A DNA stretch of 64,000 nucleotides from Pelomonas sp. Root405 (GTDB taxonomy: Bacteria; Pseudomonadota; Gammaproteobacteria; Burkholderiales; Burkholderiaceae_C), in the NCBI RefSeq assembly GCF_001425165.1, contig NZ_LMDU01000014.1, positions 441,056 to 505,055 of the forward strand, given 5' to 3'. The number at the start of each line of letters is the position of its first letter. Within the stretch, counting starts at the first letter, position 1. The notes below the pieces were generated by a model. The model saw only the letters and a list, made by a program, of their open reading frames with translations. It made no database searches and was not told the origin of the DNA. Of this stretch, positions 1-64,000 are shown piece by piece. The position numbers were made by a program, and so were the translations under genes.

Positions 1-416
1 GGCTGAGCGGGTTTCGGCTGTTGCTGGTGGACGACGAGCCGGATGGTCGTGGTGCGGCGGCCTATGCGCTGCGCGTTGCCGGGGCGGAAGTGACCGAGGC
101 GGGAAGCGCCGAGGAGGCGCTGGGGCTATTTCGGACACGGCGGCCGCATGCCATCCTGAGCGACATCGGCATGCCGATCATCGATGGCTACGACTTCATC
201 CGGCTGGTGCGTGAGATCGAACATTCCGAAGGCCGCCACACGCCCGCCGCCGCGTTCACCGCCTTCGCTCGTGCGGAAGACCGCCAGCGTGCCATCGACG
301 CCGGCTTCGAGATGCACCTGGCCAAACCACTGGAGCCTGTCGCACTGGTCGAAGGCGTTGTGGCGCTGCTGCGTTCCAACGTGGGAGACACCACCGGCGA
401 GTTGAGCAGCCCGTGA
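1..416 (+). CDS. C-terminal receiver domain of a hybrid histidine kinase (5' truncated by window edge)
   Basis: The reading frame is open to the left edge, so this is the end of a longer protein. The visible part is one complete CheY-like receiver domain: an acidic LLVDDEPD start, the phospho-acceptor Asp in LSDIGMP, the conserved Thr/Ala region (AAFTAFA) and the Lys of LAKPLEP. A receiver at the very C-terminus is typical of hybrid sensor kinases, where it relays or competes for phosphate. An internal TTG at 21 could start a stand-alone receiver, but the frame continues upstream with sensible residues (LSGFRLL). The kinase part is outside the window, so the signal is unknown. Confidence 0.8.
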   Translation, partial: LSGFRLLLVDDEPDGRGAAAYALRVAGAEVTEAGSAEEALGLFRTRRPHAILSDIGMPIIDGYDFIRLVREIEHSEGRHTPAAAFTAFARAEDRQRAIDAGFEMHLAKPLEPVALVEGVVALLRSNVGDTTGELSSP

Positions 417-440
417 CCCGGCCCAGGGAAAGATGAAGTC

Positions 441-480
441 AAAAGGCTCAAGTCATCCAGCGACTTGGGCCTTTTTCTTT
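441..480. terminator. Bidirectional intrinsic terminator between the hybrid kinase and DUF72 gene
   Basis: A long inverted repeat (441-454 pairing with 462-476, loop ATCCAGC) has a T-rich tail on the plus side and a TTTT run on the minus side. It lies 25 nt after the kinase stop. Its stem contains the last codons and the stop of the convergent DUF72 gene, so both transcripts can end here. Confidence 0.8.
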
Positions 481-1454
481 GTCGCCGTAAAACCCTCGGC
501 CCGTTGCCGAGGTTTGGCCGTCAGCCACTCTGGCAGCGGTGCCCCTCTCTCACCGATGCGGCTCTCCATGCCCAGCTTGCGGCTCAGTGTCGCCGCGTCA
601 TAGGGCGCGTGCACCTTCACGTCGTTGTCGAAGTAGCAATAGACATCTCGGGTGGCTCGCTTGGGTGCCGTCTTCTGAGCCGCCAAATGGGCGTCGGCCA
701 CCTGAGCCCCTCGACTCCATGTATCAACCCGGGCGGCCCAGTGGTCCAGCGCTGCGTCGCTGTAGCCACTGGCGTAGAGCTCTTTGTCGCCATGCAGGCG
801 CACATAGACGAAGTCGGCTGTCAGGTCTTCGAGCAATGGCCATTTGCCGGCCGTGTCGGCGACGACCAGTGCGATCTTGTAGTGGCGCAACATGGCGATG
901 AAAGCGGGATCGACAAAGCTCGGATGGCGAATCTCCACCGCGTGGCACATCGGGCGCTTGCGGTCGACCTCCAGGCTCATCCGATCAGCCACGCGTTCGT
1001 CGTGCCCCTGCGCGATGCGCGCTGCGGCGGCGGTGTCATGCGGCAGCATCGCAAAAAAGGCCTCGAACCGGTCGGGCTTGAACGGCAGCATCGGCGGAAA
1101 CTGCCAGAGGATGGGCCCCAGCTTGTGACGCAACTCGAAGATGCCGTTGGCGAAGAAGTTGGCCAGCGGCGTCTCGATCTCCTTCAGCCGCCGCAGATGG
1201 GTGATGTATTTCGGCGCCTTGACGGCAAACACAAAGTCGTCGGGCGTCTCATCGCGCCAAGCGGCGTAGTAGGCAGGGCGCTGAAGTGAATAGAAAGAGC
1301 CGTTGATCTCGATGGTTGGGACCATCCGCGACGCAAACTCCAGCTCCCTGCGTTGCGCCAAACCTTTGGGATAGAAGACGCCGCGCCACGGCTCATACCG
1401 CCAGCCTGAAATGCCGATGCGGATGTCGCCCTTTGCAGATCGCGCCGTACCCAT
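453..1454 (-). CDS. DUF72 (YecE-like) family protein
   Basis: The protein matches the DUF72/YecE family, TIM-barrel proteins of unknown biochemical function. Visible family features are the GISGWRYEPWRGVFYP start of the barrel, the EINGSFYSLQRP segment, FAVKAPKYITH and GPILWQFPP. I chose the ATG at 1454 (MGTARSAKGD). The frame remains open to 1487, but those extra residues do not resemble the family. Length is about 333 aa, somewhat long because of a basic C-terminal tail (KPRQRAEGFTATKKK). The gene is convergent with the kinase and shares its terminator. It lies downstream of lexA on the same strand, so SOS read-through is possible but not shown. Confidence 0.85.
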   Translation of the reverse strand: MGTARSAKGDIRIGISGWRYEPWRGVFYPKGLAQRRELEFASRMVPTIEINGSFYSLQRPAYYAAWRDETPDDFVFAVKAPKYITHLRRLKEIETPLANFFANGIFELRHKLGPILWQFPPMLPFKPDRFEAFFAMLPHDTAAAARIAQGHDERVADRMSLEVDRKRPMCHAVEIRHPSFVDPAFIAMLRHYKIALVVADTAGKWPLLEDLTADFVYVRLHGDKELYASGYSDAALDHWAARVDTWSRGAQVADAHLAAQKTAPKRATRDVYCYFDNDVKVHAPYDAATLSRKLGMESRIGERGAPLPEWLTAKPRQRAEGFTATKKKAQVAG

Positions 1455-1534
1455 GTGGGATACATGGCATTGCGCGTGCCAACCCATCCACGACCCGCGC
1501 CCGCCGGATAAGGGCGTCCTGGGTCAGGCCATCG

Positions 1535-2221
1535 TCAATTGAAACCCTGGCCCCGAATCAAACCAACCGCCAAGCCTTCGATGCTGAAGCTTTCGCTGCC
1601 TTCGCCGATGCGAATGGGTTCGAAATCGGCGTTCTCGGGGAGCAGTTCAATGCCGTCCGGGCCGCGTTTGAAGCGCTTGACGGTGACTTCGTCGCCAACA
1701 CGGGCCACGACGATCTGGCCATTGCGAGCCTCGTTGGCCGACTGCACGGCCAACAGGTCGCCGTCGAGGATGCCAATGTCCTTCATGCTCATGCCCTTGA
1801 CCTTGAGCAGGTAGTCGGGTTTCTTGGCGAACAGGCTGGGCTCGACGCTATAGGTCTGCTCGACATGCTCTTGCGCCAGGATGGGTGCACCGGCAGCGAC
1901 GCGGCCAATCAAGGGCAGGTTCAGCTGCGCCAGGCTGGGAATGGGCAGGTTGAACTGCCGGGCACGGTTGACGGCGCTGAGCGCGTCGGACTTCAGACGG
2001 ATGCCGCGCGAGGTGCCGCCGATCAGTTCCAGCATGCCCTTGCGTGCCAGTGCTTGCAAATGCTCCTCGGCCGCATTGGCGGATTTGAAGCCCAACTCGG
2101 CGGCGATTTCAGCTCGCGTCGGGGGGGAGCCCGTGCTTTCAATCGCGTTGCGGACCAGGTCGAAGATCTGCTGCTGGCGGGCGGTAAGCTTGGGTCGATC
2201 TTGCACGGGCGGCCTTTTCAA
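1535..2221 (-). CDS. lexA: LexA repressor, SOS response regulator
   Basis: LexA binds SOS boxes and self-cleaves when RecA filaments form. The N-terminal winged helix begins with [13 protein letters not shown]. The cleavage site is Ala110-Gly111 in RVAAGAPI. The catalytic dyad is Ser145 (KGMSM) and Lys182 (TVKRF), counting from the TTG at 2221. The TTG start gives 228 aa. A GTG at 2206 would give a start ([11 protein letters not shown]) closer to many homologues, so the exact start is uncertain. A LexA box lies directly upstream, so autoregulation is expected. It is divergent from an asparaginase gene, and the space between them is only 50 bp. Confidence 0.96.
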
Positions 2222-2243
2222 GTGGCTGGTGATTTGTCCAGCA

Positions 2244-2271
2244 ACTGTATTTTTGTCCAGGAATCCATCAA
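2244..2271 (-). promoter_or_regulatory. lexA promoter with overlapping LexA (SOS) box
   Basis: On the minus strand there is a -35 like TTGATG (2271-2266), a 16-bp spacer and a -10 TACAGT (2249-2244). The sequence CTGTATTTTTGTCCAG at 2245-2260 matches the CTG-N10-CAG LexA operator with one mismatch to CTGT-N8-ACAG, and it covers the spacer and -10. Because the box lies only 12 bp from the start codon of the divergent asparaginase, LexA could affect that gene too. Confidence 0.8.
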
Positions 2272-3207
2272 TTGCAAACTCCCGCGAATTTAATTGTCAT
2301 CCTGGCTACCGGCGGCACGATCGCCGGCACGGCGCAGAGTGCCACTGACGGCGTCGGCTATACGGCCGCGCAGTTGCGGGTCGAAGATCTGCTCACTGCA
2401 ATACCGGGTTTGGCAACGCGCCAGTTGGAGGCGCATCAACTCGCCCAGCTCGACAGCAAGGACATGGACTTTGCGACCTGGCAACTATTGGCAAACGCGG
2501 TGCAAGCGCAGCTGGACAGGTCCGAGGTTGGCGGCATCGTCATCACCCATGGCACCGACACGCTCGAAGAAACGGCGTATTTCCTGCACCGTGTGCTGGC
2601 GCCGACCAAGCCCGTCGTGTTGACCGCTGCGATGCGTCCGGCAACGGCGCTGGCCGCTGACGGACCACAGAATCTCCTGGATGCCGTGCATGTGGCCGCG
2701 ACGCCAGACGCGGCCGGTGTGGTGGTGGCGTTTGCGGGCCGTGTGCACGACGCCACCCAGGTGCGCAAGGCGCACAGCTACCGGGTCGACGCCTTCGAAT
2801 CGACGGATGGTGCACTGGTGGCGCGCGTGGAGGAGGGCGCGGTCAGGCTTCTCGGCCGCTGGCCACAGGGCGAGGCGCTGGGTTTGGCGCACATTGCCAA
2901 GCCGGTTCAGGACTGGCCGCGTGTGGACGTCGTGATCAACCATGCTGGCCAGGATGGCCGCATCGTGCAAGCGCTGCTGGCGGCAGGCGTCGATGGCATC
3001 GTCGCCGCAGGCACTGGCAACGGCACCTTGAGCGTCGCGCTGGATGCGGCCTTGCGTGACGCCGAAGCCCGCGGTGTTCGTGTCGTTCGCAGTACGCGCT
3101 GTGACGCGGGGCCGGTCATGGCGCTGCCCGGGCTGCTGCCCAGCGCCGGCGCGCTGAGCCCGGTCAAGGCCAGGATCGAACTGATCCTGTCGCTGTTGGC
3201 GGCATAA
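2272..3207 (+). CDS. Asparaginase family protein (L-asparaginase)
   Basis: This is an N-terminal-nucleophile-type bacterial asparaginase, hydrolysing L-asparagine to aspartate and ammonia. Active-site elements are visible: TGGTIAG (Thr16), DSKDM, and THGTDT (Thr95, Asp96). There is no signal peptide, so it is likely cytoplasmic. The start is a TTG at 2272. No in-frame ATG or GTG lies closer to the conserved [10 protein letters not shown], and the family normally begins just before this motif. Length is 311 aa, normal for the family. It is divergent from lexA with a shared 50-bp control region. Type I or II specificity cannot be decided from sequence alone. Confidence 0.88.
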
Positions 3208-3242
3208 AGAAAAGCGGCGCCGAGCCGAAGCTCGACGCCGCT
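3207..3242 (-). terminator. Intrinsic terminator of ohr with UUCG loop
   Basis: On the minus strand, AGCGGCG-TCGAGC-TTCG-GCTCG-GCGCCGCT is followed by TTTTCTTT. The hairpin carries the very stable UUCG tetraloop. It lies about 20 nt after the ohr stop codon and abuts the asparaginase stop on the other strand. There is no T-run on the plus strand. Confidence 0.85.
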
Positions 3243-3260
3243 GCAGGAACGACCGTCGGC

Positions 3261-3695
3261 TTAGACGATGGTCAGCGTCACATCGACGTTGCCGCGCGTG
3301 GCATTCGAGTAGGGGCAGACCTCGTGGGCCGTGGCCACCAGGGCTTCGAGGGCGGCGCGTTCCATGCCGGGCACGGAGATCTTCATGTCGACCTGGATGC
3401 CGAAGGCGCCCGGCTTGTTGGCGTGCGGGCCGATGGCCACGTCGCTGGTGATCGAGACCTCCGCGGGCAGGCTGAGCTTCTGCTTGCCGGCGACGGCCTT
3501 CATCGCGCCGATGAAGCAGGCGGAATAGCCGGCCGCAAACAGCTGCTCGGGGTTGGTGCCCGGGCCGCCCGCGCCGCCAAGTTCCTTGGGCGTGGACAGC
3601 GTCACGTCGATGGCACCATCAGACGACTTGGCGGTGCCGGCGCGGCCACCGGTGGCGGTGGCGGTGGCGGTGTAGAGGGCTTTTTCGATGGCCAT
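3261..3695 (-). CDS. ohr: Organic hydroperoxide resistance protein Ohr (OsmC superfamily)
   Basis: Ohr is a thiol peroxidase that reduces organic and fatty-acid hydroperoxides in the cytoplasm, usually with lipoylated partners. The two catalytic cysteines are present: Cys60 in GYSACF and Cys127 in EVCPYS. The conserved Arg18 (GGRAG) and Glu50 (NPEQLF) of the active site are also visible. Length is 144 aa, typical. The N-terminus is slightly extended by a TATATAT repeat encoded by short GTGGCG-type repeats. It is 36 nt downstream of ohrR on the same strand, so the two probably form one transcript ended by the UUCG terminator. Confidence 0.94.
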   Translation of the reverse strand: MAIEKALYTATATATGGRAGTAKSSDGAIDVTLSTPKELGGAGGPGTNPEQLFAAGYSACFIGAMKAVAGKQKLSLPAEVSITSDVAIGPHANKPGAFGIQVDMKISVPGMERAALEALVATAHEVCPYSNATRGNVDVTLTIV

Positions 3696-3731
3696 GTGGG
3701 GCTCCTTGGGTTGACGGTGGGGTGGGGGAAA

Positions 3732-4208
3732 TCAGTTGCCTGCAGACTGGCCCAGCTGCTGTCGCAGTTGGTGCAGCCGCTGCGTCAGGGTGACGAGTTC
3801 GTCCAGCTCGCAGGCGCTGGCACAGGCCAGCTGGCCGGGAATGTCCAAAGCCTTGGCGCGCAGCTTGCGGCCGGCAGATGTCAGGAAAAGGTCGACGCGG
3901 CGTTCGTCTTCCGTGGCGCGGCGGCGCTCGATGTGGCCGAGGGCCTCCAGCCGCTTCAGAAGTGGCGTCAGCGTGCCGGAGTCCAGCGACAGGCGTTCGC
4001 CGAGCTGGCTGACGCTCAGCCCCTCGGTCTCCCACAGCACCAGCATGACGAGGTATTGCGGATAGGTCAGGCCGAGCGGTGCAAGCAGCGGCTTGTAGAG
4101 CTTGGTCATCGCCAGCGAGCTGCTGTAGAGCGCAAAGCACAACTGCCGATCCAGCTTGAGCCATTGCTCGCGCGAATCGACGGGTGCGGATGCCTTGCTG
4201 CGTGCCAT
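3732..4208 (-). CDS. ohrR: OhrR, MarR-family organic peroxide sensor and repressor
   Basis: OhrR represses ohr until its N-terminal cysteine is oxidised by organic peroxide. The reactive Cys24 lies in LDRQLCFALYSS, as in the family. It is followed by the KLYKPLLAPLGLTYPQYLVMLVL dimer/DNA-binding region (written here as two parts of the first half of the protein) and the DERRVDLFLT wing. The ATG at 4208 gives 158 aa, the usual size. The frame is open further upstream, but that region has no family similarity. A perfect palindrome sits inside its own promoter (4226-4238), indicating autorepression. Confidence 0.93.
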   Translation of the reverse strand: MARSKASAPVDSREQWLKLDRQLCFALYSSSLAMTKLYKPLLAPLGLTYPQYLVMLVLWETEGLSVSQLGERLSLDSGTLTPLLKRLEALGHIERRRATEDERRVDLFLTSAGRKLRAKALDIPGQLACASACELDELVTLTQRLHQLRQQLGQSAGN

Positions 4209-4215
4209 GGCCGTT

Positions 4216-4251
4216 AATGTAGTTGGCAATTCAATTGCGCACAATACAAAT
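4216..4251. promoter_or_regulatory. OhrR operator inside the ohrR promoter, possibly shared with the divergent DUF1304 gene
   Basis: Minus strand: -35 TTGTGC (4244-4239), exactly 17 bp, then -10 TACATT (4221-4216), seven bases before the ohrR ATG. The 13-bp palindrome GCAATTCAATTGC (4226-4238) fills the spacer and resembles AATT-rich OhrR operators. On the plus strand, TTGGCA (4223-4228) and TACAAA (4245-4250) with a 16-bp spacer could drive the DUF1304 gene from the same operator. Confidence 0.78.
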
Positions 4252-4345
4252 GGTCTTTGCGCCGGGTCGTTTGGGCGACAGGAGAGGCTAGGGTGATCTG
4301 CGAGGATGCGCCACCCCCAATCGAACAACGACGAGGAGAGATGCG

Positions 4346-4708
4346 ATGCAGATGGTGGCAATCGTGCTGGCCGCGCTGGTGGCGCTGCTGCACCTGTATT
4401 TCCTGGTGCTGGAAATGTTCTTCTGGACCAAGCCGCTGGGCCGCAAGGCCTTCGGGCTGAAGGCTGTCTTTGCCGAGCAGACGAAGGCGCTGGCCGCCAA
4501 CCAGGGGCTTTACAACGGCTTTCTCGCTGCCGGCCTGGCATGGGGCCTGATGCAGGGTGCCACGGGTGCGGGCAAGCCCTGGCTGGTGTTCTTCCTCGGC
4601 TGCGTCATCGTGGCCGGCGTTTTCGGCGCGGCGACGGCATCGAAGAAGATCCTTTACGTGCAGGCGCTGCCCGGCGCACTGGCGCTGGCAGCCGTCCTGC
4701 TCGCCTGA
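4346..4708 (+). CDS. DUF1304 small integral membrane protein
   Basis: A 120-aa protein with four predicted membrane segments and the DUF1304 signature (LHLYFLVLEMFFWTKP, NQGLYNGFLAAGL). The family has no established biochemical role. A purine-rich AGGAGAG lies just before the ATG at 4346. It is divergent from ohrR across a region with a shared operator, so it may belong to the organic-peroxide response. That link is inference from the promoter arrangement. Its end lies 6 bp from the convergent ABC-F gene. Confidence 0.85.
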   Translation: MQMVAIVLAALVALLHLYFLVLEMFFWTKPLGRKAFGLKAVFAEQTKALAANQGLYNGFLAAGLAWGLMQGATGAGKPWLVFFLGCVIVAGVFGAATASKKILYVQALPGALALAAVLLA

Positions 4709-4714
4709 CCCAGC

Positions 4715-6646
4715 TCAGCTCAGCGCTTCGATCTGCTCGCTCAGCGTCAGCCAGCGCGCCTCATCGGTTTCGAGCTGATCGCTGATCGCCTTCAGCCGCT
4801 TGCCCATCTCGGCAATGGCCGAGGCGGCTGCGCCTTCTGCGAGCTGGGCCTCGATGCCCGCGCGCTCTTCTGCCAGGGTGTGCATGCGCTTGTCGATGGC
4901 TTCCATCTCCTTGCGCAGCGGCCGCGTCTGCTCGGCGAGCTTGGCGCGGGCCTGGCCTGAGGCCTTGCGGTCCTCGCGTGGCGCGGGCGCCTGAACAGGT
5001 GCGGCGGCCACGACAGGCGCAGGCGCGGCGGCGGGCTGCTTCTTGGCGGCGCGTGCGGCTTCCTTGCTCTGCTCCAGCAGCCAGCGCTGATAGTCGTCCA
5101 GGTCGCCGTCGAAGGGCTTGACGACGCCATCGGCCACCAGCCAGAACTCGTCGCAGACCTCGCGCAGCAACGCGCGGTCGTGGCTGACCAGCATCACCGT
5201 GCCCTCGAACTCATTGAGCGCCATCGACAGCGCCTCGCGGGTGTTGAGGTCCAGGTGGTTGGTGGGTTCGTCCAGCAGCAGCAGGTTGGGGCGCTGCCAG
5301 ACGAGCATGGCCAGCACGAGGCGCGCCTTCTCGCCCCCGGACAGGCTGCCGACCTGCTGGTTGACCATGTCGCCGGTGAATCGGAACTGGCCGAGGAAGT
5401 CGCGCAGCTCCTGCTCGCGGCCCGCCGGGCCGACTTCACGTGCGAGCCTCACCATGTGCTCCAGCGGGCCTTCGTCCAGGCGCAGCACGTCCAGCTCCTG
5501 CTGCGCGAAGTAGCCAATGGACAGTCCCTTGCCCTGCGTCAGCCTGCCGGCCAGCGCGGGCTGGGTGCCGGCAATCGTCTTGACCAGCGTGGACTTGCCC
5601 TGGCCGTTGGCGCCCAGGATGCCGATGCGCTGGCCGGCCAGCACGGAGCGGTCGATGTTGCGCACGATGGTCGTGGTGCCGTAGCCCGCCGACATCTCGT
5701 CGAACATCAGCATCGGGTTGGGCAGGTTCAGCGGTTCGCGGAACTCGAAGTTGAAGTCGGCAGAGGCAAGCACGGGAGCCAGGCGCTCCATGCGCTCCAG
5801 CGCCTTCACGCGGCTTTGTGCCTGCTTGGCCTTGCTGGCCTTGGCCTTGAAGCGGTCGATGAATTTCTGCAGGTGGGCGACGCGCTCCTGCTGCTTGGAG
5901 AAGGCCGCCTGCTGCAGCACCATGCGCTCGGCGCGCTGGGTCTCGAAGCTGGTGTAGTTGCCGCCGTAGCGCACCAGCTTGCCTTCGTCGAGGTGCAGGG
6001 TGACCTTGGTGATCGCGTCGAGGAATTCGCGGTCGTGGCTGATGATGATCAGCGTGCCGTCGTAGCGCTGCAGCCAGGCTTCCAGCCAGACCAGGGCGTC
6101 CAGGTCTAGGTGGTTGGTCGGTTCGTCCAGCAGCATCAGCTCGGCCGGGCACATCAGCGCGCGGGCCAGTTGCAGGCGCATGCGCCAGCCGCCGGAGAAG
6201 CTGTTGACGGGCGCGTCCAGCTGCTCGGTCTTGAAGCCCAGGCCCATCAGCAGTGCCTGGGCGCGGGAGCGGGCGTCGAAGGCGCCGACGTCAGCCAGCA
6301 GCGCATGCGCGTCGGCCATCGCGTGGCCGTCGTTGGCAGCCTCGGCGGCGTCGAGCGCGGCGCGGGCGGCCACCAGCGGCAGATCGCCCTCCAGCACGTA
6401 GTCGGTCGCGCCGTCGTCGGTCTCCGGCATGTTCTGGGCCACCTCGGAGCGGCGCCAGTGCCTGGGCACCTTGACCTCGCCCTTGTCGTTGCCCAGGCGG
6501 TGCGTCAGCAGCGCGAACAGACTGGACTTGCCGGCGCCGTTGCGGCCGACGAGGCCGATCTTTTCGCCGGGTTGCAGCGTGGCGGACGCGTTGTCCAGCA
6601 CCACCTTAACGCCGCGGCGCAGCGTGATGTCGCGCAGCGTGATCAT
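4715..6646 (-). CDS. ABC-F family ATPase (YheS-like)
   Basis: A soluble tandem ABC ATPase without membrane segments, of the ABC-F class that acts on ribosomes. Two nucleotide-binding domains are clear. NBD1 has Walker A GLVGRNGAGKSS, signature SGGWRMRLQLARAL and Walker B LMLLDEPTNHLD. NBD2 has GILGANGQGKST, SGGEKARLVLAML and LLLLDEPTNHLD. Between them is the KQQERVAHLQKFIDRFKAKA linker, and a C-terminal charged coiled coil follows an Ala/Pro-rich stretch. The start MITLRDITLRRGVKVVLDN and 643-aa length are closest to YheS. It overlaps the prmB stop region by 4 nt and heads the same strand block. Confidence 0.9.
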   Translation of the reverse strand: MITLRDITLRRGVKVVLDNASATLQPGEKIGLVGRNGAGKSSLFALLTHRLGNDKGEVKVPRHWRRSEVAQNMPETDDGATDYVLEGDLPLVAARAALDAAEAANDGHAMADAHALLADVGAFDARSRAQALLMGLGFKTEQLDAPVNSFSGGWRMRLQLARALMCPAELMLLDEPTNHLDLDALVWLEAWLQRYDGTLIIISHDREFLDAITKVTLHLDEGKLVRYGGNYTSFETQRAERMVLQQAAFSKQQERVAHLQKFIDRFKAKASKAKQAQSRVKALERMERLAPVLASADFNFEFREPLNLPNPMLMFDEMSAGYGTTTIVRNIDRSVLAGQRIGILGANGQGKSTLVKTIAGTQPALAGRLTQGKGLSIGYFAQQELDVLRLDEGPLEHMVRLAREVGPAGREQELRDFLGQFRFTGDMVNQQVGSLSGGEKARLVLAMLVWQRPNLLLLDEPTNHLDLNTREALSMALNEFEGTVMLVSHDRALLREVCDEFWLVADGVVKPFDGDLDDYQRWLLEQSKEAARAAKKQPAAAPAPVVAAAPVQAPAPREDRKASGQARAKLAEQTRPLRKEMEAIDKRMHTLAEERAGIEAQLAEGAAASAIAEMGKRLKAISDQLETDEARWLTLSEQIEALS

Positions 6647-7515
6647 TGCAGGGACTCCTTCGTCAGCAGCAGCACCTGATCGGCGCCGGACGACGTTTCG
6701 AGCCAGACGGTTTCCAGCGTCGGGAAGGCGGCCTCGAAGTGCTCGCGCTCGTTGCCGATCTCCAGCACGAGCACGCCGTCGTCGGTCAACGCGGCGGGCG
6801 CGGCGCGCAGCAGCTCGCGGATGAAGTCCATGCCGTCCGACCCGCCGGCCAGCGCCAGTTCGGGTTCGGCGCGGTATTCGGCGGGCAGGGCAGCCATGCT
6901 GTTGCTGTTCACGTAGGGCGGGTTGCAGAGAATCAAGTCGTAGGGTCCCGCATCTTGGTTGATTGCGGCGGCGAGGCCGTCGCCTTGCAGCAGGCGGATG
7001 CGCAGTGCCAGATCGTGGCGCTCGACATTGAGCTTCGCGACGGCGAGCGCGTTGATGTCGATGTCCAACGCATCGACTTCCACATCAGGCCAAGCCATCG
7101 CGGCCAGCACGGCAAGGCTGCCGTTGCCGGTGCACAGGTCGAGCACGCGGCGGCTGTTCGGGTGCAGCCAGGGATCAATGCTGGCGTCGGCGATCAGCTC
7201 GGCGATGAAGCTGCGCGGCACGATGGCACGCTCATCGATGGTGAAGGGCACGCCCTGCAGCCAGGCCTCGCCGGTCAGGTAGGCGGCCGGCTTGCGGGTG
7301 GCGATGCGCTCGTCGATCAGCGCGACGATGGCCGCCAGTTCGGCCTGGCTCAGCTCGCGCTCTTCGTGCGCTTCCAGGGCGTCAAGCGGCAGGCCCAGGC
7401 GCCACAGCGCCAACCACATCGCCTCGTCGAAGGCATTCGTCGTGCCATGGCCAAAAAACAAGCCCGCCTGGGAGAGGCGGGCGGCTTGGGTGTCAATGCA
7501 GTGGATCAGTTTCAA
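6643..7515 (-). CDS. prmB: PrmB, ribosomal protein uL3 glutamine N5-methyltransferase
   Basis: PrmB methylates the Gln side chain of ribosomal protein L3 with S-adenosylmethionine. The class I methyltransferase motif DLCTGNGSLAVL and the Gln-binding NPPYVN motif are visible, along with the N-terminal FFGHGTTNAFDEA segment typical of PrmB. The start is probably the TTG at 7515, which overlaps the pilU stop (TTGA). That gives 290 aa, a little short against the usual ~300. The frame is open upstream only within pilU. A terminator-shaped sequence lies within the first codons (7454-7482). The 3' end overlaps the ABC-F start by 4 nt. Confidence 0.88.
   Translation of the reverse strand: MKLIHCIDTQAARLSQAGLFFGHGTTNAFDEAMWLALWRLGLPLDALEAHEERELSQAELAAIVALIDERIATRKPAAYLTGEAWLQGVPFTIDERAIVPRSFIAELIADASIDPWLHPNSRRVLDLCTGNGSLAVLAAMAWPDVEVDALDIDINALAVAKLNVERHDLALRIRLLQGDGLAAAINQDAGPYDLILCNPPYVNSNSMAALPAEYRAEPELALAGGSDGMDFIRELLRAAPAALTDDGVLVLEIGNEREHFEAAFPTLETVWLETSSGADQVLLLTKESLQ
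7454..7482 (-). terminator. Intrinsic-terminator-like hairpin inside the 5' end of prmB, just after pilU
   Basis: On the minus strand, GCCCGCCT-CTCCC-AGGCGGGC is followed by TTGTTTTTT. The 8-bp perfect GC stem with a U-rich tail lies 30 nt after the pilU stop codon. It is also translated as prmB codons (LSQAGLFF). It could end most pilU transcripts or attenuate prmB. No experimental support can be drawn from sequence. Confidence 0.55.
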
Positions 7516-8681
7516 GAGCCGCGAACGTCCAGGGTGATTTCGGTGAAGCTGGGCTCGTCGCCCGCTTTCTCTTCCTTGCGCGGCGCGTTGGTCAGGCGCG
7601 AGCCCGGCGCCTCGTTCTGCAGCCGCCACAGCAGATTGGTCGGCGAGTCGGCGAAGGCCAGGCCTTCCTCGCGGGTGATGACGCCGTCGGTAATGAGCTT
7701 GGCGAAGTGTTCTTCGTAGGTCTGCGATCCCTCGGCGATGGACTTCTCCATCGCCTCCTTCACACCGGCGAAGTCGCCTTGCTCGATGAGCTCGGACACC
7801 AGCTTGGTATTCAAGAGGATCTCGATGACAGGCACGCGGCCGCCGGCGGTGGCGCGCACCAGGCGCTGCGAGACGACCGCCTTAAGACCGGCCGCCAGGT
7901 CGTTCAGCAGCGCCGGCCGCGACTCCGGCGTGTAGAAGGACAGGATGCGGTTCAGCGCGTGATAGGTGTTGTTGCCGTGCAGCGTGGCCAGCACGAGGTG
8001 GCCCGACAGCGCATAGCTGATGGCCGCCGTCATGGTGTCGCGGTCGCGGATCTCACCGATCAGGATGCAGTCGGGCGCCTGGCGCAGCGCGTTCTTCAAC
8101 GCGACCTGCAACGACGCGGTGTCGCGGCCGATCTCGCGCTGGTTGACCACCGAGCGCTTGTTGCTGAAGAGGTATTCGATCGGGTCCTCGATGGTGAGGA
8201 TGTGCCCGGTCATCGTCTGGTTGCGCAGCTCCAGCATGGAGGCCAGCGTCGTGCTCTTGCCGGTGCCGGTCGCGCCCACCATCAAGATGAGGCCGCGCTT
8301 CTCCTTGATCATGCCGCCGAGCACGAGGGGAAGTTGCAGGCTCTCCAGCGTCGGGATGTCGTGCGGGATGTGGCGGAACACGGCGGCAATCGAGCCGCGC
8401 TGTCGAAAGCCCGACAGGCGAAAGCTGCCGACGCCGCGCACCGACACGGCCATGTTGAGTTCGCCCGAGTTGTCAAGCTCGGCCAGCGATGTCGGGTCGA
8501 CGACCTCGGCGATCAGCTGGCGCGGTTGCGGCGGCGTCAGCAACTGGTCCGACAACTGCACGGTCTGGCCGTTGATGCGGATCAGCACCGGCATATTGGC
8601 CGACAGATAGCAGTCCGACGCCCCCTTGTCGGCCATCAGCCGCAGGATGCGTTCCATGTTGCCGGCGGCTGGGCTGCTCAT
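7512..8681 (-). CDS. pilU: PilU, type IV pilus retraction ATPase (PilT/PilU family)
   Basis: A cytoplasmic hexameric motor ATPase that assists PilT-driven retraction of type IVa pili. Visible motifs are Walker A GATGTGKSTTLA, the Asp box IEDPIEYLF, the Walker B/His box region (CILIGEIRD, SGHLVLATLHGNNTYHALNRI) and a C-terminal acidic segment. Length is 389 aa, typical of PilU rather than the shorter PilT. The start at 8681 gives MSSPAAGNMERIL; the internal Met9 is an alternative. No pilT is next to it in this window, although pilT-pilU pairs are common. The MSHA-type locus at the other end of the window is a separate pilus system. Confidence 0.9.
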   Translation of the reverse strand: MSSPAAGNMERILRLMADKGASDCYLSANMPVLIRINGQTVQLSDQLLTPPQPRQLIAEVVDPTSLAELDNSGELNMAVSVRGVGSFRLSGFRQRGSIAAVFRHIPHDIPTLESLQLPLVLGGMIKEKRGLILMVGATGTGKSTTLASMLELRNQTMTGHILTIEDPIEYLFSNKRSVVNQREIGRDTASLQVALKNALRQAPDCILIGEIRDRDTMTAAISYALSGHLVLATLHGNNTYHALNRILSFYTPESRPALLNDLAAGLKAVVSQRLVRATAGGRVPVIEILLNTKLVSELIEQGDFAGVKEAMEKSIAEGSQTYEEHFAKLITDGVITREEGLAFADSPTNLLWRLQNEAPGSRLTNAPRKEEKAGDEPSFTEITLDVRGS

Positions 8682-8683
8682 GA

Positions 8684-9508
8684 TCAGGCGCGCAGCAGTT
8701 CGTTGATGCTGGTCTTGGAGCGCGTCTGGGCGTCGACGCGCTTCACGATGATGGCCGCATACAACGAGTAGCGGCCGCCATCCTTGGGCAGGCTGCCCGA
8801 GATGACGACGGAGCCGGCCGGGATGCGGCCGTAGCTGACGGTGTCGGTCGCGCGGTCGTAGATGGGCGTGCTCTGGCCGATATAGACGCCCATCGAGATG
8901 ACCGAGTTCTCTTCGACGATGACGCCTTCGACCACCTCGGAGCGGGCGCCGATGAAGCAGTTGTCTTCGATGATGGTCGGGTTGGCCTGCAGCGGCTCCA
9001 GCACGCCGCCGATGCCGACGCCGCCGGAGAGGTGCACGTTCTTGCCGATCTGCGCGCAGGAGCCGACGGTGGCCCAGGTGTCGACCATGGCGCCTTCGTC
9101 CACATAGGCGCCGATGTTCACGTAGCTGGGCATCAGCACCACGTTCTTCGCCTGGAAGCTGCCGCGGCGGGCGACGGCCGGGGGCACGATGCGCACGCCG
9201 CTGGCGCGCAGCTGTTCGTCGCTCCAGCCGGCGTACTTGGTGGGCACCTTGTCGAAGAAGGTCAGTTCCTTGTCACCCATGATGCGGTTGTCGTTCAGGC
9301 GGAACGACAGCAGCACGGCCTTCTTGACCCACTGGTTCACCGTCCACTGGCCGACGCTTTCACGCGTGGCCACACGCAGGCGGCCGGCATCCAGTTCGGC
9401 AATCACATGCTCGACGGCCTGGCGCAGATCGGGCGAGTTGGTGGGGTCCAGCGCGGCGCGGTTGTCCCAGGCGAGGTCGATCAGGCTTTGCAGTTCGGCG
9501 GTGTTCAT
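8684..9508 (-). CDS. dapD: DapD, tetrahydrodipicolinate N-succinyltransferase
   Basis: DapD transfers succinyl from succinyl-CoA to tetrahydrodipicolinate in the lysine and peptidoglycan precursor pathway. The 274-aa length is standard. The C-terminal half shows left-handed beta-helix hexapeptides (for example [47 protein letters not shown]). The start overlaps the end of dapC by 4 nt (ATGA), and pilU starts 2 nt beyond its stop. dapC-dapD therefore form one translationally coupled unit with two consecutive-type steps of the succinylase branch. Confidence 0.96.
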
Positions 9509-10707
9509 GGGCGAGCTTGAGGAGATTTCGTGAAGGAGACGATGCGGCGGGCGGCGTCAAGGCATTCGGCCTCGTCGGCCACCAGGGCCAGCCTGATGCG
9601 CCCGGCGCCGGGGTTGCTGCCGTGGGCGGTGCGGGCCAGCAGGCTGCCCGGCAGGACGGCCAGATTGTATTGAGCGAGCAAGCCTTGGGCGAAGGCAATG
9701 TCGTCGCCGCCAGGGATGCTCGCCCACAGGTAGAAGCCGGCGTCCGGCAGGGCCACGTCCAAGACGTCGGCCAGCAATGGCGTCACCTCGGCAAACTTCT
9801 GGCGGTAGCGCGCCCGGTTCTCAACGACATGGGCCTCGTCGCCCCATGCGGCGATGCTGGCGGCCTGCACCAGCGGGCTCATCGCGCTGCCGTGATAGGT
9901 GCGGTAGAGCAGGAACTTCTTCAGCAGGGCGGCGTCGCCGGCCACGAATCCCGAGCGCAGGCCGGGCACGTTGGAACGCTTGGACAGCGAGGTGAAGGCG
10001 ATCAGGTTCTTGAAGTCGCCGCGGCCCAGCGTGGCGGCGGCTTCCAGGCCACCGAGCGGCGCTTCGTCACGGAAATAGATCTCCGAGTAGCACTCGTCCG
10101 ACGCGATGACGAAGCCATGGCGGTCGCTCAGCTCGAACAGCGCCTGCCATTCCGACAGCGGCATCACCGCGCCACTCGGGTTGCCGGGCGAGCAGACGTA
10201 GATCAGCTGGGTACCTGCCCAGGTGGCATCGTCGATCTGGCGCCAGTCCACCGCGAAGTTGCGTGCTGGGTCCGAATTGGCAAAGGCCACCTGCGCCCCG
10301 GCCAGCAAGGCCGCGCCTTCGTAGATTTGATAGAAGGGGTTGGGGCAGACAACCGTGGCGCCGACGCGACTCGCGTCGACCACCGTTTGTGCAATGGCGA
10401 ACAGCGCCTCGCGCGAGCCGTTGACCGGCAGCACCTGGGTCAGCGGGTCCAGCGTCAGCCCGTAGCGCCGCGAGATCCAGGCCGCGATGGCTTCGCGCAA
10501 GGCCGGCATGCCAGCGGTGGCCGGATAGCCCGACAGGCCCTTCATGGCGCCCTTGATGGCCTCTTCGATCAGTGCCGGCGCGGCGTGGCGCGGCTCGCCA
10601 ATCCCGAGCGAGATGGGCGCGAATCCGGCGTTGGGGGTGATGTCGGCGGTCAGCGCCTTCAAGCGCTCGAACGGGTAGGGCTGCAGCCGGTCCAGCAAGG
10701 GATTCAT
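9505..10707 (-). CDS. dapC: DapC, succinyldiaminopimelate transaminase
   Basis: A fold-type I PLP aminotransferase of 400 aa. With DapD it converts succinyl-amino-ketopimelate to succinyl-diaminopimelate. The PLP-lysine lies in [17 protein letters not shown]. Cofactor and substrate residues are visible in [22 protein letters not shown] and the C-terminal RIRLALV. The N-terminal [20 protein letters not shown] is the usual DapC start in Burkholderiales. The stop overlaps dapD by 4 nt. It is 85 bp downstream of queF, and nothing recognisable lies in that gap. Confidence 0.94.
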
Positions 10708-10792
10708 GTCTGCCCCTCGCCAGCGGCGTACCGCTGTCGCTCCCCCGAGGGGATGCGTGCCGGCTTGGGAGCGGCCCGGTGCTCGTCACGCT

Positions 10793-11284
10793 TCATCCCA
10801 ACATCCCCGACTCGAAGCCATGCGCCGGCAGGTCCACGCGCGGCGCCGGCGTCCAGCCGGCCTTGCGGTGCTCGACCACCACATTGGTGTAGATGCCGCC
10901 CCGCACATACCACTTGGCCGTGATGCGGATGAAGCGCGGGTCGGTGACCTTGATGATGTCGTCGAGGATGGTGTTGGTGACCTTCTCGTGAAAGGCGCCC
11001 TCGTTGCGGTAGCTCCAGAAGTACATCTTCAGGCTCTTGAGCTCGACGCAGAGCTCGTCCGCAATCATGTCGATGGTGAAGTGGGCGAAGTCGGGCTGGC
11101 CAGTCAGCGGGCAGTGGCAGGTGAACTCCGGCACCTGGAACTGGATGACGTAGTCGCGCTCGGGGTTCGGGTTCGGAAAGACCAGGATGTCCTTGCTCGG
11201 CTTGGTCGGCGGGTTCTTGGGCACCTCGCGCATCTTGGGTTTCTTCTTGGCGGCGGGCGCGGGGGCGGACTTCTTGGTAGCCAT
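10793..11284 (-). CDS. queF: QueF, NADPH-dependent 7-cyano-7-deazaguanine reductase (short type)
   Basis: QueF reduces preQ0 to preQ1 in queuosine biosynthesis. The family sequence PEFTCHCPLTGQPDFAHF holds the catalytic Cys58 and Asp65, and the QueF motif ELKSLKMYFWSY binds NADPH. The protein is the short unimodular type (163 aa), with an N-terminal Lys/Ala/Pro-rich extension of about 30 residues. No other queuosine gene is nearby. It is divergent from smc across a 108-bp region, in which I see no preQ1 riboswitch. Confidence 0.95.
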   Translation of the reverse strand: MATKKSAPAPAAKKKPKMREVPKNPPTKPSKDILVFPNPNPERDYVIQFQVPEFTCHCPLTGQPDFAHFTIDMIADELCVELKSLKMYFWSYRNEGAFHEKVTNTILDDIIKVTDPRFIRITAKWYVRGGIYTNVVVEHRKAGWTPAPRVDLPAHGFESGMLG

Positions 11285-11314
11285 GGTGACGGGTCTATCT
11301 GGGAGGGGGCGAAT

Positions 11315-11361
11315 GCTATCATCCGGCCCCGTCGAAGCGCCCTTTAAAGGCGCTTTTCTTT
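11315..11361 (+). promoter_or_regulatory. smc promoter (extended -10) with a terminator-like hairpin at the 5' end of the transcript
   Basis: TGCTATCAT (11314-11322) is an extended -10. Transcription would start near 11329. It would run almost at once into AAGCGCC-CTTTAAA-GGCGCTT (11335-11355) followed by TTCTTT. This could protect the 5' end, attenuate smc, or make a very short RNA. The smc start codon is 31 nt after the T-run. Confidence 0.6.
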
Positions 11362-11392
11362 AGCCAAATCAAGGGCTTACGAACCTTCCTCC

Positions 11393-14300
11393 ATGCGGCT
11401 GAACTCGATCAAGCTCGCCGGCTTCAAGTCCTTTGCCGAACCCACGACCTTCCAGCTGCCCGGGCAGCTTGTCGGCGTCGTCGGCCCCAACGGCTGCGGC
11501 AAGTCCAACATCATGGATGCGGTGCGCTGGGTGCTGGGCGAGAGCAAGGCCAGCGAGCTGCGCGGCGAGTCCATGCAGGACGTCATCTTCAACGGCAGCG
11601 GCAACCGCAAGCCGGCGGGGCGCTCCAGCGTGGAGCTGGTGTTCGACAACCAATCGGCCCGTGCCGGCGGCCCCTGGAACCAGTTCACCGAGATCGCCGT
11701 CAAGCGCGTGCTGACGCGCGACGGCACCAGCAGCTACTTCATCAACAACCAGCCGGTGCGCCGCCGTGACGTGCAGGACGTGTTTCTGGGCACGGGCCTG
11801 GGGCCGAGGGCCTACGCCATCATCGGCCAGGGCACCATCTCGCGCATCATCGAGAGCAAGCCCGAGGAGCTGCGCCTGTTCCTGGAGGAAGCGGCCGGCG
11901 TGTCCAAGTACAAGGAACGCCGCCGCGAGACCGAGAACCGGCTCAAGGACACGCGCGAGAACCTGACCCGCGTCGACGACATCCTGCGCGAGCTGAACGC
12001 CAACCTCGAGAAGCTGGAGCGTCAGGCGGAGGTGGCGGCAACGTATCGCGACCTGCAGGACAGCGGCACGCTGAAGCTGCACCAGCTGTGGTTCCTGAAG
12101 CTGCGCGACGCCGGCAATGAAGCGACGCGCGTGAAGGCGGCGCATGCCGAGGCGCTGAACGCGCTGGAATCGCGCACGGCCGAGCTGCGCGCCGTCGAAG
12201 CCGAGCTGGAGGAGGTGCGTCAGCAGCACTACGCCGCCGGCGACGAGTTGCACGCTTCACAAGGCCGTTATGCCGAAGCGCAACTGGAAGTGAGCCGGCT
12301 GGAGGAACGCATCCGCTTCGTCGTCGAGAGCCGCAACCGCGCCCAGGCGCGCCTGGCCGAACTGCACGCGCAGGACGGCCAGTGGCGCGAGCGTGTCGAG
12401 CAGGCCAAGGCCGAGCTCGAAGGCATTGCCGAGCAGATTGCCGGTGCCGACGAGCAGAGCGAGATCCTCGCCGCCCAGGCCGAGGAGCAGCAGGGCCAAC
12501 TGCCGGTGGTCGAGGATGCCTTGCGGGCAGCGCAGGCCCGTGCGAACGAGCAGCGCACGCTGGTCACCCAGGTCCAGCAGCAGATCCAGGTGCTGGCCGC
12601 CGAGAGCCGCAGCGTGGACGAGCAGGCGAGGGCGCTGCGCCAGCGCGAGGACCGGCTCACGGCCGAATCGCGCGCCCTCGGTGCGCCCGACCACGAGGCG
12701 CTTGAATCGCTGCGCGAGCGTGCCGCCGCCGCGGACGAGGCGCGTGATCTGTCCGATGCGCGTCTTCAGGAGCTGGCCGAGCAGCTGCCCCAACTTGAAG
12801 AGCAGCGCCGCACTGCCCAGCAGGACGCCAACGCCCAGCTCGCCAGGCAGTCGGAACTGACCGCCCGCCTGGAAGCCCTGAAGGCGCTGCAGGAGAAGGT
12901 GCAGACCGAGGGCAAGCTCAAGCCTTGGCTGGCCAAGCATGGGCTGGACGGCCTGCAAGGTCTGTGGACCAAGCTGCACATCGAACACGGCTGGGAGAAC
13001 GCGCTCGAAGCCGCCCTTCGCGAGCGCATGGGTGCGCTCAGCGTCGGCCGGCTGGACACGGTGCGCGCCTTCGAGGCGGACGCGCCGCCGGCTCGCCTGG
13101 CCTTCTATTCGACGCCGCCCGGCGCGATTGCCAACACGCACGAGACGCTGCCCAAACTCAGCGCGCTGCTGCGTCTCAACGACGCCGGTTTGAGCGCGCT
13201 GCTGAACGACTGGCTGGAAGGCGTCTATACCGCGCCGACGCTGGACGACGCGCTCGCCGCGCGCGGCAAGCTGACGCATGGCGAGCTGATCCTGACGCCA
13301 GCCGGCCACGCGGTCGGCCAGTTCTCGGTGACCTTTTACGCGCCCGATTCCGAGCAGGCCGGGCTGCTGGCCCGCGCGCAGGAGATCGAGCAGCTGACGA
13401 CGGCCCAGCGCGCGCAGAACCTGATCGCCGATGAGGCCCGCCTGTCGCTGAGCCGCATCGAGCACCAGTTCAACGACGCCAACGGGCGACTCACGACGCT
13501 GCGCCGCGAAGCCAGCGAGGCGCAGACGCGCGCCCACCAGATCCATGTCGAGCTGCTGCGCCTGTCGCAACAGGCCGAAGCCAGCCAGCAGCGCCGCAGC
13601 GCGCTCGATGCGGAGCTGGCCGAGATCGCCGCGCAGCAGGAAGGCCTGCAGGAGCGTCGTGCGGTGGGCGAGGCGCGCTTCGAGGAACTCGACATCCAGC
13701 TTGGCGACGCCCAGCAGCGCCACGCCGAGTTGGAAGACGGCACCATCGCCGCTGAACGCAAGCTGTCCGACGCCCGCGAGCAACTGCGCGCGCTGGAGCG
13801 TCGTGCCCAGGAGGCTCGCTTTGCCACGCAGACGCTGGCCGCCCGCCGCGGCGAGCTGCAGCGCGGCATCGAGACGGCCGAGGCGCAGATCGCCACCGTC
13901 GCCACCTCCGCCGCCAACCTGCAGGCCGAGCTGGACACGCTGAACGATGCCGCGGCCCAGGCCGGGCTGCAGGATGCGCTGGCCATCAAGGTCGAGCGTG
14001 AGGGCCAGTTGGCTGCCGTGCGCGCCGGCTACGACGACCTGTCGTTGCGCCTGCGCAAGGCGGACGAGCAGCGCATGACGTTCGAGCGCAGCATGGATCC
14101 GCTGCGCGAGGCCATCACCAAGCTGCAGCTGGAAGAGCAGGCCGCCCAGCTGGGCGGCGCGCAATACCGCGAGCAGCTCGAAGCCGCGGCCGTCGACCTG
14201 GAAGTTCTGGCCAAGTCCATCGAGGACGGCGCCGTCAAGCTCTACGGCCTGCAGGGCGAGATCGACCGCATCAACCGCGAGATCGCTGCTCTCGGCGCCG

Positions 14301-14905
14301 TCAACCTCGCGGCGCTCGACGAGCTGACCACCGCCCGCGAGCGCAAGACCTTCCTCGACTCGCAGTGCGCCGACCTCAACTCGGCCATCAAGACGCTGGA
14401 AGACGCGATCCACAAGATCGACCTGGAGACGCGCGACCTGCTCGGCTCGACCTTCAACCAGGTCAACGACCACTTCGGCCGCATGTTCCCGGAGCTGTTC
14501 GGCGGCGGCGAGGCGCGCCTCGTCATGACCGGCGACGAAATCCTGGACGCCGGCGTGCAGGTGCTGGCCCAGCCGCCGGGCAAGAAGAACAGCACCATCC
14601 ACCTGCTGTCGGGTGGTGAAAAGGCGCTGACGGCGATTGCCCTCGTGTTCGCGATCTTCCAGCTCAACCCCGCGCCCTTCTGCCTGCTCGACGAAGTGGA
14701 CGCGCCGCTGGATGACGCCAACACCGAGCGTTATGCGCGCCTGGTCACCAAGATGAGCGCCGGCACGCAATTCCTCTTCATCTCGCACAACAAGATTGCG
14801 ATGGAAATGGCTGAACAACTGATTGGCGTGACCATGCAGGAGCAGGGCGTGTCGCGCATCGTCGCCGTCGACATGGACAAGGCGCTGGCCCTGGCTGAAG
14901 CATGA
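11393..14905 (+). CDS. smc: Smc, chromosome segregation/condensin ATPase
   Basis: The SMC subunit of bacterial condensin, 1170 aa. The N-terminal Walker A is GPNGCGKSNIMDAVRWVLGE. Two very long Ala/Glu/Gln/Arg-rich coiled coils flank a hinge around residues 500-660. The C-terminal head has LLSGGEKALTAIALVFAIF and Walker B CLLDEVDAPLDDANT. The start ATG at 11393 gives the canonical MRLNSIKLAGFKSFAEPT. The stop overlaps zipA by 4 nt (ATGA). smc, zipA and ligA are usually adjacent in Betaproteobacteria, but here ligA is 7 kb away. Confidence 0.98.
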   Translation: MRLNSIKLAGFKSFAEPTTFQLPGQLVGVVGPNGCGKSNIMDAVRWVLGESKASELRGESMQDVIFNGSGNRKPAGRSSVELVFDNQSARAGGPWNQFTEIAVKRVLTRDGTSSYFINNQPVRRRDVQDVFLGTGLGPRAYAIIGQGTISRIIESKPEELRLFLEEAAGVSKYKERRRETENRLKDTRENLTRVDDILRELNANLEKLERQAEVAATYRDLQDSGTLKLHQLWFLKLRDAGNEATRVKAAHAEALNALESRTAELRAVEAELEEVRQQHYAAGDELHASQGRYAEAQLEVSRLEERIRFVVESRNRAQARLAELHAQDGQWRERVEQAKAELEGIAEQIAGADEQSEILAAQAEEQQGQLPVVEDALRAAQARANEQRTLVTQVQQQIQVLAAESRSVDEQARALRQREDRLTAESRALGAPDHEALESLRERAAAADEARDLSDARLQELAEQLPQLEEQRRTAQQDANAQLARQSELTARLEALKALQEKVQTEGKLKPWLAKHGLDGLQGLWTKLHIEHGWENALEAALRERMGALSVGRLDTVRAFEADAPPARLAFYSTPPGAIANTHETLPKLSALLRLNDAGLSALLNDWLEGVYTAPTLDDALAARGKLTHGELILTPAGHAVGQFSVTFYAPDSEQAGLLARAQEIEQLTTAQRAQNLIADEARLSLSRIEHQFNDANGRLTTLRREASEAQTRAHQIHVELLRLSQQAEASQQRRSALDAELAEIAAQQEGLQERRAVGEARFEELDIQLGDAQQRHAELEDGTIAAERKLSDAREQLRALERRAQEARFATQTLAARRGELQRGIETAEAQIATVATSAANLQAELDTLNDAAAQAGLQDALAIKVEREGQLAAVRAGYDDLSLRLRKADEQRMTFERSMDPLREAITKLQLEEQAAQLGGAQYREQLEAAAVDLEVLAKSIEDGAVKLYGLQGEIDRINREIAALGAVNLAALDELTTARERKTFLDSQCADLNSAIKTLEDAIHKIDLETRDLLGSTFNQVNDHFGRMFPELFGGGEARLVMTGDEILDAGVQVLAQPPGKKNSTIHLLSGGEKALTAIALVFAIFQLNPAPFCLLDEVDAPLDDANTERYARLVTKMSAGTQFLFISHNKIAMEMAEQLIGVTMQEQGVSRIVAVDMDKALALAEA

Positions 14906-15945
14906 ACCTCTCGCTGACCGAACTTCTCGCCATTGCCGGCGGCCTCCTGCTGGCGGGCGTCATCGCCCACGGCGCCTGGGCAGCGCGCAAGGCCGGCCCC
15001 AAGCGGGCCTTGCCGCCGCCCGAGGAGCCGCATTTCGATGCGCCGCCGCTGTCGGCGGAAAGCGGCGGCGATGTCGAGCCGCTGGAGGTGACGCTGCCGG
15101 CCGTCGCCCGCCCGCGCCGGCCCTCGGCCCGCATCGACGCGCTGATCGACGCCATTGCAACCATCACCGTCGAGGCGCCTGTCTCCGGTGAGCTGGCCTT
15201 GCAGCACCAGCCCGGCAGCCGCCGCGCCGGTACCAAGCCGCTGCAGATCGAAGGCCTGAACGCGGGGACCGGTGACTGGGAACTGCCCGGGCCGGGCCAG
15301 CGCTACAGCGAATTCCAGGCCGGTCTGAAGATGGCCAACCGCAGCGGCGCCCTCAACGAGATCGAGTACTCGGAGTTCGTGCAGAAGATCCAGGCCTTTG
15401 CCGATGGCGTGGGCGGCTTCGTGCAGTTCCCCGACATGCTCGACGTCGTCGCCCGCGCCCGCGAGCTGGACCAATTCGCCGCCAGCCATGACGCGCAGCT
15501 CGCGCTGCTGCTGCGCGCCAAGGCTGCGGCCTGGACGCCCGGTTTCGTGCAGCAGGCCGCCGCCCGCCACGGCTTTGTGGCGGGCTCCCTGCCCGGCCGT
15601 CTCGTGATGCCGTCGGCAGAGGAAGGCGCGCCGCCGATCCTGACGCTGCAGTTCGACGCCCAGGCAGCGCTCGCCGAGGACCCCGAGGCGCAGTCGCTGC
15701 GCGAGCTGACACTGGCGCTCGACGTGCCGCAGACACCGGCCGAGGCCGAGCCCTTTGCAGCCTGGCAGGAGGCCGCCCGCGCGCTGGCGCGCGACCTGGA
15801 GGCCGATGTCTGCGACGACCGCGGCCAGGTGCTGGGCCTGCATGCGTTCGCGGCCATCGACGTGGAGCTGAAGAAGCTCTACGAGGCGCTGGTCGAGCGT
15901 GATCTTGCCGCCGGCTCGCCGGCGGCCCGCAGGTTGTTCAGCTGA
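14902..15945 (+). CDS. zipA: ZipA-type cell division protein (FtsZ-binding C-terminal domain)
   Basis: An inner-membrane protein that tethers FtsZ to the membrane. One N-terminal membrane segment (LLAIAGGLLLAGVIAHGAW) is followed by a charged/Pro-rich linker. The globular C-terminal half (roughly residues 190-345) corresponds to the ZipA FtsZ-binding domain (SQ-poor betaproteobacterial version, with GFVQFPDMLDVVARA and LHAFAAIDVELKKLYEAL). Length is 347 aa. Translation is coupled to smc by a 4-nt overlap. Identification rests on the topology and the smc-zipA synteny known in this group, since ZipA proteins diverge strongly in sequence. Confidence 0.82.
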   Translation: MNLSLTELLAIAGGLLLAGVIAHGAWAARKAGPKRALPPPEEPHFDAPPLSAESGGDVEPLEVTLPAVARPRRPSARIDALIDAIATITVEAPVSGELALQHQPGSRRAGTKPLQIEGLNAGTGDWELPGPGQRYSEFQAGLKMANRSGALNEIEYSEFVQKIQAFADGVGGFVQFPDMLDVVARARELDQFAASHDAQLALLLRAKAAAWTPGFVQQAAARHGFVAGSLPGRLVMPSAEEGAPPILTLQFDAQAALAEDPEAQSLRELTLALDVPQTPAEAEPFAAWQEAARALARDLEADVCDDRGQVLGLHAFAAIDVELKKLYEALVERDLAAGSPAARRLFS

Positions 15946-16073
15946 CGGACGTTCAGTGGTTCGCTGTCGTCGTGACATTGGCCGCGCAAACGGCGCGGTC
16001 TGACTGACTGCCCGCGGGGCGGCGGCAAGGCAAAGCTTCTAAAGTCTGCGGGTTACACGGCTCAACAAGCCTG

Positions 16074-18845
16074 ATGCGCAGCAGCGGCCCACCCCCAGTC
16101 TTCGGTTCCATCTTCCGTCCGGCCGCCCGGCTGTGGCTGCTGGGCTGCGTGTGGCTGCTGGCGCTGTTCGGCCAACCGGGTCTCGCCGCTTCCACGCTCG
16201 CCCAGCAGATCGAAGCCATCGAAGCCAGCCATGGCAACGCGCCGCCCGAGGTGGTTGCGCGCCTGCGGCCGCTGGAGGCACAGGCCCGTGCCTTGGGCGG
16301 CGACAACCTGCGCGTCTTCCTCGCCGCCTGGGGTTATGCCCACGGCATGACGAACCAGTACACCGTCGTGGATGCGGCCACCGCCGAACTCATCGACCTG
16401 GGCGAGCGAGAAGGCAACGCCGCGGCCATGGCCTCCGCCTTTGCACTGCGCGCGACGATGCTGCAGCTGTCCGGGCGCCTGAACGCCGCTTACGGCTGGG
16501 TGGAGGAGTCGCTGCCGTGGGTCGAGAAGACGCGGGACGAGCCGCTGCGCTACTGGGTCTTCATGACGGCGGGCAACCTGAGCCTGGCGACGGGACACCT
16601 GCAGGAGGGCTTGCGCGCCTATGCGGCGGCGAGCCGGTCTGCGCTCGCCCAGGCCAACCCGCGCCGCGGCGCGCAGGCACACAACGCGCTGGCGCCCATC
16701 CGGCTGGCCTTGCGCGACATTGAAGGTGCCCGTGCGGACGCGCAGCAGGCCTCCCGCCTCGCCGAAGCGGCCGGCAGCCTGCCCTTGCAGCTGGCCGCCA
16801 AGTTGATGGAATCGCTGGTCGAGGAGGAGGCCGGCCGCGACCCGGCGCGCGACCAGGCTCAGCAGCAGGCACGCCGGCTAGCCGCCAGCATCGACCCTGC
16901 CGTTGCCGCGAGTGCGGCCGCCGTGAACCCGGCCTCGGGCAGCACGACCTGGCTCAACAGCCAGGCGGAGGTGGTGCAGGAACTGGCCGGCCTGCACCTG
17001 AGCGCGGGCAACTTTGCTGCCGCCCATGGCTATGCCGAACGCGCGCTGAGCCTGGCCCGGCAGGAGGGCGGCGACGAGGATGCCGTGGCGGTGGCGACCA
17101 TCAGTTCGGGGCTGGCGCGGCTCGGACTGCGCCAGACGGCTGCCGGCGAACGGTTGGTGAACGAAGGCCTGGCGATGCTGGAGAAGCAGGGCCGCAAGGT
17201 GCGCCTGCTGGAGCAGCTGAACCGCCATGCCGACCTGCTGGAAGCCTTGGGCGATGCGGCGGGCGCGCTGCGCCAATCGCGCAGGGCGCTGGCGCTGGAG
17301 GCCGAGCTGGTGCGCAGCGACCGCGTCAGCACCGTGCTGGAGCTGCAGCGGCGCTCCAGCTTCGAGCAGAACCAGCGCGCCATGGACAGCCTGAAGCATG
17401 ACAACGAACTGCAGGCCAGCCAGCTGCAGCGCCACCGCAGTGAAAGGCAGCTGACCTTGGGGCTGGCCTTCGCCATGCTGGTCGTCGTGCTGCTGACCGT
17501 GGCGCTGTACCGCCGCGCCCGCAAGGCCAACAGCGCCTTGCAGGCTCACAACGCCGAACTGGCCCATGTCGGCCTGCATGACCGCGTGACCGGCCTGCCC
17601 AACCGGCGCGCGCTGGAGCAGCGCGCCAGGGAACTCGGCAACGAGCGCTTCATCGGCCTGGGCATCGCCATCAACCGCTTCAGCCGCATCATGGGCAGCC
17701 TGGGCCATGCCGCCGGCGACGACTTGCTGTGCCAGGTGGCGGCCCGGCTGAGGTCCGTCGTCGAGGGTGCCGGCGGCCGGCTCTATCGCATGGACGGGCT
17801 GTCCTTTGGCGCCATCGTGCCGGCCCTGGCCGACGACGCCGAACTGCGCGGCCTGCTGGACCAGCTGCTGCTGGTGATGCAGCCGGTCTTCGAGGTGCAG
17901 CGCCAGCAGCTGGCTGTGACGCTGAGCATCGGCGCCGCCGAGTACCCCCGGCACGGCGCGCAGACTTCCGACATTGCCAAGGCCATTCAGCTGGCGATGC
18001 GGCAGGCGCAGGGCCTGCCCGGCAACAGCGCGGTGGTCTTCACGCAAGGTCTGTTGGACGACCAGCAGGACCGCCTGCAACTGGAGGCGCGTTTGTCGCA
18101 GGCGCTGGAGCGCGGCGAGTTCGAGCTCTTCTACCAGGCGCAGTGCGACCTGAGCACGCGCAAGCTTTCGGGTTTCGAGGCCCTGCTGCGCTGGCGCAGC
18201 CCTGACGGCCTGATTCCGCCCGACCGCTTCATCCCGCTGGCCGAAGAGTCGGGCCTCATCGTGCCCATCGGGCGCTGGGTGCTGCAGCAGGCCTGTCGCC
18301 AGGCCAGGGCCTGGCATGACAGCGGCCTGGGCAAGCCCATCGTGGCCATCAACATCTCGCCGCGGCAGTTCCAGCATCCCGAGTTCATGGCCACAGTGCG
18401 CGAGGCGCTGGACAGCGCCGGCATTGATCCGCATTTCATCGAGCTGGAGATCACCGAGGGCGCCATGATGGACGACGCCGAGTCCACCATCGCCAAGATG
18501 GCCGAACTGCGCGCGCTGGGCCTGCACCTGGCCATCGACGACTTCGGCACCGGCTATTCCAGCCTGGCCTATCTGAAGCGCTTCCCCATCAACCGGCTGA
18601 AGATCGACCGCGCCTTCGTGCGCGACCTCGGCCAGGACGAGGGTGGCGCAGCCATCGTGCAGGCCATGATCCAGCTGTCGCACAGTCTGGGCATGACGGT
18701 GGTGGCCGAAGGGGTGGAAGACGCCGCCCAGGAAGCCTGCCTGCGCGGCTGGCAGTGCGACGTGATGCAGGGTTTTGGCTATGCGCGCCCGGTGCCCGTC
18801 GCAGACGCAACCGCCTTCATGGAGCGGTGCAGCCGCGAGGCCTAA
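16074..18845 (+). CDS. Membrane-bound c-di-GMP phosphodiesterase: TPR sensor, degenerate GGDEF, intact EAL
   Basis: A 923-aa protein with a signal/anchor (LWLLGCVWLLALFGQPGLA). A periplasmic helical TPR-like region fills about residues 30-450, followed by a membrane segment near 460-482 and cytoplasmic GGDEF then EAL domains. The GGDEF site is replaced by MDGLSF (about residue 573), so cyclase activity is unlikely. The EAL domain keeps its catalytic set: FEALLRW, INISPRQF, LEITEGAM, IDDFGTGYSSL, LKIDRAFV, VAEGVED and MQGFGYARP. It should therefore hydrolyse c-di-GMP. It lies between zipA and ligA, 128 bp after zipA. That gap holds only a CCGCGC-AAACG-GCGCGG-type hairpin with no T-run. Confidence 0.9.
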   Translation: MRSSGPPPVFGSIFRPAARLWLLGCVWLLALFGQPGLAASTLAQQIEAIEASHGNAPPEVVARLRPLEAQARALGGDNLRVFLAAWGYAHGMTNQYTVVDAATAELIDLGEREGNAAAMASAFALRATMLQLSGRLNAAYGWVEESLPWVEKTRDEPLRYWVFMTAGNLSLATGHLQEGLRAYAAASRSALAQANPRRGAQAHNALAPIRLALRDIEGARADAQQASRLAEAAGSLPLQLAAKLMESLVEEEAGRDPARDQAQQQARRLAASIDPAVAASAAAVNPASGSTTWLNSQAEVVQELAGLHLSAGNFAAAHGYAERALSLARQEGGDEDAVAVATISSGLARLGLRQTAAGERLVNEGLAMLEKQGRKVRLLEQLNRHADLLEALGDAAGALRQSRRALALEAELVRSDRVSTVLELQRRSSFEQNQRAMDSLKHDNELQASQLQRHRSERQLTLGLAFAMLVVVLLTVALYRRARKANSALQAHNAELAHVGLHDRVTGLPNRRALEQRARELGNERFIGLGIAINRFSRIMGSLGHAAGDDLLCQVAARLRSVVEGAGGRLYRMDGLSFGAIVPALADDAELRGLLDQLLLVMQPVFEVQRQQLAVTLSIGAAEYPRHGAQTSDIAKAIQLAMRQAQGLPGNSAVVFTQGLLDDQQDRLQLEARLSQALERGEFELFYQAQCDLSTRKLSGFEALLRWRSPDGLIPPDRFIPLAEESGLIVPIGRWVLQQACRQARAWHDSGLGKPIVAINISPRQFQHPEFMATVREALDSAGIDPHFIELEITEGAMMDDAESTIAKMAELRALGLHLAIDDFGTGYSSLAYLKRFPINRLKIDRAFVRDLGQDEGGAAIVQAMIQLSHSLGMTVVAEGVEDAAQEACLRGWQCDVMQGFGYARPVPVADATAFMERCSREA

Positions 18846-18878
18846 ACTGACCGTCCGCTCAGAACCCGGACCCGGCGT

Positions 18879-20180
18879 TTGACCACCAGCCTGCTGCTGA
18901 TTGCCCTCCTCATCGCCGCCAGCGCCTTCTTCTCGATGGCCGAGCTGTCGCTCGCCGCCTCGCGGCGGTTGAACCTGCAGCAGCGCGCCGACTCGGGCGA
19001 CGCCCGCGCCGCCAAGGTGCTGGCCGTGCAGGAGCATCCCGGCGACTACTTCACCGTCGTGCAGATCGGCGTCAACACCGTCGCCATCCTGGCCGGCATC
19101 GTCGGCGAGGGGGCGTTCACGCCTTATTTCGAGGGGTTGTTCCGCCTTGTCGCGAACCCCGAAGCTGCGGCAAAGCTCGGTTTTGCGGCGTCCTTCATCA
19201 GCATCACGTCGCTGTTCATCGTGATGGCCGACCTAGTGCCCAAGCGCTTGTCGATGAGCGAGCCCGAGCGCGTCGCGATGGCGCTGGTGGGGCCGATGCT
19301 GGGGCTGTGCCGCGTGCTGAAGCCACTGGCCTGGTTCTTCAGCAGCATCACCGAAGGCCTGATTCGCCTGCTCGGCCTGCCGGCCAAGCGCGACGAAACG
19401 ATCAGCTATCGCGACATCCTGGCGCTGACGGAGGCCGGCTACCAGGCCGGCGTCGTCGCGGACGAGGAGCAGCAGGTCATCGCCAATGTCTTCGAGCTGG
19501 ACACGCGCACCGTCGAGACGGTGATGACGGAGCGCGAGCGCATCGTGTTCTTCTCGCGCGACGACGACGACGTGCTGATCCGCAACCGCATCGCCGACAC
19601 GCCGCACTCGACCTACCTCGTCTGCGGCGGTGACATCGACCAGGTCGTCGGTTATGTGGACGCGACCGACCTGTTCCAGCGCGTGCTGCGCGACGAGACA
19701 CTGTCGCTGCGCGAGGACGGCGGCGTGCTCGTCAAGAAGGTGCTCATCGTGCCCGACCGGCTGACGCTGTCGGAAATGCTGACGCAGTTCCGCGAGGCGC
19801 ATGAGGACTTCGCCGTCGTCGTCAACGAGTACAGCCGCGTGGTGGGCGTCATCACGCTGAACGACGTGATGAACACCGTGATGGGCAGCCTGGTCGCGCC
19901 GCACGACGAGGAGCAGATCGTGCGCCGCGAGGACGGCAGCTTCCTGGCCGACGGCATCACGCCCATCCCCGATGTCGAGCGATCGCTCGGCATCGAGGGC
20001 TGGCCGCATGCCGGCACCTATGACACCTTGGCCGGCTTCCTGATGGTCATGCTGCGCCGCATTCCGCGGCGCACCGATGTCGTCGAGTGGGAAGGCTGGC
20101 GCTTCGAGGTGGTCGACGTGGACAGCTACCGCGTGGATCAGGTGATGATCACTGCGATAGCCCCCGCCGTCAGAACTTGA
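18879..20180 (+). CDS. HlyC/CorC family (CNNM) membrane protein with CBS domains
   Basis: A hemolysin-C/CorC family protein, 433 aa. The N-terminal DUF21/CNNM membrane domain spans about residues 1-190 (SLLLIALLIAASAFFSMAELSLAASRRL). A CBS pair follows (TVMTERERIVFF and DFAVVVNEYSRVVGVITLNDVM), then a CorC_HlyC C-terminal domain. Family members transport or regulate Mg2+/Co2+; substrate is not predictable here. The only fitting start is the TTG at 18879. It is 33 nt after the EAL gene stop, so co-transcription is likely. The 3' end overlaps the convergent amylase gene by 11 bp. Confidence 0.88.
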   Translation: MTTSLLLIALLIAASAFFSMAELSLAASRRLNLQQRADSGDARAAKVLAVQEHPGDYFTVVQIGVNTVAILAGIVGEGAFTPYFEGLFRLVANPEAAAKLGFAASFISITSLFIVMADLVPKRLSMSEPERVAMALVGPMLGLCRVLKPLAWFFSSITEGLIRLLGLPAKRDETISYRDILALTEAGYQAGVVADEEQQVIANVFELDTRTVETVMTERERIVFFSRDDDDVLIRNRIADTPHSTYLVCGGDIDQVVGYVDATDLFQRVLRDETLSLREDGGVLVKKVLIVPDRLTLSEMLTQFREAHEDFAVVVNEYSRVVGVITLNDVMNTVMGSLVAPHDEEQIVRREDGSFLADGITPIPDVERSLGIEGWPHAGTYDTLAGFLMVMLRRIPRRTDVVEWEGWRFEVVDVDSYRVDQVMITAIAPAVRT

Positions 20181-22035
20181 AGTTGCCGTCGCTGCGCGCC
20201 TGCGAACCGCTGGCGCAGCTCGTGAACTCGCGGTTGCCGCTGCCGGTGGCCTGGTTGCTTTCCCAGACGGCCGACGAGCCGTTCCACTTCACGTACTTGT
20301 ACTGAACCGACGTGCCGGCGGGCAGGCTGACCGTGCCGCTCCAGGGGACGTTGGCGCCCGAGCCCTGGATGGTCAGCGCGAAGCCGGAACCCGGTGCCCA
20401 GGCGCCCAGGCCGCCGACATTGCCGACGACGCGCAGGTTCTGCCCCATCGTGGTGTTGGCATTGGCAATCGTGAAGGTCACGGCGCAGCTCCCCCCGCCG
20501 CCGCCATTGACCTTCTGCCCGGTGTAGACGGCCACTGCCGGCGTGCCGCTGCCGCTGTTGGCTGGCACGGTGAAGCTGGCATTGCCGCTGGCATCCACCG
20601 TCACCGAGTCGGCCGTGCAGCCGGTGCCGGCCGCGTTCTTCGTGCCGTTGATGACATTGCAATACGTGCCGGCGGCCAGGCCGGTCGCGAAGCTGCGCGT
20701 CCAGGCGCTGCCGCTGTTGTTCAGCGCCACAAAGCCGACATTGCCGCGGCTGAAGGCGACCTGGTTGCCGTTGTTGCCCACGATCCAGTTCTGCTGCGCC
20801 TGGCCAATGGCCGCGCTGCGGAAGCCCACCATGTTGGCCAGCGGCGTCCAGCGGTGCGCGAAGTCCCACACCACGTTGATCTGCGGCGTGCCGCCGCTGT
20901 AGGGGCTGGCCGTCGGCCGGTCGGCGCCGTGGTCGCTGAACTTGTAGCCCGAGTAGAGCTGCGCCTCGGCATAGCCCTGGGCCAGCATGAAGACATGGGC
21001 CAGCGTGTAGCGGTGGCCGCCGCCATCGTTGCCGGCGGCGTTGTTGATGTTGAGCGAGCTGCCGTTGCGTTCGGTGTCCCAGTTGGCGATGAAGACCGTC
21101 GCGTTCTGCGGCTGCAGGAAGCCCCAGCTGCCACCCCAGTTGCCCCAAGTGCCCATGACGCCCGGAATGCTCGACAGGCTCAGGCCGTTGTTGCCGCGGA
21201 AGATGTCCCGCATCGAATACGGGAACTGGAATTCGTTGACGGTGCCGACCGGGAAGTAGCTCGGCCGGTCCACCTCGCCATCGTTGATGATTTCCTGCGT
21301 GACCCAGATCGGCTCGCCCTGCAGCGTTGTCGGGTAGGTCGCCTTGACCGCGTTCATGATCGAAGTCCAGGCGCTGGCCGGCATGTGCTTGGACGCATCG
21401 ATGCGAAAGCCGTCCACGCCCATGGCCAGCAGCGATTTCAGGTAGTTGACGATCTGGCCCTGCACATAGGGGTTCTCGGTGGCTAGGTCGGGCAGGCCGC
21501 CGAGACGGCAGTTCTGCACCGCCCAGCGGCCGGCGGGCGAGTTGTAGTCGCTGTCCTGGATGTTGCAGTTGGCGTGGAAGTCGTTGGCGCTGAAGAAGGG
21601 GTAGCTCAGCGTGTTCGCATTCCAGGTCGAGCCGTCGGTGGCGGTGCCGCTGCCATCGGCCATCTGATTGACGACGATGTCGGCATAAACGCGCACGCCG
21701 GCCGCGTGGCAGGCGTTGATCATGGCCTGCAGCTGCGAGGGCGTGCCCATACGGCTGGTCAGGTTGGTGTAGTTGACCGGCTGGTAGACACCCCACCAGC
21801 CACCCGCCACCTTGGACGCGTGCGGTGGCGATATCTGCACGCCGCCGACGCCCTTGGGCCCCAGCCATTGCGTGCATTCGGTGGCGATGTCGGGCCAGCT
21901 CCACTGGAACATCTGCACCGACGTAGAGGCCGGGTTCAGTGCGAGGGCAGGGGGTGCAAAGGCGGCGAGAGCAGCGCTGGCAGCCAGCGCCAGCGCGTGG
22001 GCGAGGCGTTGGCTCGGCATGGAGGTCGAGGGCAT
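20170..22035 (-). CDS. Secreted GH13 alpha-amylase with C-terminal CBM20 starch-binding domain
   Basis: A starch-degrading enzyme of 621 aa with a signal peptide (cleaved near APPALA). The GH13 barrel keeps nucleophile Asp213 (GFRIDASKH), acid/base Glu248 (VTQEII) and Asp320 (NWDTERNG). Two of the normally conserved subsite -1 histidines differ: region I reads DIVVNQM (Gln for His) and region IV reads NWD (Trp for His). A beta-sandwich domain is followed by a Gly linker and a CBM20 (VVGNVGGLGAWAPG, WSGTVSLPAGTSVQYKYV). AGGAGA precedes the ATG at 22035, fixing the start. It is transcribed toward corC and has a rich upstream control region. Confidence 0.93.
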   Translation of the reverse strand: MPSTSMPSQRLAHALALAASAALAAFAPPALALNPASTSVQMFQWSWPDIATECTQWLGPKGVGGVQISPPHASKVAGGWWGVYQPVNYTNLTSRMGTPSQLQAMINACHAAGVRVYADIVVNQMADGSGTATDGSTWNANTLSYPFFSANDFHANCNIQDSDYNSPAGRWAVQNCRLGGLPDLATENPYVQGQIVNYLKSLLAMGVDGFRIDASKHMPASAWTSIMNAVKATYPTTLQGEPIWVTQEIINDGEVDRPSYFPVGTVNEFQFPYSMRDIFRGNNGLSLSSIPGVMGTWGNWGGSWGFLQPQNATVFIANWDTERNGSSLNINNAAGNDGGGHRYTLAHVFMLAQGYAEAQLYSGYKFSDHGADRPTASPYSGGTPQINVVWDFAHRWTPLANMVGFRSAAIGQAQQNWIVGNNGNQVAFSRGNVGFVALNNSGSAWTRSFATGLAAGTYCNVINGTKNAAGTGCTADSVTVDASGNASFTVPANSGSGTPAVAVYTGQKVNGGGGGSCAVTFTIANANTTMGQNLRVVGNVGGLGAWAPGSGFALTIQGSGANVPWSGTVSLPAGTSVQYKYVKWNGSSAVWESNQATGSGNREFTSCASGSQARSDGNFKF

Positions 22036-22111
22036 GTGTGTCTCCTGGTTGATCGACCGCCGCCCTCATCATGGGGCGGCTGCGTCCGGCCAATCGACTG
22101 CATGCCATGGC

Positions 22112-22138
22112 CGCACTTTCCTGCTTCTGGAAAGTGCG
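22112..22138. promoter_or_regulatory. Perfect 10-bp inverted repeat upstream of the amylase gene
   Basis: CGCACTTTCC, a 7-nt spacer (TGCTTCT), then GGAAAGTGCG. It lies about 77 bp before the amylase ATG and has no T-run on either strand, so an operator or mRNA leader hairpin is more likely than a terminator. A minus-strand TAGAGT (22148-22143) just upstream is a possible -10. Confidence 0.55.
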
Positions 22139-22170
22139 CATCACTCTAGACACCGTCACGCCATGTCGCC

Positions 22171-22247
22171 GTAGTAAAACTACTTATTCGGCAAGATCAT
22201 CCATAATAACTCGATGCTCTATGTGTTTCTTGATGTAGTTTGCCTAC
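22171..22247. promoter_or_regulatory. Two related GTAG-N5-CTAC palindromic boxes upstream of the amylase gene
   Basis: GTAGTAAAACTAC (22171-22183) and GTAGTTTGCCTAC (22235-22247) are 13-bp inverted repeats with the same arms. Their centres are 64 bp apart, about six helical turns. This spacing fits a dimeric regulator binding two sites, possibly with looping. The regulator is not encoded next to the gene and I do not recognise the motif. Confidence 0.5.
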
Positions 22248-22251
22248 TGAG

Positions 22252-22268
22252 CCGCTGAAAATCAGCGG
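22252..22268 (-). other. Short perfect hairpin after the hemerythrin gene
   Basis: CCGCTGA-AAA-TCAGCGG, a 7-bp stem with a 3-nt loop, lies 14 nt after the hemerythrin stop. It lacks a T-run, so it would be an mRNA 3'-end hairpin or a pause site rather than a clear intrinsic terminator. Confidence 0.4.
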
Positions 22269-22282
22269 TTGGGGCGGCCATC

Positions 22283-24860
<2,578 letters not shown>

Positions 24861-24867
24861 CATCCCG

Positions 24868-24933
24868 GCGAAAGCGCCCAGGCCGGGTGTTACCGTGCTG
24901 GACGAGGAGGGGCCGCGCACGCTGCTCCATGAC
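24868..24933 (+). pseudogene. Diverged duplicate of the ligA 3' end
   Basis: The stretch after ligA can be read as PGVTVLDEEGPRTLLHD, clearly like the last residues of LigA ([17 protein letters not shown]). Aligned from 24886 and 24807, 31 of 48 bases match by my count, and the offset is 79 bp. It is in another frame and has no start, so it appears to be a remnant of a tandem duplication of the gene end. Confidence 0.6.
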
Positions 24934-24964
24934 CCGCTTGAGCCGTGATCGGGAGGATTGGCCC

Positions 24965-25801
24965 ATGAAGACGATGCCGCGGATCGGCGCGTTGCGTTGC
25001 TTGCTGGTGCTCCTGCAGGCGCTGGTGTGGGCAGGCGGCGCGCAAGCACAGGCGCCTGCTTCGCCGGGTGCGCCGACATGTCGCCAGATGGTGGCGTCGG
25101 GCAATCCGCAGTACCCACCCTATCTGTGGCGCGGCGCCGAGGACGAAGACCGACTGGTCGGCGCCAATGCAGAGATGCTCGCCTGGTTGTCCAAGGAACT
25201 GGGGCTGCCCATCGAGGCGCGCTACGTCGGCCCCTGGGGCCGCGTGCAGGAGGAAATGCGCGCGGGCCGCATCGACCTGATCGCCGGTGCCTTTTTCACG
25301 CTGGCGCGCACGGAATACATGGACTATTTCCACCCGGCGTTCCACGAGACGCGGTCCGTCGTCCTTGTTCGCAGAGGCAGCCGACTCGAGTACCGGCGCT
25401 GGAGCGACCTCGCCAAGCTCCAGGGCGGCACCGTCATCGGCAACAGCTTCGGCGAAGAGTTCGACCGCTATGCCCGCGAGAACCTGAACCTCTCCCAGGT
25501 GGCGAGCCTGCAGCAAGCCCTGCAGATGTTGCAGCGCTCGCGCGTCGACTACCTGATTTACGAGGACAGCCCCGCACTGGCCTACCTGGCGCGGCTGAAC
25601 ATCGATGGCGTGCGCCCGTTGCGACCCGCCGTGGCGAGCGAGCCGCTGTACCTGACGCTGTCGCACCGGTCCCCCTGCAACACGCCGGAGATGCGCGGCC
25701 GCCTCGCCCGGGCGATGTACTCGCTGGCCCGCCAGGGCCTGATGAGCGGCTGGATCGACAAGAACATCGAGCTCTGGAAGCGCGCGAGCCCGTCGCCCTG
25801 A
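24965..25801 (+). CDS. Periplasmic substrate-binding protein (SBP_bac_3 type)
   Basis: A 278-aa exported protein of the extracellular solute-binding family 3 type. The signal peptide ends near GGAQAQA. The mature part has SGNPQYPPYLWRG, ANAEMLAWLSKELGLPIEARYVGPWGRVQEEMRAGRIDLI (given as adjoining segments of lobe 1), the ARTEYMDYFHPAF hinge region and a C-terminal ARQGLMSGWIDKN. GGGAGG lies 9 nt before the ATG at 24965, which fixes this start. No ABC permease is adjacent, so it may be an orphan receptor or a sensor partner. It is convergent with waaA. A Cys near the N-terminus and one near residue 240 could form a disulfide. Confidence 0.8.
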   Translation: MKTMPRIGALRCLLVLLQALVWAGGAQAQAPASPGAPTCRQMVASGNPQYPPYLWRGAEDEDRLVGANAEMLAWLSKELGLPIEARYVGPWGRVQEEMRAGRIDLIAGAFFTLARTEYMDYFHPAFHETRSVVLVRRGSRLEYRRWSDLAKLQGGTVIGNSFGEEFDRYARENLNLSQVASLQQALQMLQRSRVDYLIYEDSPALAYLARLNIDGVRPLRPAVASEPLYLTLSHRSPCNTPEMRGRLARAMYSLARQGLMSGWIDKNIELWKRASPSP

Positions 25802-25826
25802 GAGTCGCGTGGATTGCGCGAGTGAG

Positions 25827-27092
25827 TCAGAGCGCCAGCAGGGCAGCCGCCATGCGGCCCGCGGCACCGCGGTGGGCCGCCGAGAAGGCCAGGGCGCTGA
25901 CGCTCATCGCCTCGCGTGCAGCAGGGGCGGCGCACAGCGCCAACCCACGCGTGACGGCCTCGGCCAGCGATGCGCACCGCTCGGCCGCACCTGCTGCCAG
26001 CGCCAACTGGGTGGCCTCTGCAAAGTTGAAGGTGTGCGGTCCCGTCAGCACCGGGCAGCCGCAGGCGGCGGCCTCGATGAGGTTCTGGCCGCCCAGCGGC
26101 TCGAAGCTGCCGCCCAGCAGCGCGACGCTGGCGAGGCCGTAGTAGAGCGGCATCTCCCGCATCGAGTCGCCGAGCCAGACGTCGACCGCAAGCGCTTCCG
26201 CCGGTGGCTCGGCCGCCCAACTGCTGCGTCGCGCCAGCTTCATGCCGGCGCCTTCGATCAGCGCCGCAATTTCGTCGAAGCGCTGCGGGTGCCTCGGCAC
26301 GATGGCCAGCAGCGGACGAGGCGAGGGCTGCCGGGGCCACTCGGCCAGCAGCGCGGCCTCTTCACCCTCGCGGCTGACGGCAAGCATGAGCACAGGCCGA
26401 CCCAGTCGTGCGGCCCAGGCCCTGCCACGCTCGATCAATGCCTGATCGACGGAGATGTCGTATTTCAGGTTGCCGGCCACCTCGACCCGCGCCGTGCCCA
26501 TCGCGCGGATGCGCTCGGCATCGGCCGCGGTCTGCGCCAGGGCCAGCGTCATGCGCCGCGCGGCCGGCCGCATCAGCGCGGCCAGGCGCAGGCCCTGGCG
26601 CAGGCTCTTATCGGACAGGCGCGCATTGGCCAGCACCATCGGCACCCCGGCGCGCTCGGCCTCGCGCTGCAGCGTCGGCCAGACCTCGGTTTCCATCAGC
26701 ACGCCCAGGCGTGGCTGCCAGTGGCGCAGGAAACGGCGCACCGCGCCTGGGGTGTCGTAGGGCAACCAGGCTTGGGCGTCACCGTCGCGTAACAGGGCCT
26801 GGCCGGCTTCGCGGCCGGTCGCGGTCGAATGGGTCAGCAAGAGCTTGAGCGCCGGGTCACGCTCACGCAGCGCCTCGACGAGGGCGCTCGCCGCGCGCGT
26901 CTCGCCCAAAGACACGGCATGAATCCAAAGCCGGCCCGGTGCCGTCGAAGCCGCAAAGAAACCGAGCCGCTCGACCATCGCGTGACGGTAGAGCGGCTCC
27001 TTGGCGCCGCGGCGCCACAGGCGCAGCAGGTAGAGCGGCGTCAGCAGGCGCAGCGCAGCCGCGTAAAGGGCTCGCGCCAGGGCTTCAGGCAT
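25827..27092 (-). CDS. waaA: WaaA (KdtA), 3-deoxy-D-manno-octulosonic acid transferase
   Basis: An inner-membrane-associated GT-B glycosyltransferase that adds Kdo to lipid IVA in LPS core synthesis. The N-terminal membrane anchor and LYLLRLWRRG are followed by the conserved RLWIHAVSLGETRAA, THSTATGREAG, METEVWPTL, ANARLSDKSLR and GGSFEPLGGQNLIEAAACGCPVLTGPH (as separate pieces). Length is 421 aa, typical. The start ATG at 27092 overlaps the stop of the upstream TPR gene (TGATG), so the two are translationally coupled. Confidence 0.95.
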   Translation of the reverse strand: MPEALARALYAAALRLLTPLYLLRLWRRGAKEPLYRHAMVERLGFFAASTAPGRLWIHAVSLGETRAASALVEALRERDPALKLLLTHSTATGREAGQALLRDGDAQAWLPYDTPGAVRRFLRHWQPRLGVLMETEVWPTLQREAERAGVPMVLANARLSDKSLRQGLRLAALMRPAARRMTLALAQTAADAERIRAMGTARVEVAGNLKYDISVDQALIERGRAWAARLGRPVLMLAVSREGEEAALLAEWPRQPSPRPLLAIVPRHPQRFDEIAALIEGAGMKLARRSSWAAEPPAEALAVDVWLGDSMREMPLYYGLASVALLGGSFEPLGGQNLIEAAACGCPVLTGPHTFNFAEATQLALAAGAAERCASLAEAVTRGLALCAAPAAREAMSVSALAFSAAHRGAAGRMAAALLAL

Positions 27093-27847
27093 CAGCCACC
27101 ATTGCGCGCCAGCTCATGCGCCGCCTTCAGCCGGCGCATGACCGGCTCGTTCAGTTCCCGGCTGACGGGATTCCAGAGCTGGACCTGCCGGTCGATCTCG
27201 GTCTGCAGGCGCGCGGCGGTGGCGGCGTCGCCCGTGGCCAGCGCCCAGATCGAATACTCGGCATTCGCCTCGAAGCTGGCGAACTGGCGAACCGCCGCCT
27301 CGAAGCTCTCGCGAGCCTCCGCCTGGCGGCCGGTGCCGGCATAGCAGCGGGCGAGCAGCAGCAAGACCTGGTCGCGCCGGTAGTCGGGCCGTTCGGCTTT
27401 GAGCACCTGCAGATGGCTCAGCGCGGCGTCGAAGCGCTGGCATTCAACGTGTGCTCGCACGGCGCCGAAGCGCAGGTCGGGGTCACTCGCGAAAGGCCCC
27501 TTCAGCGCGCCCTCGTACAGCTCAGCCGCCTCGCGCGCCTCGCCTGCATTCAGCAAGGCGTCGGCGAGGCGCATCTGGTTCTGGGCCGAAGGCGATATGT
27601 CGTAGACGATGCGCGCTTCACGCACCTCGCGGCCTGGGTCCATGGCGCGCGCCGCAGCCGATACGGCCTTGCGCGCCCCGCGGTCAAGGCGCGAGTTCGG
27701 CAGATAGATCGCAAAAAAGTAGACCGCGCTGCCCAGCAGCGGAAAGGCGAAAAGGATGAAGAGCCAGTAAAGCTGCTGGCCGCTCCGCACGACATGGACC
27801 GCGCATAGCAGCGCGATCAGGATGTGCAGGCCTCCGATCAATGGCAT
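27092..27847 (-). CDS. Membrane-anchored TPR protein upstream of waaA
   Basis: A 251-aa protein with two N-terminal membrane segments (ILIALLCAVHVV and LFILFAFPLLGSAVYFFAIYL), the second resembling the PLD N-terminal membrane domain. These are followed by about four TPR-like helical repeats (for example AQNQMRLADALLNAGEAREA, VLLLLARCYAGTGRQAEARE). GGGAG lies 7 nt before the ATG. It is coupled to waaA by a TGATG overlap, so a role in envelope or LPS assembly is possible, but no function is established. Confidence 0.75.
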   Translation of the reverse strand: MPLIGGLHILIALLCAVHVVRSGQQLYWLFILFAFPLLGSAVYFFAIYLPNSRLDRGARKAVSAAARAMDPGREVREARIVYDISPSAQNQMRLADALLNAGEAREAAELYEGALKGPFASDPDLRFGAVRAHVECQRFDAALSHLQVLKAERPDYRRDQVLLLLARCYAGTGRQAEARESFEAAVRQFASFEANAEYSIWALATGDAATAARLQTEIDRQVQLWNPVSRELNEPVMRRLKAAHELARNGG

Positions 27848-27897
27848 GTCGTTTCTCCCTGTGATGGATCAAAGGCGGCTCTGCGGCCGCTCCTCGC

Positions 27898-29295
27898 TCA
27901 GTGCCCAGCGGCAAACTTCGCGTCCGGCTTCACCCGCTTGAGCTGCGCCAGCACGTCGTGCTGGATGCGCTCCAGCGCCTCGGGCGTGTGGCCTTCGAAG
28001 CGCAGCACCAGCACGGGCGTCGTGTTGGACGGGCGGATCAGGCCGAAGCCGTCGGCGTACTCCACGCGCAGGCCGTCGATGGTGATCAGCTCTTCGGCGC
28101 CGGGGAAGTCCTTCAGCGTTGCCAGTTCCTTGAGTTTCTTGACGACCTCGTGGTGCTCGCCTTCGGCGCAGGGCACGTTGATCTCGGGCGTGTTGAAGCT
28201 GTTGGGCAAGGCCTGCAGCGTGGCGCTGGGGTCGGCGTCGCGCGACAGGATCTCCAGCATGCGGCCAGCGGTGTACATGGCGTCGTCGAAGCCGTACCAG
28301 CGCTCGGCGAAGAAGATGTGGCCCGACAGCTCGCCCGCCAGCGGGGCGCCGGTTTCCTTGAGCTTTGCCTTGGCCAGCGAGTGGCCGGTCATCCACATCA
28401 GCGGCTTGCCGCCGTGCTCGCGGATCCAGGGACCCAGGCGCTGGGTGCACTTGACGTCGAAGATGATCTCGGCGCCGGGCTGGCGCTTGAGGATGTCGGC
28501 CGCGATCAGCATGATCTGGCGGTCCGGCATGATCATCTCGCCGTCCTTGGTGACGATGCCGAGGCGGTCGCCATCACCGTCGAAGGCCAGGCCCAGCTCG
28601 GCGTCGCAGGCATGCACGACGCGCTTGAGGTCTTCGAGGTTCTCGGGGCGGCTGGGATCGGGATGGTGGTTGGGGAAGTCGCCGTCGACCTTGCTGAAGA
28701 TGTCGATGACTTCGCAACCGAGCGCGCGCAGGATGGCGGGCGCCGTGGCGCCGGGGATGCCGTTGCCGCTGTCGACGACGATCTTCATCGGCCGAGCCAG
28801 CTTGCAGTCCTTGACAACGCGGGCGGTGTACTCGGGCACGATGTCCATCGCGCCGACGCGGCCCTTGCCCTTGGCGTAGTCCTCGGCCTCGATGCGCTGG
28901 CGCAGGCCCTGGATCTGCTCGCCGTAGACGGCGGCGCCCTGCAGCACCATCTTGAAGCCGTTGTAGTCCTTGGGATTGTGGCTGCCGGTGACCATGATCC
29001 CGGAGTTGCAGCCATGCTTGCCGCGCGTGGCGGCCACGTAATAGAGCATGGGCGTCGTCACGGCGCCGATGTCGACAACGTCGAGTCCCGTGGACTGCAG
29101 CCCGCGGATCAGTGCGGCCACCAGGTTCGGGCCTGACAGGCGGCCATCGCGGCCGACGGCGACGGCCTTTTCGCCCAGCGCCTTGGCTTCGGTGCCGAAG
29201 GCCCGGCCCAGGTGCTCGGCGAGTTCTTCGTTCAAGGTCTGGCCGACGACGCCGCGGATGTCATAGGCCTTGAAGATGGACGCGGTTACCTGCAT
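27898..29295 (-). CDS. Phosphomannomutase/phosphoglucomutase (AlgC/ManB type)
   Basis: An alpha-D-phosphohexomutase that interconverts the 1- and 6-phosphates of glucose and mannose for LPS and exopolysaccharide precursors. The active phosphoserine Ser105 is in TGSHNP, the metal loop is FDGDGDR, the sugar-specificity loop is GELSGHIFF and the phosphate loop is RPSNTTPVLVLRFEG. The ATG at 29295 (MQVTASIFKAYDIRG) gives 465 aa, standard for AlgC. The frame runs further upstream but without family similarity. It is divergent from an AlgZ/AlgR-like pair. Confidence 0.94.
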   Translation of the reverse strand: MQVTASIFKAYDIRGVVGQTLNEELAEHLGRAFGTEAKALGEKAVAVGRDGRLSGPNLVAALIRGLQSTGLDVVDIGAVTTPMLYYVAATRGKHGCNSGIMVTGSHNPKDYNGFKMVLQGAAVYGEQIQGLRQRIEAEDYAKGKGRVGAMDIVPEYTARVVKDCKLARPMKIVVDSGNGIPGATAPAILRALGCEVIDIFSKVDGDFPNHHPDPSRPENLEDLKRVVHACDAELGLAFDGDGDRLGIVTKDGEMIMPDRQIMLIAADILKRQPGAEIIFDVKCTQRLGPWIREHGGKPLMWMTGHSLAKAKLKETGAPLAGELSGHIFFAERWYGFDDAMYTAGRMLEILSRDADPSATLQALPNSFNTPEINVPCAEGEHHEVVKKLKELATLKDFPGAEELITIDGLRVEYADGFGLIRPSNTTPVLVLRFEGHTPEALERIQHDVLAQLKRVKPDAKFAAGH

Positions 29296-29332
29296 GAATG
29301 CCTCGGATCGAACTGGGTTGAAATCGCGGCGG

Positions 29333-29338
29333 ATTGTA
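29333..29338 (-). promoter_or_regulatory. -10 element of the phosphohexomutase gene
   Basis: TACAAT on the minus strand, about 37 nt before the ATG, gives a leader of roughly 30 nt. The -35 region is weak (GGACAG-like, 15-17 bp away). The opposite strand carries TACACT (29418-29423), 8 nt before the kinase start codon. Confidence 0.5.
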
Positions 29339-29431
29339 GGCAGGCCCCGTGTCTGTCCGTCCATCGCCCGCGCTGTCGATTCGTCGCCTGTCCAGGGGGC
29401 AGGGCTGCCGGCCTTCCTACACTCGCGCCCC

Positions 29432-30574
29432 ATGACATTCACTGAGGAATTCAGCCAGGCCCTGCGCCACCAGCGCGTGCTGATGAAGCATCGGTCGGAT
29501 CGCCTGGCCGTCAGGCTGCTGATCTATCTGATCTGGCTGCTGGCTTTCGCGGCGCTGTTCTCCATCGGCTTCGGCCTGCGCAATGGCCGCATCGGGTCCG
29601 AGCATTGGTGGCGCACTGACGTGCCGGCCCATCTGCTGATCAGTACCTGCGTCACGGCCTGCTTCTTCTTTGTGTTCCGGGGCTTCGAGAAGCTCGCGCC
29701 GCAGGGCTGGCTGGACGCCATCGCGGGTTGGCGAGACTGGCGCGCCGGGGTGTTCTACACGGCCTTGTCGGTCGCCTGCTCGGCCCTCGGGATGGTCCTG
29801 GGCCTGGCGGCAGTGGACGGCGTGTGGCTGACGCAGATCACCGCGCCGCTGCTGGCCAAGCCGGCCTTCTGGGCCGAGTTCCTCGGCATCTCCGTGGTCA
29901 TTTCCTTCTTCATCGGCCTGCGCTACCGCGCGCGCTGGAAGCATGAAGTGATGCAGGCCCGCGTGACGGAGGCTCAGCTCAAGCTGCTGCAGGGGCAGAT
30001 CGAGCCCCACTTCCTGTTCAACACGCTGGCCAATGTGCAGAGCCTGATCGACTTCGACCCGCCGCGGGCCAAGCTGATGCTCGAGCGCTTCACTGATTAC
30101 CTGCGTGCCAGCCTCGGCCAGTTGCGCGGCGACTCGACAACGCTGGCGCAGGAGTTCGCCATGCTGGAGGCCTATCTCGCGCTGATGCAGTTGCGCATGG
30201 GCGAGCGGCTGCGCGTCGAGCTGCGTCTACCCGCCGAACTCGGCGCCATCGAATTGCCGCCGCTGCTGGCCCAGCCCCTGGTCGAGAACGCCATCCACCA
30301 CGGCCTGGAGCCCAAGATCGAAGGCGGCACGGTGGCCGTCACCGCCCGCCAGGTCGGCGGCCAGCTGTGGATCGAGGTCGAGGACGACGGCCAGGGGCTC
30401 GACGCGCCCAAGCGTCGCGGCGGCAACGGCCTGGCGCTGGGCAACATCCGCGCCCGGCTGGCCGCCCGCTATGGCCCTGCCGCCGGCCTCGAACTGTTGC
30501 CGCGCGACGCCGGCGGCACACTGGCCCGCATCAAGATCCCTCTGCAGACACCCACCCCATGCCGACAGCCCTGA
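29432..30574 (+). CDS. LytS/AlgZ-type membrane histidine kinase
   Basis: A 380-aa sensor kinase with four membrane segments in residues 25-165. These are followed by the His_kinase domain of the LytS/AlgZ class: phospho-acceptor His193 in GQIEPHFLFNTLANVQSL. The HATPase region includes QPLVENAIHHGLEP and DDGQGLD...GNGLALGNIRARL. The ATG at 29432 matches the family start; the frame is open earlier but overlaps the divergent gene. The stop overlaps the response regulator start by 16 nt, so the pair is coupled. It sits beside an algC-like gene. Confidence 0.9.
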   Translation: MTFTEEFSQALRHQRVLMKHRSDRLAVRLLIYLIWLLAFAALFSIGFGLRNGRIGSEHWWRTDVPAHLLISTCVTACFFFVFRGFEKLAPQGWLDAIAGWRDWRAGVFYTALSVACSALGMVLGLAAVDGVWLTQITAPLLAKPAFWAEFLGISVVISFFIGLRYRARWKHEVMQARVTEAQLKLLQGQIEPHFLFNTLANVQSLIDFDPPRAKLMLERFTDYLRASLGQLRGDSTTLAQEFAMLEAYLALMQLRMGERLRVELRLPAELGAIELPPLLAQPLVENAIHHGLEPKIEGGTVAVTARQVGGQLWIEVEDDGQGLDAPKRRGGNGLALGNIRARLAARYGPAAGLELLPRDAGGTLARIKIPLQTPTPCRQP

Positions 30575-31302
30575 TCGCCGACGACGAACCCCATCTGGTC
30601 CAGTACCTGAAAGCCCAGCTCGCCCAGGTCTGGCCTGAGCTGCAGATCGTCAGCACCGCCGCCAACGGTGTCGAGGCGGCTGCCGCGATTGCCGACCTCG
30701 AACCCGACCTGGCTTTCCTCGATATCCAGATGCCCGGCCTGACCGGCCTGGAAGTGGCCCAGGGCATCGAGGGCGCGACACGCGTCGTCTTCGTGACGGC
30801 TTACGACCAGTACGCCGTCGACGCCTTCGAGGCGCGCGCTGTCGACTATCTGCTCAAGCCGCTGAAGACCGAGCGCCTGGCCGCCTGTGTGGCGCGCTTG
30901 CGCGAGGCGCCTGCGACGGCCGAGGGCGCCCTGGCCGAGACTCTCAAGCGTCTGCTGCCGGCGGCCGCGCAACCGGCCCGGCTGCGCTATATCCGCGCCG
31001 CGCAGGGCGAGCTCATGCATCAGGTCCCGGTCGACGAGGTGCTCTTCTTCCACGCCGACGACAAATACACCATCGTGCAGACGGCGACGGCTGAGCACCT
31101 GATCCGCACGCCCATCTTCGAGCTGGCCGGCCAGCTCGATCCCGAGGTGTTCTGGCAGGTGCACCGGTCCACCATCATCAACCTCGACCATCTCGCCGGC
31201 ACGCGGCGCGACGACCAGAGCCGGCTGTTCGTGCGGGTGCGCGGCCAGGCGCGGGAGCTGCCCGTCAGCCGCGCCTATGTGCACCTCTTCAAGGCGATGT
31301 AG
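30559..31302 (+). CDS. LytTR-family response regulator (AlgR-like)
   Basis: A 247-aa response regulator. The receiver domain (residues 1-125) has DDEP, the phospho-acceptor Asp55 in FLDIQMPG, Thr in FVTAYDQ and Lys in LLKPLK. The LytTR DNA-binding domain (about 145-245) has VLFFHADDKYTIVQT, EVFWQVHRSTIINLDHL and LPVSRAYVHLF. It is the cognate partner of the upstream kinase by overlap. In Pseudomonas AlgR controls algC; here an algC homologue is the divergent neighbour, which suggests but does not prove a similar control. Confidence 0.93.
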   Translation: MPTALIADDEPHLVQYLKAQLAQVWPELQIVSTAANGVEAAAAIADLEPDLAFLDIQMPGLTGLEVAQGIEGATRVVFVTAYDQYAVDAFEARAVDYLLKPLKTERLAACVARLREAPATAEGALAETLKRLLPAAAQPARLRYIRAAQGELMHQVPVDEVLFFHADDKYTIVQTATAEHLIRTPIFELAGQLDPEVFWQVHRSTIINLDHLAGTRRDDQSRLFVRVRGQARELPVSRAYVHLFKAM

Positions 31303-31325
31303 CGAGCTAGAGTCGGGGCAGCCGC

Positions 31326-32072
31326 GTGCGCCCCATGATCTATCGCCGAACCTTGTTCCTCGCCCCGCTGGCCCTGCTGGCCGCACCGGCGCTGGCCGCG
31401 CCGTTGCTCTGGGTGACCGCCGAAGTGCCGCCCTTTGTGCGGGAAGGTCCCCAAGGCGCCGAGGGCTATGCGCACGAGCTCTTCGTGCGTGTGCACAAAC
31501 AAGCGGGCTTGCACGGAGAGCTGCATTTCTACCCCTGGGCACGCGCTGCGCGCATGTTGCTCAGCGGTCAGGCCCAGGGCGGCCTCGTCGTCTCTCGGAC
31601 GCCGGAGCGCGAACGCAAGTTCCAATGGCTCTTTCCTGTCGGCAGCTTCCGCTTTGCCATCTTCACCCGCGCTGGGGACGGCGCCATGGCCACTGACTTG
31701 GCCGGTCTGCGCGAGCGGCGTGTGGCCGTGCTGCGCGGCTCGGCCAGCAGCGAGCTGTTGAACAGCGTTGGCATGACCGGCATTGACGGCAAGGACTACG
31801 CCGAGCTGCTGGCGCTGCTGCAGCGCCGCGTCGTCGACGCCATCCTGGCGCCCGAGGCTGTGATGCTCGATCAGCTCGAGCATCAGAAGCTCGCGGCCAG
31901 CAGCCTGCACAAGACGCCGCTCGTCCAGTACAGCGAGTTGTATGCCGTCGCCGGCCCGGCCATGCCCGAGGGCGTACGCGAACGTCTGTCGGCGGCCTAT
32001 CGCCAGTTGCAGGACGGTGGCGTCGTCCACCAGCTCAGGCGGCGCCATCCCCACAGCTTCATCGACGGCTGA
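31326..32072 (+). CDS. Small periplasmic substrate-binding-like protein
   Basis: A 248-aa exported protein with a signal peptide (LFLAPLALLAAPALAAP) and a family-3 solute-binding fold (WVTAEVPPFVREG, WARAARMLLSGQAQGGLVVSRTPERE as adjoining pieces, RRVAVLRGSASSELLN). A GTG at 31326 and an ATG at 31335 are both possible starts; neither has a strong ribosome site. There is a TAGAGT (31308-31313) upstream. It follows the regulator by 23 bp and may be co-expressed. No transporter is adjacent. Ligand unknown. Confidence 0.7.
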   Translation: MRPMIYRRTLFLAPLALLAAPALAAPLLWVTAEVPPFVREGPQGAEGYAHELFVRVHKQAGLHGELHFYPWARAARMLLSGQAQGGLVVSRTPERERKFQWLFPVGSFRFAIFTRAGDGAMATDLAGLRERRVAVLRGSASSELLNSVGMTGIDGKDYAELLALLQRRVVDAILAPEAVMLDQLEHQKLAASSLHKTPLVQYSELYAVAGPAMPEGVRERLSAAYRQLQDGGVVHQLRRRHPHSFIDG

Positions 32073-32114
32073 GGACGTGTCCGAAAACGGCCGGTAGCGG
32101 CCCCGGTCGACACC

Positions 32115-32126
32115 TAGACTGGCGCC
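32115..32126 (+). promoter_or_regulatory. -10 element immediately before the Ada/AlkA gene
   Basis: TAGACT (32115-32120) ends 6 nt before the ATG at 32127, so transcription would begin at or next to the start codon. No good -35 is seen, which fits an activator-dependent promoter (Ada-type proteins autoactivate). Confidence 0.5.
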
Positions 32127-33587
32127 ATGCTCAGCACACCGCTCCCGCCCGACGCCGCCTACGCCGCCCTGCAGGCGCATGACGCACGCTTCGACGGGCG
32201 GCTGTATGTGGGCGTCACATCGACCGGCATCTACTGCCGCCCGGTCTGCCGGGTGCGGCTGCCACGGCGCGAGAACTGCCGTTTCTTTTCCACCGCTGCC
32301 CAGGCCGAGGCCGAGCGCTTCCGTCCATGCATGAAATGCCGGCCCGAGCTGGCGCCGCGGGCCCTGCCGTGGACGACGATGGACGCCTCGCGCACGCTCG
32401 CAGCCCAAGCCGCCGCGTGGCTGGATGCCTGCGACGATGCCGACGCCAGCGTGGAGCAACTGGCCCGTCACCTCGGCATCACGAGCCGCCATCTGCGCCG
32501 CATCTTCCAGGCCGAGCATGGCGTTTCGCCGCTGCAATACCTGCAGACCCGCCGCCTTCTGCTGGCCAAGGCCCTGCTGACCGACAGCGCGCTGCCCGTG
32601 CAGGACGTGGCGTATGCCGCCGGCTTCGCCAGCCTGCGCCGCTTCAACGCCGCTTTCATCGAGCACTACCGGCTGCAGCCGACGGCTCTTCGCCGTGCCG
32701 GGCGCGAGGGCAGTGGCGCCGCCCCGACGTCGCGCTTGCGGCTGGGCTATCGCGAGCCTTATGACGTCGCGGGCGTGCTGGCCTTCCTGGCGCCGCGCGC
32801 CATCGCAGGCGTCGAGCAGGTCGAGGCGGGCGCCGTCACCCGCACGCTGGCGCTGACGCATGCCGGCCAGCGCCATGCCGGTTGGCTGCGGGTCAGCTTC
32901 GGCAAACCGGGCGAAGTCGGTGTCGAGCTGTCGCCCACGCTATGGCCGGCCGCAGGCTCGCTGCTGCCGCTGCTGCGCCGCTGGCTGGACCTGGACGCCG
33001 ACCCCGCGGCCATTGCTGCCGCACTGGGTGAGGGCGCCGTGCCGGGCCAGCGCCTGCCGGGCTGCCTGGACCGGTTCGAGCTGACGGTGCGCGCGGTGCT
33101 GGGCCAGCAGGTCACCGTCGCCGCGGCGCGCACGCTGGCGGGGCGCTTCGTCGAGCGCTTTGGCGAGGCGCTGGCTGAACGTGATCAGGCGCCGCCTGGC
33201 TGCAGCCGGTTCTTCCCGACGCCCGAGCGCATTGTCGCTGCGACGCGCGACGAGATCGCCGCGCTCGGCATCATCGGCCGCCGCGCCGACAGCCTGATCG
33301 CGCTGGCCGGCGCCTGGCCGACACTCGCCTTTGCCCGCCGCGAGGGCAGCGCCGAAGCGGCGGCCGAAGCCCTGACCGCCATCCCCGGCATCGGCCCCTG
33401 GACGGCCGGCTACATGCTGATGCGCGGCTGGAGCTGGCCTGACGCGTTTCCGCCCGGCGACGTCGTGCTGCGCAAGGCGCTCAGTGGCGATGGCGCGCTG
33501 CTCTCGCCCAAGGCCTACCTGGCCGCTGCGGAGCGCTACCGTCCGTTTCGCAGTTACGCCGTCCTGCATCTCTGGAGACATTCATGA
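32127..33587 (+). CDS. Ada-type regulator fused to AlkA 3-methyladenine DNA glycosylase
   Basis: A 486-aa three-part protein. Residues 1-80 are the Ada zinc/methyl-acceptor domain with Cys37, Cys41, Cys68 and Cys71 (GIYCRPVCR, FRPCMKC). Residues 85-190 are an AraC-type double helix-turn-helix. Residues 200-486 are an AlkA glycosylase with the HhH-GPD motif (IPGIGPWTAGYMLMR) and catalytic Asp445 (PPGDVVLR). It can sense methylphosphotriesters, activate transcription and excise alkylated bases. The stop overlaps ogt by 4 nt, so direct-reversal and excision repair are made together. Confidence 0.93.
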   Translation: MLSTPLPPDAAYAALQAHDARFDGRLYVGVTSTGIYCRPVCRVRLPRRENCRFFSTAAQAEAERFRPCMKCRPELAPRALPWTTMDASRTLAAQAAAWLDACDDADASVEQLARHLGITSRHLRRIFQAEHGVSPLQYLQTRRLLLAKALLTDSALPVQDVAYAAGFASLRRFNAAFIEHYRLQPTALRRAGREGSGAAPTSRLRLGYREPYDVAGVLAFLAPRAIAGVEQVEAGAVTRTLALTHAGQRHAGWLRVSFGKPGEVGVELSPTLWPAAGSLLPLLRRWLDLDADPAAIAAALGEGAVPGQRLPGCLDRFELTVRAVLGQQVTVAAARTLAGRFVERFGEALAERDQAPPGCSRFFPTPERIVAATRDEIAALGIIGRRADSLIALAGAWPTLAFARREGSAEAAAEALTAIPGIGPWTAGYMLMRGWSWPDAFPPGDVVLRKALSGDGALLSPKAYLAAAERYRPFRSYAVLHLWRHS

Positions 33588-34075
33588 GCACCCACCACAT
33601 CCTGCAGCGCCGCATTGCGACGCCCCTGGGCCCGCTGACTGCCACGCGCAGCAAGGCCGGCCTGTCGGGCCTCTGGTTTGACGGGCAGAAGCACCACCCG
33701 GGCACGCTCGACGTTCCGGAAGACGATGGCAGCGACCCGCTGCTGTCGGCCACCGAAGCGGCGCTGACGGCCTATTTCAGCGGCAAGTCCTTTGACCTGC
33801 CGCCGCTGGACCCGGCCGGTACGGCCTTCCAGCGCGAGGTCTGGCAGGCGCTGCTGGCCATCGCGCCCGGACAGCCGGCCACCTACGGCGCGCTGGCCGG
33901 GCGGCTGGGTCGCGCCAGCGCGGCGCGGGCGCTGGGAGCTGCTGTCGGGCGCAACCCGATCTCGGTGCTGGTGCCCTGCCACCGCGTCGTCGGCGCCGAT
34001 GGCTCGCTGACGGGCTATGCAGGGGGACTGGATCGCAAGCAGGCCTTGCTCAAGCTGGAAAGCGCTACCGCATGA
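33584..34075 (+). CDS. ogt: Methylated-DNA-protein-cysteine methyltransferase
   Basis: A suicide repair enzyme moving O6-alkyl groups from guanine to Cys132 in the VLVPCHRVVG motif. The preceding helix-turn-helix (GQPATYGALAGRLGRASAARALG, read as two parts) and Asn of GRNP are conserved. Length is 163 aa. It overlaps the Ada/AlkA gene by 4 nt upstream and the DMT transporter by 4 nt downstream, so all three are likely one operon. Confidence 0.95.
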   Translation: MSTHHILQRRIATPLGPLTATRSKAGLSGLWFDGQKHHPGTLDVPEDDGSDPLLSATEAALTAYFSGKSFDLPPLDPAGTAFQREVWQALLAIAPGQPATYGALAGRLGRASAARALGAAVGRNPISVLVPCHRVVGADGSLTGYAGGLDRKQALLKLESATA

Positions 34076-34953
34076 AGCCCTTCGACATCGGCGAGTTGGT
34101 CCTGCTGGCCGCGCTCTGGGGCGCGTCCTTCCTGTTCATGCGCGTGAGCGTGCCGGAGTTCGGGCCGGTCGCGCTGGCCGCCGTGCGCGTCGGCCTGGCC
34201 AGCGCCATGCTGATCCCGCTGCTGGCCCTGCGCGGCCAGCTCGCCGAACTGCGCACGCACTGGAAGGGCCTGCTGCTGGTCGGCGCGCTGAACAGCGCCA
34301 TCCCCTTCGCGCTGTTCTCGTTCGCGGCCCTGTCCATCACGGCCGGCCTGTCCAGCATCGTCAACGCGACCACGCCGTTATGGACCGCCGTCGTCGCCTT
34401 TGTCTGGTTGCGGCAAGGCCTGACACCATGGCGCGTGCTCGGCCTCGCCATCGGCTTTGCCGGCGTCGCCTTCCTGGCCTGGGACAAGGCCAGCTTCAAG
34501 CCCGGGGCCGACCACAGCGGCCTTTGGGCCGTGCTGGCCTGCGCCGCCGCGACCCTTTGCTACGGCGTGGCGGCCAATGCCACCAAGCGCTACCTGGCCG
34601 GCGTGTCGCCGCTGGCCGTCGCGACAGGCAGCCAGTTCTCGGCGGCGCTGCTGCTGGCGCTGCCGGCCGCCTGGCTGTGGCCGGCCGAGATGCCGGGCAC
34701 CGTCGCCTGGGGCAGTGCATTGGCGCTGGCGGCGCTGTGCACGGCCCTGGCCTACATCCTCTACTTCCGGCTCATGAGCCGCGTCGGGCCGACCAATGCC
34801 GTGTCGGTGACCTTCCTGATCCCCGTCTTCGCCATCGTGTGGGGCGCGCTGTTCCTGCACGAAGCGATCACCGCGCAGATGGTCGTCGGCGGTGCCATCG
34901 TGCTGGTCGGCATTGCGCTGGCGCTGGGGCTCGTGGGAGCGAAACCACGCTGA
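34072..34953 (+). CDS. EamA/DMT-superfamily transporter
   Basis: A 293-aa inner-membrane protein with ten predicted membrane helices in two EamA repeats. The repeats start at FDIGELVLLAALWGASFLFM and near GLWAVLACAAATLCYGVAAN. The family exports amino acids, metabolites or drugs; substrate unknown. It overlaps ogt by 4 nt, so it is in the alkylation-repair operon by position. A functional link is not established. Confidence 0.85.
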   Translation: MKPFDIGELVLLAALWGASFLFMRVSVPEFGPVALAAVRVGLASAMLIPLLALRGQLAELRTHWKGLLLVGALNSAIPFALFSFAALSITAGLSSIVNATTPLWTAVVAFVWLRQGLTPWRVLGLAIGFAGVAFLAWDKASFKPGADHSGLWAVLACAAATLCYGVAANATKRYLAGVSPLAVATGSQFSAALLLALPAAWLWPAEMPGTVAWGSALALAALCTALAYILYFRLMSRVGPTNAVSVTFLIPVFAIVWGALFLHEAITAQMVVGGAIVLVGIALALGLVGAKPR

Positions 34954-35012
34954 TCCCAGCACGTCTCCAGGAGGTGCGGCCGTGGTCGTGATAGCGTTCG
35001 GCTTTCAGTGAC

Positions 35013-35026
35013 TGGTAGCGCTACCT
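35013..35026. promoter_or_regulatory. LacI-family-type operator upstream of the beta-helix protein
   Basis: TGGTAGCGCTACCT contains the perfect 12-bp palindrome GGTAGCGCTACC (35014-35025) with a central CG, typical for LacI-family sugar regulators. It lies 35 bp before the start codon, where a bound repressor would block transcription. No LacI gene is in the window. Confidence 0.6.
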
Positions 35027-35060
35027 ACGCCGCCGGCGCGAAGACAAGCCTGGAGACTTC

Positions 35061-36905
35061 ATGAGCCGTTCCTCTCACCCAACCCGCCCCCGACTGCGCC
35101 TCTGGGCCGGCGCCCTCAGCTTGCTGGCCGCGCAATGGCTGGCTGTTGCCGCCATCGCCCAGCCTTCGGGCGGCCCCTATGGCCCCGTCCCGCAACGCTA
35201 TGCCGTGCCGAAGGCGGCGCAGGTCTATTTCGTCGCGCCCGACGGCAAGGCCGAAGCGCGCGGCGCGTCCGTCGAACAGCCCACCAGCATCGAGGCGGCC
35301 ATGGCCCGTGTCGTCACGGGCGATGCCATCGTCATGCGCGGCGGCACCTACCGCACTGGCGGCCTGCAGCTCAACCAGGGCATCACCATTCAGCCCTACT
35401 TGGACGAAGTGCCGGTCCTCAAGGGCACCCGCGTGGCCACCGAGTGGCAGGCGCTGCCGAACAATGTCTGGCGCACCAAATGGTCGACGCTTTTCCCGGC
35501 GCAGCCGATGGGCTGGTGGCAGCCCGACCGTGAGGGCGCATTGACGCCGCTGCACCGCTTCAACAACGACATGGTCTTCATCGACGGTGAGGCGCTGCAG
35601 TCCGCCGGCTGGGTGGGCGAGATGGGCAGCAAGGGCTTCTACATCGACTACGCCAGGGGCCATGTCTACATCGGCGTGAACCCGGCCGGCAGGCAAGTCG
35701 AGATCACCGCCCACGACATCGCGCTGCACCGACCCTCGCGGCCGGTGCACGGCAAGGCGTCGGACCGGAAGGGGCCGACGCTGCGTGGCATCACGTTCAC
35801 GCAATATGCCTACCGCGCCATCGACATCGAGGGCAAGAAGCCTTCCACCAAGGTGGAAGAGGAGCCCACCGACGACCCCGTCGGCCCGTCTCCCGAGAGC
35901 GAGCACGGCAAGGAGGTCGTCGGCACGCTGCTGGAGAACGTCACCATCAGCCACTGCTCGCGCGTGGCCGGCTATTTCCGCGGCGACAAGCTCGTCATCC
36001 GCAACTCGCTGATCAGCGACACCAGCACCGAGGGCATCTACGTCATCGGCTCGTCGGACGTGCTGCTGGAGCGCAACCTCATCCGGCGCAACAACGTCGA
36101 GCGCCTGACGGGCTACTACCCCGCGGCGGTCAAGATCTTCAACCAGTCGCACCGCGTCGTCGTGCGCGACAACCTCGTCGTCGAGCAGCCTCACTCCAAC
36201 GGTGTCTGGTGGGACGTGGGCAACCATGATGGCGTCTTCGTCAACAACCATGTCGAAGGCACGATGGCCGGCCTGTTCTTCGAGATATCCAAGGGCGTCA
36301 CCGTCGCCGGCAACGTCTTCGTCAACAACCAGCAAGGCATCCGCGTGCTCAACAGCGCCAGCGCCAAGGTCCACCACAACACCTTCGTCAATTCGCCGGT
36401 GCTGATCGACCGCAACGAGCGCAGCGCCCAGGGCGACCATTTCGGCTGGCATCCGCAGACCGGGCCGGACGTGAACGAGCGCACCGGCCATGTCTTCGAG
36501 GGCAACCTGCTGGTCGCCGATGCCGCCGTCAAGGGCCCGCTGCTGCGCTTCGAGCAACCGCCGGTCGTCTGCGGCAAGGTCACGGCCCCGATGACGACGC
36601 GCGTGGACGGCAACGTCTACATCCGCGCGGGCAACAGCCAGCCGCTCATCAGCTGGGCGCCAGTGGTGGGGGCCGCCTGCCAGACGAACTTTGCCAACCT
36701 CGACGACTTCCGCAAGGCTGTGCCGGGCGTGGAGGCCAAGGGCAGGGCACTGCTGGGCCATGAGGGCACCGTGTTCCGCAGCCCGGAGCTGCGCCGCTTC
36801 GAGCTGGCGCGCGTGCCCGAGGGCGTGCAGCCGTTGCCCGTTCCTGCCGATGTGCGCAAGCTGCTCGGCTGGACCGGCGCCCCACGCCTCCCGGGCGCGT
36901 ACTAA
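35061..36905 (+). CDS. Secreted right-handed parallel beta-helix protein (polysaccharide lyase-like fold)
   Basis: A 614-aa exported protein with a signal peptide (LLAAQWLAVAAIAQP). The N-terminal part has the AAMARVVTGDAIVMRGGTY pattern of beta-helix enzymes, with a domain around the WQALPNNVWRTKW segment. The middle has many short N-rich coils (LLENVTISHCSRV, LVIRNSLISDTSTEGIYVIGS, VLLERNLIRRNN, VTVAGNVFVNNQQGIRVLNS) that build the helix. This architecture is shared by pectate, alginate and chondroitin lyases, but the catalytic family is not identifiable by eye. The LacI-type palindrome upstream supports sugar-responsive control. Convergent with phnE, overlapping by 4 bp. Confidence 0.8.
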   Translation: MSRSSHPTRPRLRLWAGALSLLAAQWLAVAAIAQPSGGPYGPVPQRYAVPKAAQVYFVAPDGKAEARGASVEQPTSIEAAMARVVTGDAIVMRGGTYRTGGLQLNQGITIQPYLDEVPVLKGTRVATEWQALPNNVWRTKWSTLFPAQPMGWWQPDREGALTPLHRFNNDMVFIDGEALQSAGWVGEMGSKGFYIDYARGHVYIGVNPAGRQVEITAHDIALHRPSRPVHGKASDRKGPTLRGITFTQYAYRAIDIEGKKPSTKVEEEPTDDPVGPSPESEHGKEVVGTLLENVTISHCSRVAGYFRGDKLVIRNSLISDTSTEGIYVIGSSDVLLERNLIRRNNVERLTGYYPAAVKIFNQSHRVVVRDNLVVEQPHSNGVWWDVGNHDGVFVNNHVEGTMAGLFFEISKGVTVAGNVFVNNQQGIRVLNSASAKVHHNTFVNSPVLIDRNERSAQGDHFGWHPQTGPDVNERTGHVFEGNLLVADAAVKGPLLRFEQPPVVCGKVTAPMTTRVDGNVYIRAGNSQPLISWAPVVGAACQTNFANLDDFRKAVPGVEAKGRALLGHEGTVFRSPELRRFELARVPEGVQPLPVPADVRKLLGWTGAPRLPGAY

Positions 36906-37705
36906 CGCATCAACCAGCGGCGCAGCGCGAAGCTCGCCGCGTCCACCAGCGCCACCAGCACCAGCATGGCCAGCAGCACCGTGGCCGTCTTGTCCATCTG
37001 GAACAGGCCCATGTGGAAGCTCAGCAACTGGCCCAGCCCGCCGGCGCCGACGACGCCCAGCACCGCGGCGGCGCGGATGTTGTTCTCCCAGCGGTAGAGC
37101 GTGTAGCTCATTAGCTGCGGCACCACCTGCGGCAGCGTCGCGTACAGGAACACCTGCACGCCGCCCGCGCCCTGGGCCCGCAGCGCTGCCGCCGGGCCCG
37201 GCGGGGCGTTCTCCAGCGCCTCGGCGAACAGCCGGCCCAGCACGCCGCTGGTGTGGATGGCCAGGGCCAGCGTGCCTGCAAAGGGGCCGAGGCCGGCGCT
37301 GATGAGCAGCAGGGCGGCCCACACCAGCTCGGGCACCGAGCGCAGCGCATTCAGCAGCAGCCGCGTGAGGCCGCGCGCGGGGCCCTGCAGCCGGCTGGCG
37401 GGCAGGGCCATCGCCAGCCCGGCGAGCGCCGCCAGCAGCGTGCCCAGGGCCGACATCGCCAGCGTCTCCCAGGCGCCCGCGGTGACCCGGGCGACAAATG
37501 CGGGGCTGAGGTCGGGCGGAATGAATTCGCGCAAGAAGCGGCCCATGCTGGCCAGCGACTCGGCGGTGAAAAAGGCCGCCAGCTGCAGGTCCAGCGACGC
37601 AAAGCTGGCGATGACGAAGGCCACCACGCCCGCCACCAGCCAGCAGGCGCGGCAGCGCGCGCTGAACAGCGGCGGCGGCAGGCGGCGCGGGTCGGTCGGC
37701 TTCAT
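36902..37705 (-). CDS. Phosphonate-type ABC transporter permease (second PhnE)
   Basis: A 267-aa membrane permease of the PhnE class. A transmembrane segment precedes the periplasmic loop (LASMGRFLREFIPPDLSP). Then come the binding-protein-dependent transport domain and the coupling EAA-like loop (EALENAPPGPAAALRAQGAGG), ending with GAGGLGQLLSFHMGLFQ. It starts 4 nt after the stop of the other PhnE, giving a heterodimeric permease. It is the last gene of the senA-phnC-phnE-phnE run. Substrate may not be a phosphonate (see neighbouring selenoneine genes). Confidence 0.85.
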   Translation of the reverse strand: MKPTDPRRLPPPLFSARCRACWLVAGVVAFVIASFASLDLQLAAFFTAESLASMGRFLREFIPPDLSPAFVARVTAGAWETLAMSALGTLLAALAGLAMALPASRLQGPARGLTRLLLNALRSVPELVWAALLLISAGLGPFAGTLALAIHTSGVLGRLFAEALENAPPGPAAALRAQGAGGVQVFLYATLPQVVPQLMSYTLYRWENNIRAAAVLGVVGAGGLGQLLSFHMGLFQMDKTATVLLAMLVLVALVDAASFALRRWLMR

Positions 37706-37709
37706 TGCA

Positions 37710-38552
37710 TCAGCCCAGCGCGCGGCGCAGCGCGGCGCTCAACCTGTCGGCCAGCGCCACCAGCGCCACAAAGACCAGCAGCATCGTCGCCACCTCGCCG
37801 CCGGCAAACATCTTCATCGAACTGTCCATCTGCTGGCCCAGGCCGCCGGCACCGACAAAGCCCAGCACCACCGAGCTGCGAATGGCGCATTCCCAGCGGT
37901 AGACGGTGTAGCTCGTCAGCTCGGCCGCGTTCTGCGGCAGCAGGCCGTAGGCAAAGGCCTGCAGCCGCCCCGCGCCGTTGCGCAGCAGGGTCTGGGTGAC
38001 CTGGGCGTCGCCGCTCTCCAGAATTTCCGCATACACCTTGCCCAGCATGCCGCCATAGGTCAGCGCGATGGCGAGCACACCCGACGCCGGCCCCAGGCCG
38101 ACGACGCGCACGAACACCAGCGCCCAGACCAGCTCCGGCATGCTGCGCAGCACGATGAGCAGCAGGCGCACGGCCTGGCGCACGGCATAGGGCAGGGCGG
38201 CCATGCGGCCGGTCAGCGCCGAAACCGAGAGCGCCCGCGTCGCCAGCAGCGTCAGCGGCAGGGCCAGCAGCAGGGCCAGCGTGACGCCCGCAGTGGCAAT
38301 GGCGAGGGTGCGCCAGGTCTCGCGCGCCAGCAGCAGCAAAAAGTCCGCGCCCAGCGCCGGCGGGAAGAAGCTGTCGACGAAGCGGCCGGTGACGCGCAGT
38401 GCGTCCGCGTCGAGCAGCAGCCAGGGCTTGAACTCGGTGGCCACGAGCAGTGGCCACAGCAGCACGAGGCTCGTCAAGCCGAGGCCGAGCCGGCCGAGCC
38501 AGGCCGGGTCGCGGCGTGCAGCGATGACCGAGCCGGGCGCGCTCAGCGGCAT
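37710..38552 (-). CDS. Phosphonate-type ABC transporter permease (first PhnE)
   Basis: A 280-aa PhnE-class permease with six predicted membrane helices, a RFVDSFFPPALGADFL loop, the EAA-like loop (AEILESGDAQVTQTLLRNGAG) and GFVGAGGLGQQMDSSMKMF near the end. It overlaps the 3' end of phnC by 10 nt and is followed 4 nt later by a second permease. No phnD-like binding protein is adjacent, which is unusual for this transporter family. Confidence 0.87.
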   Translation of the reverse strand: MPLSAPGSVIAARRDPAWLGRLGLGLTSLVLLWPLLVATEFKPWLLLDADALRVTGRFVDSFFPPALGADFLLLLARETWRTLAIATAGVTLALLLALPLTLLATRALSVSALTGRMAALPYAVRQAVRLLLIVLRSMPELVWALVFVRVVGLGPASGVLAIALTYGGMLGKVYAEILESGDAQVTQTLLRNGAGRLQAFAYGLLPQNAAELTSYTVYRWECAIRSSVVLGFVGAGGLGQQMDSSMKMFAGGEVATMLLVFVALVALADRLSAALRRALG

Positions 38553-39376
38553 TGCATGACCACGGGCGCCGCGGGCGCGGGCGGTTCGTCGATGGCGGCA
38601 GGCGAATGACCATGCAGCTCATGCTCGTGTTGGGCATAGAGCCGCGCCAGCAGTTCAGGTGTCACGTCGGCGGCCGGCAGGTCGAACGCCAGCCGACCCT
38701 CGCGCAGGCCGAGCACGCGGGGGAAGTGGGTGAGCGCCGCGTCCACCTGGTGCAGCGAGGCCACCAGCGTGACGCCGCGTGCGCCCGCCTCGCGCACCAG
38801 CGCGGCAACGGCGCGCTGGGCCCGGGCGGGGTCCAGCGCCGACAGCGGCTCATCCACCAGCCACAGCCCGGCCGGGGCGACTAGCGCCCGCGCCAGGCCG
38901 ACGCGCTGGCGCTCGCCGCCCGACAGGCGGTCCACGCGCTCGAACAGCTTGTCGCTCAGTTCGAAGGCTGCCAGCGCCGCGTCCGCCGCCGGAATGTCGA
39001 CCGGGTAGAACAGCGAGCGCAGTGCGGTCCACAAACTCCAGCCCGGCAGCCGCCCGGCCAGCACGGCCGTGACGACACGCTGGCGCGGTGGCAGCGGCGG
39101 CACCTGCGGCACGAGGATGAGCCGGCCGCGCAGCCGCTGCAGGGCGCTTCGCGGCAAAGCCCAGGGGTCGGCACCGTCCACTGCCAGCTGCCCTTGCGAC
39201 GGCAGCCGCGCGCAGGCCAGCACTTCCAGCAAGGTGGTCTTGCCGGCGCCCGAGGGGCCGATGACGGCCAGTCGTTCGCCTTCGGCGATCTCCAGGCTGA
39301 GGCCGGCGAGGGCATCGGCCACGTCGCGCCGGGCGGTCGCGTGGCGCGCCGACAGGTCGTGCAGGGAAAGTTTCAC
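38543..39376 (-). CDS. Phosphonate-type ABC transporter ATPase (PhnC-like)
   Basis: A 277-aa ABC ATPase with Walker A VIGPSGAGKTTLLEVL, the PhnC-typical VLAGRLPGWSLWTALRSLF, signature LSGGERQRVGLARAL and Walker B LWLVDEPLSALDP. The GTG at 39376 (VKLSLHDLSARHA) is the natural start; the frame extends into senA but without similarity. It begins only 10 nt after the senA stop, on the same strand, with a TAGAGT hexamer overlapping that stop. Co-transcription with senA is likely, so its cargo may relate to selenium. Confidence 0.87.
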   Translation of the reverse strand: MKLSLHDLSARHATARRDVADALAGLSLEIAEGERLAVIGPSGAGKTTLLEVLACARLPSQGQLAVDGADPWALPRSALQRLRGRLILVPQVPPLPPRQRVVTAVLAGRLPGWSLWTALRSLFYPVDIPAADAALAAFELSDKLFERVDRLSGGERQRVGLARALVAPAGLWLVDEPLSALDPARAQRAVAALVREAGARGVTLVASLHQVDAALTHFPRVLGLREGRLAFDLPAADVTPELLARLYAQHEHELHGHSPAAIDEPPAPAAPVVMQCR

Positions 39377-39386
39377 GGGCCGGACT

Positions 39387-40544
39387 CTAGCCGGCCGCGC
39401 AGCTGCGAAAGCCCGCAGGGACATCGTTGCGCCCGGCCGGGAAGAAGTTGCGGTAGCGCAGGTGGCGCATGCGCGGCTGCGTGAGGTGCGAGGCGCCGCG
39501 CAGCACCGGCCGGCCGTCGAACCAGGGCGCCGAGTAGTCGCGGTAGGGATGGGGCGTGAAGCCGGGGAAAGGCGCAAAGGCGCTGGCCGTCCACTCCCAG
39601 ACGTCGCCCCAGCGGAAGGCCTCGGGCCGCGTGCTGGCGGCGCATTCCCACTCGGCCTCGGTGGGCAAGCGCCGGCCGGCCCAGCGGCACCAGGCCAGCG
39701 CTTCAGCCTGCGTCAGATGGCAGGCGGCCAGACTCAGATCCAACGCCTCCCAGCTTCCGTGGCGCCACTCGAGCCAGCCACTGCCGTCGCGGCGCAGATA
39801 GCGCGGCATCGGGGCGAGGCCGGCGTCGACGACCGGCAGGTAGTCGGCCCAGCGCAGCGGCTGGGCGTCGATGCAGAAGGGCGGCAGATGGACGTCGATG
39901 CCCGGCAGCTCGTTGTCGAAGGCAAAGCCCTCGCCCTTGGCACTGCCCAGGCGCCAGCGCCCGGCGCCGAACTGCAGCGGCGCGGGCCGGGCCGGCAGCG
40001 GGCGGGGCTGCCAGCGCGCATCGTCGATGCGCACGCCCAGGCCACGCGCCATGTAGAGCGCGGCCTCGTGGTGCATGTCCTCGTGCAGCAGCACCAGGCG
40101 GTAGAAGTAGAGCGCGTCGTCATCGCGACCGGCGTCGCGCAACAGGCCCAGCGTCTCGTCGAGCTGGTGTGCCAGGTCTTGCCGCGTGGCGGCGGCATCG
40201 GGCAGCGGCAACAGCCAGCGGCTGTCGTGCGGCACCTGGCTGGAGTCGTAGAGGGCGTCGCCCGCCGAGGGCCGCCGCGAGGCCTGCGGGTCGGCGCGCC
40301 GGCCGCGGTCGCGCTCGGGGTTGCGGGCGATCCAGAAGGCTTGGAACCAGCCGATATGGCCCAGCTCCCAAAGTGGCGGGTTGATGTCGGCACGCAGCGG
40401 CACGGCCAAGCCGGGCAAGGCGCGCTCGTAGTCGGCGAAGGTGGCCAGCGTGTCGGCCCGGCTGGCGGCCAAGGCCTGGGCCAGCGCCTCGGGGCCGCCC
40501 CGACGGGCGTCCAGCGCCGCGCGGGTTAGGCTTGCATCGTGCAT
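39387..40544 (-). CDS. senA: SenA, selenoneine synthase (EgtB-like non-heme iron enzyme)
   Basis: SenA joins hercynine with a selenosugar by oxidative C-Se bond formation, the key step of selenoneine synthesis. The protein (385 aa) has an N-terminal DinB-like domain with candidate iron ligands His63 (WELGHIGWFQ), His154 and His158 (LLHEDMHHEAALYM). Its C-terminal formylglycine-generating-type domain has PTEAEWECAA, FRWGDVWEWTAS and FRSCAAG. Alone it could be called EgtB. Linkage to a SenB-like glycosyltransferase and selD identifies the selenium variant. Its start codon overlaps that of divergent senB by 6 bp. phnC follows 10 nt after its stop. Confidence 0.88.
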   Translation of the reverse strand: MHDASLTRAALDARRGGPEALAQALAASRADTLATFADYERALPGLAVPLRADINPPLWELGHIGWFQAFWIARNPERDRGRRADPQASRRPSAGDALYDSSQVPHDSRWLLPLPDAAATRQDLAHQLDETLGLLRDAGRDDDALYFYRLVLLHEDMHHEAALYMARGLGVRIDDARWQPRPLPARPAPLQFGAGRWRLGSAKGEGFAFDNELPGIDVHLPPFCIDAQPLRWADYLPVVDAGLAPMPRYLRRDGSGWLEWRHGSWEALDLSLAACHLTQAEALAWCRWAGRRLPTEAEWECAASTRPEAFRWGDVWEWTASAFAPFPGFTPHPYRDYSAPWFDGRPVLRGASHLTQPRMRHLRYRNFFPAGRNDVPAGFRSCAAG

Positions 40545-41513
40545 CGTCTTGAATCCCTGGTCATCGTGACGCCGGCCCTGGCCCAGGCCAACAACGGCAA
40601 TTGGCAGACGGCGCATCGCTGGGCGCAGCTGCTGCGGCCAGCTTATCGCGTCGGCCTGGTCGAGCACTGGACCGGGGGCGACGAGGCGCTGCTGGTCGCC
40701 CTGCATGCGCGGCGTTCGGCCGCCGCCATCGCCGCGTTTCGCGCAGAGCATCCGGCGCGGCCCATCGTGCTGGTGCTGACCGGCACCGACCTCTACCGCG
40801 ACATCGCCACCGATGCCGCCGCGCAGCGCTCGCTGGAGATTGCCGATGCCCTCGTCGTGCTCAACGAGCTGGGCGCGCGCCAGTTGCCCGAGGCACTGCG
40901 GGCCAAGGCCCATGTCGTGCTGCAGTCCTGCGCGGCCCGCGCGCCGCTGCCCTGCAGCAACCGGCACCTGCGCGCGTTGATGGTGGGCCACCTGCGTGAC
41001 GAGAAGGATCCGCGCACCTACTGGCGCGCCGCCGAGCGCCTGGCAGCGCGCGCGGACATCCGGCTCGACCACCTCGGCGCCGCGTTGGACCCGACCCTGG
41101 GCGCCGAGGCCGCAGCGTTGGCCGCGGTCCTGCCCAGCTTCCGCTGGCTCGGCGGCCTGCCGCACGCAGCCGCGCGGCGGCGCATCCAGGCCGCCCACGT
41201 GCTGGTGCACCCCAGCCGCATGGAGGGAGGCGCCCATGTCGTCATCGAGGCCATCCGCAGCGGCACGCCGGTGCTGGCCTCGTGCATCGACGGCAACCTG
41301 GGCCTGCTCGGTGCGGGTTACGAGGGCGTCTTCGAGCCCGGCGACGACGCCGCGCTGGCGGCCCTGTTGGCGCGCGCCCGGGACGATGCCGATATGCTGC
41401 CGCGACTCGCCGCCCAGCTCGCCCCACGTGCCGCCCTTTTCGCGCCCGAGGCCGAGCGGGCCACCTTGCGCGGCCTTGTCGCCGCGCTGCTTGCCAGACC
41501 GACGCCGCCATGA
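40539..41513 (+). CDS. senB: SenB, selenosugar synthase (GT-B glycosyltransferase fold)
   Basis: SenB uses selenophosphate and a UDP-sugar to form the selenosugar that SenA consumes. The 324-aa protein starts at a GTG with MHRLESLVIVTPALAQANNGN. It contains ANNGNWQTAHRWAQLL, VLVLTGTDLYRDI, a LMVGHLRDEKDPRTYWRA core and the GT4-like HPSRMEGGAHVVIEAIRSG...PVLASCIDGN donor site. A TAGGCT hexamer lies 6 nt before the GTG. The stop overlaps selD by 4 nt (ATGA), so SenB and the selenophosphate supplier are translationally coupled. Family assignment rests on motifs and context. Confidence 0.87.
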   Translation: MHRLESLVIVTPALAQANNGNWQTAHRWAQLLRPAYRVGLVEHWTGGDEALLVALHARRSAAAIAAFRAEHPARPIVLVLTGTDLYRDIATDAAAQRSLEIADALVVLNELGARQLPEALRAKAHVVLQSCAARAPLPCSNRHLRALMVGHLRDEKDPRTYWRAAERLAARADIRLDHLGAALDPTLGAEAAALAAVLPSFRWLGGLPHAAARRRIQAAHVLVHPSRMEGGAHVVIEAIRSGTPVLASCIDGNLGLLGAGYEGVFEPGDDAALAALLARARDDADMLPRLAAQLAPRAALFAPEAERATLRGLVAALLARPTPP

Positions 41514-42583
41514 CCGCCACCGCCTGCCCCGCTCCCGCCGCCGAACCCCGCCTCACGTCGCTGTCGCATGGCGGCGGCTGCGGCTGCAAGATCGCGCCGG
41601 GCGTGCTGTCCGAGATCCTCAAGGGCACGGCCGGCATGCCCATTCCCAAGGAGCTGCTCGTTGGCATCGAGACCGCCGACGACGCCGCCGTCTACCAGCT
41701 CAACGACGAGCAGGCGCTGATCGCGACGACCGATTTCTTCATGCCCATCGTCGACGACCCGTTCGACTTCGGCCGCATCGCCGCCACCAACGCCATCAGC
41801 GATGTCTATGCCATGGGCGGCCGGCCCATCCTGGCCCTGGCCCTGGTCGGCATGCCGATCAATGTGCTGTCCACGCAGACCATCGGCCGCGTGCTGGAGG
41901 GCGGCGCCTCGGTCTGCCGCGCGGCCGGCATTCCCATCGCGGGCGGCCACACCATCGATTCGGTCGAGGCCATCTACGGCCTGGTGGCGCTGGGCCTTGT
42001 CCACCCCAAGCGCGTCAAGCGCAATGCGGATGCGCGGCCGGGCGATGTGCTGGTGCTGGGCAAGCCGCTCGGCGTGGGCGTCATGAGCGCGGCGCTGAAG
42101 AAAGAGCAGCTCGGCGCCGAGGGCTATGCCCGCATGATCGACACGACGACGAAGCTCAACACGCCGGGGCCCGACCTCGCGGCCCTGCCGGGCGTGCACG
42201 CGCTGACCGATGTGACCGGCTTCGGTCTGGCCGGCCATGCGTTGGAGCTGGCGCGAGGCGCCGGCTGCACCGCCGAGATCGACTGGCGCGCCGTGCCGCT
42301 GCTGGCGGGTGTGCGCGAGCTGGCGCAGCGCGGCTTCGTCACCGGCGCCTCGGGCCGCAACTGGGCCGGCTATGGCGGCGATATCGCGCTGCCGGCCAGC
42401 TTCGCCGACGAGGACCGCGCGTTGCTGACCGACCCGCAGACCAGCGGCGGCCTGCTGGTGTCCTGCGACGCGAGCGCGGTGGATGCCGTGCTGGCCATCT
42501 TTGCAGCCCATGGCTTTGCCGATGCCGCCGTGGTGGGCCGCGTGACGGCGGCCGGGCAGGCCGCGCTGCAAGTGCGCGACTGA
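41510..42583 (+). CDS. selD: Selenide, water dikinase (SelD/SenC), selenophosphate synthetase
   Basis: Makes selenophosphate from selenide and ATP, the selenium donor for SenB. The catalytic loop HGGGCGCK is intact with Cys24 and Lys27. ATP and metal motifs follow: DDAAVYQL, TTDFFMPIVDDPFDFGRIAATN (as two segments), GGHTIDS, TDVTGFGLAGH and TDPQTSGGLLVS. Length is 357 aa. It overlaps senB by 4 nt. Its last ~100 bases plus the following 28 bp recur 4470 bp downstream as part of a broken selD copy. In this position it is the senC equivalent; whether it also serves selenocysteine or selenouridine synthesis is unknown. Confidence 0.95.
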   Translation: MTATACPAPAAEPRLTSLSHGGGCGCKIAPGVLSEILKGTAGMPIPKELLVGIETADDAAVYQLNDEQALIATTDFFMPIVDDPFDFGRIAATNAISDVYAMGGRPILALALVGMPINVLSTQTIGRVLEGGASVCRAAGIPIAGGHTIDSVEAIYGLVALGLVHPKRVKRNADARPGDVLVLGKPLGVGVMSAALKKEQLGAEGYARMIDTTTKLNTPGPDLAALPGVHALTDVTGFGLAGHALELARGAGCTAEIDWRAVPLLAGVRELAQRGFVTGASGRNWAGYGGDIALPASFADEDRALLTDPQTSGGLLVSCDASAVDAVLAIFAAHGFADAAVVGRVTAAGQAALQVRD

Positions 42584-42611
42584 GTCAGGCCGACCGCCGA
42601 GCCTTCACGGC
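42482..42611 (+). repeat. Direct repeat, copy 1 (selD 3' end plus last codons of a Cj0069-like gene)
   Basis: This ~130-bp stretch matches 46952-47081 without gaps at about 90% by eye. It covers the last third-hundred bases of selD, its stop, and on the minus strand a vestigial AVKARRSA-stop tail, like the AVKARLSA end of the Cj0069-family gene. It marks the left edge of the 4.47-kb inserted or duplicated block. A GC hairpin (42609-42615 with 42624-42630) follows, without a T-run. Confidence 0.85.
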
Positions 42612-42648
42612 CCGCGCGCCAAGGCGGGCCGGGCGCCGGCGCAGCGGC

Positions 42649-43155
42649 TCACATCTCGCCGAGCGGAATGCCGGCCGACTTCTCGTCGGCGTGCAGCACC
42701 AGGATCAGCTTGGCCAGGTCCTTGCGCAGGCGCCGCAGCGTCGGCGCGTCCAATTCGCGCAGCGCACCGGGCAGCACGCCTTCGAAGGGCCCCGGCGTCT
42801 TGCGCAGCGCCTGCGCGCCCGCGGGCAGCAGGTGCAGCTGCACGGAGCGCCGGTCCGTGCCTTCCTTGCGCGCTTCCACCAGGGACCTTTCCACCAGCGC
42901 CTTGACGAGGTTGCTCGCTGTGGACTGGTGGATGTCCATCGCCCGCGCGAGCCCGCCGACGCCCACGCCCGGCTGCTGCTGCACGACGCTCAGCGCCCAG
43001 GCCTGCGCGCCGCCGAGGCCGGCCTTCTTCTCGACCTGCTGGAAGTGCGTCTTGACGGTGTTGAGCACCTGCCTGAACTGCCGCAGCACGAGCATGGCTT
43101 CGTCGTCGTCTTGCTTGGTGGGCGGGGGAGGGGATGCGCGTGCAGGCATCCGCAA
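42649..43155 (-). CDS. MarR-family transcriptional regulator
   Basis: A 168-aa winged-helix regulator. Features are a dimerisation helix, the DNA-recognition part (GVGGLARAMDIHQSTASNLVKAL), a wing with GTDRRSVQLHLLPAG, and a C-terminal helix. The N-terminus is Pro-rich; a second ATG at 43149 is possible. Its start is 1 nt from the stop of the YbdK gene, so it is the last gene of a minus-strand run. It may regulate that run or the neighbouring sen genes; no operator is identified. It contains no Cys residue suited to peroxide sensing. Confidence 0.87.
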   Translation of the reverse strand: MRMPARASPPPPTKQDDDEAMLVLRQFRQVLNTVKTHFQQVEKKAGLGGAQAWALSVVQQQPGVGVGGLARAMDIHQSTASNLVKALVERSLVEARKEGTDRRSVQLHLLPAGAQALRKTPGPFEGVLPGALRELDAPTLRRLRKDLAKLILVLHADEKSAGIPLGEM

Positions 43156-43156
43156 A

Positions 43157-44296
43157 TCATAAGGACGGCTGCTGCGCCTCGTCGTGCCGGAAGCGCATCA
43201 GCGCCGCGTCGACCATGCCCTCCGGGCTGCCTCGCTCGGCATGCTGCTGGCGCAGGTAATTGGCGTCGCTGCCCTCGTGCGTGGCGCGGTAGAGGTGGTC
43301 GAGCGCGGCGCGGCTGCCGAGGCGGTCGGCATGCGGCTCCAGGTGGCGCAGCGTGGCCAAGATGTCCTCGCGCAGCGACAGCGTCTCGTAGCCCTTGGGA
43401 TGCACGATGGTGCCGTCCAGGCCGAACCGGCAGGCCTGGAAACGGTTGTAGTTGTAGACCAGGTAGTCGTCCTCGACCGGCGGCGGCTCGACGCGCTCCA
43501 GCAGGTGGGCGCACAGGGCCTGCAGATAGCAGGCCAGCGCCGCGGCGCGCTCGACGGTCAGCGGCGTGTCGCAGACGCGCAGCTCGATGGTGCCGAACTC
43601 GGGCTTGGGGCGGATGTCCCAGTAGAAGTCCTTCATGCTCTTGACGATGCCGGTGCGCTCCATGTGGGCGAAGTAGCCCTGCTCGAAGCCCTGCCAGTCA
43701 AGTACGAAGGGCGCGCGGCCGCTCAGGGGGAAGGCGAACACCGAGTTCAGCCGCGCGGAGTTGAACAGCGTGTCCTTGCCCTGCACGAAGGGCGACGACG
43801 CGGACAGCGCGATGAAGTGAGGCACGTAGCGGTTCAGCGAGTGCAGCAGGAACATCGCGTCGTCACCCGAGGCGCAGCCGACGTGCACGTGCTGGCCGAA
43901 GATGGTGAACTGCTTGGCCAGGTAGCCGTACAGCGCCGAGACCTCCTTGAAGCGCGGCTTGGAGTAGATCTTGCGCTGGCTCCACTGCTGGAAGGGATGG
44001 GTGCCGCCGCCGGCCACGCCGACATTGAGCGTGTCGCCGGCGCGCACCAGCGCATTGCGGATGTCCTTGAGCTGCGCGAGCAGGCCGGTGTGATCGGTCT
44101 GGATGTCGGTGGAGATCTCGATCATGCTTTCGGTGATCTCGGGCACCACGTTGCCCGGGAAGCGGGTGCGGCCCAGCAGTTCCAGCATGTCGGGGCTGGC
44201 GTCGATGAGGTCGAAATCGCTCAACGAGACGAGCTGCAGCTCCAGCTCGACGCCCAGCGTCAGCGCGGCGGATTTGGTGAACGCTTCAAGGGCCAT
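43157..44296 (-). CDS. YbdK-family carboxylate-amine ligase (glutamate-cysteine ligase type 2 family)
   Basis: A 379-aa GCS2-family protein. Family members form amide bonds between a carboxylate, usually glutamate, and an amine such as cysteine. Visible conserved parts are [66 protein letters not shown] and [15 protein letters not shown]. It is coupled to the upstream antiporter gene (ATG overlapping TGA) and to the downstream marR (1 nt). A role in thiol supply near the selenium genes is an attractive but unproven inference. Confidence 0.9.
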
Positions 44297-45483
44297 CAGT
44301 GCTCCGCGGGCTCATGGGTTTCGCGCGCCCAGATGAGCGCGCGCTGCGTGACGACCGGGCCGGCCAACTCCAGCAGCAGCGTGGTGGCGGCGAGCGCGGC
44401 GAGCTGGTCGACCAGGTCGACGCCGAGATAGCGCGCCTGCTCCAGCAGCAGGATGACGAAGACCGAGATCGGCGTCATGGCCAGGCCGGTCAGCATGCCC
44501 TTGCGCGGCGTGACGCCGCTGAGCCGCGCGAACGCCGTCACGCCGGCGACCTTGGCCGCCGCACGCACGGCGATCAACGCCAGCGCCAGGCCCATGCCCT
44601 GCCACACGCGCTGCCACTCCAGCGTGCTGGCGACGAACATGAACAACACGACCGTCAACACATCGCCGAGGGCGCCGAAGTTGCGCTGGGTGGCGCTGAA
44701 GGCGATGCGGCGGTGGCGCGCCATCAGGCCGAAGGTGAGCGTGGCCAGCACCGGCGACAGCTTGAAGGCGTGCGCCACCGCCACGAGCAGCATGACGGCG
44801 ATGGCGAACGCCACCGTCGCGTCGCGGCTGACATTGCCGGTGCGCCGCAGCAGGGCCGGCACGCCGATGCCGAACAGCGCGCCCAGCGCCGCGGATGCAG
44901 CCAGCAGCACGACGCTGTTCAACGACGCCTGCAGCAGGCTGCCCGAGCTCTGGAAGGTCCACACCCCAACGATCACCTTGAAGGTGAACACCGCCAGCAC
45001 GCAGTTCAGGCCGGTCAGGTGCACCAGACGCTCGGTGACCTGGCCGGAGCTGCGCTGCTCGTTGACGACCCGCATGATGGACGCCGGCGAGGTCGACATT
45101 GCCAGCGAGGCCAGCAGCAGGCCGGTCAGCGTCGGCAGCCCCCAGAAGGAGGCCAGCAGCAGCACGCAGGCGAAGGTCAGCCCCGATTCCAGCAGCCCGC
45201 TGGCTGCCAGCCAGGGGTTGTTGCGCAGCCAGTTGAGGTTGATGCGGTAGCCGAACTCGAACAGGATCAGCCCGAACGCCACGTTGGCCAGCAGCATGAC
45301 GGTGCCGCCGGCGTCCGCGGGCAGCAGCCCGGCCTGGGCCGGGCCGAGGGCGAAACCGACCACGCCGTACAGGCAGATGCGTGGCAGCCCCGTCCAGCGG
45401 TGCCCCAGCTCGCCCACCACCCAGGCCAGCACGACGGCGATGGGCCAGCCGAGCTCCTGCAGCGCCTTCATGCTGTCAAGCAT
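44296..45483 (-). CDS. Cation:proton antiporter (CPA2/KefB-like membrane domain)
   Basis: A 395-aa membrane protein with about eleven helices matching the sodium/hydrogen exchanger domain ([21 protein letters not shown] split by a loop, [32 protein letters not shown]). It lacks the C-terminal TrkA-N domain of KefB/KefC. Ion specificity is unknown. It begins 62 bp downstream of the small hypothetical gene and overlaps the YbdK start. KefB/C systems respond to glutathione adducts, and the neighbour makes a gamma-glutamyl-type ligase, so a stress-linked unit is possible. Confidence 0.87.
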
Positions 45484-45545
45484 GGGGGCCTGCCCAGACG
45501 GTGTTCGCAGCCGGTGTACGCCGGATCAGCATCGGCTTGCCCATG

Positions 45546-45971
45546 TCACTTGTCCTTTCGCCATCTGAAGGCCTCCGAAAATCGCATGGCGCTTTTTTGC
45601 GTCGCGTCGTGAATGAGATGGGTCACGCCGACCAGGTTGTCGCGGTAGGCCTGGTCGAGCCTGTCCACCGAGCGGGCCAGCGCTTCGCTCGGGGCGTACC
45701 AGTAGCAAGCGTCGTCGCAGGCCAGGATGCCGGCGCCGCAGAGCGCCCGCAGCAGTTCCGCGACCGCAGGTTCTTGCAGGTAGAGCGCACGCGCCACCTC
45801 CGCGGCGGTGCGCCGCAATGCAGGCTCGCGATGGAACAGCAGCATGGCTTCGAGGTGGGGTACCGAGGGCACGCTGGTCAGGACAAAGCGAGTGACGTCG
45901 TCGGGAATGCTTCGTGGTGGTCTCACGCAAAGGTTGTTCGATGGAAGGGCGGGGTGGGCGGTCGTCGCCAC
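45546..45971 (-). CDS. Small hypothetical protein with winged-helix-like region
   Basis: A 141-aa soluble protein starting at a GTG 9 nt after the DUF3014 gene stop. I do not recognise a family. The middle part (LRRTAAEVARALYLQEPAVAELLRAL then CGAGILACDDACYWYAP, as adjoining pieces) resembles a MarR/ArsR-type winged helix with a beta-hairpin wing. Four cysteines lie in or near it. The C-terminus is helical (VDRLDQAYRDNLVGVTHLIHD). A partner for the neighbouring gene or a regulator are both possible. Confidence 0.6.
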   Translation of the reverse strand: MATTAHPALPSNNLCVRPPRSIPDDVTRFVLTSVPSVPHLEAMLLFHREPALRRTAAEVARALYLQEPAVAELLRALCGAGILACDDACYWYAPSEALARSVDRLDQAYRDNLVGVTHLIHDATQKSAMRFSEAFRWRKDK

Positions 45972-45980
45972 CGCCCCGCG

Positions 45981-46835
45981 TCATGGGGCGGCAGCCGCCT
46001 GGCCGATGAGTTCGCGCTTGAATTGCTGCAGCCTGAGCTTCACGCGGCGCTCGTTGACCGGCCCGAGTCGCAACAGCCACTTCTGGCCTGCCGACAGCGA
46101 TTCGAGCGCGGGGTCGGTGAATTGATAGAGCACCCAGGGCCGAGGGGGTGCCACCGAGGGGTCGATGGGTGGCAGGCGCACTTCGAGCGGTCCGTCCGGC
46201 ACGGGCGTGGCCAGCAGGTGGTCGATGACGGCCAGCAGCCGGTCGTTGAACCGGCCCTTGGGATAGCCCAGTTCGACATAGGCCGCTTGCAGCAAGGGGT
46301 ACATGCGCCGATACAGCTCGGCGACCTGAGCCGGGTCGACCGTCTCGGCCAGGAGCAGCAGCGGCGCATACCGCAGCCCGTTGTCCGCATCGATGTAGGT
46401 GCGCCCGTCCTGCTTGCGAACGCTGAACTGGCCGGTGCTCGGGTAGAACGGCCACAGGCGGGAAGAGAGCTGCGGTCGATCCATGTTGTCGACCGTCGCG
46501 ACGATGCGGTTTGCGAAGCCGTCGACGCGCAGATGGTTCATCACCGCCTTGCGCCCGAGCAGCGTGATCAGCGCGTCCTCCACGCCGGTGGCCTCCAACG
46601 GCTCGGCGGGAACTGGCTCGGGCACCGAGGCCGCCACCGCAGGGGCGCTTGCGGCAGACGCTGAGGCTGATGCAGCCGATGCAGGGGGCGGCCCCGCCGT
46701 GGCGGAGGCCGCATTCGGCGGTGCTGCGACGAACCGTGACCTCAGGCTCTCCCGTTCCTCCCGCACGTACCAGGCACCGGCCAGGACCGCTGCGGCGAGC
46801 ACTGCAAGTGGAACGACTTTGGACAACGGCGGCAT
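45981..46835 (-). CDS. DUF3014 family membrane-anchored protein
   Basis: A 284-aa protein with one N-terminal membrane segment (VVPLAVLAAAVLAGAWYV) and an Ala/Ser/Pro-rich spacer. Its periplasmic DUF3014 domain has the family features VEDALITLLGRKAV, DNMDRPQLSSRLWPF, DADNGLRYAPLLLL, ELGYPKGRFNDRLLAVIDHLL and LRLGPVNERRVKLRLQQF (each a separate segment). Function unknown. The ATG at 46835 is preferred over an open frame to 46919. A palindrome (46854-46871) lies just upstream, suggesting regulated expression of this gene and the four genes that follow. Confidence 0.85.
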   Translation of the reverse strand: MPPLSKVVPLAVLAAAVLAGAWYVREERESLRSRFVAAPPNAASATAGPPPASAASASASAASAPAVAASVPEPVPAEPLEATGVEDALITLLGRKAVMNHLRVDGFANRIVATVDNMDRPQLSSRLWPFYPSTGQFSVRKQDGRTYIDADNGLRYAPLLLLAETVDPAQVAELYRRMYPLLQAAYVELGYPKGRFNDRLLAVIDHLLATPVPDGPLEVRLPPIDPSVAPPRPWVLYQFTDPALESLSAGQKWLLRLGPVNERRVKLRLQQFKRELIGQAAAAP

Positions 46836-46853
46836 GGGGAGAACTGCTGTAAC

Positions 46854-46871
46854 TACATTGGCACAAATGTA
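46854..46871. promoter_or_regulatory. Inverted repeat upstream of the DUF3014 gene
   Basis: TACATT-GGCACA-AATGTA, perfect 6-bp arms with a 6-bp spacer, lies 18-36 bp before the ATG at 46835. It is a good candidate operator for the minus-strand block, for example for the MarR regulator encoded at its end. Confidence 0.5.
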
Positions 46872-46918
46872 CCACCGCGGTTTTTCGCAGCGGCAGCGGC
46901 GCCGGCCACACCGCGGCA

Positions 46919-47081
46919 ATGCCGATCACTGCAGAGCTGCTCGTCGGCATCGAGGCCGTGCCGGTCATCTTTGCAGCCCATGGCATTGCCGATGCCGCCG
47001 TGGCGGGGCGCGTCATGGCGGCCGGCAAGGCCGCGCTGCAAGTGCGCGACCGAGTCAGGCCGACAGCCGCGCCTTCACGGC
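46919..47081 (+). pseudogene. Broken selD copy with internal deletion (direct repeat copy 2)
   Basis: The start reads MPITAELLVGIEA, matching MPIPKELLVGIET of intact selD (41637-41675). It then jumps to IFAAHGIADAAVAGRV, matching the very end of SelD, so roughly 800 bp are missing. From 46952 the sequence matches 42482-42611 with a constant offset of 4470 bp and no gaps. The stop is mutated (TGA to CGA). The 3' part overlaps the end of the Cj0069-family gene on the other strand. Confidence 0.85.
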
Positions 47082-48068
47082 GCCGACCAGCAGCGGGATG
47101 GCGGAAGGCGGAAAGGGCGAGACGCTGCTGACGTTGATCTCGCACAGCACATGGCTGCCGGGCTCCTCACCGTGCATGAAATCGCAGTCCCACAGCATCG
47201 GCAGTTCGGCCCGCGCCAGGCCGACGCGCTCGCGCAGCAGCGTGACCCACTCGGTTTCCAGCAGCGCCTTCAAGGCCTGGAACTGCGGCAGGTCCGCGGG
47301 GTGATACAGCCGTGGCCCGGGCGCGGGTGCGAGCTGGCCGGCGGGGGCTGGGTACAACGCATTGACGGCCTGGTGGCCGAAGCCCGCGACGCGGTCCTGC
47401 ACGAGATAGGCGCGCACCATGCCGTCGACCAAGCGGGGCTGCCAGGCCTGGTCGATCATGTGCGCGCCGTGCCGCGGCTCGAAATAGGGCGCCAGCCTCA
47501 GCAGCAGTTCGCGCAGGCTCAGCAATTCTTCATCGCTGCCGCGCTGGGCATGGCGCACTTTCAGCAGGGGCGAGGCCTTGACCTGCTCGACCCGCCAGAC
47601 GCCGATGCCGCTGTGGCCACGCCACTGCTTCAGCACCCGGGCGCCGCCCTGCAACCGTTGCGGCAGGTCGTCGGCGAGTTCGGCCAGGCTGTCGACCCGC
47701 ACCGCATCGCTGCCGAAGGGCAGGTCGCTCACGTCGACGAGGACGTCCTTGGTGCCGAGCTTGAGGATGGCGTCAGGGTGAGCGCTGACGAAGACGCCGG
47801 CGTCGGCCACCTCGCGCAGCAGGGCGTCCAGGCGGTCGCGGCGGCGGCCGGCCTCGATGGGGTTGTGCCAGACCAGCACGCCGTCCACGCGCCGCAATTG
47901 CGCAGCCACCTCGTCGGCGAAGTCGTCGTCGTAGATGGCAGGCTGGGCCGCCACGTCCGCCTCGGCGAACGCCTCGAACAGTGCGGCGAAGCGGCCCTCC
48001 GCCGGATCGCTGCGCTCACGCGCCGCGCGGTCACCGGGGTAGAGCAGGGCGAGGGACGGTGCTGCCAT
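47055..48068 (-). CDS. Cj0069-family protein (ATP-grasp-like)
   Basis: A 337-aa protein that matches the Cj0069 family of unknown function. Features include LALLYPGDRAARERSDP, AIYDDDFADEVAAQL, GVLVWHNPIEAGRRRDRLDA, VFVSAHPDAILKLGTKDVL, KQWRGHSGIGVWRVE and a C-terminal DCDFMHGEEPGSHVLCEINVSS. The overall order recalls ATP-grasp enzymes. Its last codons lie within the repeat shared with the selD 3' end. Ancestrally it was therefore probably directly convergent with selD. Whether it takes part in selenium metabolism is unknown. Confidence 0.8.
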   Translation of the reverse strand: MAAPSLALLYPGDRAARERSDPAEGRFAALFEAFAEADVAAQPAIYDDDFADEVAAQLRRVDGVLVWHNPIEAGRRRDRLDALLREVADAGVFVSAHPDAILKLGTKDVLVDVSDLPFGSDAVRVDSLAELADDLPQRLQGGARVLKQWRGHSGIGVWRVEQVKASPLLKVRHAQRGSDEELLSLRELLLRLAPYFEPRHGAHMIDQAWQPRLVDGMVRAYLVQDRVAGFGHQAVNALYPAPAGQLAPAPGPRLYHPADLPQFQALKALLETEWVTLLRERVGLARAELPMLWDCDFMHGEEPGSHVLCEINVSSVSPFPPSAIPLLVGAVKARLSA

Positions 48069-48121
48069 GGCGTTCTCCGGGGATCAGCGGACCGTGGCAA
48101 TGATGCGCCGGCGTGCGCGAG

Positions 48122-49894
48122 CTACTTGGGCTGTGCAGCCGTGCCGTCCAACCGGATCACGCGGTGGGCGCGGTTCTCGCTGTCCTGCAGCGACTCGCTG
48201 ACCAGGCGGTTGTGCTGCTGCCAATCCTCGGCGCTGCGGATGATGCTGGGCTTGATCAGCACGACCAGCTCGCGCTTGCGGCCGTTGTTGGCGCGGTTGC
48301 CGAACAGCATGGATGTCAGCGGGTTGCTGTCGGCGCCGGGCAGGCCGGAGCCGCGCCGCGTGGCCTCCATCTGCATCAGACCGCCGATGGCGACGATGTG
48401 GCCGTCGGGGATGCGCACGACGGTGTCGCTCTCATTGATGTTGGCACTGGCCAGCGGCAGGCGGAAGTTGCCGACCGAGCCGAGGTCGACCTGCTTGACC
48501 TTCTCGGTCACGCTGGACACCGAGGGGTGGACGTGCAGCGTGATCATGTCGGCCGCGTCGATCTGTGGCGTGACGTCGAGCGCAATGCCGCTGAAGAATG
48601 GCGTCAGCGTCAGCGTCGGAATCTGGTTGGTCGTGCTATTGGTGCCAGTGTTGCCCGTGTTGGTGCCGCTGTTGCTGCCGCTGATGCCGGTGATGAAGTA
48701 GTCGTCGGTACCGACCTTGAGCACGGCCTTCTGGTTGTTCAGCGTCGCGATGCGCGGGCTGGACAGGATCTGCGTGTCGCCATGGCTTTCGATGAAGCTC
48801 AGCAGCGCCTGGAAGCCGCCGCGCGCCAGCGCCAGGCCGAAGGTGCCACCACCCGCGGACGGCAACGGGATAAGGTCGGGCCAGGCCGGACTTTGCGTGC
48901 CGGTGGACAGCACCGGCAGGCCGCGAGAATTGCTGACCAGCGGGTTGATGATGCTGCCGACGCCGCTCGGGATGGACGGGTTGACGCTGGTCTGGCCGAT
49001 GGCGCCGCGGTCACCGATGCGCGACCAGTCGATGCCGCTCTGGTAGCCCTCGCGCAGCTCGACCTCGACGATCTTGGCCTCCAGCATGACCTGGCGCTCT
49101 ACGGCGATGCGCGTGGCCTTCAGCCAGGCGTCGACATGGCGCAGCTCCTCGGGCATGGCGCGCACGGCGACCGTGCCTGACTGCGGGCTGGTGATCACGG
49201 TGCGGCCCTCACCGGTGCCGACGAGCGCCTTCAGCGCGGCGTTGGTCTCGCTCCAGAAATCGCCGGAGACCCTCGTGCTGAGCTGGCTGCTCTCCTGCTG
49301 CTGCACCGTGGTCGTGCTGCCGCCGGTAGCCGTGCCGGCGGCGCCTGCTGCGCCGTTGGGGCTGCCGGCCGGCGCGGCACCGGAGCTGACGCGCACCTCG
49401 CTGCGGCCGCTGCGCTGGTGGGCCAGCGCGTTGATCGTGAAGACGCGGGTCTGCAGCGTGGGCGGGAAGACGGTGATGCGGCGGCCGTCGATGGCGTAGT
49501 CAAAGCCGTAGACATCGCGGATGGCGTCGAGCGATTCGCGCAGCGTCACGCCCTTGAGCGTGACCGACAGCTGGCCCGACACGCTGGGGTGCACCAGCAT
49601 GCTGTAGCGCGTGTCGCTGACCAGGGACAGGAAGACATCGCGGGCCGGTGCGCCGTTGACGATGAGGTCGAAGCGCGGTTCGGGCGGCAAGGCGGGCGCC
49701 GCTGGCGGCACCGGTTGGGTTTGGGCTGCCGGCGCCGCGGCCGAAGCCGCCGGAGCGGCCGGCACGGCGCGCTGGGCCTGCAGCTCTTCGCGCAGCGCCT
49801 GGCTGGGCTGGGCGACACGCAGCGGCTTGTCGGCACAGCCTGCCAGCAGCACGGCAGCGCTGAGCAGCAAGAGACGGGGAACAGGGGCCTTCAT
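48122..49894 (-). CDS. mshL: MshL, outer-membrane secretin of the MSHA-type pilus
   Basis: A 590-aa lipoprotein secretin. The signal peptide has a lipobox (LLAGCADK). The N-terminal secretin/TonB short domain (FDLIVNGAPARDVFLSLV, VHPSVSGQLSVTLKGVTLRESLDAIRDVYG as parts) is followed by N-domains and the secretin core (VMLEAKIVEVELREGYQ, LSSPRIATLNNQKAVLKVG, VVRIPDGHIVAIGGLMQ, RELVVLIKPSII). A Gly/Asn/Thr/Ser-rich loop sits in the core. It is the last gene of the pilus run and overlaps mshK by 4 nt. Confidence 0.92.
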   Translation of the reverse strand: MKAPVPRLLLLSAAVLLAGCADKPLRVAQPSQALREELQAQRAVPAAPAASAAAPAAQTQPVPPAAPALPPEPRFDLIVNGAPARDVFLSLVSDTRYSMLVHPSVSGQLSVTLKGVTLRESLDAIRDVYGFDYAIDGRRITVFPPTLQTRVFTINALAHQRSGRSEVRVSSGAAPAGSPNGAAGAAGTATGGSTTTVQQQESSQLSTRVSGDFWSETNAALKALVGTGEGRTVITSPQSGTVAVRAMPEELRHVDAWLKATRIAVERQVMLEAKIVEVELREGYQSGIDWSRIGDRGAIGQTSVNPSIPSGVGSIINPLVSNSRGLPVLSTGTQSPAWPDLIPLPSAGGGTFGLALARGGFQALLSFIESHGDTQILSSPRIATLNNQKAVLKVGTDDYFITGISGSNSGTNTGNTGTNSTTNQIPTLTLTPFFSGIALDVTPQIDAADMITLHVHPSVSSVTEKVKQVDLGSVGNFRLPLASANINESDTVVRIPDGHIVAIGGLMQMEATRRGSGLPGADSNPLTSMLFGNRANNGRKRELVVLIKPSIIRSAEDWQQHNRLVSESLQDSENRAHRVIRLDGTAAQPK

Positions 49895-50292
49895 GGCTTC
49901 TCCTTAGATTTCTTAGCGCCAGACACAGCCTTGGTGGCCGGGGCCGACGGCTCGGCGCGCTTCTCGACGCCGCCGTACAGCGGCTCGCGCCTGACCTGGC
50001 CGGCCTCGCGCAGCCAGACGGCTTGTTCGGTGATGCGCTCGATGCGGGCGCCGTCGAGCTGCTGGCCGACGGCGTAGCGCCGGCCGCGCTGCACGACATA
50101 GGCGCGGCCGTCGGCAAACACGACCTGGCGGACGGCCCTGTCGGCAGGCTCTGCGCCCGATGCCGCGGAGGCGGCCGAGGCGGCGGCCACTGCGCTGCGC
50201 AAGGCGGGCGGCCACGCCGTGGGATCGCGGGCGGCCTCGTCGGCGTGGGCGAAGGATGCTGTCAGCAGCAGGGCGATCAGCGTCGTTCTCAT
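49891..50292 (-). CDS. mshK: MshK-like small pilus assembly protein
   Basis: A 133-aa exported protein: a signal peptide (TLIALLLTASFAHA) followed by a short PilP-like domain (VVFADGRAYVVQRGRRYAVGQ, ERITEQAVWLREAGQVRREPLYG as separate pieces) and a Lys-rich tail. Sequence alone is weak. The assignment follows its fixed place between mshJ and mshL, with 4-nt overlaps on both sides. The ATG at 50292 is chosen because it starts a proper signal peptide. Confidence 0.75.
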   Translation of the reverse strand: MRTTLIALLLTASFAHADEAARDPTAWPPALRSAVAAASAASAASGAEPADRAVRQVVFADGRAYVVQRGRRYAVGQQLDGARIERITEQAVWLREAGQVRREPLYGGVEKRAEPSAPATKAVSGAKKSKEKP

Positions 50293-51011
50293 GGCTGCAC
50301 TTTCAGCAGATGGATGCGGGCCAGCAGCCGCGGCGTCTCGCCGGGGCCGCCGCTGCTCAGGCGCATCTCGCCCCAACGCAGCGCCGGCAGTTCGGCTTCC
50401 AGCGCCTGCACATAGCGCTGGATGTCGCGGTAGCTGCCCTGCACGTGCAATTCGACGCCTTGCCAGCTCATGCCCGGCATGCTGGGTGGCGCGGCGCTAG
50501 CGGAAGCTGGCGACGAGGCCGCAGCCGAGGGCAGGGCGACGGGGGCATCGTCCAGCAGCGTCAGGCGCTCCAGCACCAGCCCGGGCTGCCGCGCCAGCAG
50601 CCGCTGCAGCACGACGGACAGACCCTCGGCCGGGCTGACGGTGCTGGCCTGGCGCAGGGCATCGTCCAGCCGCTGGCGCTCTGCCTTGGCGGCGTCCAGC
50701 TGGGTCTGCAATTGAGCGGCGGGCGTGCTGGCGCTGACGCGGCTGGCGGCCACGAACTGCTCGCGCAACTGGCCCACCTCGGCCGCCTCCTTGGCCTGCG
50801 CCTGGCTGCGCAGCTTGGCGCGCGCCGCCTGGGGCGACAGCACCAGCGTGTCGAACAACAGCGCCACCACGGCGACGATGCTGAGGAAGAGGATGGCGCG
50901 CTCGCGCAGGCTGAGCGCGTCGATGCGCTTGGCCTGGCGCTCCCAGCGCGCCCGCAGCGGCGCGAAGCGGCGGCGCAGCAGCGCCAGATCGATGGTCGTC
51001 TGCGCCTTCAT
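50289..51011 (-). CDS. mshJ: MshJ, PilO/GspM-like inner-membrane pilus protein
   Basis: A 240-aa bitopic protein with an N-terminal cytoplasmic arm, one membrane helix (ILFLSIVAVVALLFDTLVL), a long coiled-coil stretch and a C-terminal ferredoxin-like domain (GVELHVQGSYRDIQRYVQALE). This is the PilO/GspM architecture used to align the inner-membrane platform with the secretin. The ATG at 51011 overlaps the pilN-like gene by 4 nt; the stop overlaps mshK by 4 nt. Confidence 0.82.
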   Translation of the reverse strand: MKAQTTIDLALLRRRFAPLRARWERQAKRIDALSLRERAILFLSIVAVVALLFDTLVLSPQAARAKLRSQAQAKEAAEVGQLREQFVAASRVSASTPAAQLQTQLDAAKAERQRLDDALRQASTVSPAEGLSVVLQRLLARQPGLVLERLTLLDDAPVALPSAAASSPASASAAPPSMPGMSWQGVELHVQGSYRDIQRYVQALEAELPALRWGEMRLSSGGPGETPRLLARIHLLKVQP

Positions 51012-51685
51012 TGCGCGCCTTCCATTGCGGCACTGGCTGCCTGGGCCGGCGCGCTGACGACGCGATAGGCCCACACCGGCAGGCGGCTGTTGGCCAGGGG
51101 GCTGCCGCTCGCCAGCAGCGGGTTGCTGCCGGCCTCGGTGCCCGGCGCGCCGAGGCGTTCGACGCGCAGCGCCGACAGCTGCTGGCCGGCCAGCAGCGGG
51201 TGGGCAGCCAGCCGGCCCAGCCACGGGCGCAGCACGGCGGTGTCGAGCGTGCCGCCCACCAGCTCGACGCGCCCGGGCGCATAGCGCAGCTCGCTGAGCC
51301 AGGCGGCGTCGGGCAGGCTGCGGGCCACCAGGCTCAGCAGGTCGGAATGGCGTTGGCCCGCGGCGTCAGCGCCCAGCGCCTGCAGCAGCGCGCGGCGCTC
51401 GGCATTGCCGGCCTCCAGCGGCAGGAGCTGCCTTTGCACGGTAGCGGCGTCGACCGGTGCCGGCAGCGACGCGCTGGCCACCAGCAGGGACTGGCGCTCG
51501 GCCGCTAGCTGGGCGAGCAGCGTCTGGTGCTGCGCCTCGGCACTGCGGTCGCGCTGCTGCAGCCACAACGCCGCGGCCAGGCCGGCAAGCAGCAACAGAC
51601 CCGTCGCCTGCAGCAAGGCCAGCGCCGAGAAATAGCGCTTGGGCGCCAGCAGGATGGGCGTGAGCAGGTTGATTTGCTGCGGCAT
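51008..51685 (-). CDS. PilN-like inner-membrane pilus protein
   Basis: A 225-aa protein starting MPQQINLLTPILLAPKRYFSA, the cytoplasmic PilN-type motif (INLL) that binds the PilM-like partner. It continues with one membrane helix (ALALLQATGLLLLAGLAAALWL) and a periplasmic coiled coil with a small domain. It overlaps mshI upstream by 1 nt and mshJ downstream by 4 nt. In Vibrio the equivalent may be called MshI2; symbols for this position are not uniform. Confidence 0.82.
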   Translation of the reverse strand: MPQQINLLTPILLAPKRYFSALALLQATGLLLLAGLAAALWLQQRDRSAEAQHQTLLAQLAAERQSLLVASASLPAPVDAATVQRQLLPLEAGNAERRALLQALGADAAGQRHSDLLSLVARSLPDAAWLSELRYAPGRVELVGGTLDTAVLRPWLGRLAAHPLLAGQQLSALRVERLGAPGTEAGSNPLLASGSPLANSRLPVWAYRVVSAPAQAASAAMEGAQ

Positions 51686-52671
51686 CAGAGTTTTTTTCGT
51701 GTCTCGGTGCGCAGCGCGGCGCCCAGCAGCGGCAGGCAGGCGGCAAGGGCCTGCGCGGCTTCGCCCTCGGGCGGCGGCGCCTCGGGCGCGAAGGCTGCCA
51801 GCGCATCCAGGGCGACGGTGCGCTGGCCCAGCTCGCGCTGGATCAGCGTGGCGACCTCGGGGCCATGCTCGGCTGTGATGACGTAGAGCCGCGCCAGCGG
51901 CAGCTCGGGCCAGCTGCGCTCCCAGACGTCGATGGAGCGCTGCAGCTCGACGACCAGCGGCGACTCCTGCGTGCCGGGTGCATCGAAGGCACCACCGGGC
52001 TGGTACTCGAAGCCCAGCGGCATCTCGGCGGAGGCCGCCTCGCTTTGCTCGCCGCGGGCCCGGGCCAGCAAGCCGGCGTCGCCTTCGAGGCGGCGTGTGT
52101 AGAACAGCTCGTCGCCCGCGCAGACGATCAGCAGGCAGTGGCGAGCATCGATCAGCACGGCAGCGCAGGCACGCGCGGCCAGGTCGTCGGCGCGGGCCTG
52201 CCGCGCCAGCAGATTGCGCAGCGCCGTCTCCCAGACATCGACGACGGTGATCTGGTCGCTGATGCCGGCCGCGCCGGTCGTCAGCGCCTTGATCGCGCTG
52301 TTGCGCGCGGCGATGACGAAGAGCTGGCGCTGGGCACGCTCGACATCACCGCCGACGTGCATCACGTCCAGCGTCAGCTCGGCCACGTCAACATCGACCA
52401 TCTCCTTGATCTGCCAGCGCGCGGCGGCCTTGAGTTCCTCCTGCGGCACGTTGGGCGTGTCGACCTTGAGGATCTGGTAGTCGGCCGGGTCGAGCAAGGC
52501 GATGGCATCCCCCGCGGGGACAGGCCTTGCCTCGGCCAGCAGGCCCCAGCGCAGCAGGCGCGCGGGCTCGTCGTCCGGCGCGCCGTCGGTCAGCACGAAG
52601 GCGTGCTGGCTGCCGATGCGCCGCAGCAGCAGTCGCTGGCCGCTGCGGCGGGGGGACCAGGGAAAGCGCAT
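51685..52671 (-). CDS. mshI: MshI, PilM-like actin-fold pilus protein
   Basis: A 328-aa cytoplasmic protein of the PilM/MshI type (MRFPWSPRRSGQRLLLRRI start, DPADYQILKVDTPNVPQEELKAAARWQIKE as two segments, ITVVDVWETALRNLLARQ). It would bind the short N-terminal tail of the PilN-like neighbour. The frame is open upstream to 52761, but the ATG at 52671 overlaps the mshQ stop (TGATG), fitting the tight spacing of the locus. Confidence 0.85.
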   Translation of the reverse strand: MRFPWSPRRSGQRLLLRRIGSQHAFVLTDGAPDDEPARLLRWGLLAEARPVPAGDAIALLDPADYQILKVDTPNVPQEELKAAARWQIKEMVDVDVAELTLDVMHVGGDVERAQRQLFVIAARNSAIKALTTGAAGISDQITVVDVWETALRNLLARQARADDLAARACAAVLIDARHCLLIVCAGDELFYTRRLEGDAGLLARARGEQSEAASAEMPLGFEYQPGGAFDAPGTQESPLVVELQRSIDVWERSWPELPLARLYVITAEHGPEVATLIQRELGQRTVALDALAAFAPEAPPPEGEAAQALAACLPLLGAALRTETRKKL

Positions 52672-55600
52672 CAGTAGTTTTCCCTTTGGAAGACGATGCC
52701 GTCGGCGCCGCGGTAGAGGCCCCAGGTGGCGCGGGCGCTGGGGTCGCTGTTGCCGGCGCACCAGGGACCGCGCAGTGCGATGAGGTTGGCGCCAGTGGCG
52801 GCCGCCGTCGTGCGCCAGCCGGTCGGCATGCAGGAGTCATCGGCCGGCGCGGCACCCGTGCCAAGCGCGATGGCGACGTCAAGGCTGCCGACGCGGCTGC
52901 CACTGGGCGCCTGCAGGGTGATGAAGCTGCTGCCCGTCGGATTGACGGTGACGGCATTGGGGCTCATGACCGCGTCGGCGGCAGCAAGCTGCTTGCGGAA
53001 GTTGCCGAAGCTCAGGTTGGCGGCGGTCACGCGGGTGCAGGAATCCAAATCGTTGATCTTGAAGGTGCTGCTGCTGCCGTCCCAGTACTGGGCCATGAGC
53101 GGCAGCCTGAGCGTGCGGCTGGCCGCGCTCATCGCATTCTGTAGGCGCAGCCGACCATAGCGCAGGGGGATTTGCCCGAGCAATGCGCGATCTGCCACGT
53201 TGGCTGGCACATCGGTGTCGAGGTCCAGCGACAGCATGCCGACGCCGTCACTGTCCACGGGCGCGATGCCGAACGACGGCGCCAACGGGCCTTCCGGGCT
53301 GGCGCCGCGCAAGGCGTTGGCGGTCAGCGTGACCTGGGCCGTGCCGGGGGTGGTGTTGGCCGGCGGCGTGTTGGTGGCCCGCCCCCAGTCGCCGGTGCTG
53401 GCCGAGGTGGAAAGGCGCGCCGTCGGCTTGAACATCGTCGTGCCCGAGATGCCGGCAAGGTTGAGGGCCGACGGCGCCGTGAAGCTGAGCTTGGCGAAGG
53501 CGTCGAAGTAGTTCAGCGTCGTCGCGCCGACGGCATTGCGGGCGGTCAGCGTGAAGGCCAGGCGCATGTCTTCGCCCAGGTAAGTGAAGGTCGAGGCAGG
53601 CGTGCACGCCAGCGCGCTGCGGTGGGTGGCGGCAAACGCGCTAGCGACGAAGCCGGCCGGGATGAAGCGCCCGACCCGGTTCTGCTGCGCGCCGGCGGCG
53701 TTGAACACGGTGGCGTCCAGTGCCAGGCCGCTGCCGAGGAAATTGCCGACCACCGCACTGGTGTTGAGCTGGAAGCTGCCAACCTCGCTGTAGGCCAGGT
53801 TGGCGACGGTGACCGTGCCGCCGGAGAAACCGCTGACGATGTTGTTGCTGAGGCTGCCGAGCACGCCGCCGCTGGAGATCGTCGGCGTTTGCGAGCCGGA
53901 CAAGGGCGTCAGCGCGACGGTGGCGTTGAAACTGGCCGTGCGGCCGGCGGCGGTGACCTGCGCCAGCGTGGCTGATGCGTCCGGAACGCCATCGCCGCCG
54001 CCGTCCGCGCCCACGGCCCAGCGGTAGGCGGCCACGGTGGCCGAGAACGGTGCGCCGGCCTTGCCGAAGACGGCGTCGTTCGGGTTGCCGACGCCGGGGT
54101 TGCCAGTGCCCGACAGCGTCAGACCGCTGACGACGATGGCGAAAGGCCGCACGACCAGGTCGCCGATGCCGCCGCTGACGGTGGTGCCCGCGTAGGCGAG
54201 GGAGTCGTCGTCGAGGTTGAGGGTGTACTTGCCGATGTCGGTGGTGGCGAGGTTGAGCGTGGCGACGCCCGCGGTGAAGCTCAGGTTGAGGTTGTTGCTC
54301 GCCGGGCGGGCGGCCGGCATGACCAGTGCCGGGGCGACGACGCTGGGCGCGGCCCAGGCACCGCCGCTGTCGGTGCGCCAGATCTTCATGCTGCGCGTGC
54401 CGTTGAAGTCGGTCGCGGTCCCGCAGCTGCCGCTGCTAGGGTCCTTCTTGATCAACGACACCTGCAGATCGTGCGGGCGGCCGGCGACGACGATGTTGCT
54501 GCCCGCGATGCGGTTGCTCAGGTCCTCGGCCCAGACAAGGGCGTTATCCCTGAACACGATGGGCGCGGATGTCGTACTTGTACTGCTGACGTTGTTGTCC
54601 ACGACCGTGACGGTGGGGCTTTGCGCCAGGCTGTGGCTGAGGCGCAGCTGCACGCTGCCGGAGTCGGCGGCCGAGAACTGGTAGGTGGCATTGCCGCTGT
54701 TGACCGCACCCGGCGTGAGGTTGCCGCGCGGTGCAACGGCCGTGCCCGTCAGCCAGTCGCCGCGGCCGGTGGAACTGGTCAGGTTGACCGTGCCGGCATA
54801 GCTGGTCAGCGTGGCGCCGTTGGCATCGCGGGCGGTGATGGTCAGCACCTGCGGCACGCAGGTCGAACCGGCGCCGGTCCCGCTGATGGTGAAGCTGGCA
54901 ACGGCCGCCGGCACGCAATGGAACAGCTGGGACGCCGGGATCGCCGCAAAGGCGCCGCCGCTACCGGGCGTCGACCATTGCAGGCGTATCGTCGCGCCGC
55001 CGCCGCGCTCGAAGAATTCGAGCGTGACAGGGATGTAGCTGCCGGCGGTGAAAGCGATGCCGCTGCTGGTGTCGAGCGTCGGGCCATGGTCGGTCCAGTT
55101 GTCGATGACCAGGCTGCCGTTGATGTAGAGGCGCACGCCGTCGTCCGACGAGGTGCGAAGGCTGTAGGTGCCCGTCGTGGGGATGCGGATCAACCCGGTC
55201 CAGCGCACCGAGAAGTCGTCCGCGCCGACGCCGCTCACCCCGGCTGTGCCGCTGCCCCAGTCGAAGTCCACCGTGCTGTCGATGCGCTGGACCGAGTTGC
55301 CGCCGAAGTAGGCGCGCTGCGTGCCGTTCTGGCCGAAATAGTTGCCGACGAGGCCGGAGGCGATTGCCGTCGGCGCATAGGGGACGGCGGCGGTGCTGTT
55401 CGCCGCAATGCTGTTGGCCGCGAGATCCCGCACGTTGTTGACGGTGAGGGTGCGGTTGGTCGTGAGACTGGGGGTCAGCGTCAATGCGACCGCGGTGCCG
55501 TCGCCAGTGACCACGGCGCTGGTGATGCTGTGGCCGCCGCTCAGGCTGTAGTTGGACAGCGTCTGGGCGCTGGCAACGTCGATGGTTTCGGAAAACGTGA

Positions 55601-56261
55601 CCAGGATCTGGTTCGTCGCGCCGCAGGCGAGCTGCGCGGAGCTGATGGTCGGCGGCGTGTTGTCGACCACGCCGCTGTACAGGCCCTGCGTGGCGCTGCC
55701 GCGGGGAATGACGGTCTGCGTGTTGCCCACGGGCGCCGGTCCGGCCCAGCTCAGGCGCATCGACTGTTCGCCGCCGCGCTCGTAGTAGTCGACGCGGAAC
55801 CGGTAGTACGTGCCTGCCGTGAGGTTCGAGGGGCAGCTCGCCTGGTAGGTGGCCGTCGACTGCTCGATCCAGCGGTCGATCAGCAGCTCCGTGCTCTGGA
55901 AGGTGCCGCTGTTGTTGCAGTCGACGTACAGGCGCACGCCGTCGTCGGCTTCCACCTGGAAGGTGTAGGCCCCGGTCGTGGGCACCAGGATGCTGCCGCT
56001 GTAGCGGGCCTGGTAGTTGTCGCTGCCGACGCCGGGCGCGGGGGCGGAGGTGGAGCGGATGACGCTGATGTTGGATTCCACCCGGTCCACCACCGCGCCG
56101 GTGCCGGGGATGGACGCGGGCGGCGTGCCGCCGAAGTTGAAGTACTCGACGCGCACGCCGGGCACGCCCTGCGCCGCGGCACCCTGGGTCAGGAGGGCAA
56201 GGAGCCACGGAAAAAGCCAGGGGAAAAGCCGGAACAGCAGGCGATGCGGCGTGGTGCTCAT
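52671..56261 (-). CDS. mshQ: MshQ-like large pilus-associated protein with two PA14-like domains and DUF6701
   Basis: An exported protein of about 1196 aa with a signal peptide (LLALLTQGAAAQG). Order: PA14-like domain 1 (about residues 30-190, with YSGSILVPTTGAYTFQVEADDG), an Ig-like domain (near 205-300, with TISSAQL and ILVTFSETIDVASAQTL), PA14-like domain 2 (about 310-450, with WTGLIRIPTTGTYSLRTSSDDG), Big-type beta domains, and a C-terminal MshQ/DUF6701 region. PA14 domains often bind sugars, so a tip adhesin role is likely. The ATG at 56261 lies 7 nt after mshP; its stop overlaps mshI. Confidence 0.85.
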   Translation of the reverse strand: MSTTPHRLLFRLFPWLFPWLLALLTQGAAAQGVPGVRVEYFNFGGTPPASIPGTGAVVDRVESNISVIRSTSAPAPGVGSDNYQARYSGSILVPTTGAYTFQVEADDGVRLYVDCNNSGTFQSTELLIDRWIEQSTATYQASCPSNLTAGTYYRFRVDYYERGGEQSMRLSWAGPAPVGNTQTVIPRGSATQGLYSGVVDNTPPTISSAQLACGATNQILVTFSETIDVASAQTLSNYSLSGGHSITSAVVTGDGTAVALTLTPSLTTNRTLTVNNVRDLAANSIAANSTAAVPYAPTAIASGLVGNYFGQNGTQRAYFGGNSVQRIDSTVDFDWGSGTAGVSGVGADDFSVRWTGLIRIPTTGTYSLRTSSDDGVRLYINGSLVIDNWTDHGPTLDTSSGIAFTAGSYIPVTLEFFERGGGATIRLQWSTPGSGGAFAAIPASQLFHCVPAAVASFTISGTGAGSTCVPQVLTITARDANGATLTSYAGTVNLTSSTGRGDWLTGTAVAPRGNLTPGAVNSGNATYQFSAADSGSVQLRLSHSLAQSPTVTVVDNNVSSTSTTSAPIVFRDNALVWAEDLSNRIAGSNIVVAGRPHDLQVSLIKKDPSSGSCGTATDFNGTRSMKIWRTDSGGAWAAPSVVAPALVMPAARPASNNLNLSFTAGVATLNLATTDIGKYTLNLDDDSLAYAGTTVSGGIGDLVVRPFAIVVSGLTLSGTGNPGVGNPNDAVFGKAGAPFSATVAAYRWAVGADGGGDGVPDASATLAQVTAAGRTASFNATVALTPLSGSQTPTISSGGVLGSLSNNIVSGFSGGTVTVANLAYSEVGSFQLNTSAVVGNFLGSGLALDATVFNAAGAQQNRVGRFIPAGFVASAFAATHRSALACTPASTFTYLGEDMRLAFTLTARNAVGATTLNYFDAFAKLSFTAPSALNLAGISGTTMFKPTARLSTSASTGDWGRATNTPPANTTPGTAQVTLTANALRGASPEGPLAPSFGIAPVDSDGVGMLSLDLDTDVPANVADRALLGQIPLRYGRLRLQNAMSAASRTLRLPLMAQYWDGSSSTFKINDLDSCTRVTAANLSFGNFRKQLAAADAVMSPNAVTVNPTGSSFITLQAPSGSRVGSLDVAIALGTGAAPADDSCMPTGWRTTAAATGANLIALRGPWCAGNSDPSARATWGLYRGADGIVFQRENY

Positions 56262-56268
56262 GGAGCCT

Positions 56269-56721
56269 TCATTTGGCAAGTGTGCGGGTCAGCTGCCGCT
56301 CCGCATAGGCGGGCTGGTTGATGGCGGCGTTCGGGCAGGCACCACCGGCCGGGATGTTGCAGGCGGTGGCCAGCAGCACGTAAAAGGCGAGATCGTTGTC
56401 GCCATCCTTGACCGTGCCGGCACCTGGCGTGCGGGTGCAGGTGACGGTCACGGTGTAGCCAGCCAGCTGGTCGGGCAGCCCGAAGCTTTTGGTGCCGAAA
56501 CAGCCCGGCCGGGCCGTGCCGGGCAGGATCTGGTGGCTGCCCCATTCCAGGCCGGCCAGTGCGGCTTGGTAGGCCTTGGCTGCGGCCAGCTCGCCGGCAG
56601 AGCCGAGCTGCTGGCGTTGGCTCAACGAGGCCAGCGCCGCACCCATGGCCGCCAGCGCCACCAGGATGAAGAGCATGGACACCATCGTGAAGCCACGCGG
56701 TGCGTTCATGGGCGCGCTCAT
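56269..56721 (-). CDS. mshP: MshP, minor pilin-like protein (PilX type)
   Basis: A 150-aa protein with a prepilin-like N-terminus (RGFTMVSMLFILVALAAMGAA), where Phe-Thr follows the Gly cleavage site and Met replaces the usual Leu. The segment QQLGSAGELAAAKAYQAALAGLEW (two parts) is the PilX/MshP amphipathic helix. The C-terminal part has four Cys (GCFGT, VTCTRT, ACNIP, GACPN) that can form disulfides. The start overlaps mshO by 4 nt; an ATG at 56709 is an alternative. Confidence 0.85.
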   Translation of the reverse strand: MSAPMNAPRGFTMVSMLFILVALAAMGAALASLSQRQQLGSAGELAAAKAYQAALAGLEWGSHQILPGTARPGCFGTKSFGLPDQLAGYTVTVTCTRTPGAGTVKDGDNDLAFYVLLATACNIPAGGACPNAAINQPAYAERQLTRTLAK

Positions 56722-57509
56722 GGCAAGTTGTCCACATGGACCGCGTGATGCAGCGTCACGGTCTCGCCCCGGTCCTTCAGCGTGATCTCCAGGCTGACCA
56801 GGCCGTATCGCGCTGTGATGGTGGCCGCGTCGAAGCTGAACTTGCAGCCTTCCACGTTCCGCGCCAGTACGGCGCTGGTGCCACCGGCCGGGGGATCGGG
56901 CTGGGTGGCGTTGAAGCCGTAGCCGGTGTGGCGAGTGAGCGTACGGGTCGTCAGGTCGCAGCGGTAGCTGACGGGCGGTTCGATGGCGTAGACACGAAAG
57001 GGCGGCGCCTGCAGCGAGTTCGCCAGAGCCGCACCGCCAATGCCGACAGTGGTCGCATTGCCTGCGGCGCTGGTGGCGGTGCGGACATTGCCGAGCGTGT
57101 AGGCGTCGGCGTCGGGGATGCCGGCGCCGAGGTTGTACCAGGCGAGTTGCTGGCCTGCGTGGCTCAGCCTGAGCGGCGGGCCGATGATGTCGAAGCTGGG
57201 GTCGACAGCGCCGAACTGCAGCGGATTGCCCGACTCGGTCGCGTAGCGCGCTGCGCCGCTGATGGGGATCAGCTCCAGGCTGCGCTCGCTGGCCGACACG
57301 CGCGCGCTGTTGGGCAAGGCCAGGCTGAGGTCGCGGGCGATGCGGCGCAGGGCGGTGTCGGCCTGGTCGCCGAGCTGGGCGCGCGCGGCGCTGGCGAAAT
57401 AGGCCGTCGTCGCCGGCACGATGAAGACGGACACGACGGTGATGACCACGCCGGTGATGGCGATGACCATCACCGACTCGATCAGGGTGAAACCGCGCTG
57501 CGCCCGCAT
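56718..57509 (-). CDS. mshO: MshO, prepilin-type minor pilin
   Basis: A 263-aa pseudopilin with the N-methylation motif GFTLIESVMVIAITGVVITVV (one continuous helix) and the conserved Glu5. The large C-terminal domain has DQADTALRRIARDLSLALPN, as in MshO and PilW-type pilins. The ATG at 57509 (MRAQRGFTLIE) leaves 1 nt after the mshD stop and gives the normal short leader. Its stop overlaps mshP by 4 nt. Confidence 0.88.
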   Translation of the reverse strand: MRAQRGFTLIESVMVIAITGVVITVVSVFIVPATTAYFASAARAQLGDQADTALRRIARDLSLALPNSARVSASERSLELIPISGAARYATESGNPLQFGAVDPSFDIIGPPLRLSHAGQQLAWYNLGAGIPDADAYTLGNVRTATSAAGNATTVGIGGAALANSLQAPPFRVYAIEPPVSYRCDLTTRTLTRHTGYGFNATQPDPPAGGTSAVLARNVEGCKFSFDAATITARYGLVSLEITLKDRGETVTLHHAVHVDNLP

Positions 57510-57510
57510 G

Positions 57511-58071
57511 TCAGTCCGCTGCATTGGGGGCATGCCGCGTGCGCCAGCCCTGCAAGTTGACGGTGCTGCCGTCGGGCGCGGTCACGGTGACCGTGATCTT
57601 CAGCGCCTCGCCCCCGGCCGGGATGCTGTCGAGCGCAGCCGGTACGACGGCCACTGCAGCGCTGTAGCCGCTGAGCCCGGCAATCGCCGTGTTGCTGATG
57701 TCGCGGATGCCATTCATCGAGAAGCCGGCGTAGTCGTTGACGTTGTTGAAGGGGTTGGCGCCGTTGTAGCGGGTCTGCCCGCCTTCCGGGCCGGTGACCT
57801 CGACGGTGGTGCAGTCGCCGGTGCCGGTGGCCGTGTCCACGCTGGGATCGTTGGGGTCGCACCAGGTGAAGGGCATCAGCGTCACCTCGCGCAGCAGCGA
57901 CTCGGCGATGGCCAGTTGCTGGCGGCGGATCATCGGGTCGGCGCTCGCCGCCGTGGCCGTGACGAAGACCCGCAGCATCGCGCTCAGCGCAATGCCGACG
58001 ACGACCACGAAGAGCAAGAGTTCGATGAGTGTCAGGCCGCGCGTGCGCCGCCCGCGGTGCAGGGCCGGCAT
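57511..58071 (-). CDS. mshD: MshD, prepilin-type minor pilin
   Basis: A 186-aa pseudopilin with the prepilin peptidase site RGLTLIELLLFVVVVGIAL and a Cys-containing, Asp-rich loop (FTWCDPNDPSVDT, GDCTTVEVTG). MshD position and size match the Msh locus order C-D-O-P. The ATG at 58071 gives a short leader (MPALHRGRRTRG); the frame is open to 58104. It is 37 nt downstream of mshC. Confidence 0.86.
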   Translation of the reverse strand: MPALHRGRRTRGLTLIELLLFVVVVGIALSAMLRVFVTATAASADPMIRRQQLAIAESLLREVTLMPFTWCDPNDPSVDTATGTGDCTTVEVTGPEGGQTRYNGANPFNNVNDYAGFSMNGIRDISNTAIAGLSGYSAAVAVVPAALDSIPAGGEALKITVTVTAPDGSTVNLQGWRTRHAPNAAD

Positions 58072-58108
58072 GTGGGGAATGCTAGCCGAGCAACCCATCG
58101 TCAATGCC

Positions 58109-58564
58109 TCAAGGTGTCGGGTAGATGAGGCCCGTATCGGACTCGATGCGATGGGCCTGGCTGTAGCTGCCGTAGGCCACCGTGACGGTCAGGGCCGAGC
58201 CGGTGCTGGTGGCCGTGGTGCCGCTGTTCGCGCTGTTGAAGGTCACCGTTCGGCTGCCGCCCTCGGCGATGCAGGGGCTCTCGGTCGCCGGGCAGGGCAG
58301 GGTGTCGATGACCGCACCGCCACCATAGGCCCAGCTGACGCCGCTGCCGGTGATGGTGGCGACGATGGGCCGGCGCTGCTGCAGCGCCACCCTCAGCATG
58401 GCCTGGTGGCGCGACTGAAGCTCGTCGCCAAAAGTACGCAGCCGCCAGAGCGTCGTGTCCACCACCTTGGGAAGGGCGAACACCGCCAGGGCGGCTGTGA
58501 TCACGATGACGAGGATGAGCTCGATCAGCGTAAAGCCCGCGACGGTGCGCGGGTTCTGGGTCAT
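58109..58564 (-). CDS. mshC: MshC, prepilin-type minor pilin
   Basis: A 151-aa pilin-like protein with AGFTLIELILVIVITAALAVFAL and conserved Glu5. The head has a Cys pair in TLPCPATESPCIAEGG. It starts directly at the stop of the major pilin gene (overlap of 1 nt). This is consistent with a minor pilin initiating MSHA assembly. Confidence 0.88.
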   Translation of the reverse strand: MTQNPRTVAGFTLIELILVIVITAALAVFALPKVVDTTLWRLRTFGDELQSRHQAMLRVALQQRRPIVATITGSGVSWAYGGGAVIDTLPCPATESPCIAEGGSRTVTFNSANSGTTATSTGSALTVTVAYGSYSQAHRIESDTGLIYPTP

Positions 58565-58962
58565 CAGGTGCCGGTGCCGGTCACGGTGAACGTGGCCGTC
58601 TTGGCGTTGCCGGTCAGCACGCAGGTGGTGACTGTGACGTCCGCGCCTGCAGCGCTGTCAGTCGTCACGGAGAAGCCGGTCGGCAGCGGAGCCTGCAGCG
58701 CAGCGACAACGTCGGAGCACTTGTTGACCTGCACCGTCTTGTTGGTCGAAGCCGTACCGGTTTCGCCCTTGGCCTTGCGGCTGGCGTAGTTGATGGCCGA
58801 GGCCGAGCTCAGGGCACCGGCCACGCCGTTGACGGCGGCTTGCTTGGCGTCGTCGTCGACGTTGACGAATTTCGGCAGCGCAACAGCGGCCAGCACGCCC
58901 AGGATGACGATGACCATCACCAACTCGATCAGGGTGAAGCCGGCTTGCTGGGACTTGTTCAT
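58564..58962 (-). CDS. mshA: Major MSHA-type pilin (MshA/MshB)
   Basis: A 132-aa prepilin with leader MNKSQQAG and the mature N-terminus FTLIELVMVIVILGVLAAVAL, Glu5 conserved. The disulfide Cys pair (NKCSDVV and TTCVLTG) frames the C-terminal loop, as in MSHA pilins. AGGAAG lies 8 nt before the ATG at 58962, fixing the start. A 151-bp gap separates it from mshG, the longest in this locus, so it may have its own promoter for high expression. Only one such pilin is present, so MshA and MshB cannot be told apart. Confidence 0.9.
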   Translation of the reverse strand: MNKSQQAGFTLIELVMVIVILGVLAAVALPKFVNVDDDAKQAAVNGVAGALSSASAINYASRKAKGETGTASTNKTVQVNKCSDVVAALQAPLPTGFSVTTDSAAGADVTVTTCVLTGNAKTATFTVTGTGT

Positions 58963-59113
58963 GGGTTGTCTTCCTGCGCTCGCTGCGCTGTGGTCCGTGA
59001 TGGCAAGACTATCGGCCACGGTGGCGGCACCCAGGAGTGAATAGCGCACGGCATTGGTGACACTTACCGCTCCCGGCCTGCAAACCGTTGCAAGCTTCAC
59101 ACGCGCGGTAGCG

Positions 59114-60346
59114 TCAGCGCCCCTGTGCCGCTTGACCGAGGTTCCACAGCGGCAGGAAGACGCCCAGGGCCAGCACCAGCACCAGCGCGCCGATGATGGC
59201 CAGCAGGATGGGCTCGATGGCGGCCGACAGGCCCTTGATGGCGTAGTCGGTCTCGCGCTCGTACATCTGCGCGATCTCGGTCATCAGCGTGTCGAGCTCG
59301 CCGGTCTCCTCGCCCACCGCAATCATTTGCAGCACGATGGGTGTGAACACGCCGGTGGCGGTGGCGCAGCGCGAGATGCTCTCGCCACGCTCGACGCCAT
59401 CGCGCATCTGCTCGATGCGCGCGCCGATGTAGGCGTTGTCGACCGTCTGCGCCACCACCGTCATGGCCTGGCTGATGGGCACGCCCGAGCTGCTGGCCAG
59501 CGCGAAGCTGCGTGCAAAGCGGGCCAGCGTGGCCTTGAGCACGATGTTGCCGGCGATGGGTAGGCGCAGCTTGAAGCGGTCCCAGGTGTAGCGGCCGCCC
59601 GGCGTAGCGACCCAGTTGCGCCAGGCCAGCACCGCGCCGATGCCGCCGGCCAGCACCAGCGGCCACCACTTCACCGTCCAGGTCGAGAAGCCGAGCAGGA
59701 TGCGCGTCATCAGCGGCAGCTCGGTCTTGAAGTGCGCGAAGACGTCGGCGAACTTCGGCAGGACGAACAGATTGATGACCACCAGCGCGATGCCCATGGC
59801 CAGCATGACCATGATGGGATAGCGCAGCGCCTGCTTGATGCGGGCACGGATGTCAATCTCGAATTCCAGGTGCTCGGCCAGGCGCTGGAACACCTCGGTC
59901 AGCTTGCCCGTCAGCTCGCCGACGCGGGTCATGGCGATGAAGAAGGGGCTGAAGACGGCGGGGTGGCGGGCGAAGGCGGTCGCCAGCTCGCGGCCTTGGT
60001 CGAGGCTGGCGCGCACGTCCTGCAGCAGGCTGACGATGGCCGGGTGGGTCGTCGACGCCTCCAGGCCGGCCAGCGACCGCAGGATGGGCACGCCGGCCTT
60101 CTGCAACGTGTACATCTGGCGCGTCAGCACCAAGGTGTCGTCCATGCTGATGGACCGGGCAAGCAGTGCCTCCAGCCAATTGCTTCCACCCGCGACGCTG
60201 ATGGCCTCGGTCGTGGCCTCGATGCTGACCGGCACGACGCCGCCCGACATCAGCTGCGCCGCGACGGCGTCGCTGTTCACGGCATCGACGATGCCTTCGA
60301 CCAGCTCGCCGCGGCCATTGCGGCCCTTGAACGAGAAGTTGCTCAT
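59114..60346 (-). CDS. mshG: MshG, inner-membrane platform protein (GspF/PilC family)
   Basis: A 410-aa polytopic membrane protein of the type II secretion F family. It has two repeated GspF domains (SMDDTLVLTRQMYTLQKAGVPI and LARFARSFALASSSGVPISQAM, each the start of one) and three membrane helices. It forms the platform turned by the MshE ATPase. It starts 8 nt after the mshE stop. The order mshE-mshG is the usual one. Confidence 0.92.
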   Translation of the reverse strand: MSNFSFKGRNGRGELVEGIVDAVNSDAVAAQLMSGGVVPVSIEATTEAISVAGGSNWLEALLARSISMDDTLVLTRQMYTLQKAGVPILRSLAGLEASTTHPAIVSLLQDVRASLDQGRELATAFARHPAVFSPFFIAMTRVGELTGKLTEVFQRLAEHLEFEIDIRARIKQALRYPIMVMLAMGIALVVINLFVLPKFADVFAHFKTELPLMTRILLGFSTWTVKWWPLVLAGGIGAVLAWRNWVATPGGRYTWDRFKLRLPIAGNIVLKATLARFARSFALASSSGVPISQAMTVVAQTVDNAYIGARIEQMRDGVERGESISRCATATGVFTPIVLQMIAVGEETGELDTLMTEIAQMYERETDYAIKGLSAAIEPILLAIIGALVLVLALGVFLPLWNLGQAAQGR

Positions 60347-60354
60347 TCAGCCAA

Positions 60355-62088
60355 TCATTCGGCGACGACGCTGATCCGCACGGCCTCGGCCAGCGAGGTC
60401 TTGCCTTCGCGCACCAGGGCCAGGCTGCGGTCTGCCAGCGTCTTGCCCTTGAGCGCGCGACGCGCGGCGGTCAGGAAGGCGCCGGCGTCGCTGCGCTGGA
60501 TGGCCAGCGCCATGTCGGGGTCCAGCTCCAGCATCTCGTAGACGCCGCGGCGGCCCTGCGAGCCGGTGCCGTTGCACTCGGCGCAGCCGCGGCCCTTGAC
60601 GCTCTTGACCGGCTCGGGCGTCTCGCCGTTCTGGGCCTGCACCTCGTTGATCCAGGCCTGCTCCTGCGGCGTGGCCAGGTGGGGTTCGGCGCAGTGCTTG
60701 CACACGCCGCGCAGCAGGCGTTGGGCCAGCACGGCCTGCAGCGAGGTGGCCACCATGAAGGGCGGGGCGCCCATGTCCAGCAGGCGGAAGGGCGTGGAGA
60801 CGGTGTCCTTGGTGTGCAGGGTGCTGAGCAGCAGGTGGCCGGTGATGGCGGCGCGCAGGCCGATCTCGGCCGTCTCGGCGTCGCGCATTTCGCCCACCAG
60901 GATGACGTCGGGGTCCTGCCGCAGCGCGGCGCGCAGCACGCGGGCGAAGTCGAGCTCGATCTTGTCGTTGACCTGCACCTGGGTCAGGCCCGGCAGGCGG
61001 TATTCGACCGGGTCTTCCACCGTGATGATCTTCTGCTGTTCCGCATCGATCTCGGCCAGCGCTGCGTACAGCGTCGAGGTCTTGCCCGAACCGGTCGGGC
61101 CGGTGACCAGGATCATCCCGGAGTCCCGCCCCAGCAGCTCGCGGAAGCGCTTGAGCATGTCGTCGGGCATGCCGATGTCGCCCAGGCGCCGCAGTGCTGA
61201 GCCCTGGCCGAGCAGGCGCATGACGACCGATTCGCCGTACTGGCTGGGCATGGTGGACAGGCGCACATCCAGCGTGCGGTCCGACAGGCGCAGTGTGAAG
61301 CGGCCGTCCTGCGGCAGGCGCTTTTCGGAGATGTCCAGGCCGGCCATCAACTTCAGCCGCTGCGCCAGCGCGGGCGCGATGCGCTTGTCGGCCTGCGTGA
61401 GCGTCTGCAGGATGCCGTCGACGCGGTTGCGGATCAGCAGCTCGCCTTCGCCCGGCTCGATGTGCACGTCGGAAGCGCCAGCGCGGGTGGCGTCCTCGAA
61501 CACGCTCTGCAGCAGGCGAACGACGGGGGCGCCTTCCTGGCCAACGCTGGCCTGCAGGGCGCCGAAGTCGACGGCGTCGCCGATGTCCTTCTCCAGCGCC
61601 TTGGCCAGGCCGGAGATCTCGTCGCTGCGGCGGTAATGCTTGTCGAAGACGGCGGGCAGCTGGCTTTCGGCCACCACCGCCATCGCCAGCCGCCGCTTGA
61701 GGATCTTGGCCAGCTCGTCGAAACCGAACAGGTCCAGCGGGTCGGCCATGGCCACCAGCAGGGTGTCGCCGCGCTCTTCCAGCACCAGGGCGCGGAAGCG
61801 CCGTGCCGGCGTCTCGGGCAGCAGGCGCACCAGCTCGGTCTTGAGCGGGAAGGTCTTGAGGTTGACGAAGGGCGCGCGCAGCTGGCGGGCCAGCACGTGG
61901 GCCAGGGCCTCCTCGGTGATGAGGTTGGCCTCGATGAGGATGCGGCCCAGCTTCTTGCCGGTGGCGCGCTGCAGCGCCAGCGCCTGCGTCAGCTGCTCGG
62001 CGGAGATGAGCTGTTGCTCGACGAGAACGTCGCCCAGGCGCAGCTTGGGGCGGGGGGCGGCAGCGGTCTCGGCGACGGGTTCGTTCAT
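60355..62088 (-). CDS. mshE: MshE, c-di-GMP-responsive pilus extension ATPase
   Basis: A 577-aa GspE-family ATPase. Two MshEN motifs (about residues 17-40 and 47-70, with RLGDVLVEQQLISAEQL and KLGRILIEANLITEEAL) form the known c-di-GMP-binding module. The motor has Walker A VTGPTGSGKTSTLYA, the Asp box EDPVEYRLPGL, Walker B VILVGEMRD and His box LLSTLHTKD. It also has a four-Cys zinc site (CKHC and CAEC). Its start overlaps the preceding ATPase gene by 4 nt. Confidence 0.93.
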   Translation of the reverse strand: MNEPVAETAAAPRPKLRLGDVLVEQQLISAEQLTQALALQRATGKKLGRILIEANLITEEALAHVLARQLRAPFVNLKTFPLKTELVRLLPETPARRFRALVLEERGDTLLVAMADPLDLFGFDELAKILKRRLAMAVVAESQLPAVFDKHYRRSDEISGLAKALEKDIGDAVDFGALQASVGQEGAPVVRLLQSVFEDATRAGASDVHIEPGEGELLIRNRVDGILQTLTQADKRIAPALAQRLKLMAGLDISEKRLPQDGRFTLRLSDRTLDVRLSTMPSQYGESVVMRLLGQGSALRRLGDIGMPDDMLKRFRELLGRDSGMILVTGPTGSGKTSTLYAALAEIDAEQQKIITVEDPVEYRLPGLTQVQVNDKIELDFARVLRAALRQDPDVILVGEMRDAETAEIGLRAAITGHLLLSTLHTKDTVSTPFRLLDMGAPPFMVATSLQAVLAQRLLRGVCKHCAEPHLATPQEQAWINEVQAQNGETPEPVKSVKGRGCAECNGTGSQGRRGVYEMLELDPDMALAIQRSDAGAFLTAARRALKGKTLADRSLALVREGKTSLAEAVRISVVAE

Positions 62089-64000
62089 ACGTTGCTGGTG
62101 GCGTGCACTTCGGCGATGGTCGTGACGCCCTGCAGCACCTTGACGATGCCGTCCTGGCGCAGCGAGCGCATGCCCTCGGCCAGCGCGGCCTGTTGCAATT
62201 CCTCGGCGCGGGCGCCGGTCTGGATCATGCGGCGGATGTTCTTGGACACGGTGAGCAGTTCATGCAGGCCGGCACGGCCCTTGTAGCCGCTGTTGCCGCA
62301 GGCGGGGCAGCCGGGGCTGGTGAACTTCATCAGCCGACCCTGGCGGCCGTGATTCTTGATCCAGTCGGCCATCAGCGCGAGCTTGGAAGGGCGCGCGTCG
62401 GCGGGGAAAACGTGCAGATAGTCATCCAACAGCTCGCCAAGCTCGGCCTCGGTCAGCGGTTCGGACGTCTGGCAGGACGCGCAGGATCGCCTCACCAGGC
62501 GCTGGGCCAGCACGGCCAGCAGCGAGTCGGCAAAGTTGAACGGGTCCATGCCCATGTCCAGCAGCCGCGTGATGGTCTCGGGCGCGCTGTTGGTGTGCAG
62601 CGTGGACAGCACCAGGTGGCCGGTCAGCGAGGCCTCGACGGCGATCTCGGCCGTCTCTTGGTCGCGGATTTCGCCGACCATGATGACGTCGGGGTCGGCG
62701 CGCAGGAAGGCGCGCAGCGCCTTCGCGAAGGTCCACTCGATCTTCGGATTGACCTGCACCTGGCGCAGGCCGGCCTGGGTGATCTCGACCGGGTCTTCGG
62801 CCGTCCAGATCTTGCGCTCGGGCGTGTTGATGTAGCTCAGCGCCGAATGCAGCGTCGTCGTCTTGCCCGAGCCGGTCGGGCCGACACACAGCACCATGCC
62901 ATAGGGGCGGCCGACCGCCGCCTGCAAGCCGGCGAGGTTGGCCGGTGCCAGGCCGATCCGCTCCAGCGGCATGGGTTTGCTGCTGGCCAGCAGACGCATG
63001 ACGACGTCTTCCAGGCCGTTGCTGGTCGGGATGGTCGCGACGCGCAGCTCCAGCTTGTGCTGGGCCGAGTACTTGGCGAAATTGATCTTGCCGTCCTGCG
63101 GCTTGCGGCGCTCGGAGATGTCGAGGTCGCACATGATCTTGATGCGCGCGATCATCGCGTTACGGTAGGTGTGGGGCAGCTCCAGGTAGGGCTGCAGCAC
63201 GCCGTCGCGGCGGAAGCGGATCTTGAGCTTGTCGCGGCCCGGGTAGGTCTCGATGTGGATGTCGGACACGCCCTGGTTGGCCGCCTCGATGATCATCGAG
63301 TTGATCAGGCGCACCAGCGAGTTGTCGCTCTGCTCGATGGCCGCATCGTCCTCTTTGGTCGAGCGCTCGCTGCTGTCGCGCTCCAGGCTTTCGATGAGCT
63401 TGTTGGAGCTTTCGAGCGCGAAATCGGGCGTGAAGTCGGGCAGGGTGTCGGTCGCACCGCGCGGCAGGGCCTCGGCGCCATAGCGGTCGAAGGCCAGGGG
63501 GATGGCGAACTGCAGCGTGCCGAGCTTGGTCAGCGTCGGCACGACCTTGAGCTGGGTGATGAACTCGACCTCGTCGAGGGCGTCGCGTCGCGTCGGGTCT
63601 TCCATGGCCACGACGAGGCGGCCATCGCGCAGCACCAGCGGCAGCACTTCCAGGCGCTTGGCCACGGCGTGCGGCAGCTTGCGCACGGCGTCGGGCTCGA
63701 TGGCGAAGTTCTCGACGTCGACGACCGGATAGCCCATCTTGCGCGCCAGCGCCGACTGCAGCTGGGCCCGGCTGATGACGCCCTTGCGCACCAGCAGCTC
63801 GCCCAGCGGCACCGAGCGGTCGTCGCGCTGTTGCACGAGGGCCTGCTCCAGCTGCTCAGCCGACACCAGTTCCAGCGCCAGCAATGCCTCGCCGATGCGC
63901 ACCATGGGCATCTTGGCCTGCTGCTCGATGGCCAGCAGCAGCTGCTCGGCCGTGACGATGTGCTGGTTGACGAGGATGTCGCCGACGCGGCGCTGGCGCA
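62085..64000 (-). CDS. Second GspE/PilB-type ATPase with multiple MshEN repeats (5' part beyond window)
   Basis: The frame is open to the right edge, so the protein is longer than the 638 codons seen. At least three MshEN-like motifs lie near 63990-63920, 63910-63840 and 63806-63740. The motor has CVGPTGSGKTTTLHS, AEDPVEITQAGL, VIMVGEIRDQETA and VLSTLHTNS, and a four-Cys zinc site (CASCQ, CPACGNSG). An acidic/Ser-rich linker (SLERDSSERSTKEDDAA) precedes the motor. It is upstream of and coupled to mshE, so it is either a second extension motor or a paralogue with a regulatory role. Confidence 0.88.
   Translation of the reverse strand, partial: RQRRVGDILVNQHIVTAEQLLLAIEQQAKMPMVRIGEALLALELVSAEQLEQALVQQRDDRSVPLGELLVRKGVISRAQLQSALARKMGYPVVDVENFAIEPDAVRKLPHAVAKRLEVLPLVLRDGRLVVAMEDPTRRDALDEVEFITQLKVVPTLTKLGTLQFAIPLAFDRYGAEALPRGATDTLPDFTPDFALESSNKLIESLERDSSERSTKEDDAAIEQSDNSLVRLINSMIIEAANQGVSDIHIETYPGRDKLKIRFRRDGVLQPYLELPHTYRNAMIARIKIMCDLDISERRKPQDGKINFAKYSAQHKLELRVATIPTSNGLEDVVMRLLASSKPMPLERIGLAPANLAGLQAAVGRPYGMVLCVGPTGSGKTTTLHSALSYINTPERKIWTAEDPVEITQAGLRQVQVNPKIEWTFAKALRAFLRADPDVIMVGEIRDQETAEIAVEASLTGHLVLSTLHTNSAPETITRLLDMGMDPFNFADSLLAVLAQRLVRRSCASCQTSEPLTEAELGELLDDYLHVFPADARPSKLALMADWIKNHGRQGRLMKFTSPGCPACGNSGYKGRAGLHELLTVSKNIRRMIQTGARAEELQQAALAEGMRSLRQDGIVKVLQGVTTIAEVHATSNV

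Follow-up and report, generated by a model that had tools for sequence, protein, structure and literature searches.

A stretch of 64,000 nucleotides from Pelomonas sp. Root405 (the window) carries genes resembling those for selenoneine synthesis, with genes of an ABC importer directly behind one of them, which raises the question of what this locus makes and what the importer brings in. Our analyses suggest, with a probability of roughly 0.8, a working selenoneine locus served by a hybrid selenium importer, with selenite as the most likely cargo. The locus would have two divergent arms, senB-selD running one way and senA, an ATPase gene and two permease genes the other way.

Family calls were made with NCBI curated models and their cut-offs. 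The gene senA (39387..40544, minus strand, ATG start) encodes an EgtB-like non-haem iron enzyme of 385 aa, which scored 450.4 bits against the model for SenA, the selenoneine synthase (NF041186, cut-off 420, E 2.4e-126). On the plus strand, senB (40539..41513, GTG start, 324 aa) encodes the selenosugar synthase, a GT-B Se-glycosyltransferase that contains ANNGNWQT and matched the SenB model TIGR04348 (421 bits, cut-off 300, E 6.6e-135), and selD, or senC (41510..42583, 357 aa), is an open gene for a selenophosphate synthetase with HGGGCGCK that matched the SelD model NF002098 (537.4 bits, cut-off 299, E 1.2e-161). E-values of this size exclude chance for the three identities. The nearest PDB entry for SelD was 3u0o, a selenide, water dikinase (327.5 bits), and the alignment to it keeps the CGCK motif, presumably the catalytic Cys and Lys. 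For SenB, the nearest entries were 8jjq and 8fbx (324.5 and 324.4 bits); by hand count in the alignment to the nearest structure, the donor and catalytic residues N20, T23, K158 and E231 of the Variovorax paradoxus enzyme, as named in PMC10891094, are all kept here as N21, T24, K156 and E229. The start of selD lies inside the senB stop codon (ATGA, a 4-nt overlap). The original prediction had named an EgtB-like SenA, a GT-B glycosyltransferase SenB and an intact SelD coupled to senB by 4 nt, and all of this was borne out. Its interval, 38543..42583, held good for 39387-42583, within which the sen genes lie, but 38543-39376 encodes an ABC-transporter ATPase, which the prediction had left unnamed, and not a sen enzyme.

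EgtB and SenA are homologous and the NF041186 cut-off was passed by only 30 bits, so the iron enzyme might be thought an ordinary sulfur enzyme, whether EgtB or OvoA, or else an OvsA-like selenoxide synthase. We consider this scarcely conceivable. The EgtB model TIGR03440 (cut-off 360) gave only 176.4 bits, and the nearest PDB entries, 8ryz and 8k5i, are both named selenoneine synthase (365.8 and 365.7 bits), compared with 107.6 bits for OvsA and 94.9 bits for the best EgtB. Furthermore, in the phylogeny that had been proposed as a refuting test, 25 SenA rows, to which the SenA set was limited, and 7 EgtB rows were separated by a single branch with an SH-aLRT of 100; this tree was built from SenA and EgtB rows, without OvoA or OvsA, and rows with stops or short matches were omitted. 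A true EgtB is encoded at another site of the genome (529.6 bits against TIGR03440), and it reached 340 bits against the SenA model, below the cut-off of 420. As far as sequence goes, model scores, PDB matches, the tree and the separate true EgtB refute the reading of senA as a plain egtB, and curated families, nearest structures and the tree support the three-gene set as a selenoneine locus of the already known pathway.

The window contains no egtD, as had been noted, and the source of hercynine had been placed elsewhere in the genome or outside it. The genome search agreed with the former, with its sole EgtD-family (PF10017) match at G000:C13:308830-309732 (366.1 bits; 383.7 bits against TIGR03438, cut-off 290.9), where it forms a pair with the true egtB. 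This egtB-egtD pair can serve as the predicted hercynine source. In relatives, a second egtD-like gene was found in 26 of 55 sen loci, called by tblastn only, at 41-46% to the EgtD of the window genome in most loci and lower in a few. The selD of the locus was the sole match over the TIGR00476 cut-off in the genome, which also encodes a member of the SelU family; no selA was found in the genome. Given that there is only one selD and that SelU is present, selenophosphate is not reserved for SenB, and a role of selD in selenoneine synthesis alone is ruled out. The claim that selenophosphate supply is tied to selenosugar formation therefore stands for the senB-selD overlap, but not as an exclusive link, since the sole selD must also serve SelU.

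Behind senA, on the same minus strand, lie abcC (38543..39376, PF00005), encoding the ATPase of a PhnC-like ABC importer, and two genes for PhnE-like permeases (both PF00528), abcE1 (37710..38552, overlapping abcC by 10 nt) and abcE2 (36902..37705, 4 nt after abcE1). The best NCBIfam match of AbcC, to the PhnC model TIGR02315 (cut-off 266.1), fell short at 166.6 bits; against TIGR01097 (cut-off 216.7), AbcE1 stayed under with 196.1 bits and AbcE2 passed with 261.7 bits. With senA ending at 39387 and the abcC GTG at 39376, a gap of 10 nt separates the two genes, which leaves no room for abcC to start within the stop codon of senA; the GTG AAA CTT start recurs in a relative (L203). Together, senA and the ABC genes are probably transcribed as an operon. 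On the other arm, the hexamer TAGGCT (40527..40532, plus strand), resembling a promoter -10 element, lies inside senA, 6 nt before the senB start codon. Among the best 80 related loci (of at least 178), 50 have a TAnnnT 5-8 nt ahead of the senB start that was chosen, compared with 81 of 16,000 random positions, and the position of the hexamer makes a leaderless senB mRNA possible. The promoter scan found no sigma-70 -35/-10 pair in the region, terminator-like sites numbered 3 against 1.9 expected, and Rfam and tRNA scans of the window each returned no matches.

The binding protein that may complete the importer is encoded on another contig (C1), not in the window, and is the only strong Phosphonate-bd match in the genome (250.7 bits; next 53.2), just as strong PhnE matches are confined to the two window permeases (261.3 and 195.6 bits, followed by 51). 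It scored 402.9 bits against TIGR04553 (cut-off 250), a hypothetical-equivalog family that NCBI names 'putative selenate', not selenite; no paper naming this accession was found in the open full-text library. The ATPase and two permeases of the standard TIGR04553 operon do not adjoin the binding protein here, which makes this a split variant. The modelled protein (pLDDT 88.9) came closest in fold to PhnD1 and PtxB structures complexed with phosphite, phosphate or methylphosphonate. It carries the oxygen-binding STS-H-Tyr set and the capping Tyr/Asp of the PtxB/PhnD1 type, and all nine phosphite-site residues that were checked are identical to those of Prochlorococcus PhnD1 (Pm_PhnD), a high-affinity phosphite binder. 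The Tyr, STS, His and cap Tyr were invariant in all 31 sen-linked binding proteins aligned (31 of 32, the short protein L047 being omitted). These residues and folds, together with a score over the cut-off for the phosphate/phosphite/phosphonate subfamily TIGR01098, would also fit an importer of phosphite or a small phosphonate that stands beside sen and selD for some other reason, the sen genes being as described. Against this cargo, the protein reached only 174.2 bits for the PhnD equivalog (cut-off 261.1) while passing TIGR04553 by a wide margin, and the distribution of the family described below speaks for selenium. Within a selenium reading, the match of the pocket to phosphite binders favours selenite over selenate as the predicted cargo.

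Comparison with two sister species suggests how the importer came to be divided. G028 has the order binding protein-abcC-abcE1-abcE2-nitroreductase, whereas at the same site in the window genome the order is just binding protein-nitroreductase. The binding-protein tree placed the window genome with G028, whereas the permease tree (a quick tree without bootstrap) placed it with the sen-linked copies; rows with stops or short matches were omitted from the trees. In the other sister, G141, selD and the sen-type ABC genes are kept, while senA and senB are reduced to their tail ends, a deletion scar. The importer thus appears to be a hybrid, put together from the ATPase and permeases of a sen-linked copy and the binding protein of a stand-alone copy, which would have lost its own ATPase and permeases. 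We infer that the window transporter works with the unlinked binding protein and that the cargo is selenium, most likely as selenite.

To place the locus among its relatives, we kept the best 80 of at least 178 confirmed SenB loci. Among the 55 of these with at least 6 kb of upstream flank, 28 had permeases and a binding protein, 3 had permeases only and 24 had neither, so the statement that most sen loci carry the transporter does not hold beyond 28 full and 3 partial cases. In 200 genomes of the family, SenB was present in 74, the binding protein in 90 and both in 57 (Fisher test p 3.2e-12, for related genomes with kinship ignored). The two surveys overlap, G205/G009 and G206/G176 having identical coordinates. 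Of the 57 genomes with both, 45 had the binding protein within 20 kb of senB, always upstream and on the opposite strand; as a control, of 22 relatives of the binding protein that fell short of the cut-off in genomes with SenB, 0 lay within this distance. Such a binding protein was lacking in 17 of the 74 SenB-positive genomes, and 5 of 18 individually searched genomes had no binding protein at all, all five carrying sen. Together with the 24 of 55 loci above, this indicates that selenoneine synthesis does not need the transporter.

The ABC genes might then be mere neighbours inherited with a conserved block and sharing no function with sen. Their absence from those 24 loci fits this idea, as do the conserved surroundings in close relatives (ada, an EamA transporter and a beta-helix protein), where block inheritance is possible. 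We nevertheless regard it as very unlikely: in the Rhodocyclales L066 and L070 the same operon is joined to sen in a different layout, downstream of senB, and among the 33 SenB-negative genomes with the binding protein, both permeases adjoin it in 32 and selD lies within 2.5 kb in 19. Repeated independent joining to sen and to selD makes inertia a hard explanation. The same genomes bear on the possibility that selenoneine, ergothioneine or hercynine is carried instead of a selenium oxyanion, to which the position of the ABC genes directly behind senA and the second egtD-like gene in relatives would lend some weight. This appears slightly more improbable still, given that the operon is kept in those 33 genomes, that G141 retains the ABC genes beside selD with most of senA and senB gone, and that the binding protein has the small, buried pocket for oxyanions seen in PhnD1/PtxB. 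Import of phosphite or a small phosphonate, the strongest of these alternatives, is also unlikely. SelD was over its cut-off in all 90 genomes with the binding protein, which occurred in 90 of 185 SelD-bearing genomes but in 0 of 15 SelD-less ones, and the operon has selD nearby in 19 of the 33 genomes that lack sen.

For a selenoneine locus with a hybrid selenium importer, the following route may be proposed. Selenium would enter as an oxyanion, most likely selenite, caught by the periplasmic TIGR04553 protein from the other contig and passed to the PhnC/PhnE-like ATPase and permeases behind senA. The oxyanion would be reduced to selenide in the cell, from which SelD would make selenophosphate. 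SenB would then place selenium onto a UDP-sugar, SenA would join the selenosugar to hercynine from the genome's EgtD, and breakdown of the product would yield selenoneine; the same selenophosphate pool would feed SelU for tRNA selenouridine. Gene identities, gene order, the split, the tree conflict and the deletion scar are read directly from the DNA, and the SelD-SenB-SenA chemistry is taken from published work (PMC10891094, PMC10702425 and PMC9814287). More tentatively, at a little below even odds, this may be a dedicated high-affinity bacterial selenium importer that feeds both selenoneine and tRNA selenouridine. Its phosphite-type pocket would take selenite as a pyramidal XO3 anion, with the selenium lone pair in the position of the phosphite hydrogen, and its subunits could be re-assorted between sen-linked and stand-alone copies. 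In that case, the PhnDCE of marine cyanobacteria, a system of unknown cellular role according to the authors of PMC5700983, would also be a candidate selenite importer.

How prokaryotes take up selenium is unsettled in the literature: according to PMC11097638 (2024), no specific selenium transporter is known, and five candidates were deleted, none of them required. Gene order here names a candidate importer, with a cargo predicted more exactly than in the database name, and nature offers genetic tests in a sen-type transporter without senA and senB and in a binding protein and transporter on different contigs. The selenium link itself is not new, as the NCBI family name hints at it; what would be new is that it is tied to selenoneine synthesis, that the importer is split and that selenite is the predicted cargo. 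No paper tying a TIGR04553-type transporter to selenoneine synthesis was found in the open full-text library, which leaves most subscription papers outside, the original Nature 2022 sen paper included.

Compared with known systems, the locus shares all three enzymes with the sen cluster (SenA, SenB, SenC) of V. paradoxus DSM 30034. The latter is a three-gene cluster, for which PMC9814287 and the available parts of PMC10891094 and PMC10702425 mention no transporter, whereas here an ABC ATPase gene follows senA after 10 nt, with two permease genes. Hercynine and the EgtB fold are common to the ergothioneine pathway, but its genes, egtB and egtD, are at another site here, and SenA differs from EgtB in using a selenosugar instead of a thiol donor (published work) and in its separate tree branch. 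The genome's binding protein belongs with TIGR04553 but stands apart from its transporter, and its pocket points to selenite, not selenate. PtxABC and Prochlorococcus PhnDCE are alike in binding-protein fold and ligand-site residues and in PhnC/PhnE-like ATPase and permeases; however, the binding protein, the ATPase and one of the two permeases fall below the PhnCDE equivalog cut-offs, and in the loci examined the partners of these genes are selD and sen, not phosphorus genes. Finally, the available part of PMC5029168 describes an ABC-transporter-related ATPase near orphan selD in several phyla, with no family or cargo given there; the present locus has a PhnC-like ATPase in a selD-bearing neighbourhood, with selenite as its predicted cargo.

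Three genes for selenoneine synthesis stand together in the window, namely senA (selenoneine synthase; 39387-40544, reverse strand), senB (selenosugar synthase; 40539-41513, forward strand) and selD, or senC (selenophosphate synthetase; 41510-42583, forward strand). The original prediction had named all three, and these identities held: every curated-model cut-off was passed (NF041186 SenA, 450.4 bits, cut-off 420; TIGR04348 SenB, 421 bits, cut-off 300; NF002098 SelD, 537.4 bits, cut-off 299), and the closest solved structures agreed, being selenoneine synthase for SenA (8ryz and 8k5i, 365.8 and 365.7 bits, versus 107.6 bits for OvsA and 94.9 bits for the best EgtB), 8jjq and 8fbx for SenB, and the selenide, water dikinase 3u0o for SelD. 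Grouping with EgtB was checked in a quick tree limited to 25 SenA rows and 7 EgtB rows, which were split by a branch with support 100. The V. paradoxus SenB residues named in the consulted part of PMC10891094 are all retained. The coupling of selD to senB was likewise found, with the selD start lying within the senB stop codon (ATGA). The interval proposed for the locus did contain the three genes, but its low end (38543-39376) is an ABC-transporter ATPase gene that had gone unmentioned. senB, with a GTG start, and senA, with an ATG start, overlap head to head on opposite strands (GTGCAT, within 40527-40544), and a TAnnnT hexamer lies 6 nt 5' of the senB start. This hexamer occurred 5-8 nt 5' of the chosen senB start in 50 of 80 related loci versus 81 of 16,000 random positions, and a leaderless senB mRNA may serve as translation template.

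The ATPase gene, abcC, begins 10 nt past the senA stop and is the first of three ABC genes, followed by abcE1 (10-nt overlap) and abcE2 (4-nt gap), which encode PhnE-like permeases. No binding-protein gene adjoins them in the window. Strong PhnE matches in the genome are confined to these two permeases (261.3 and 195.6 bits; next 51), and the only strong Phosphonate-bd match (250.7 bits; next 53.2) is encoded on another contig, C1. This protein is a member of TIGR04553 (402.8 bits, cut-off 250), described by NCBI as 'putative selenate ABC transporter substrate-binding protein'. As to the surroundings, a right-handed beta-helix, NosD-like protein (35061-36905) adjoins abcE2, as also in L030, L203 and L206 from relatives, and a YbdK-type carboxylate-amine ligase and an antiporter-like gene (43157-45483) flank the sen locus; G005 has relatives of the latter two (60% and 34%) next to its binding-protein operon (L134).

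A SenB scan of relatives kept the best 80 of at least 178 confirmed loci, among which the closest named ones were from Roseateles (SenB identity 82%); L030 has the same flanking genes as the window. senA was divergent from and adjacent to senB in 59 of 71 loci with 1.5 kb upstream available, and selD lay 3' of senB in 61 of 75 with 1 kb downstream. Upstream sequence of 6 kb was available at 55 loci, of which 28 had permeases and binding protein there, three had permeases without binding protein (L003, L004 and L030) and 24 had neither. A family survey of 200 genomes gave 74 with SenB and 90 with the binding protein over the respective cut-off (both 57, SenB alone 17, binding protein alone 33, neither 93; Fisher p 3.2e-12, with no correction for kinship). 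Where both were present, the binding protein was encoded within 20 kb of senB in 45 of 57 genomes, always upstream and on the opposite strand (45/45); the window genome and G039 (22.3 kb) are among the remaining 12, and the rest had the genes on different contigs. In a control set of 22 relatives of the binding protein that scored below cut-off, taken from the matches listed in SenB-positive genomes, none was encoded within 20 kb of senB. The binding protein was absent from 17 of the 74 SenB-positive genomes, and five of 18 genomes searched individually (those of L009, L014, L019, L033 and L078) had sen with no binding protein and no PhnE over cut-off. Since such genomes exist, another selenium supply evidently suffices for making selenoneine.

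The operon was also found with selD. SelD was over cut-off in 90/90 genomes with the binding protein, which occurred in 0/15 SelD-less genomes (Fisher p 1.5e-4). Of 33 genomes with the binding protein and no SenB over cut-off, both permeases adjoin it in 32, and selD lies within 2.5 kb in 19. In Rhodocyclales the ABC operon is 3' of senB, not behind senA; in L070 the order is senB, an oxidoreductase-SelD fusion (759 aa), binding protein, ATPase and permeases. The fusion (L070 11033-13312) consists of SelD with an N-terminal oxidoreductase-like part, and similar spacing together with low selD identity suggests the same fusion in L052, L063, L064, L072, L076, L079, L080 and L081. That separate gene layouts pair the operon with selD or sen argues for a shared selenium function.

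The window transporter appears to be a hybrid. The SenB-less sister genome G028 encodes a 92% identical binding protein and, downstream of it, a separate ATPase and permeases (53-64% identity to those of the window) and then a nitroreductase-like gene, an order repeated in G092. On C1 the nitroreductase-like gene directly follows the binding protein, as in G141, G207, G201 and G202, and in the binding-protein tree the window genome groups with these four and G028 (97/98). In a quick permease tree, the window copies group with sen-linked ones including those of R. saccharophilus and Pelomonas aquatica (9 rows, SH-aLRT 95), whose genomes (G200 and G203) have a single, sen-linked binding protein. 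From this we infer that sen-type ATPase and permeases work with a binding protein from a separate copy. A second, independent split is suggested by G067, where the sen locus includes ATPase and permeases but lacks a binding-protein gene. That gene lies on another contig, close to its end, and the 1.1 kb of sequence that follows contains no ATPase gene. Roseateles puraquae (genome G201, locus L003) has a second copy of the block (L206), in which ATPase and permeases stand directly beside selD, with no senA or senB match and with ada/EamA/beta-helix surroundings as in the window. In G141, selD and abcC are separated by a remnant (L203 9867-10080) in which senB is reduced to its final ~43 codons and senA to its final 21 plus the stop codon. 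This remnant is bordered by selD and the sen-type ATPase and permeases (86-89% identical), a pattern read as retention of the transporter when selenoneine synthesis was lost. Because the bulk of senA/senB is gone and the ABC genes were kept, this scar speaks against selenoneine as cargo and for general selenium supply.

Among solved structures, the binding protein is closest to PhnD1 from Synechococcus and Prochlorococcus and to PtxB. Selenite, as phosphite, is a pyramidal XO3 anion, and selenate, as phosphate, is tetrahedral. For Prochlorococcus PhnD1, the consulted part of PMC5700983 names the residues gripping the three phosphite oxygens and a Tyr capping the P-H bond, and reports phosphate binding 2-4 orders of magnitude weaker than that of phosphite. 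The window genome's protein shares this phosphite site, with 9/9 checked ligand residues identical, and the Tyr, STS, His and cap Tyr are invariant in 31/31 sen-linked binding proteins (the short L047 protein left out of 32). Phosphite itself is the chief rival as cargo, and the same pocket residues and anion shapes fit it too. Between the selenium oxyanions, we favour selenite over selenate as predicted cargo, because phosphite-type residues are kept, selenite is shaped like phosphite, and phosphate is bound far more weakly. Within the same 31-protein alignment, two cap-position subtypes co-vary (D36 with D221 in 17, E36 with N221 in 14; L002 numbering), which may reflect a difference in cargo; at position 192, 15 proteins have N, 14 have D and 2 have S.

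Hercynine had been expected from elsewhere in the genome or from outside, and a genomic source was located: the single EgtD-family match genome-wide is on contig C13 (EgtD model, 383.7 bits, cut-off 290.9), adjoining a gene that matches the EgtB model (529.6 bits, cut-off 360). In 26 of 55 related sen loci a second egtD-like gene lies between binding protein and senA (e.g., L012 7806-8714), in most with about 41-46% identity to the window genome's EgtD (tblastn); the window has none. This gene may provide hercynine dedicated to sen. Since the genome has a single SelD over cut-off (that of the window), one SelU (359.6 bits, cut-off 219.75) and no SelA over cut-off, selenophosphate feeds selenoneine and probably also tRNA selenouridine.

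The sen enzymes themselves are already known, and a selenium cargo is already proposed by the NCBI family name. According to the parts consulted, PMC13188914 and PMC11097638 both say that prokaryotes have no known specific selenium transporter, and PMC5029168 notes an ABC ATPase near orphan selD. Our analysis adds to this by linking the transporter genes to senA in an operon-like arrangement, counting how often the association occurs in relatives, describing the split and the apparent hybrid transporter as well as the deletion scar, and predicting selenite as cargo.
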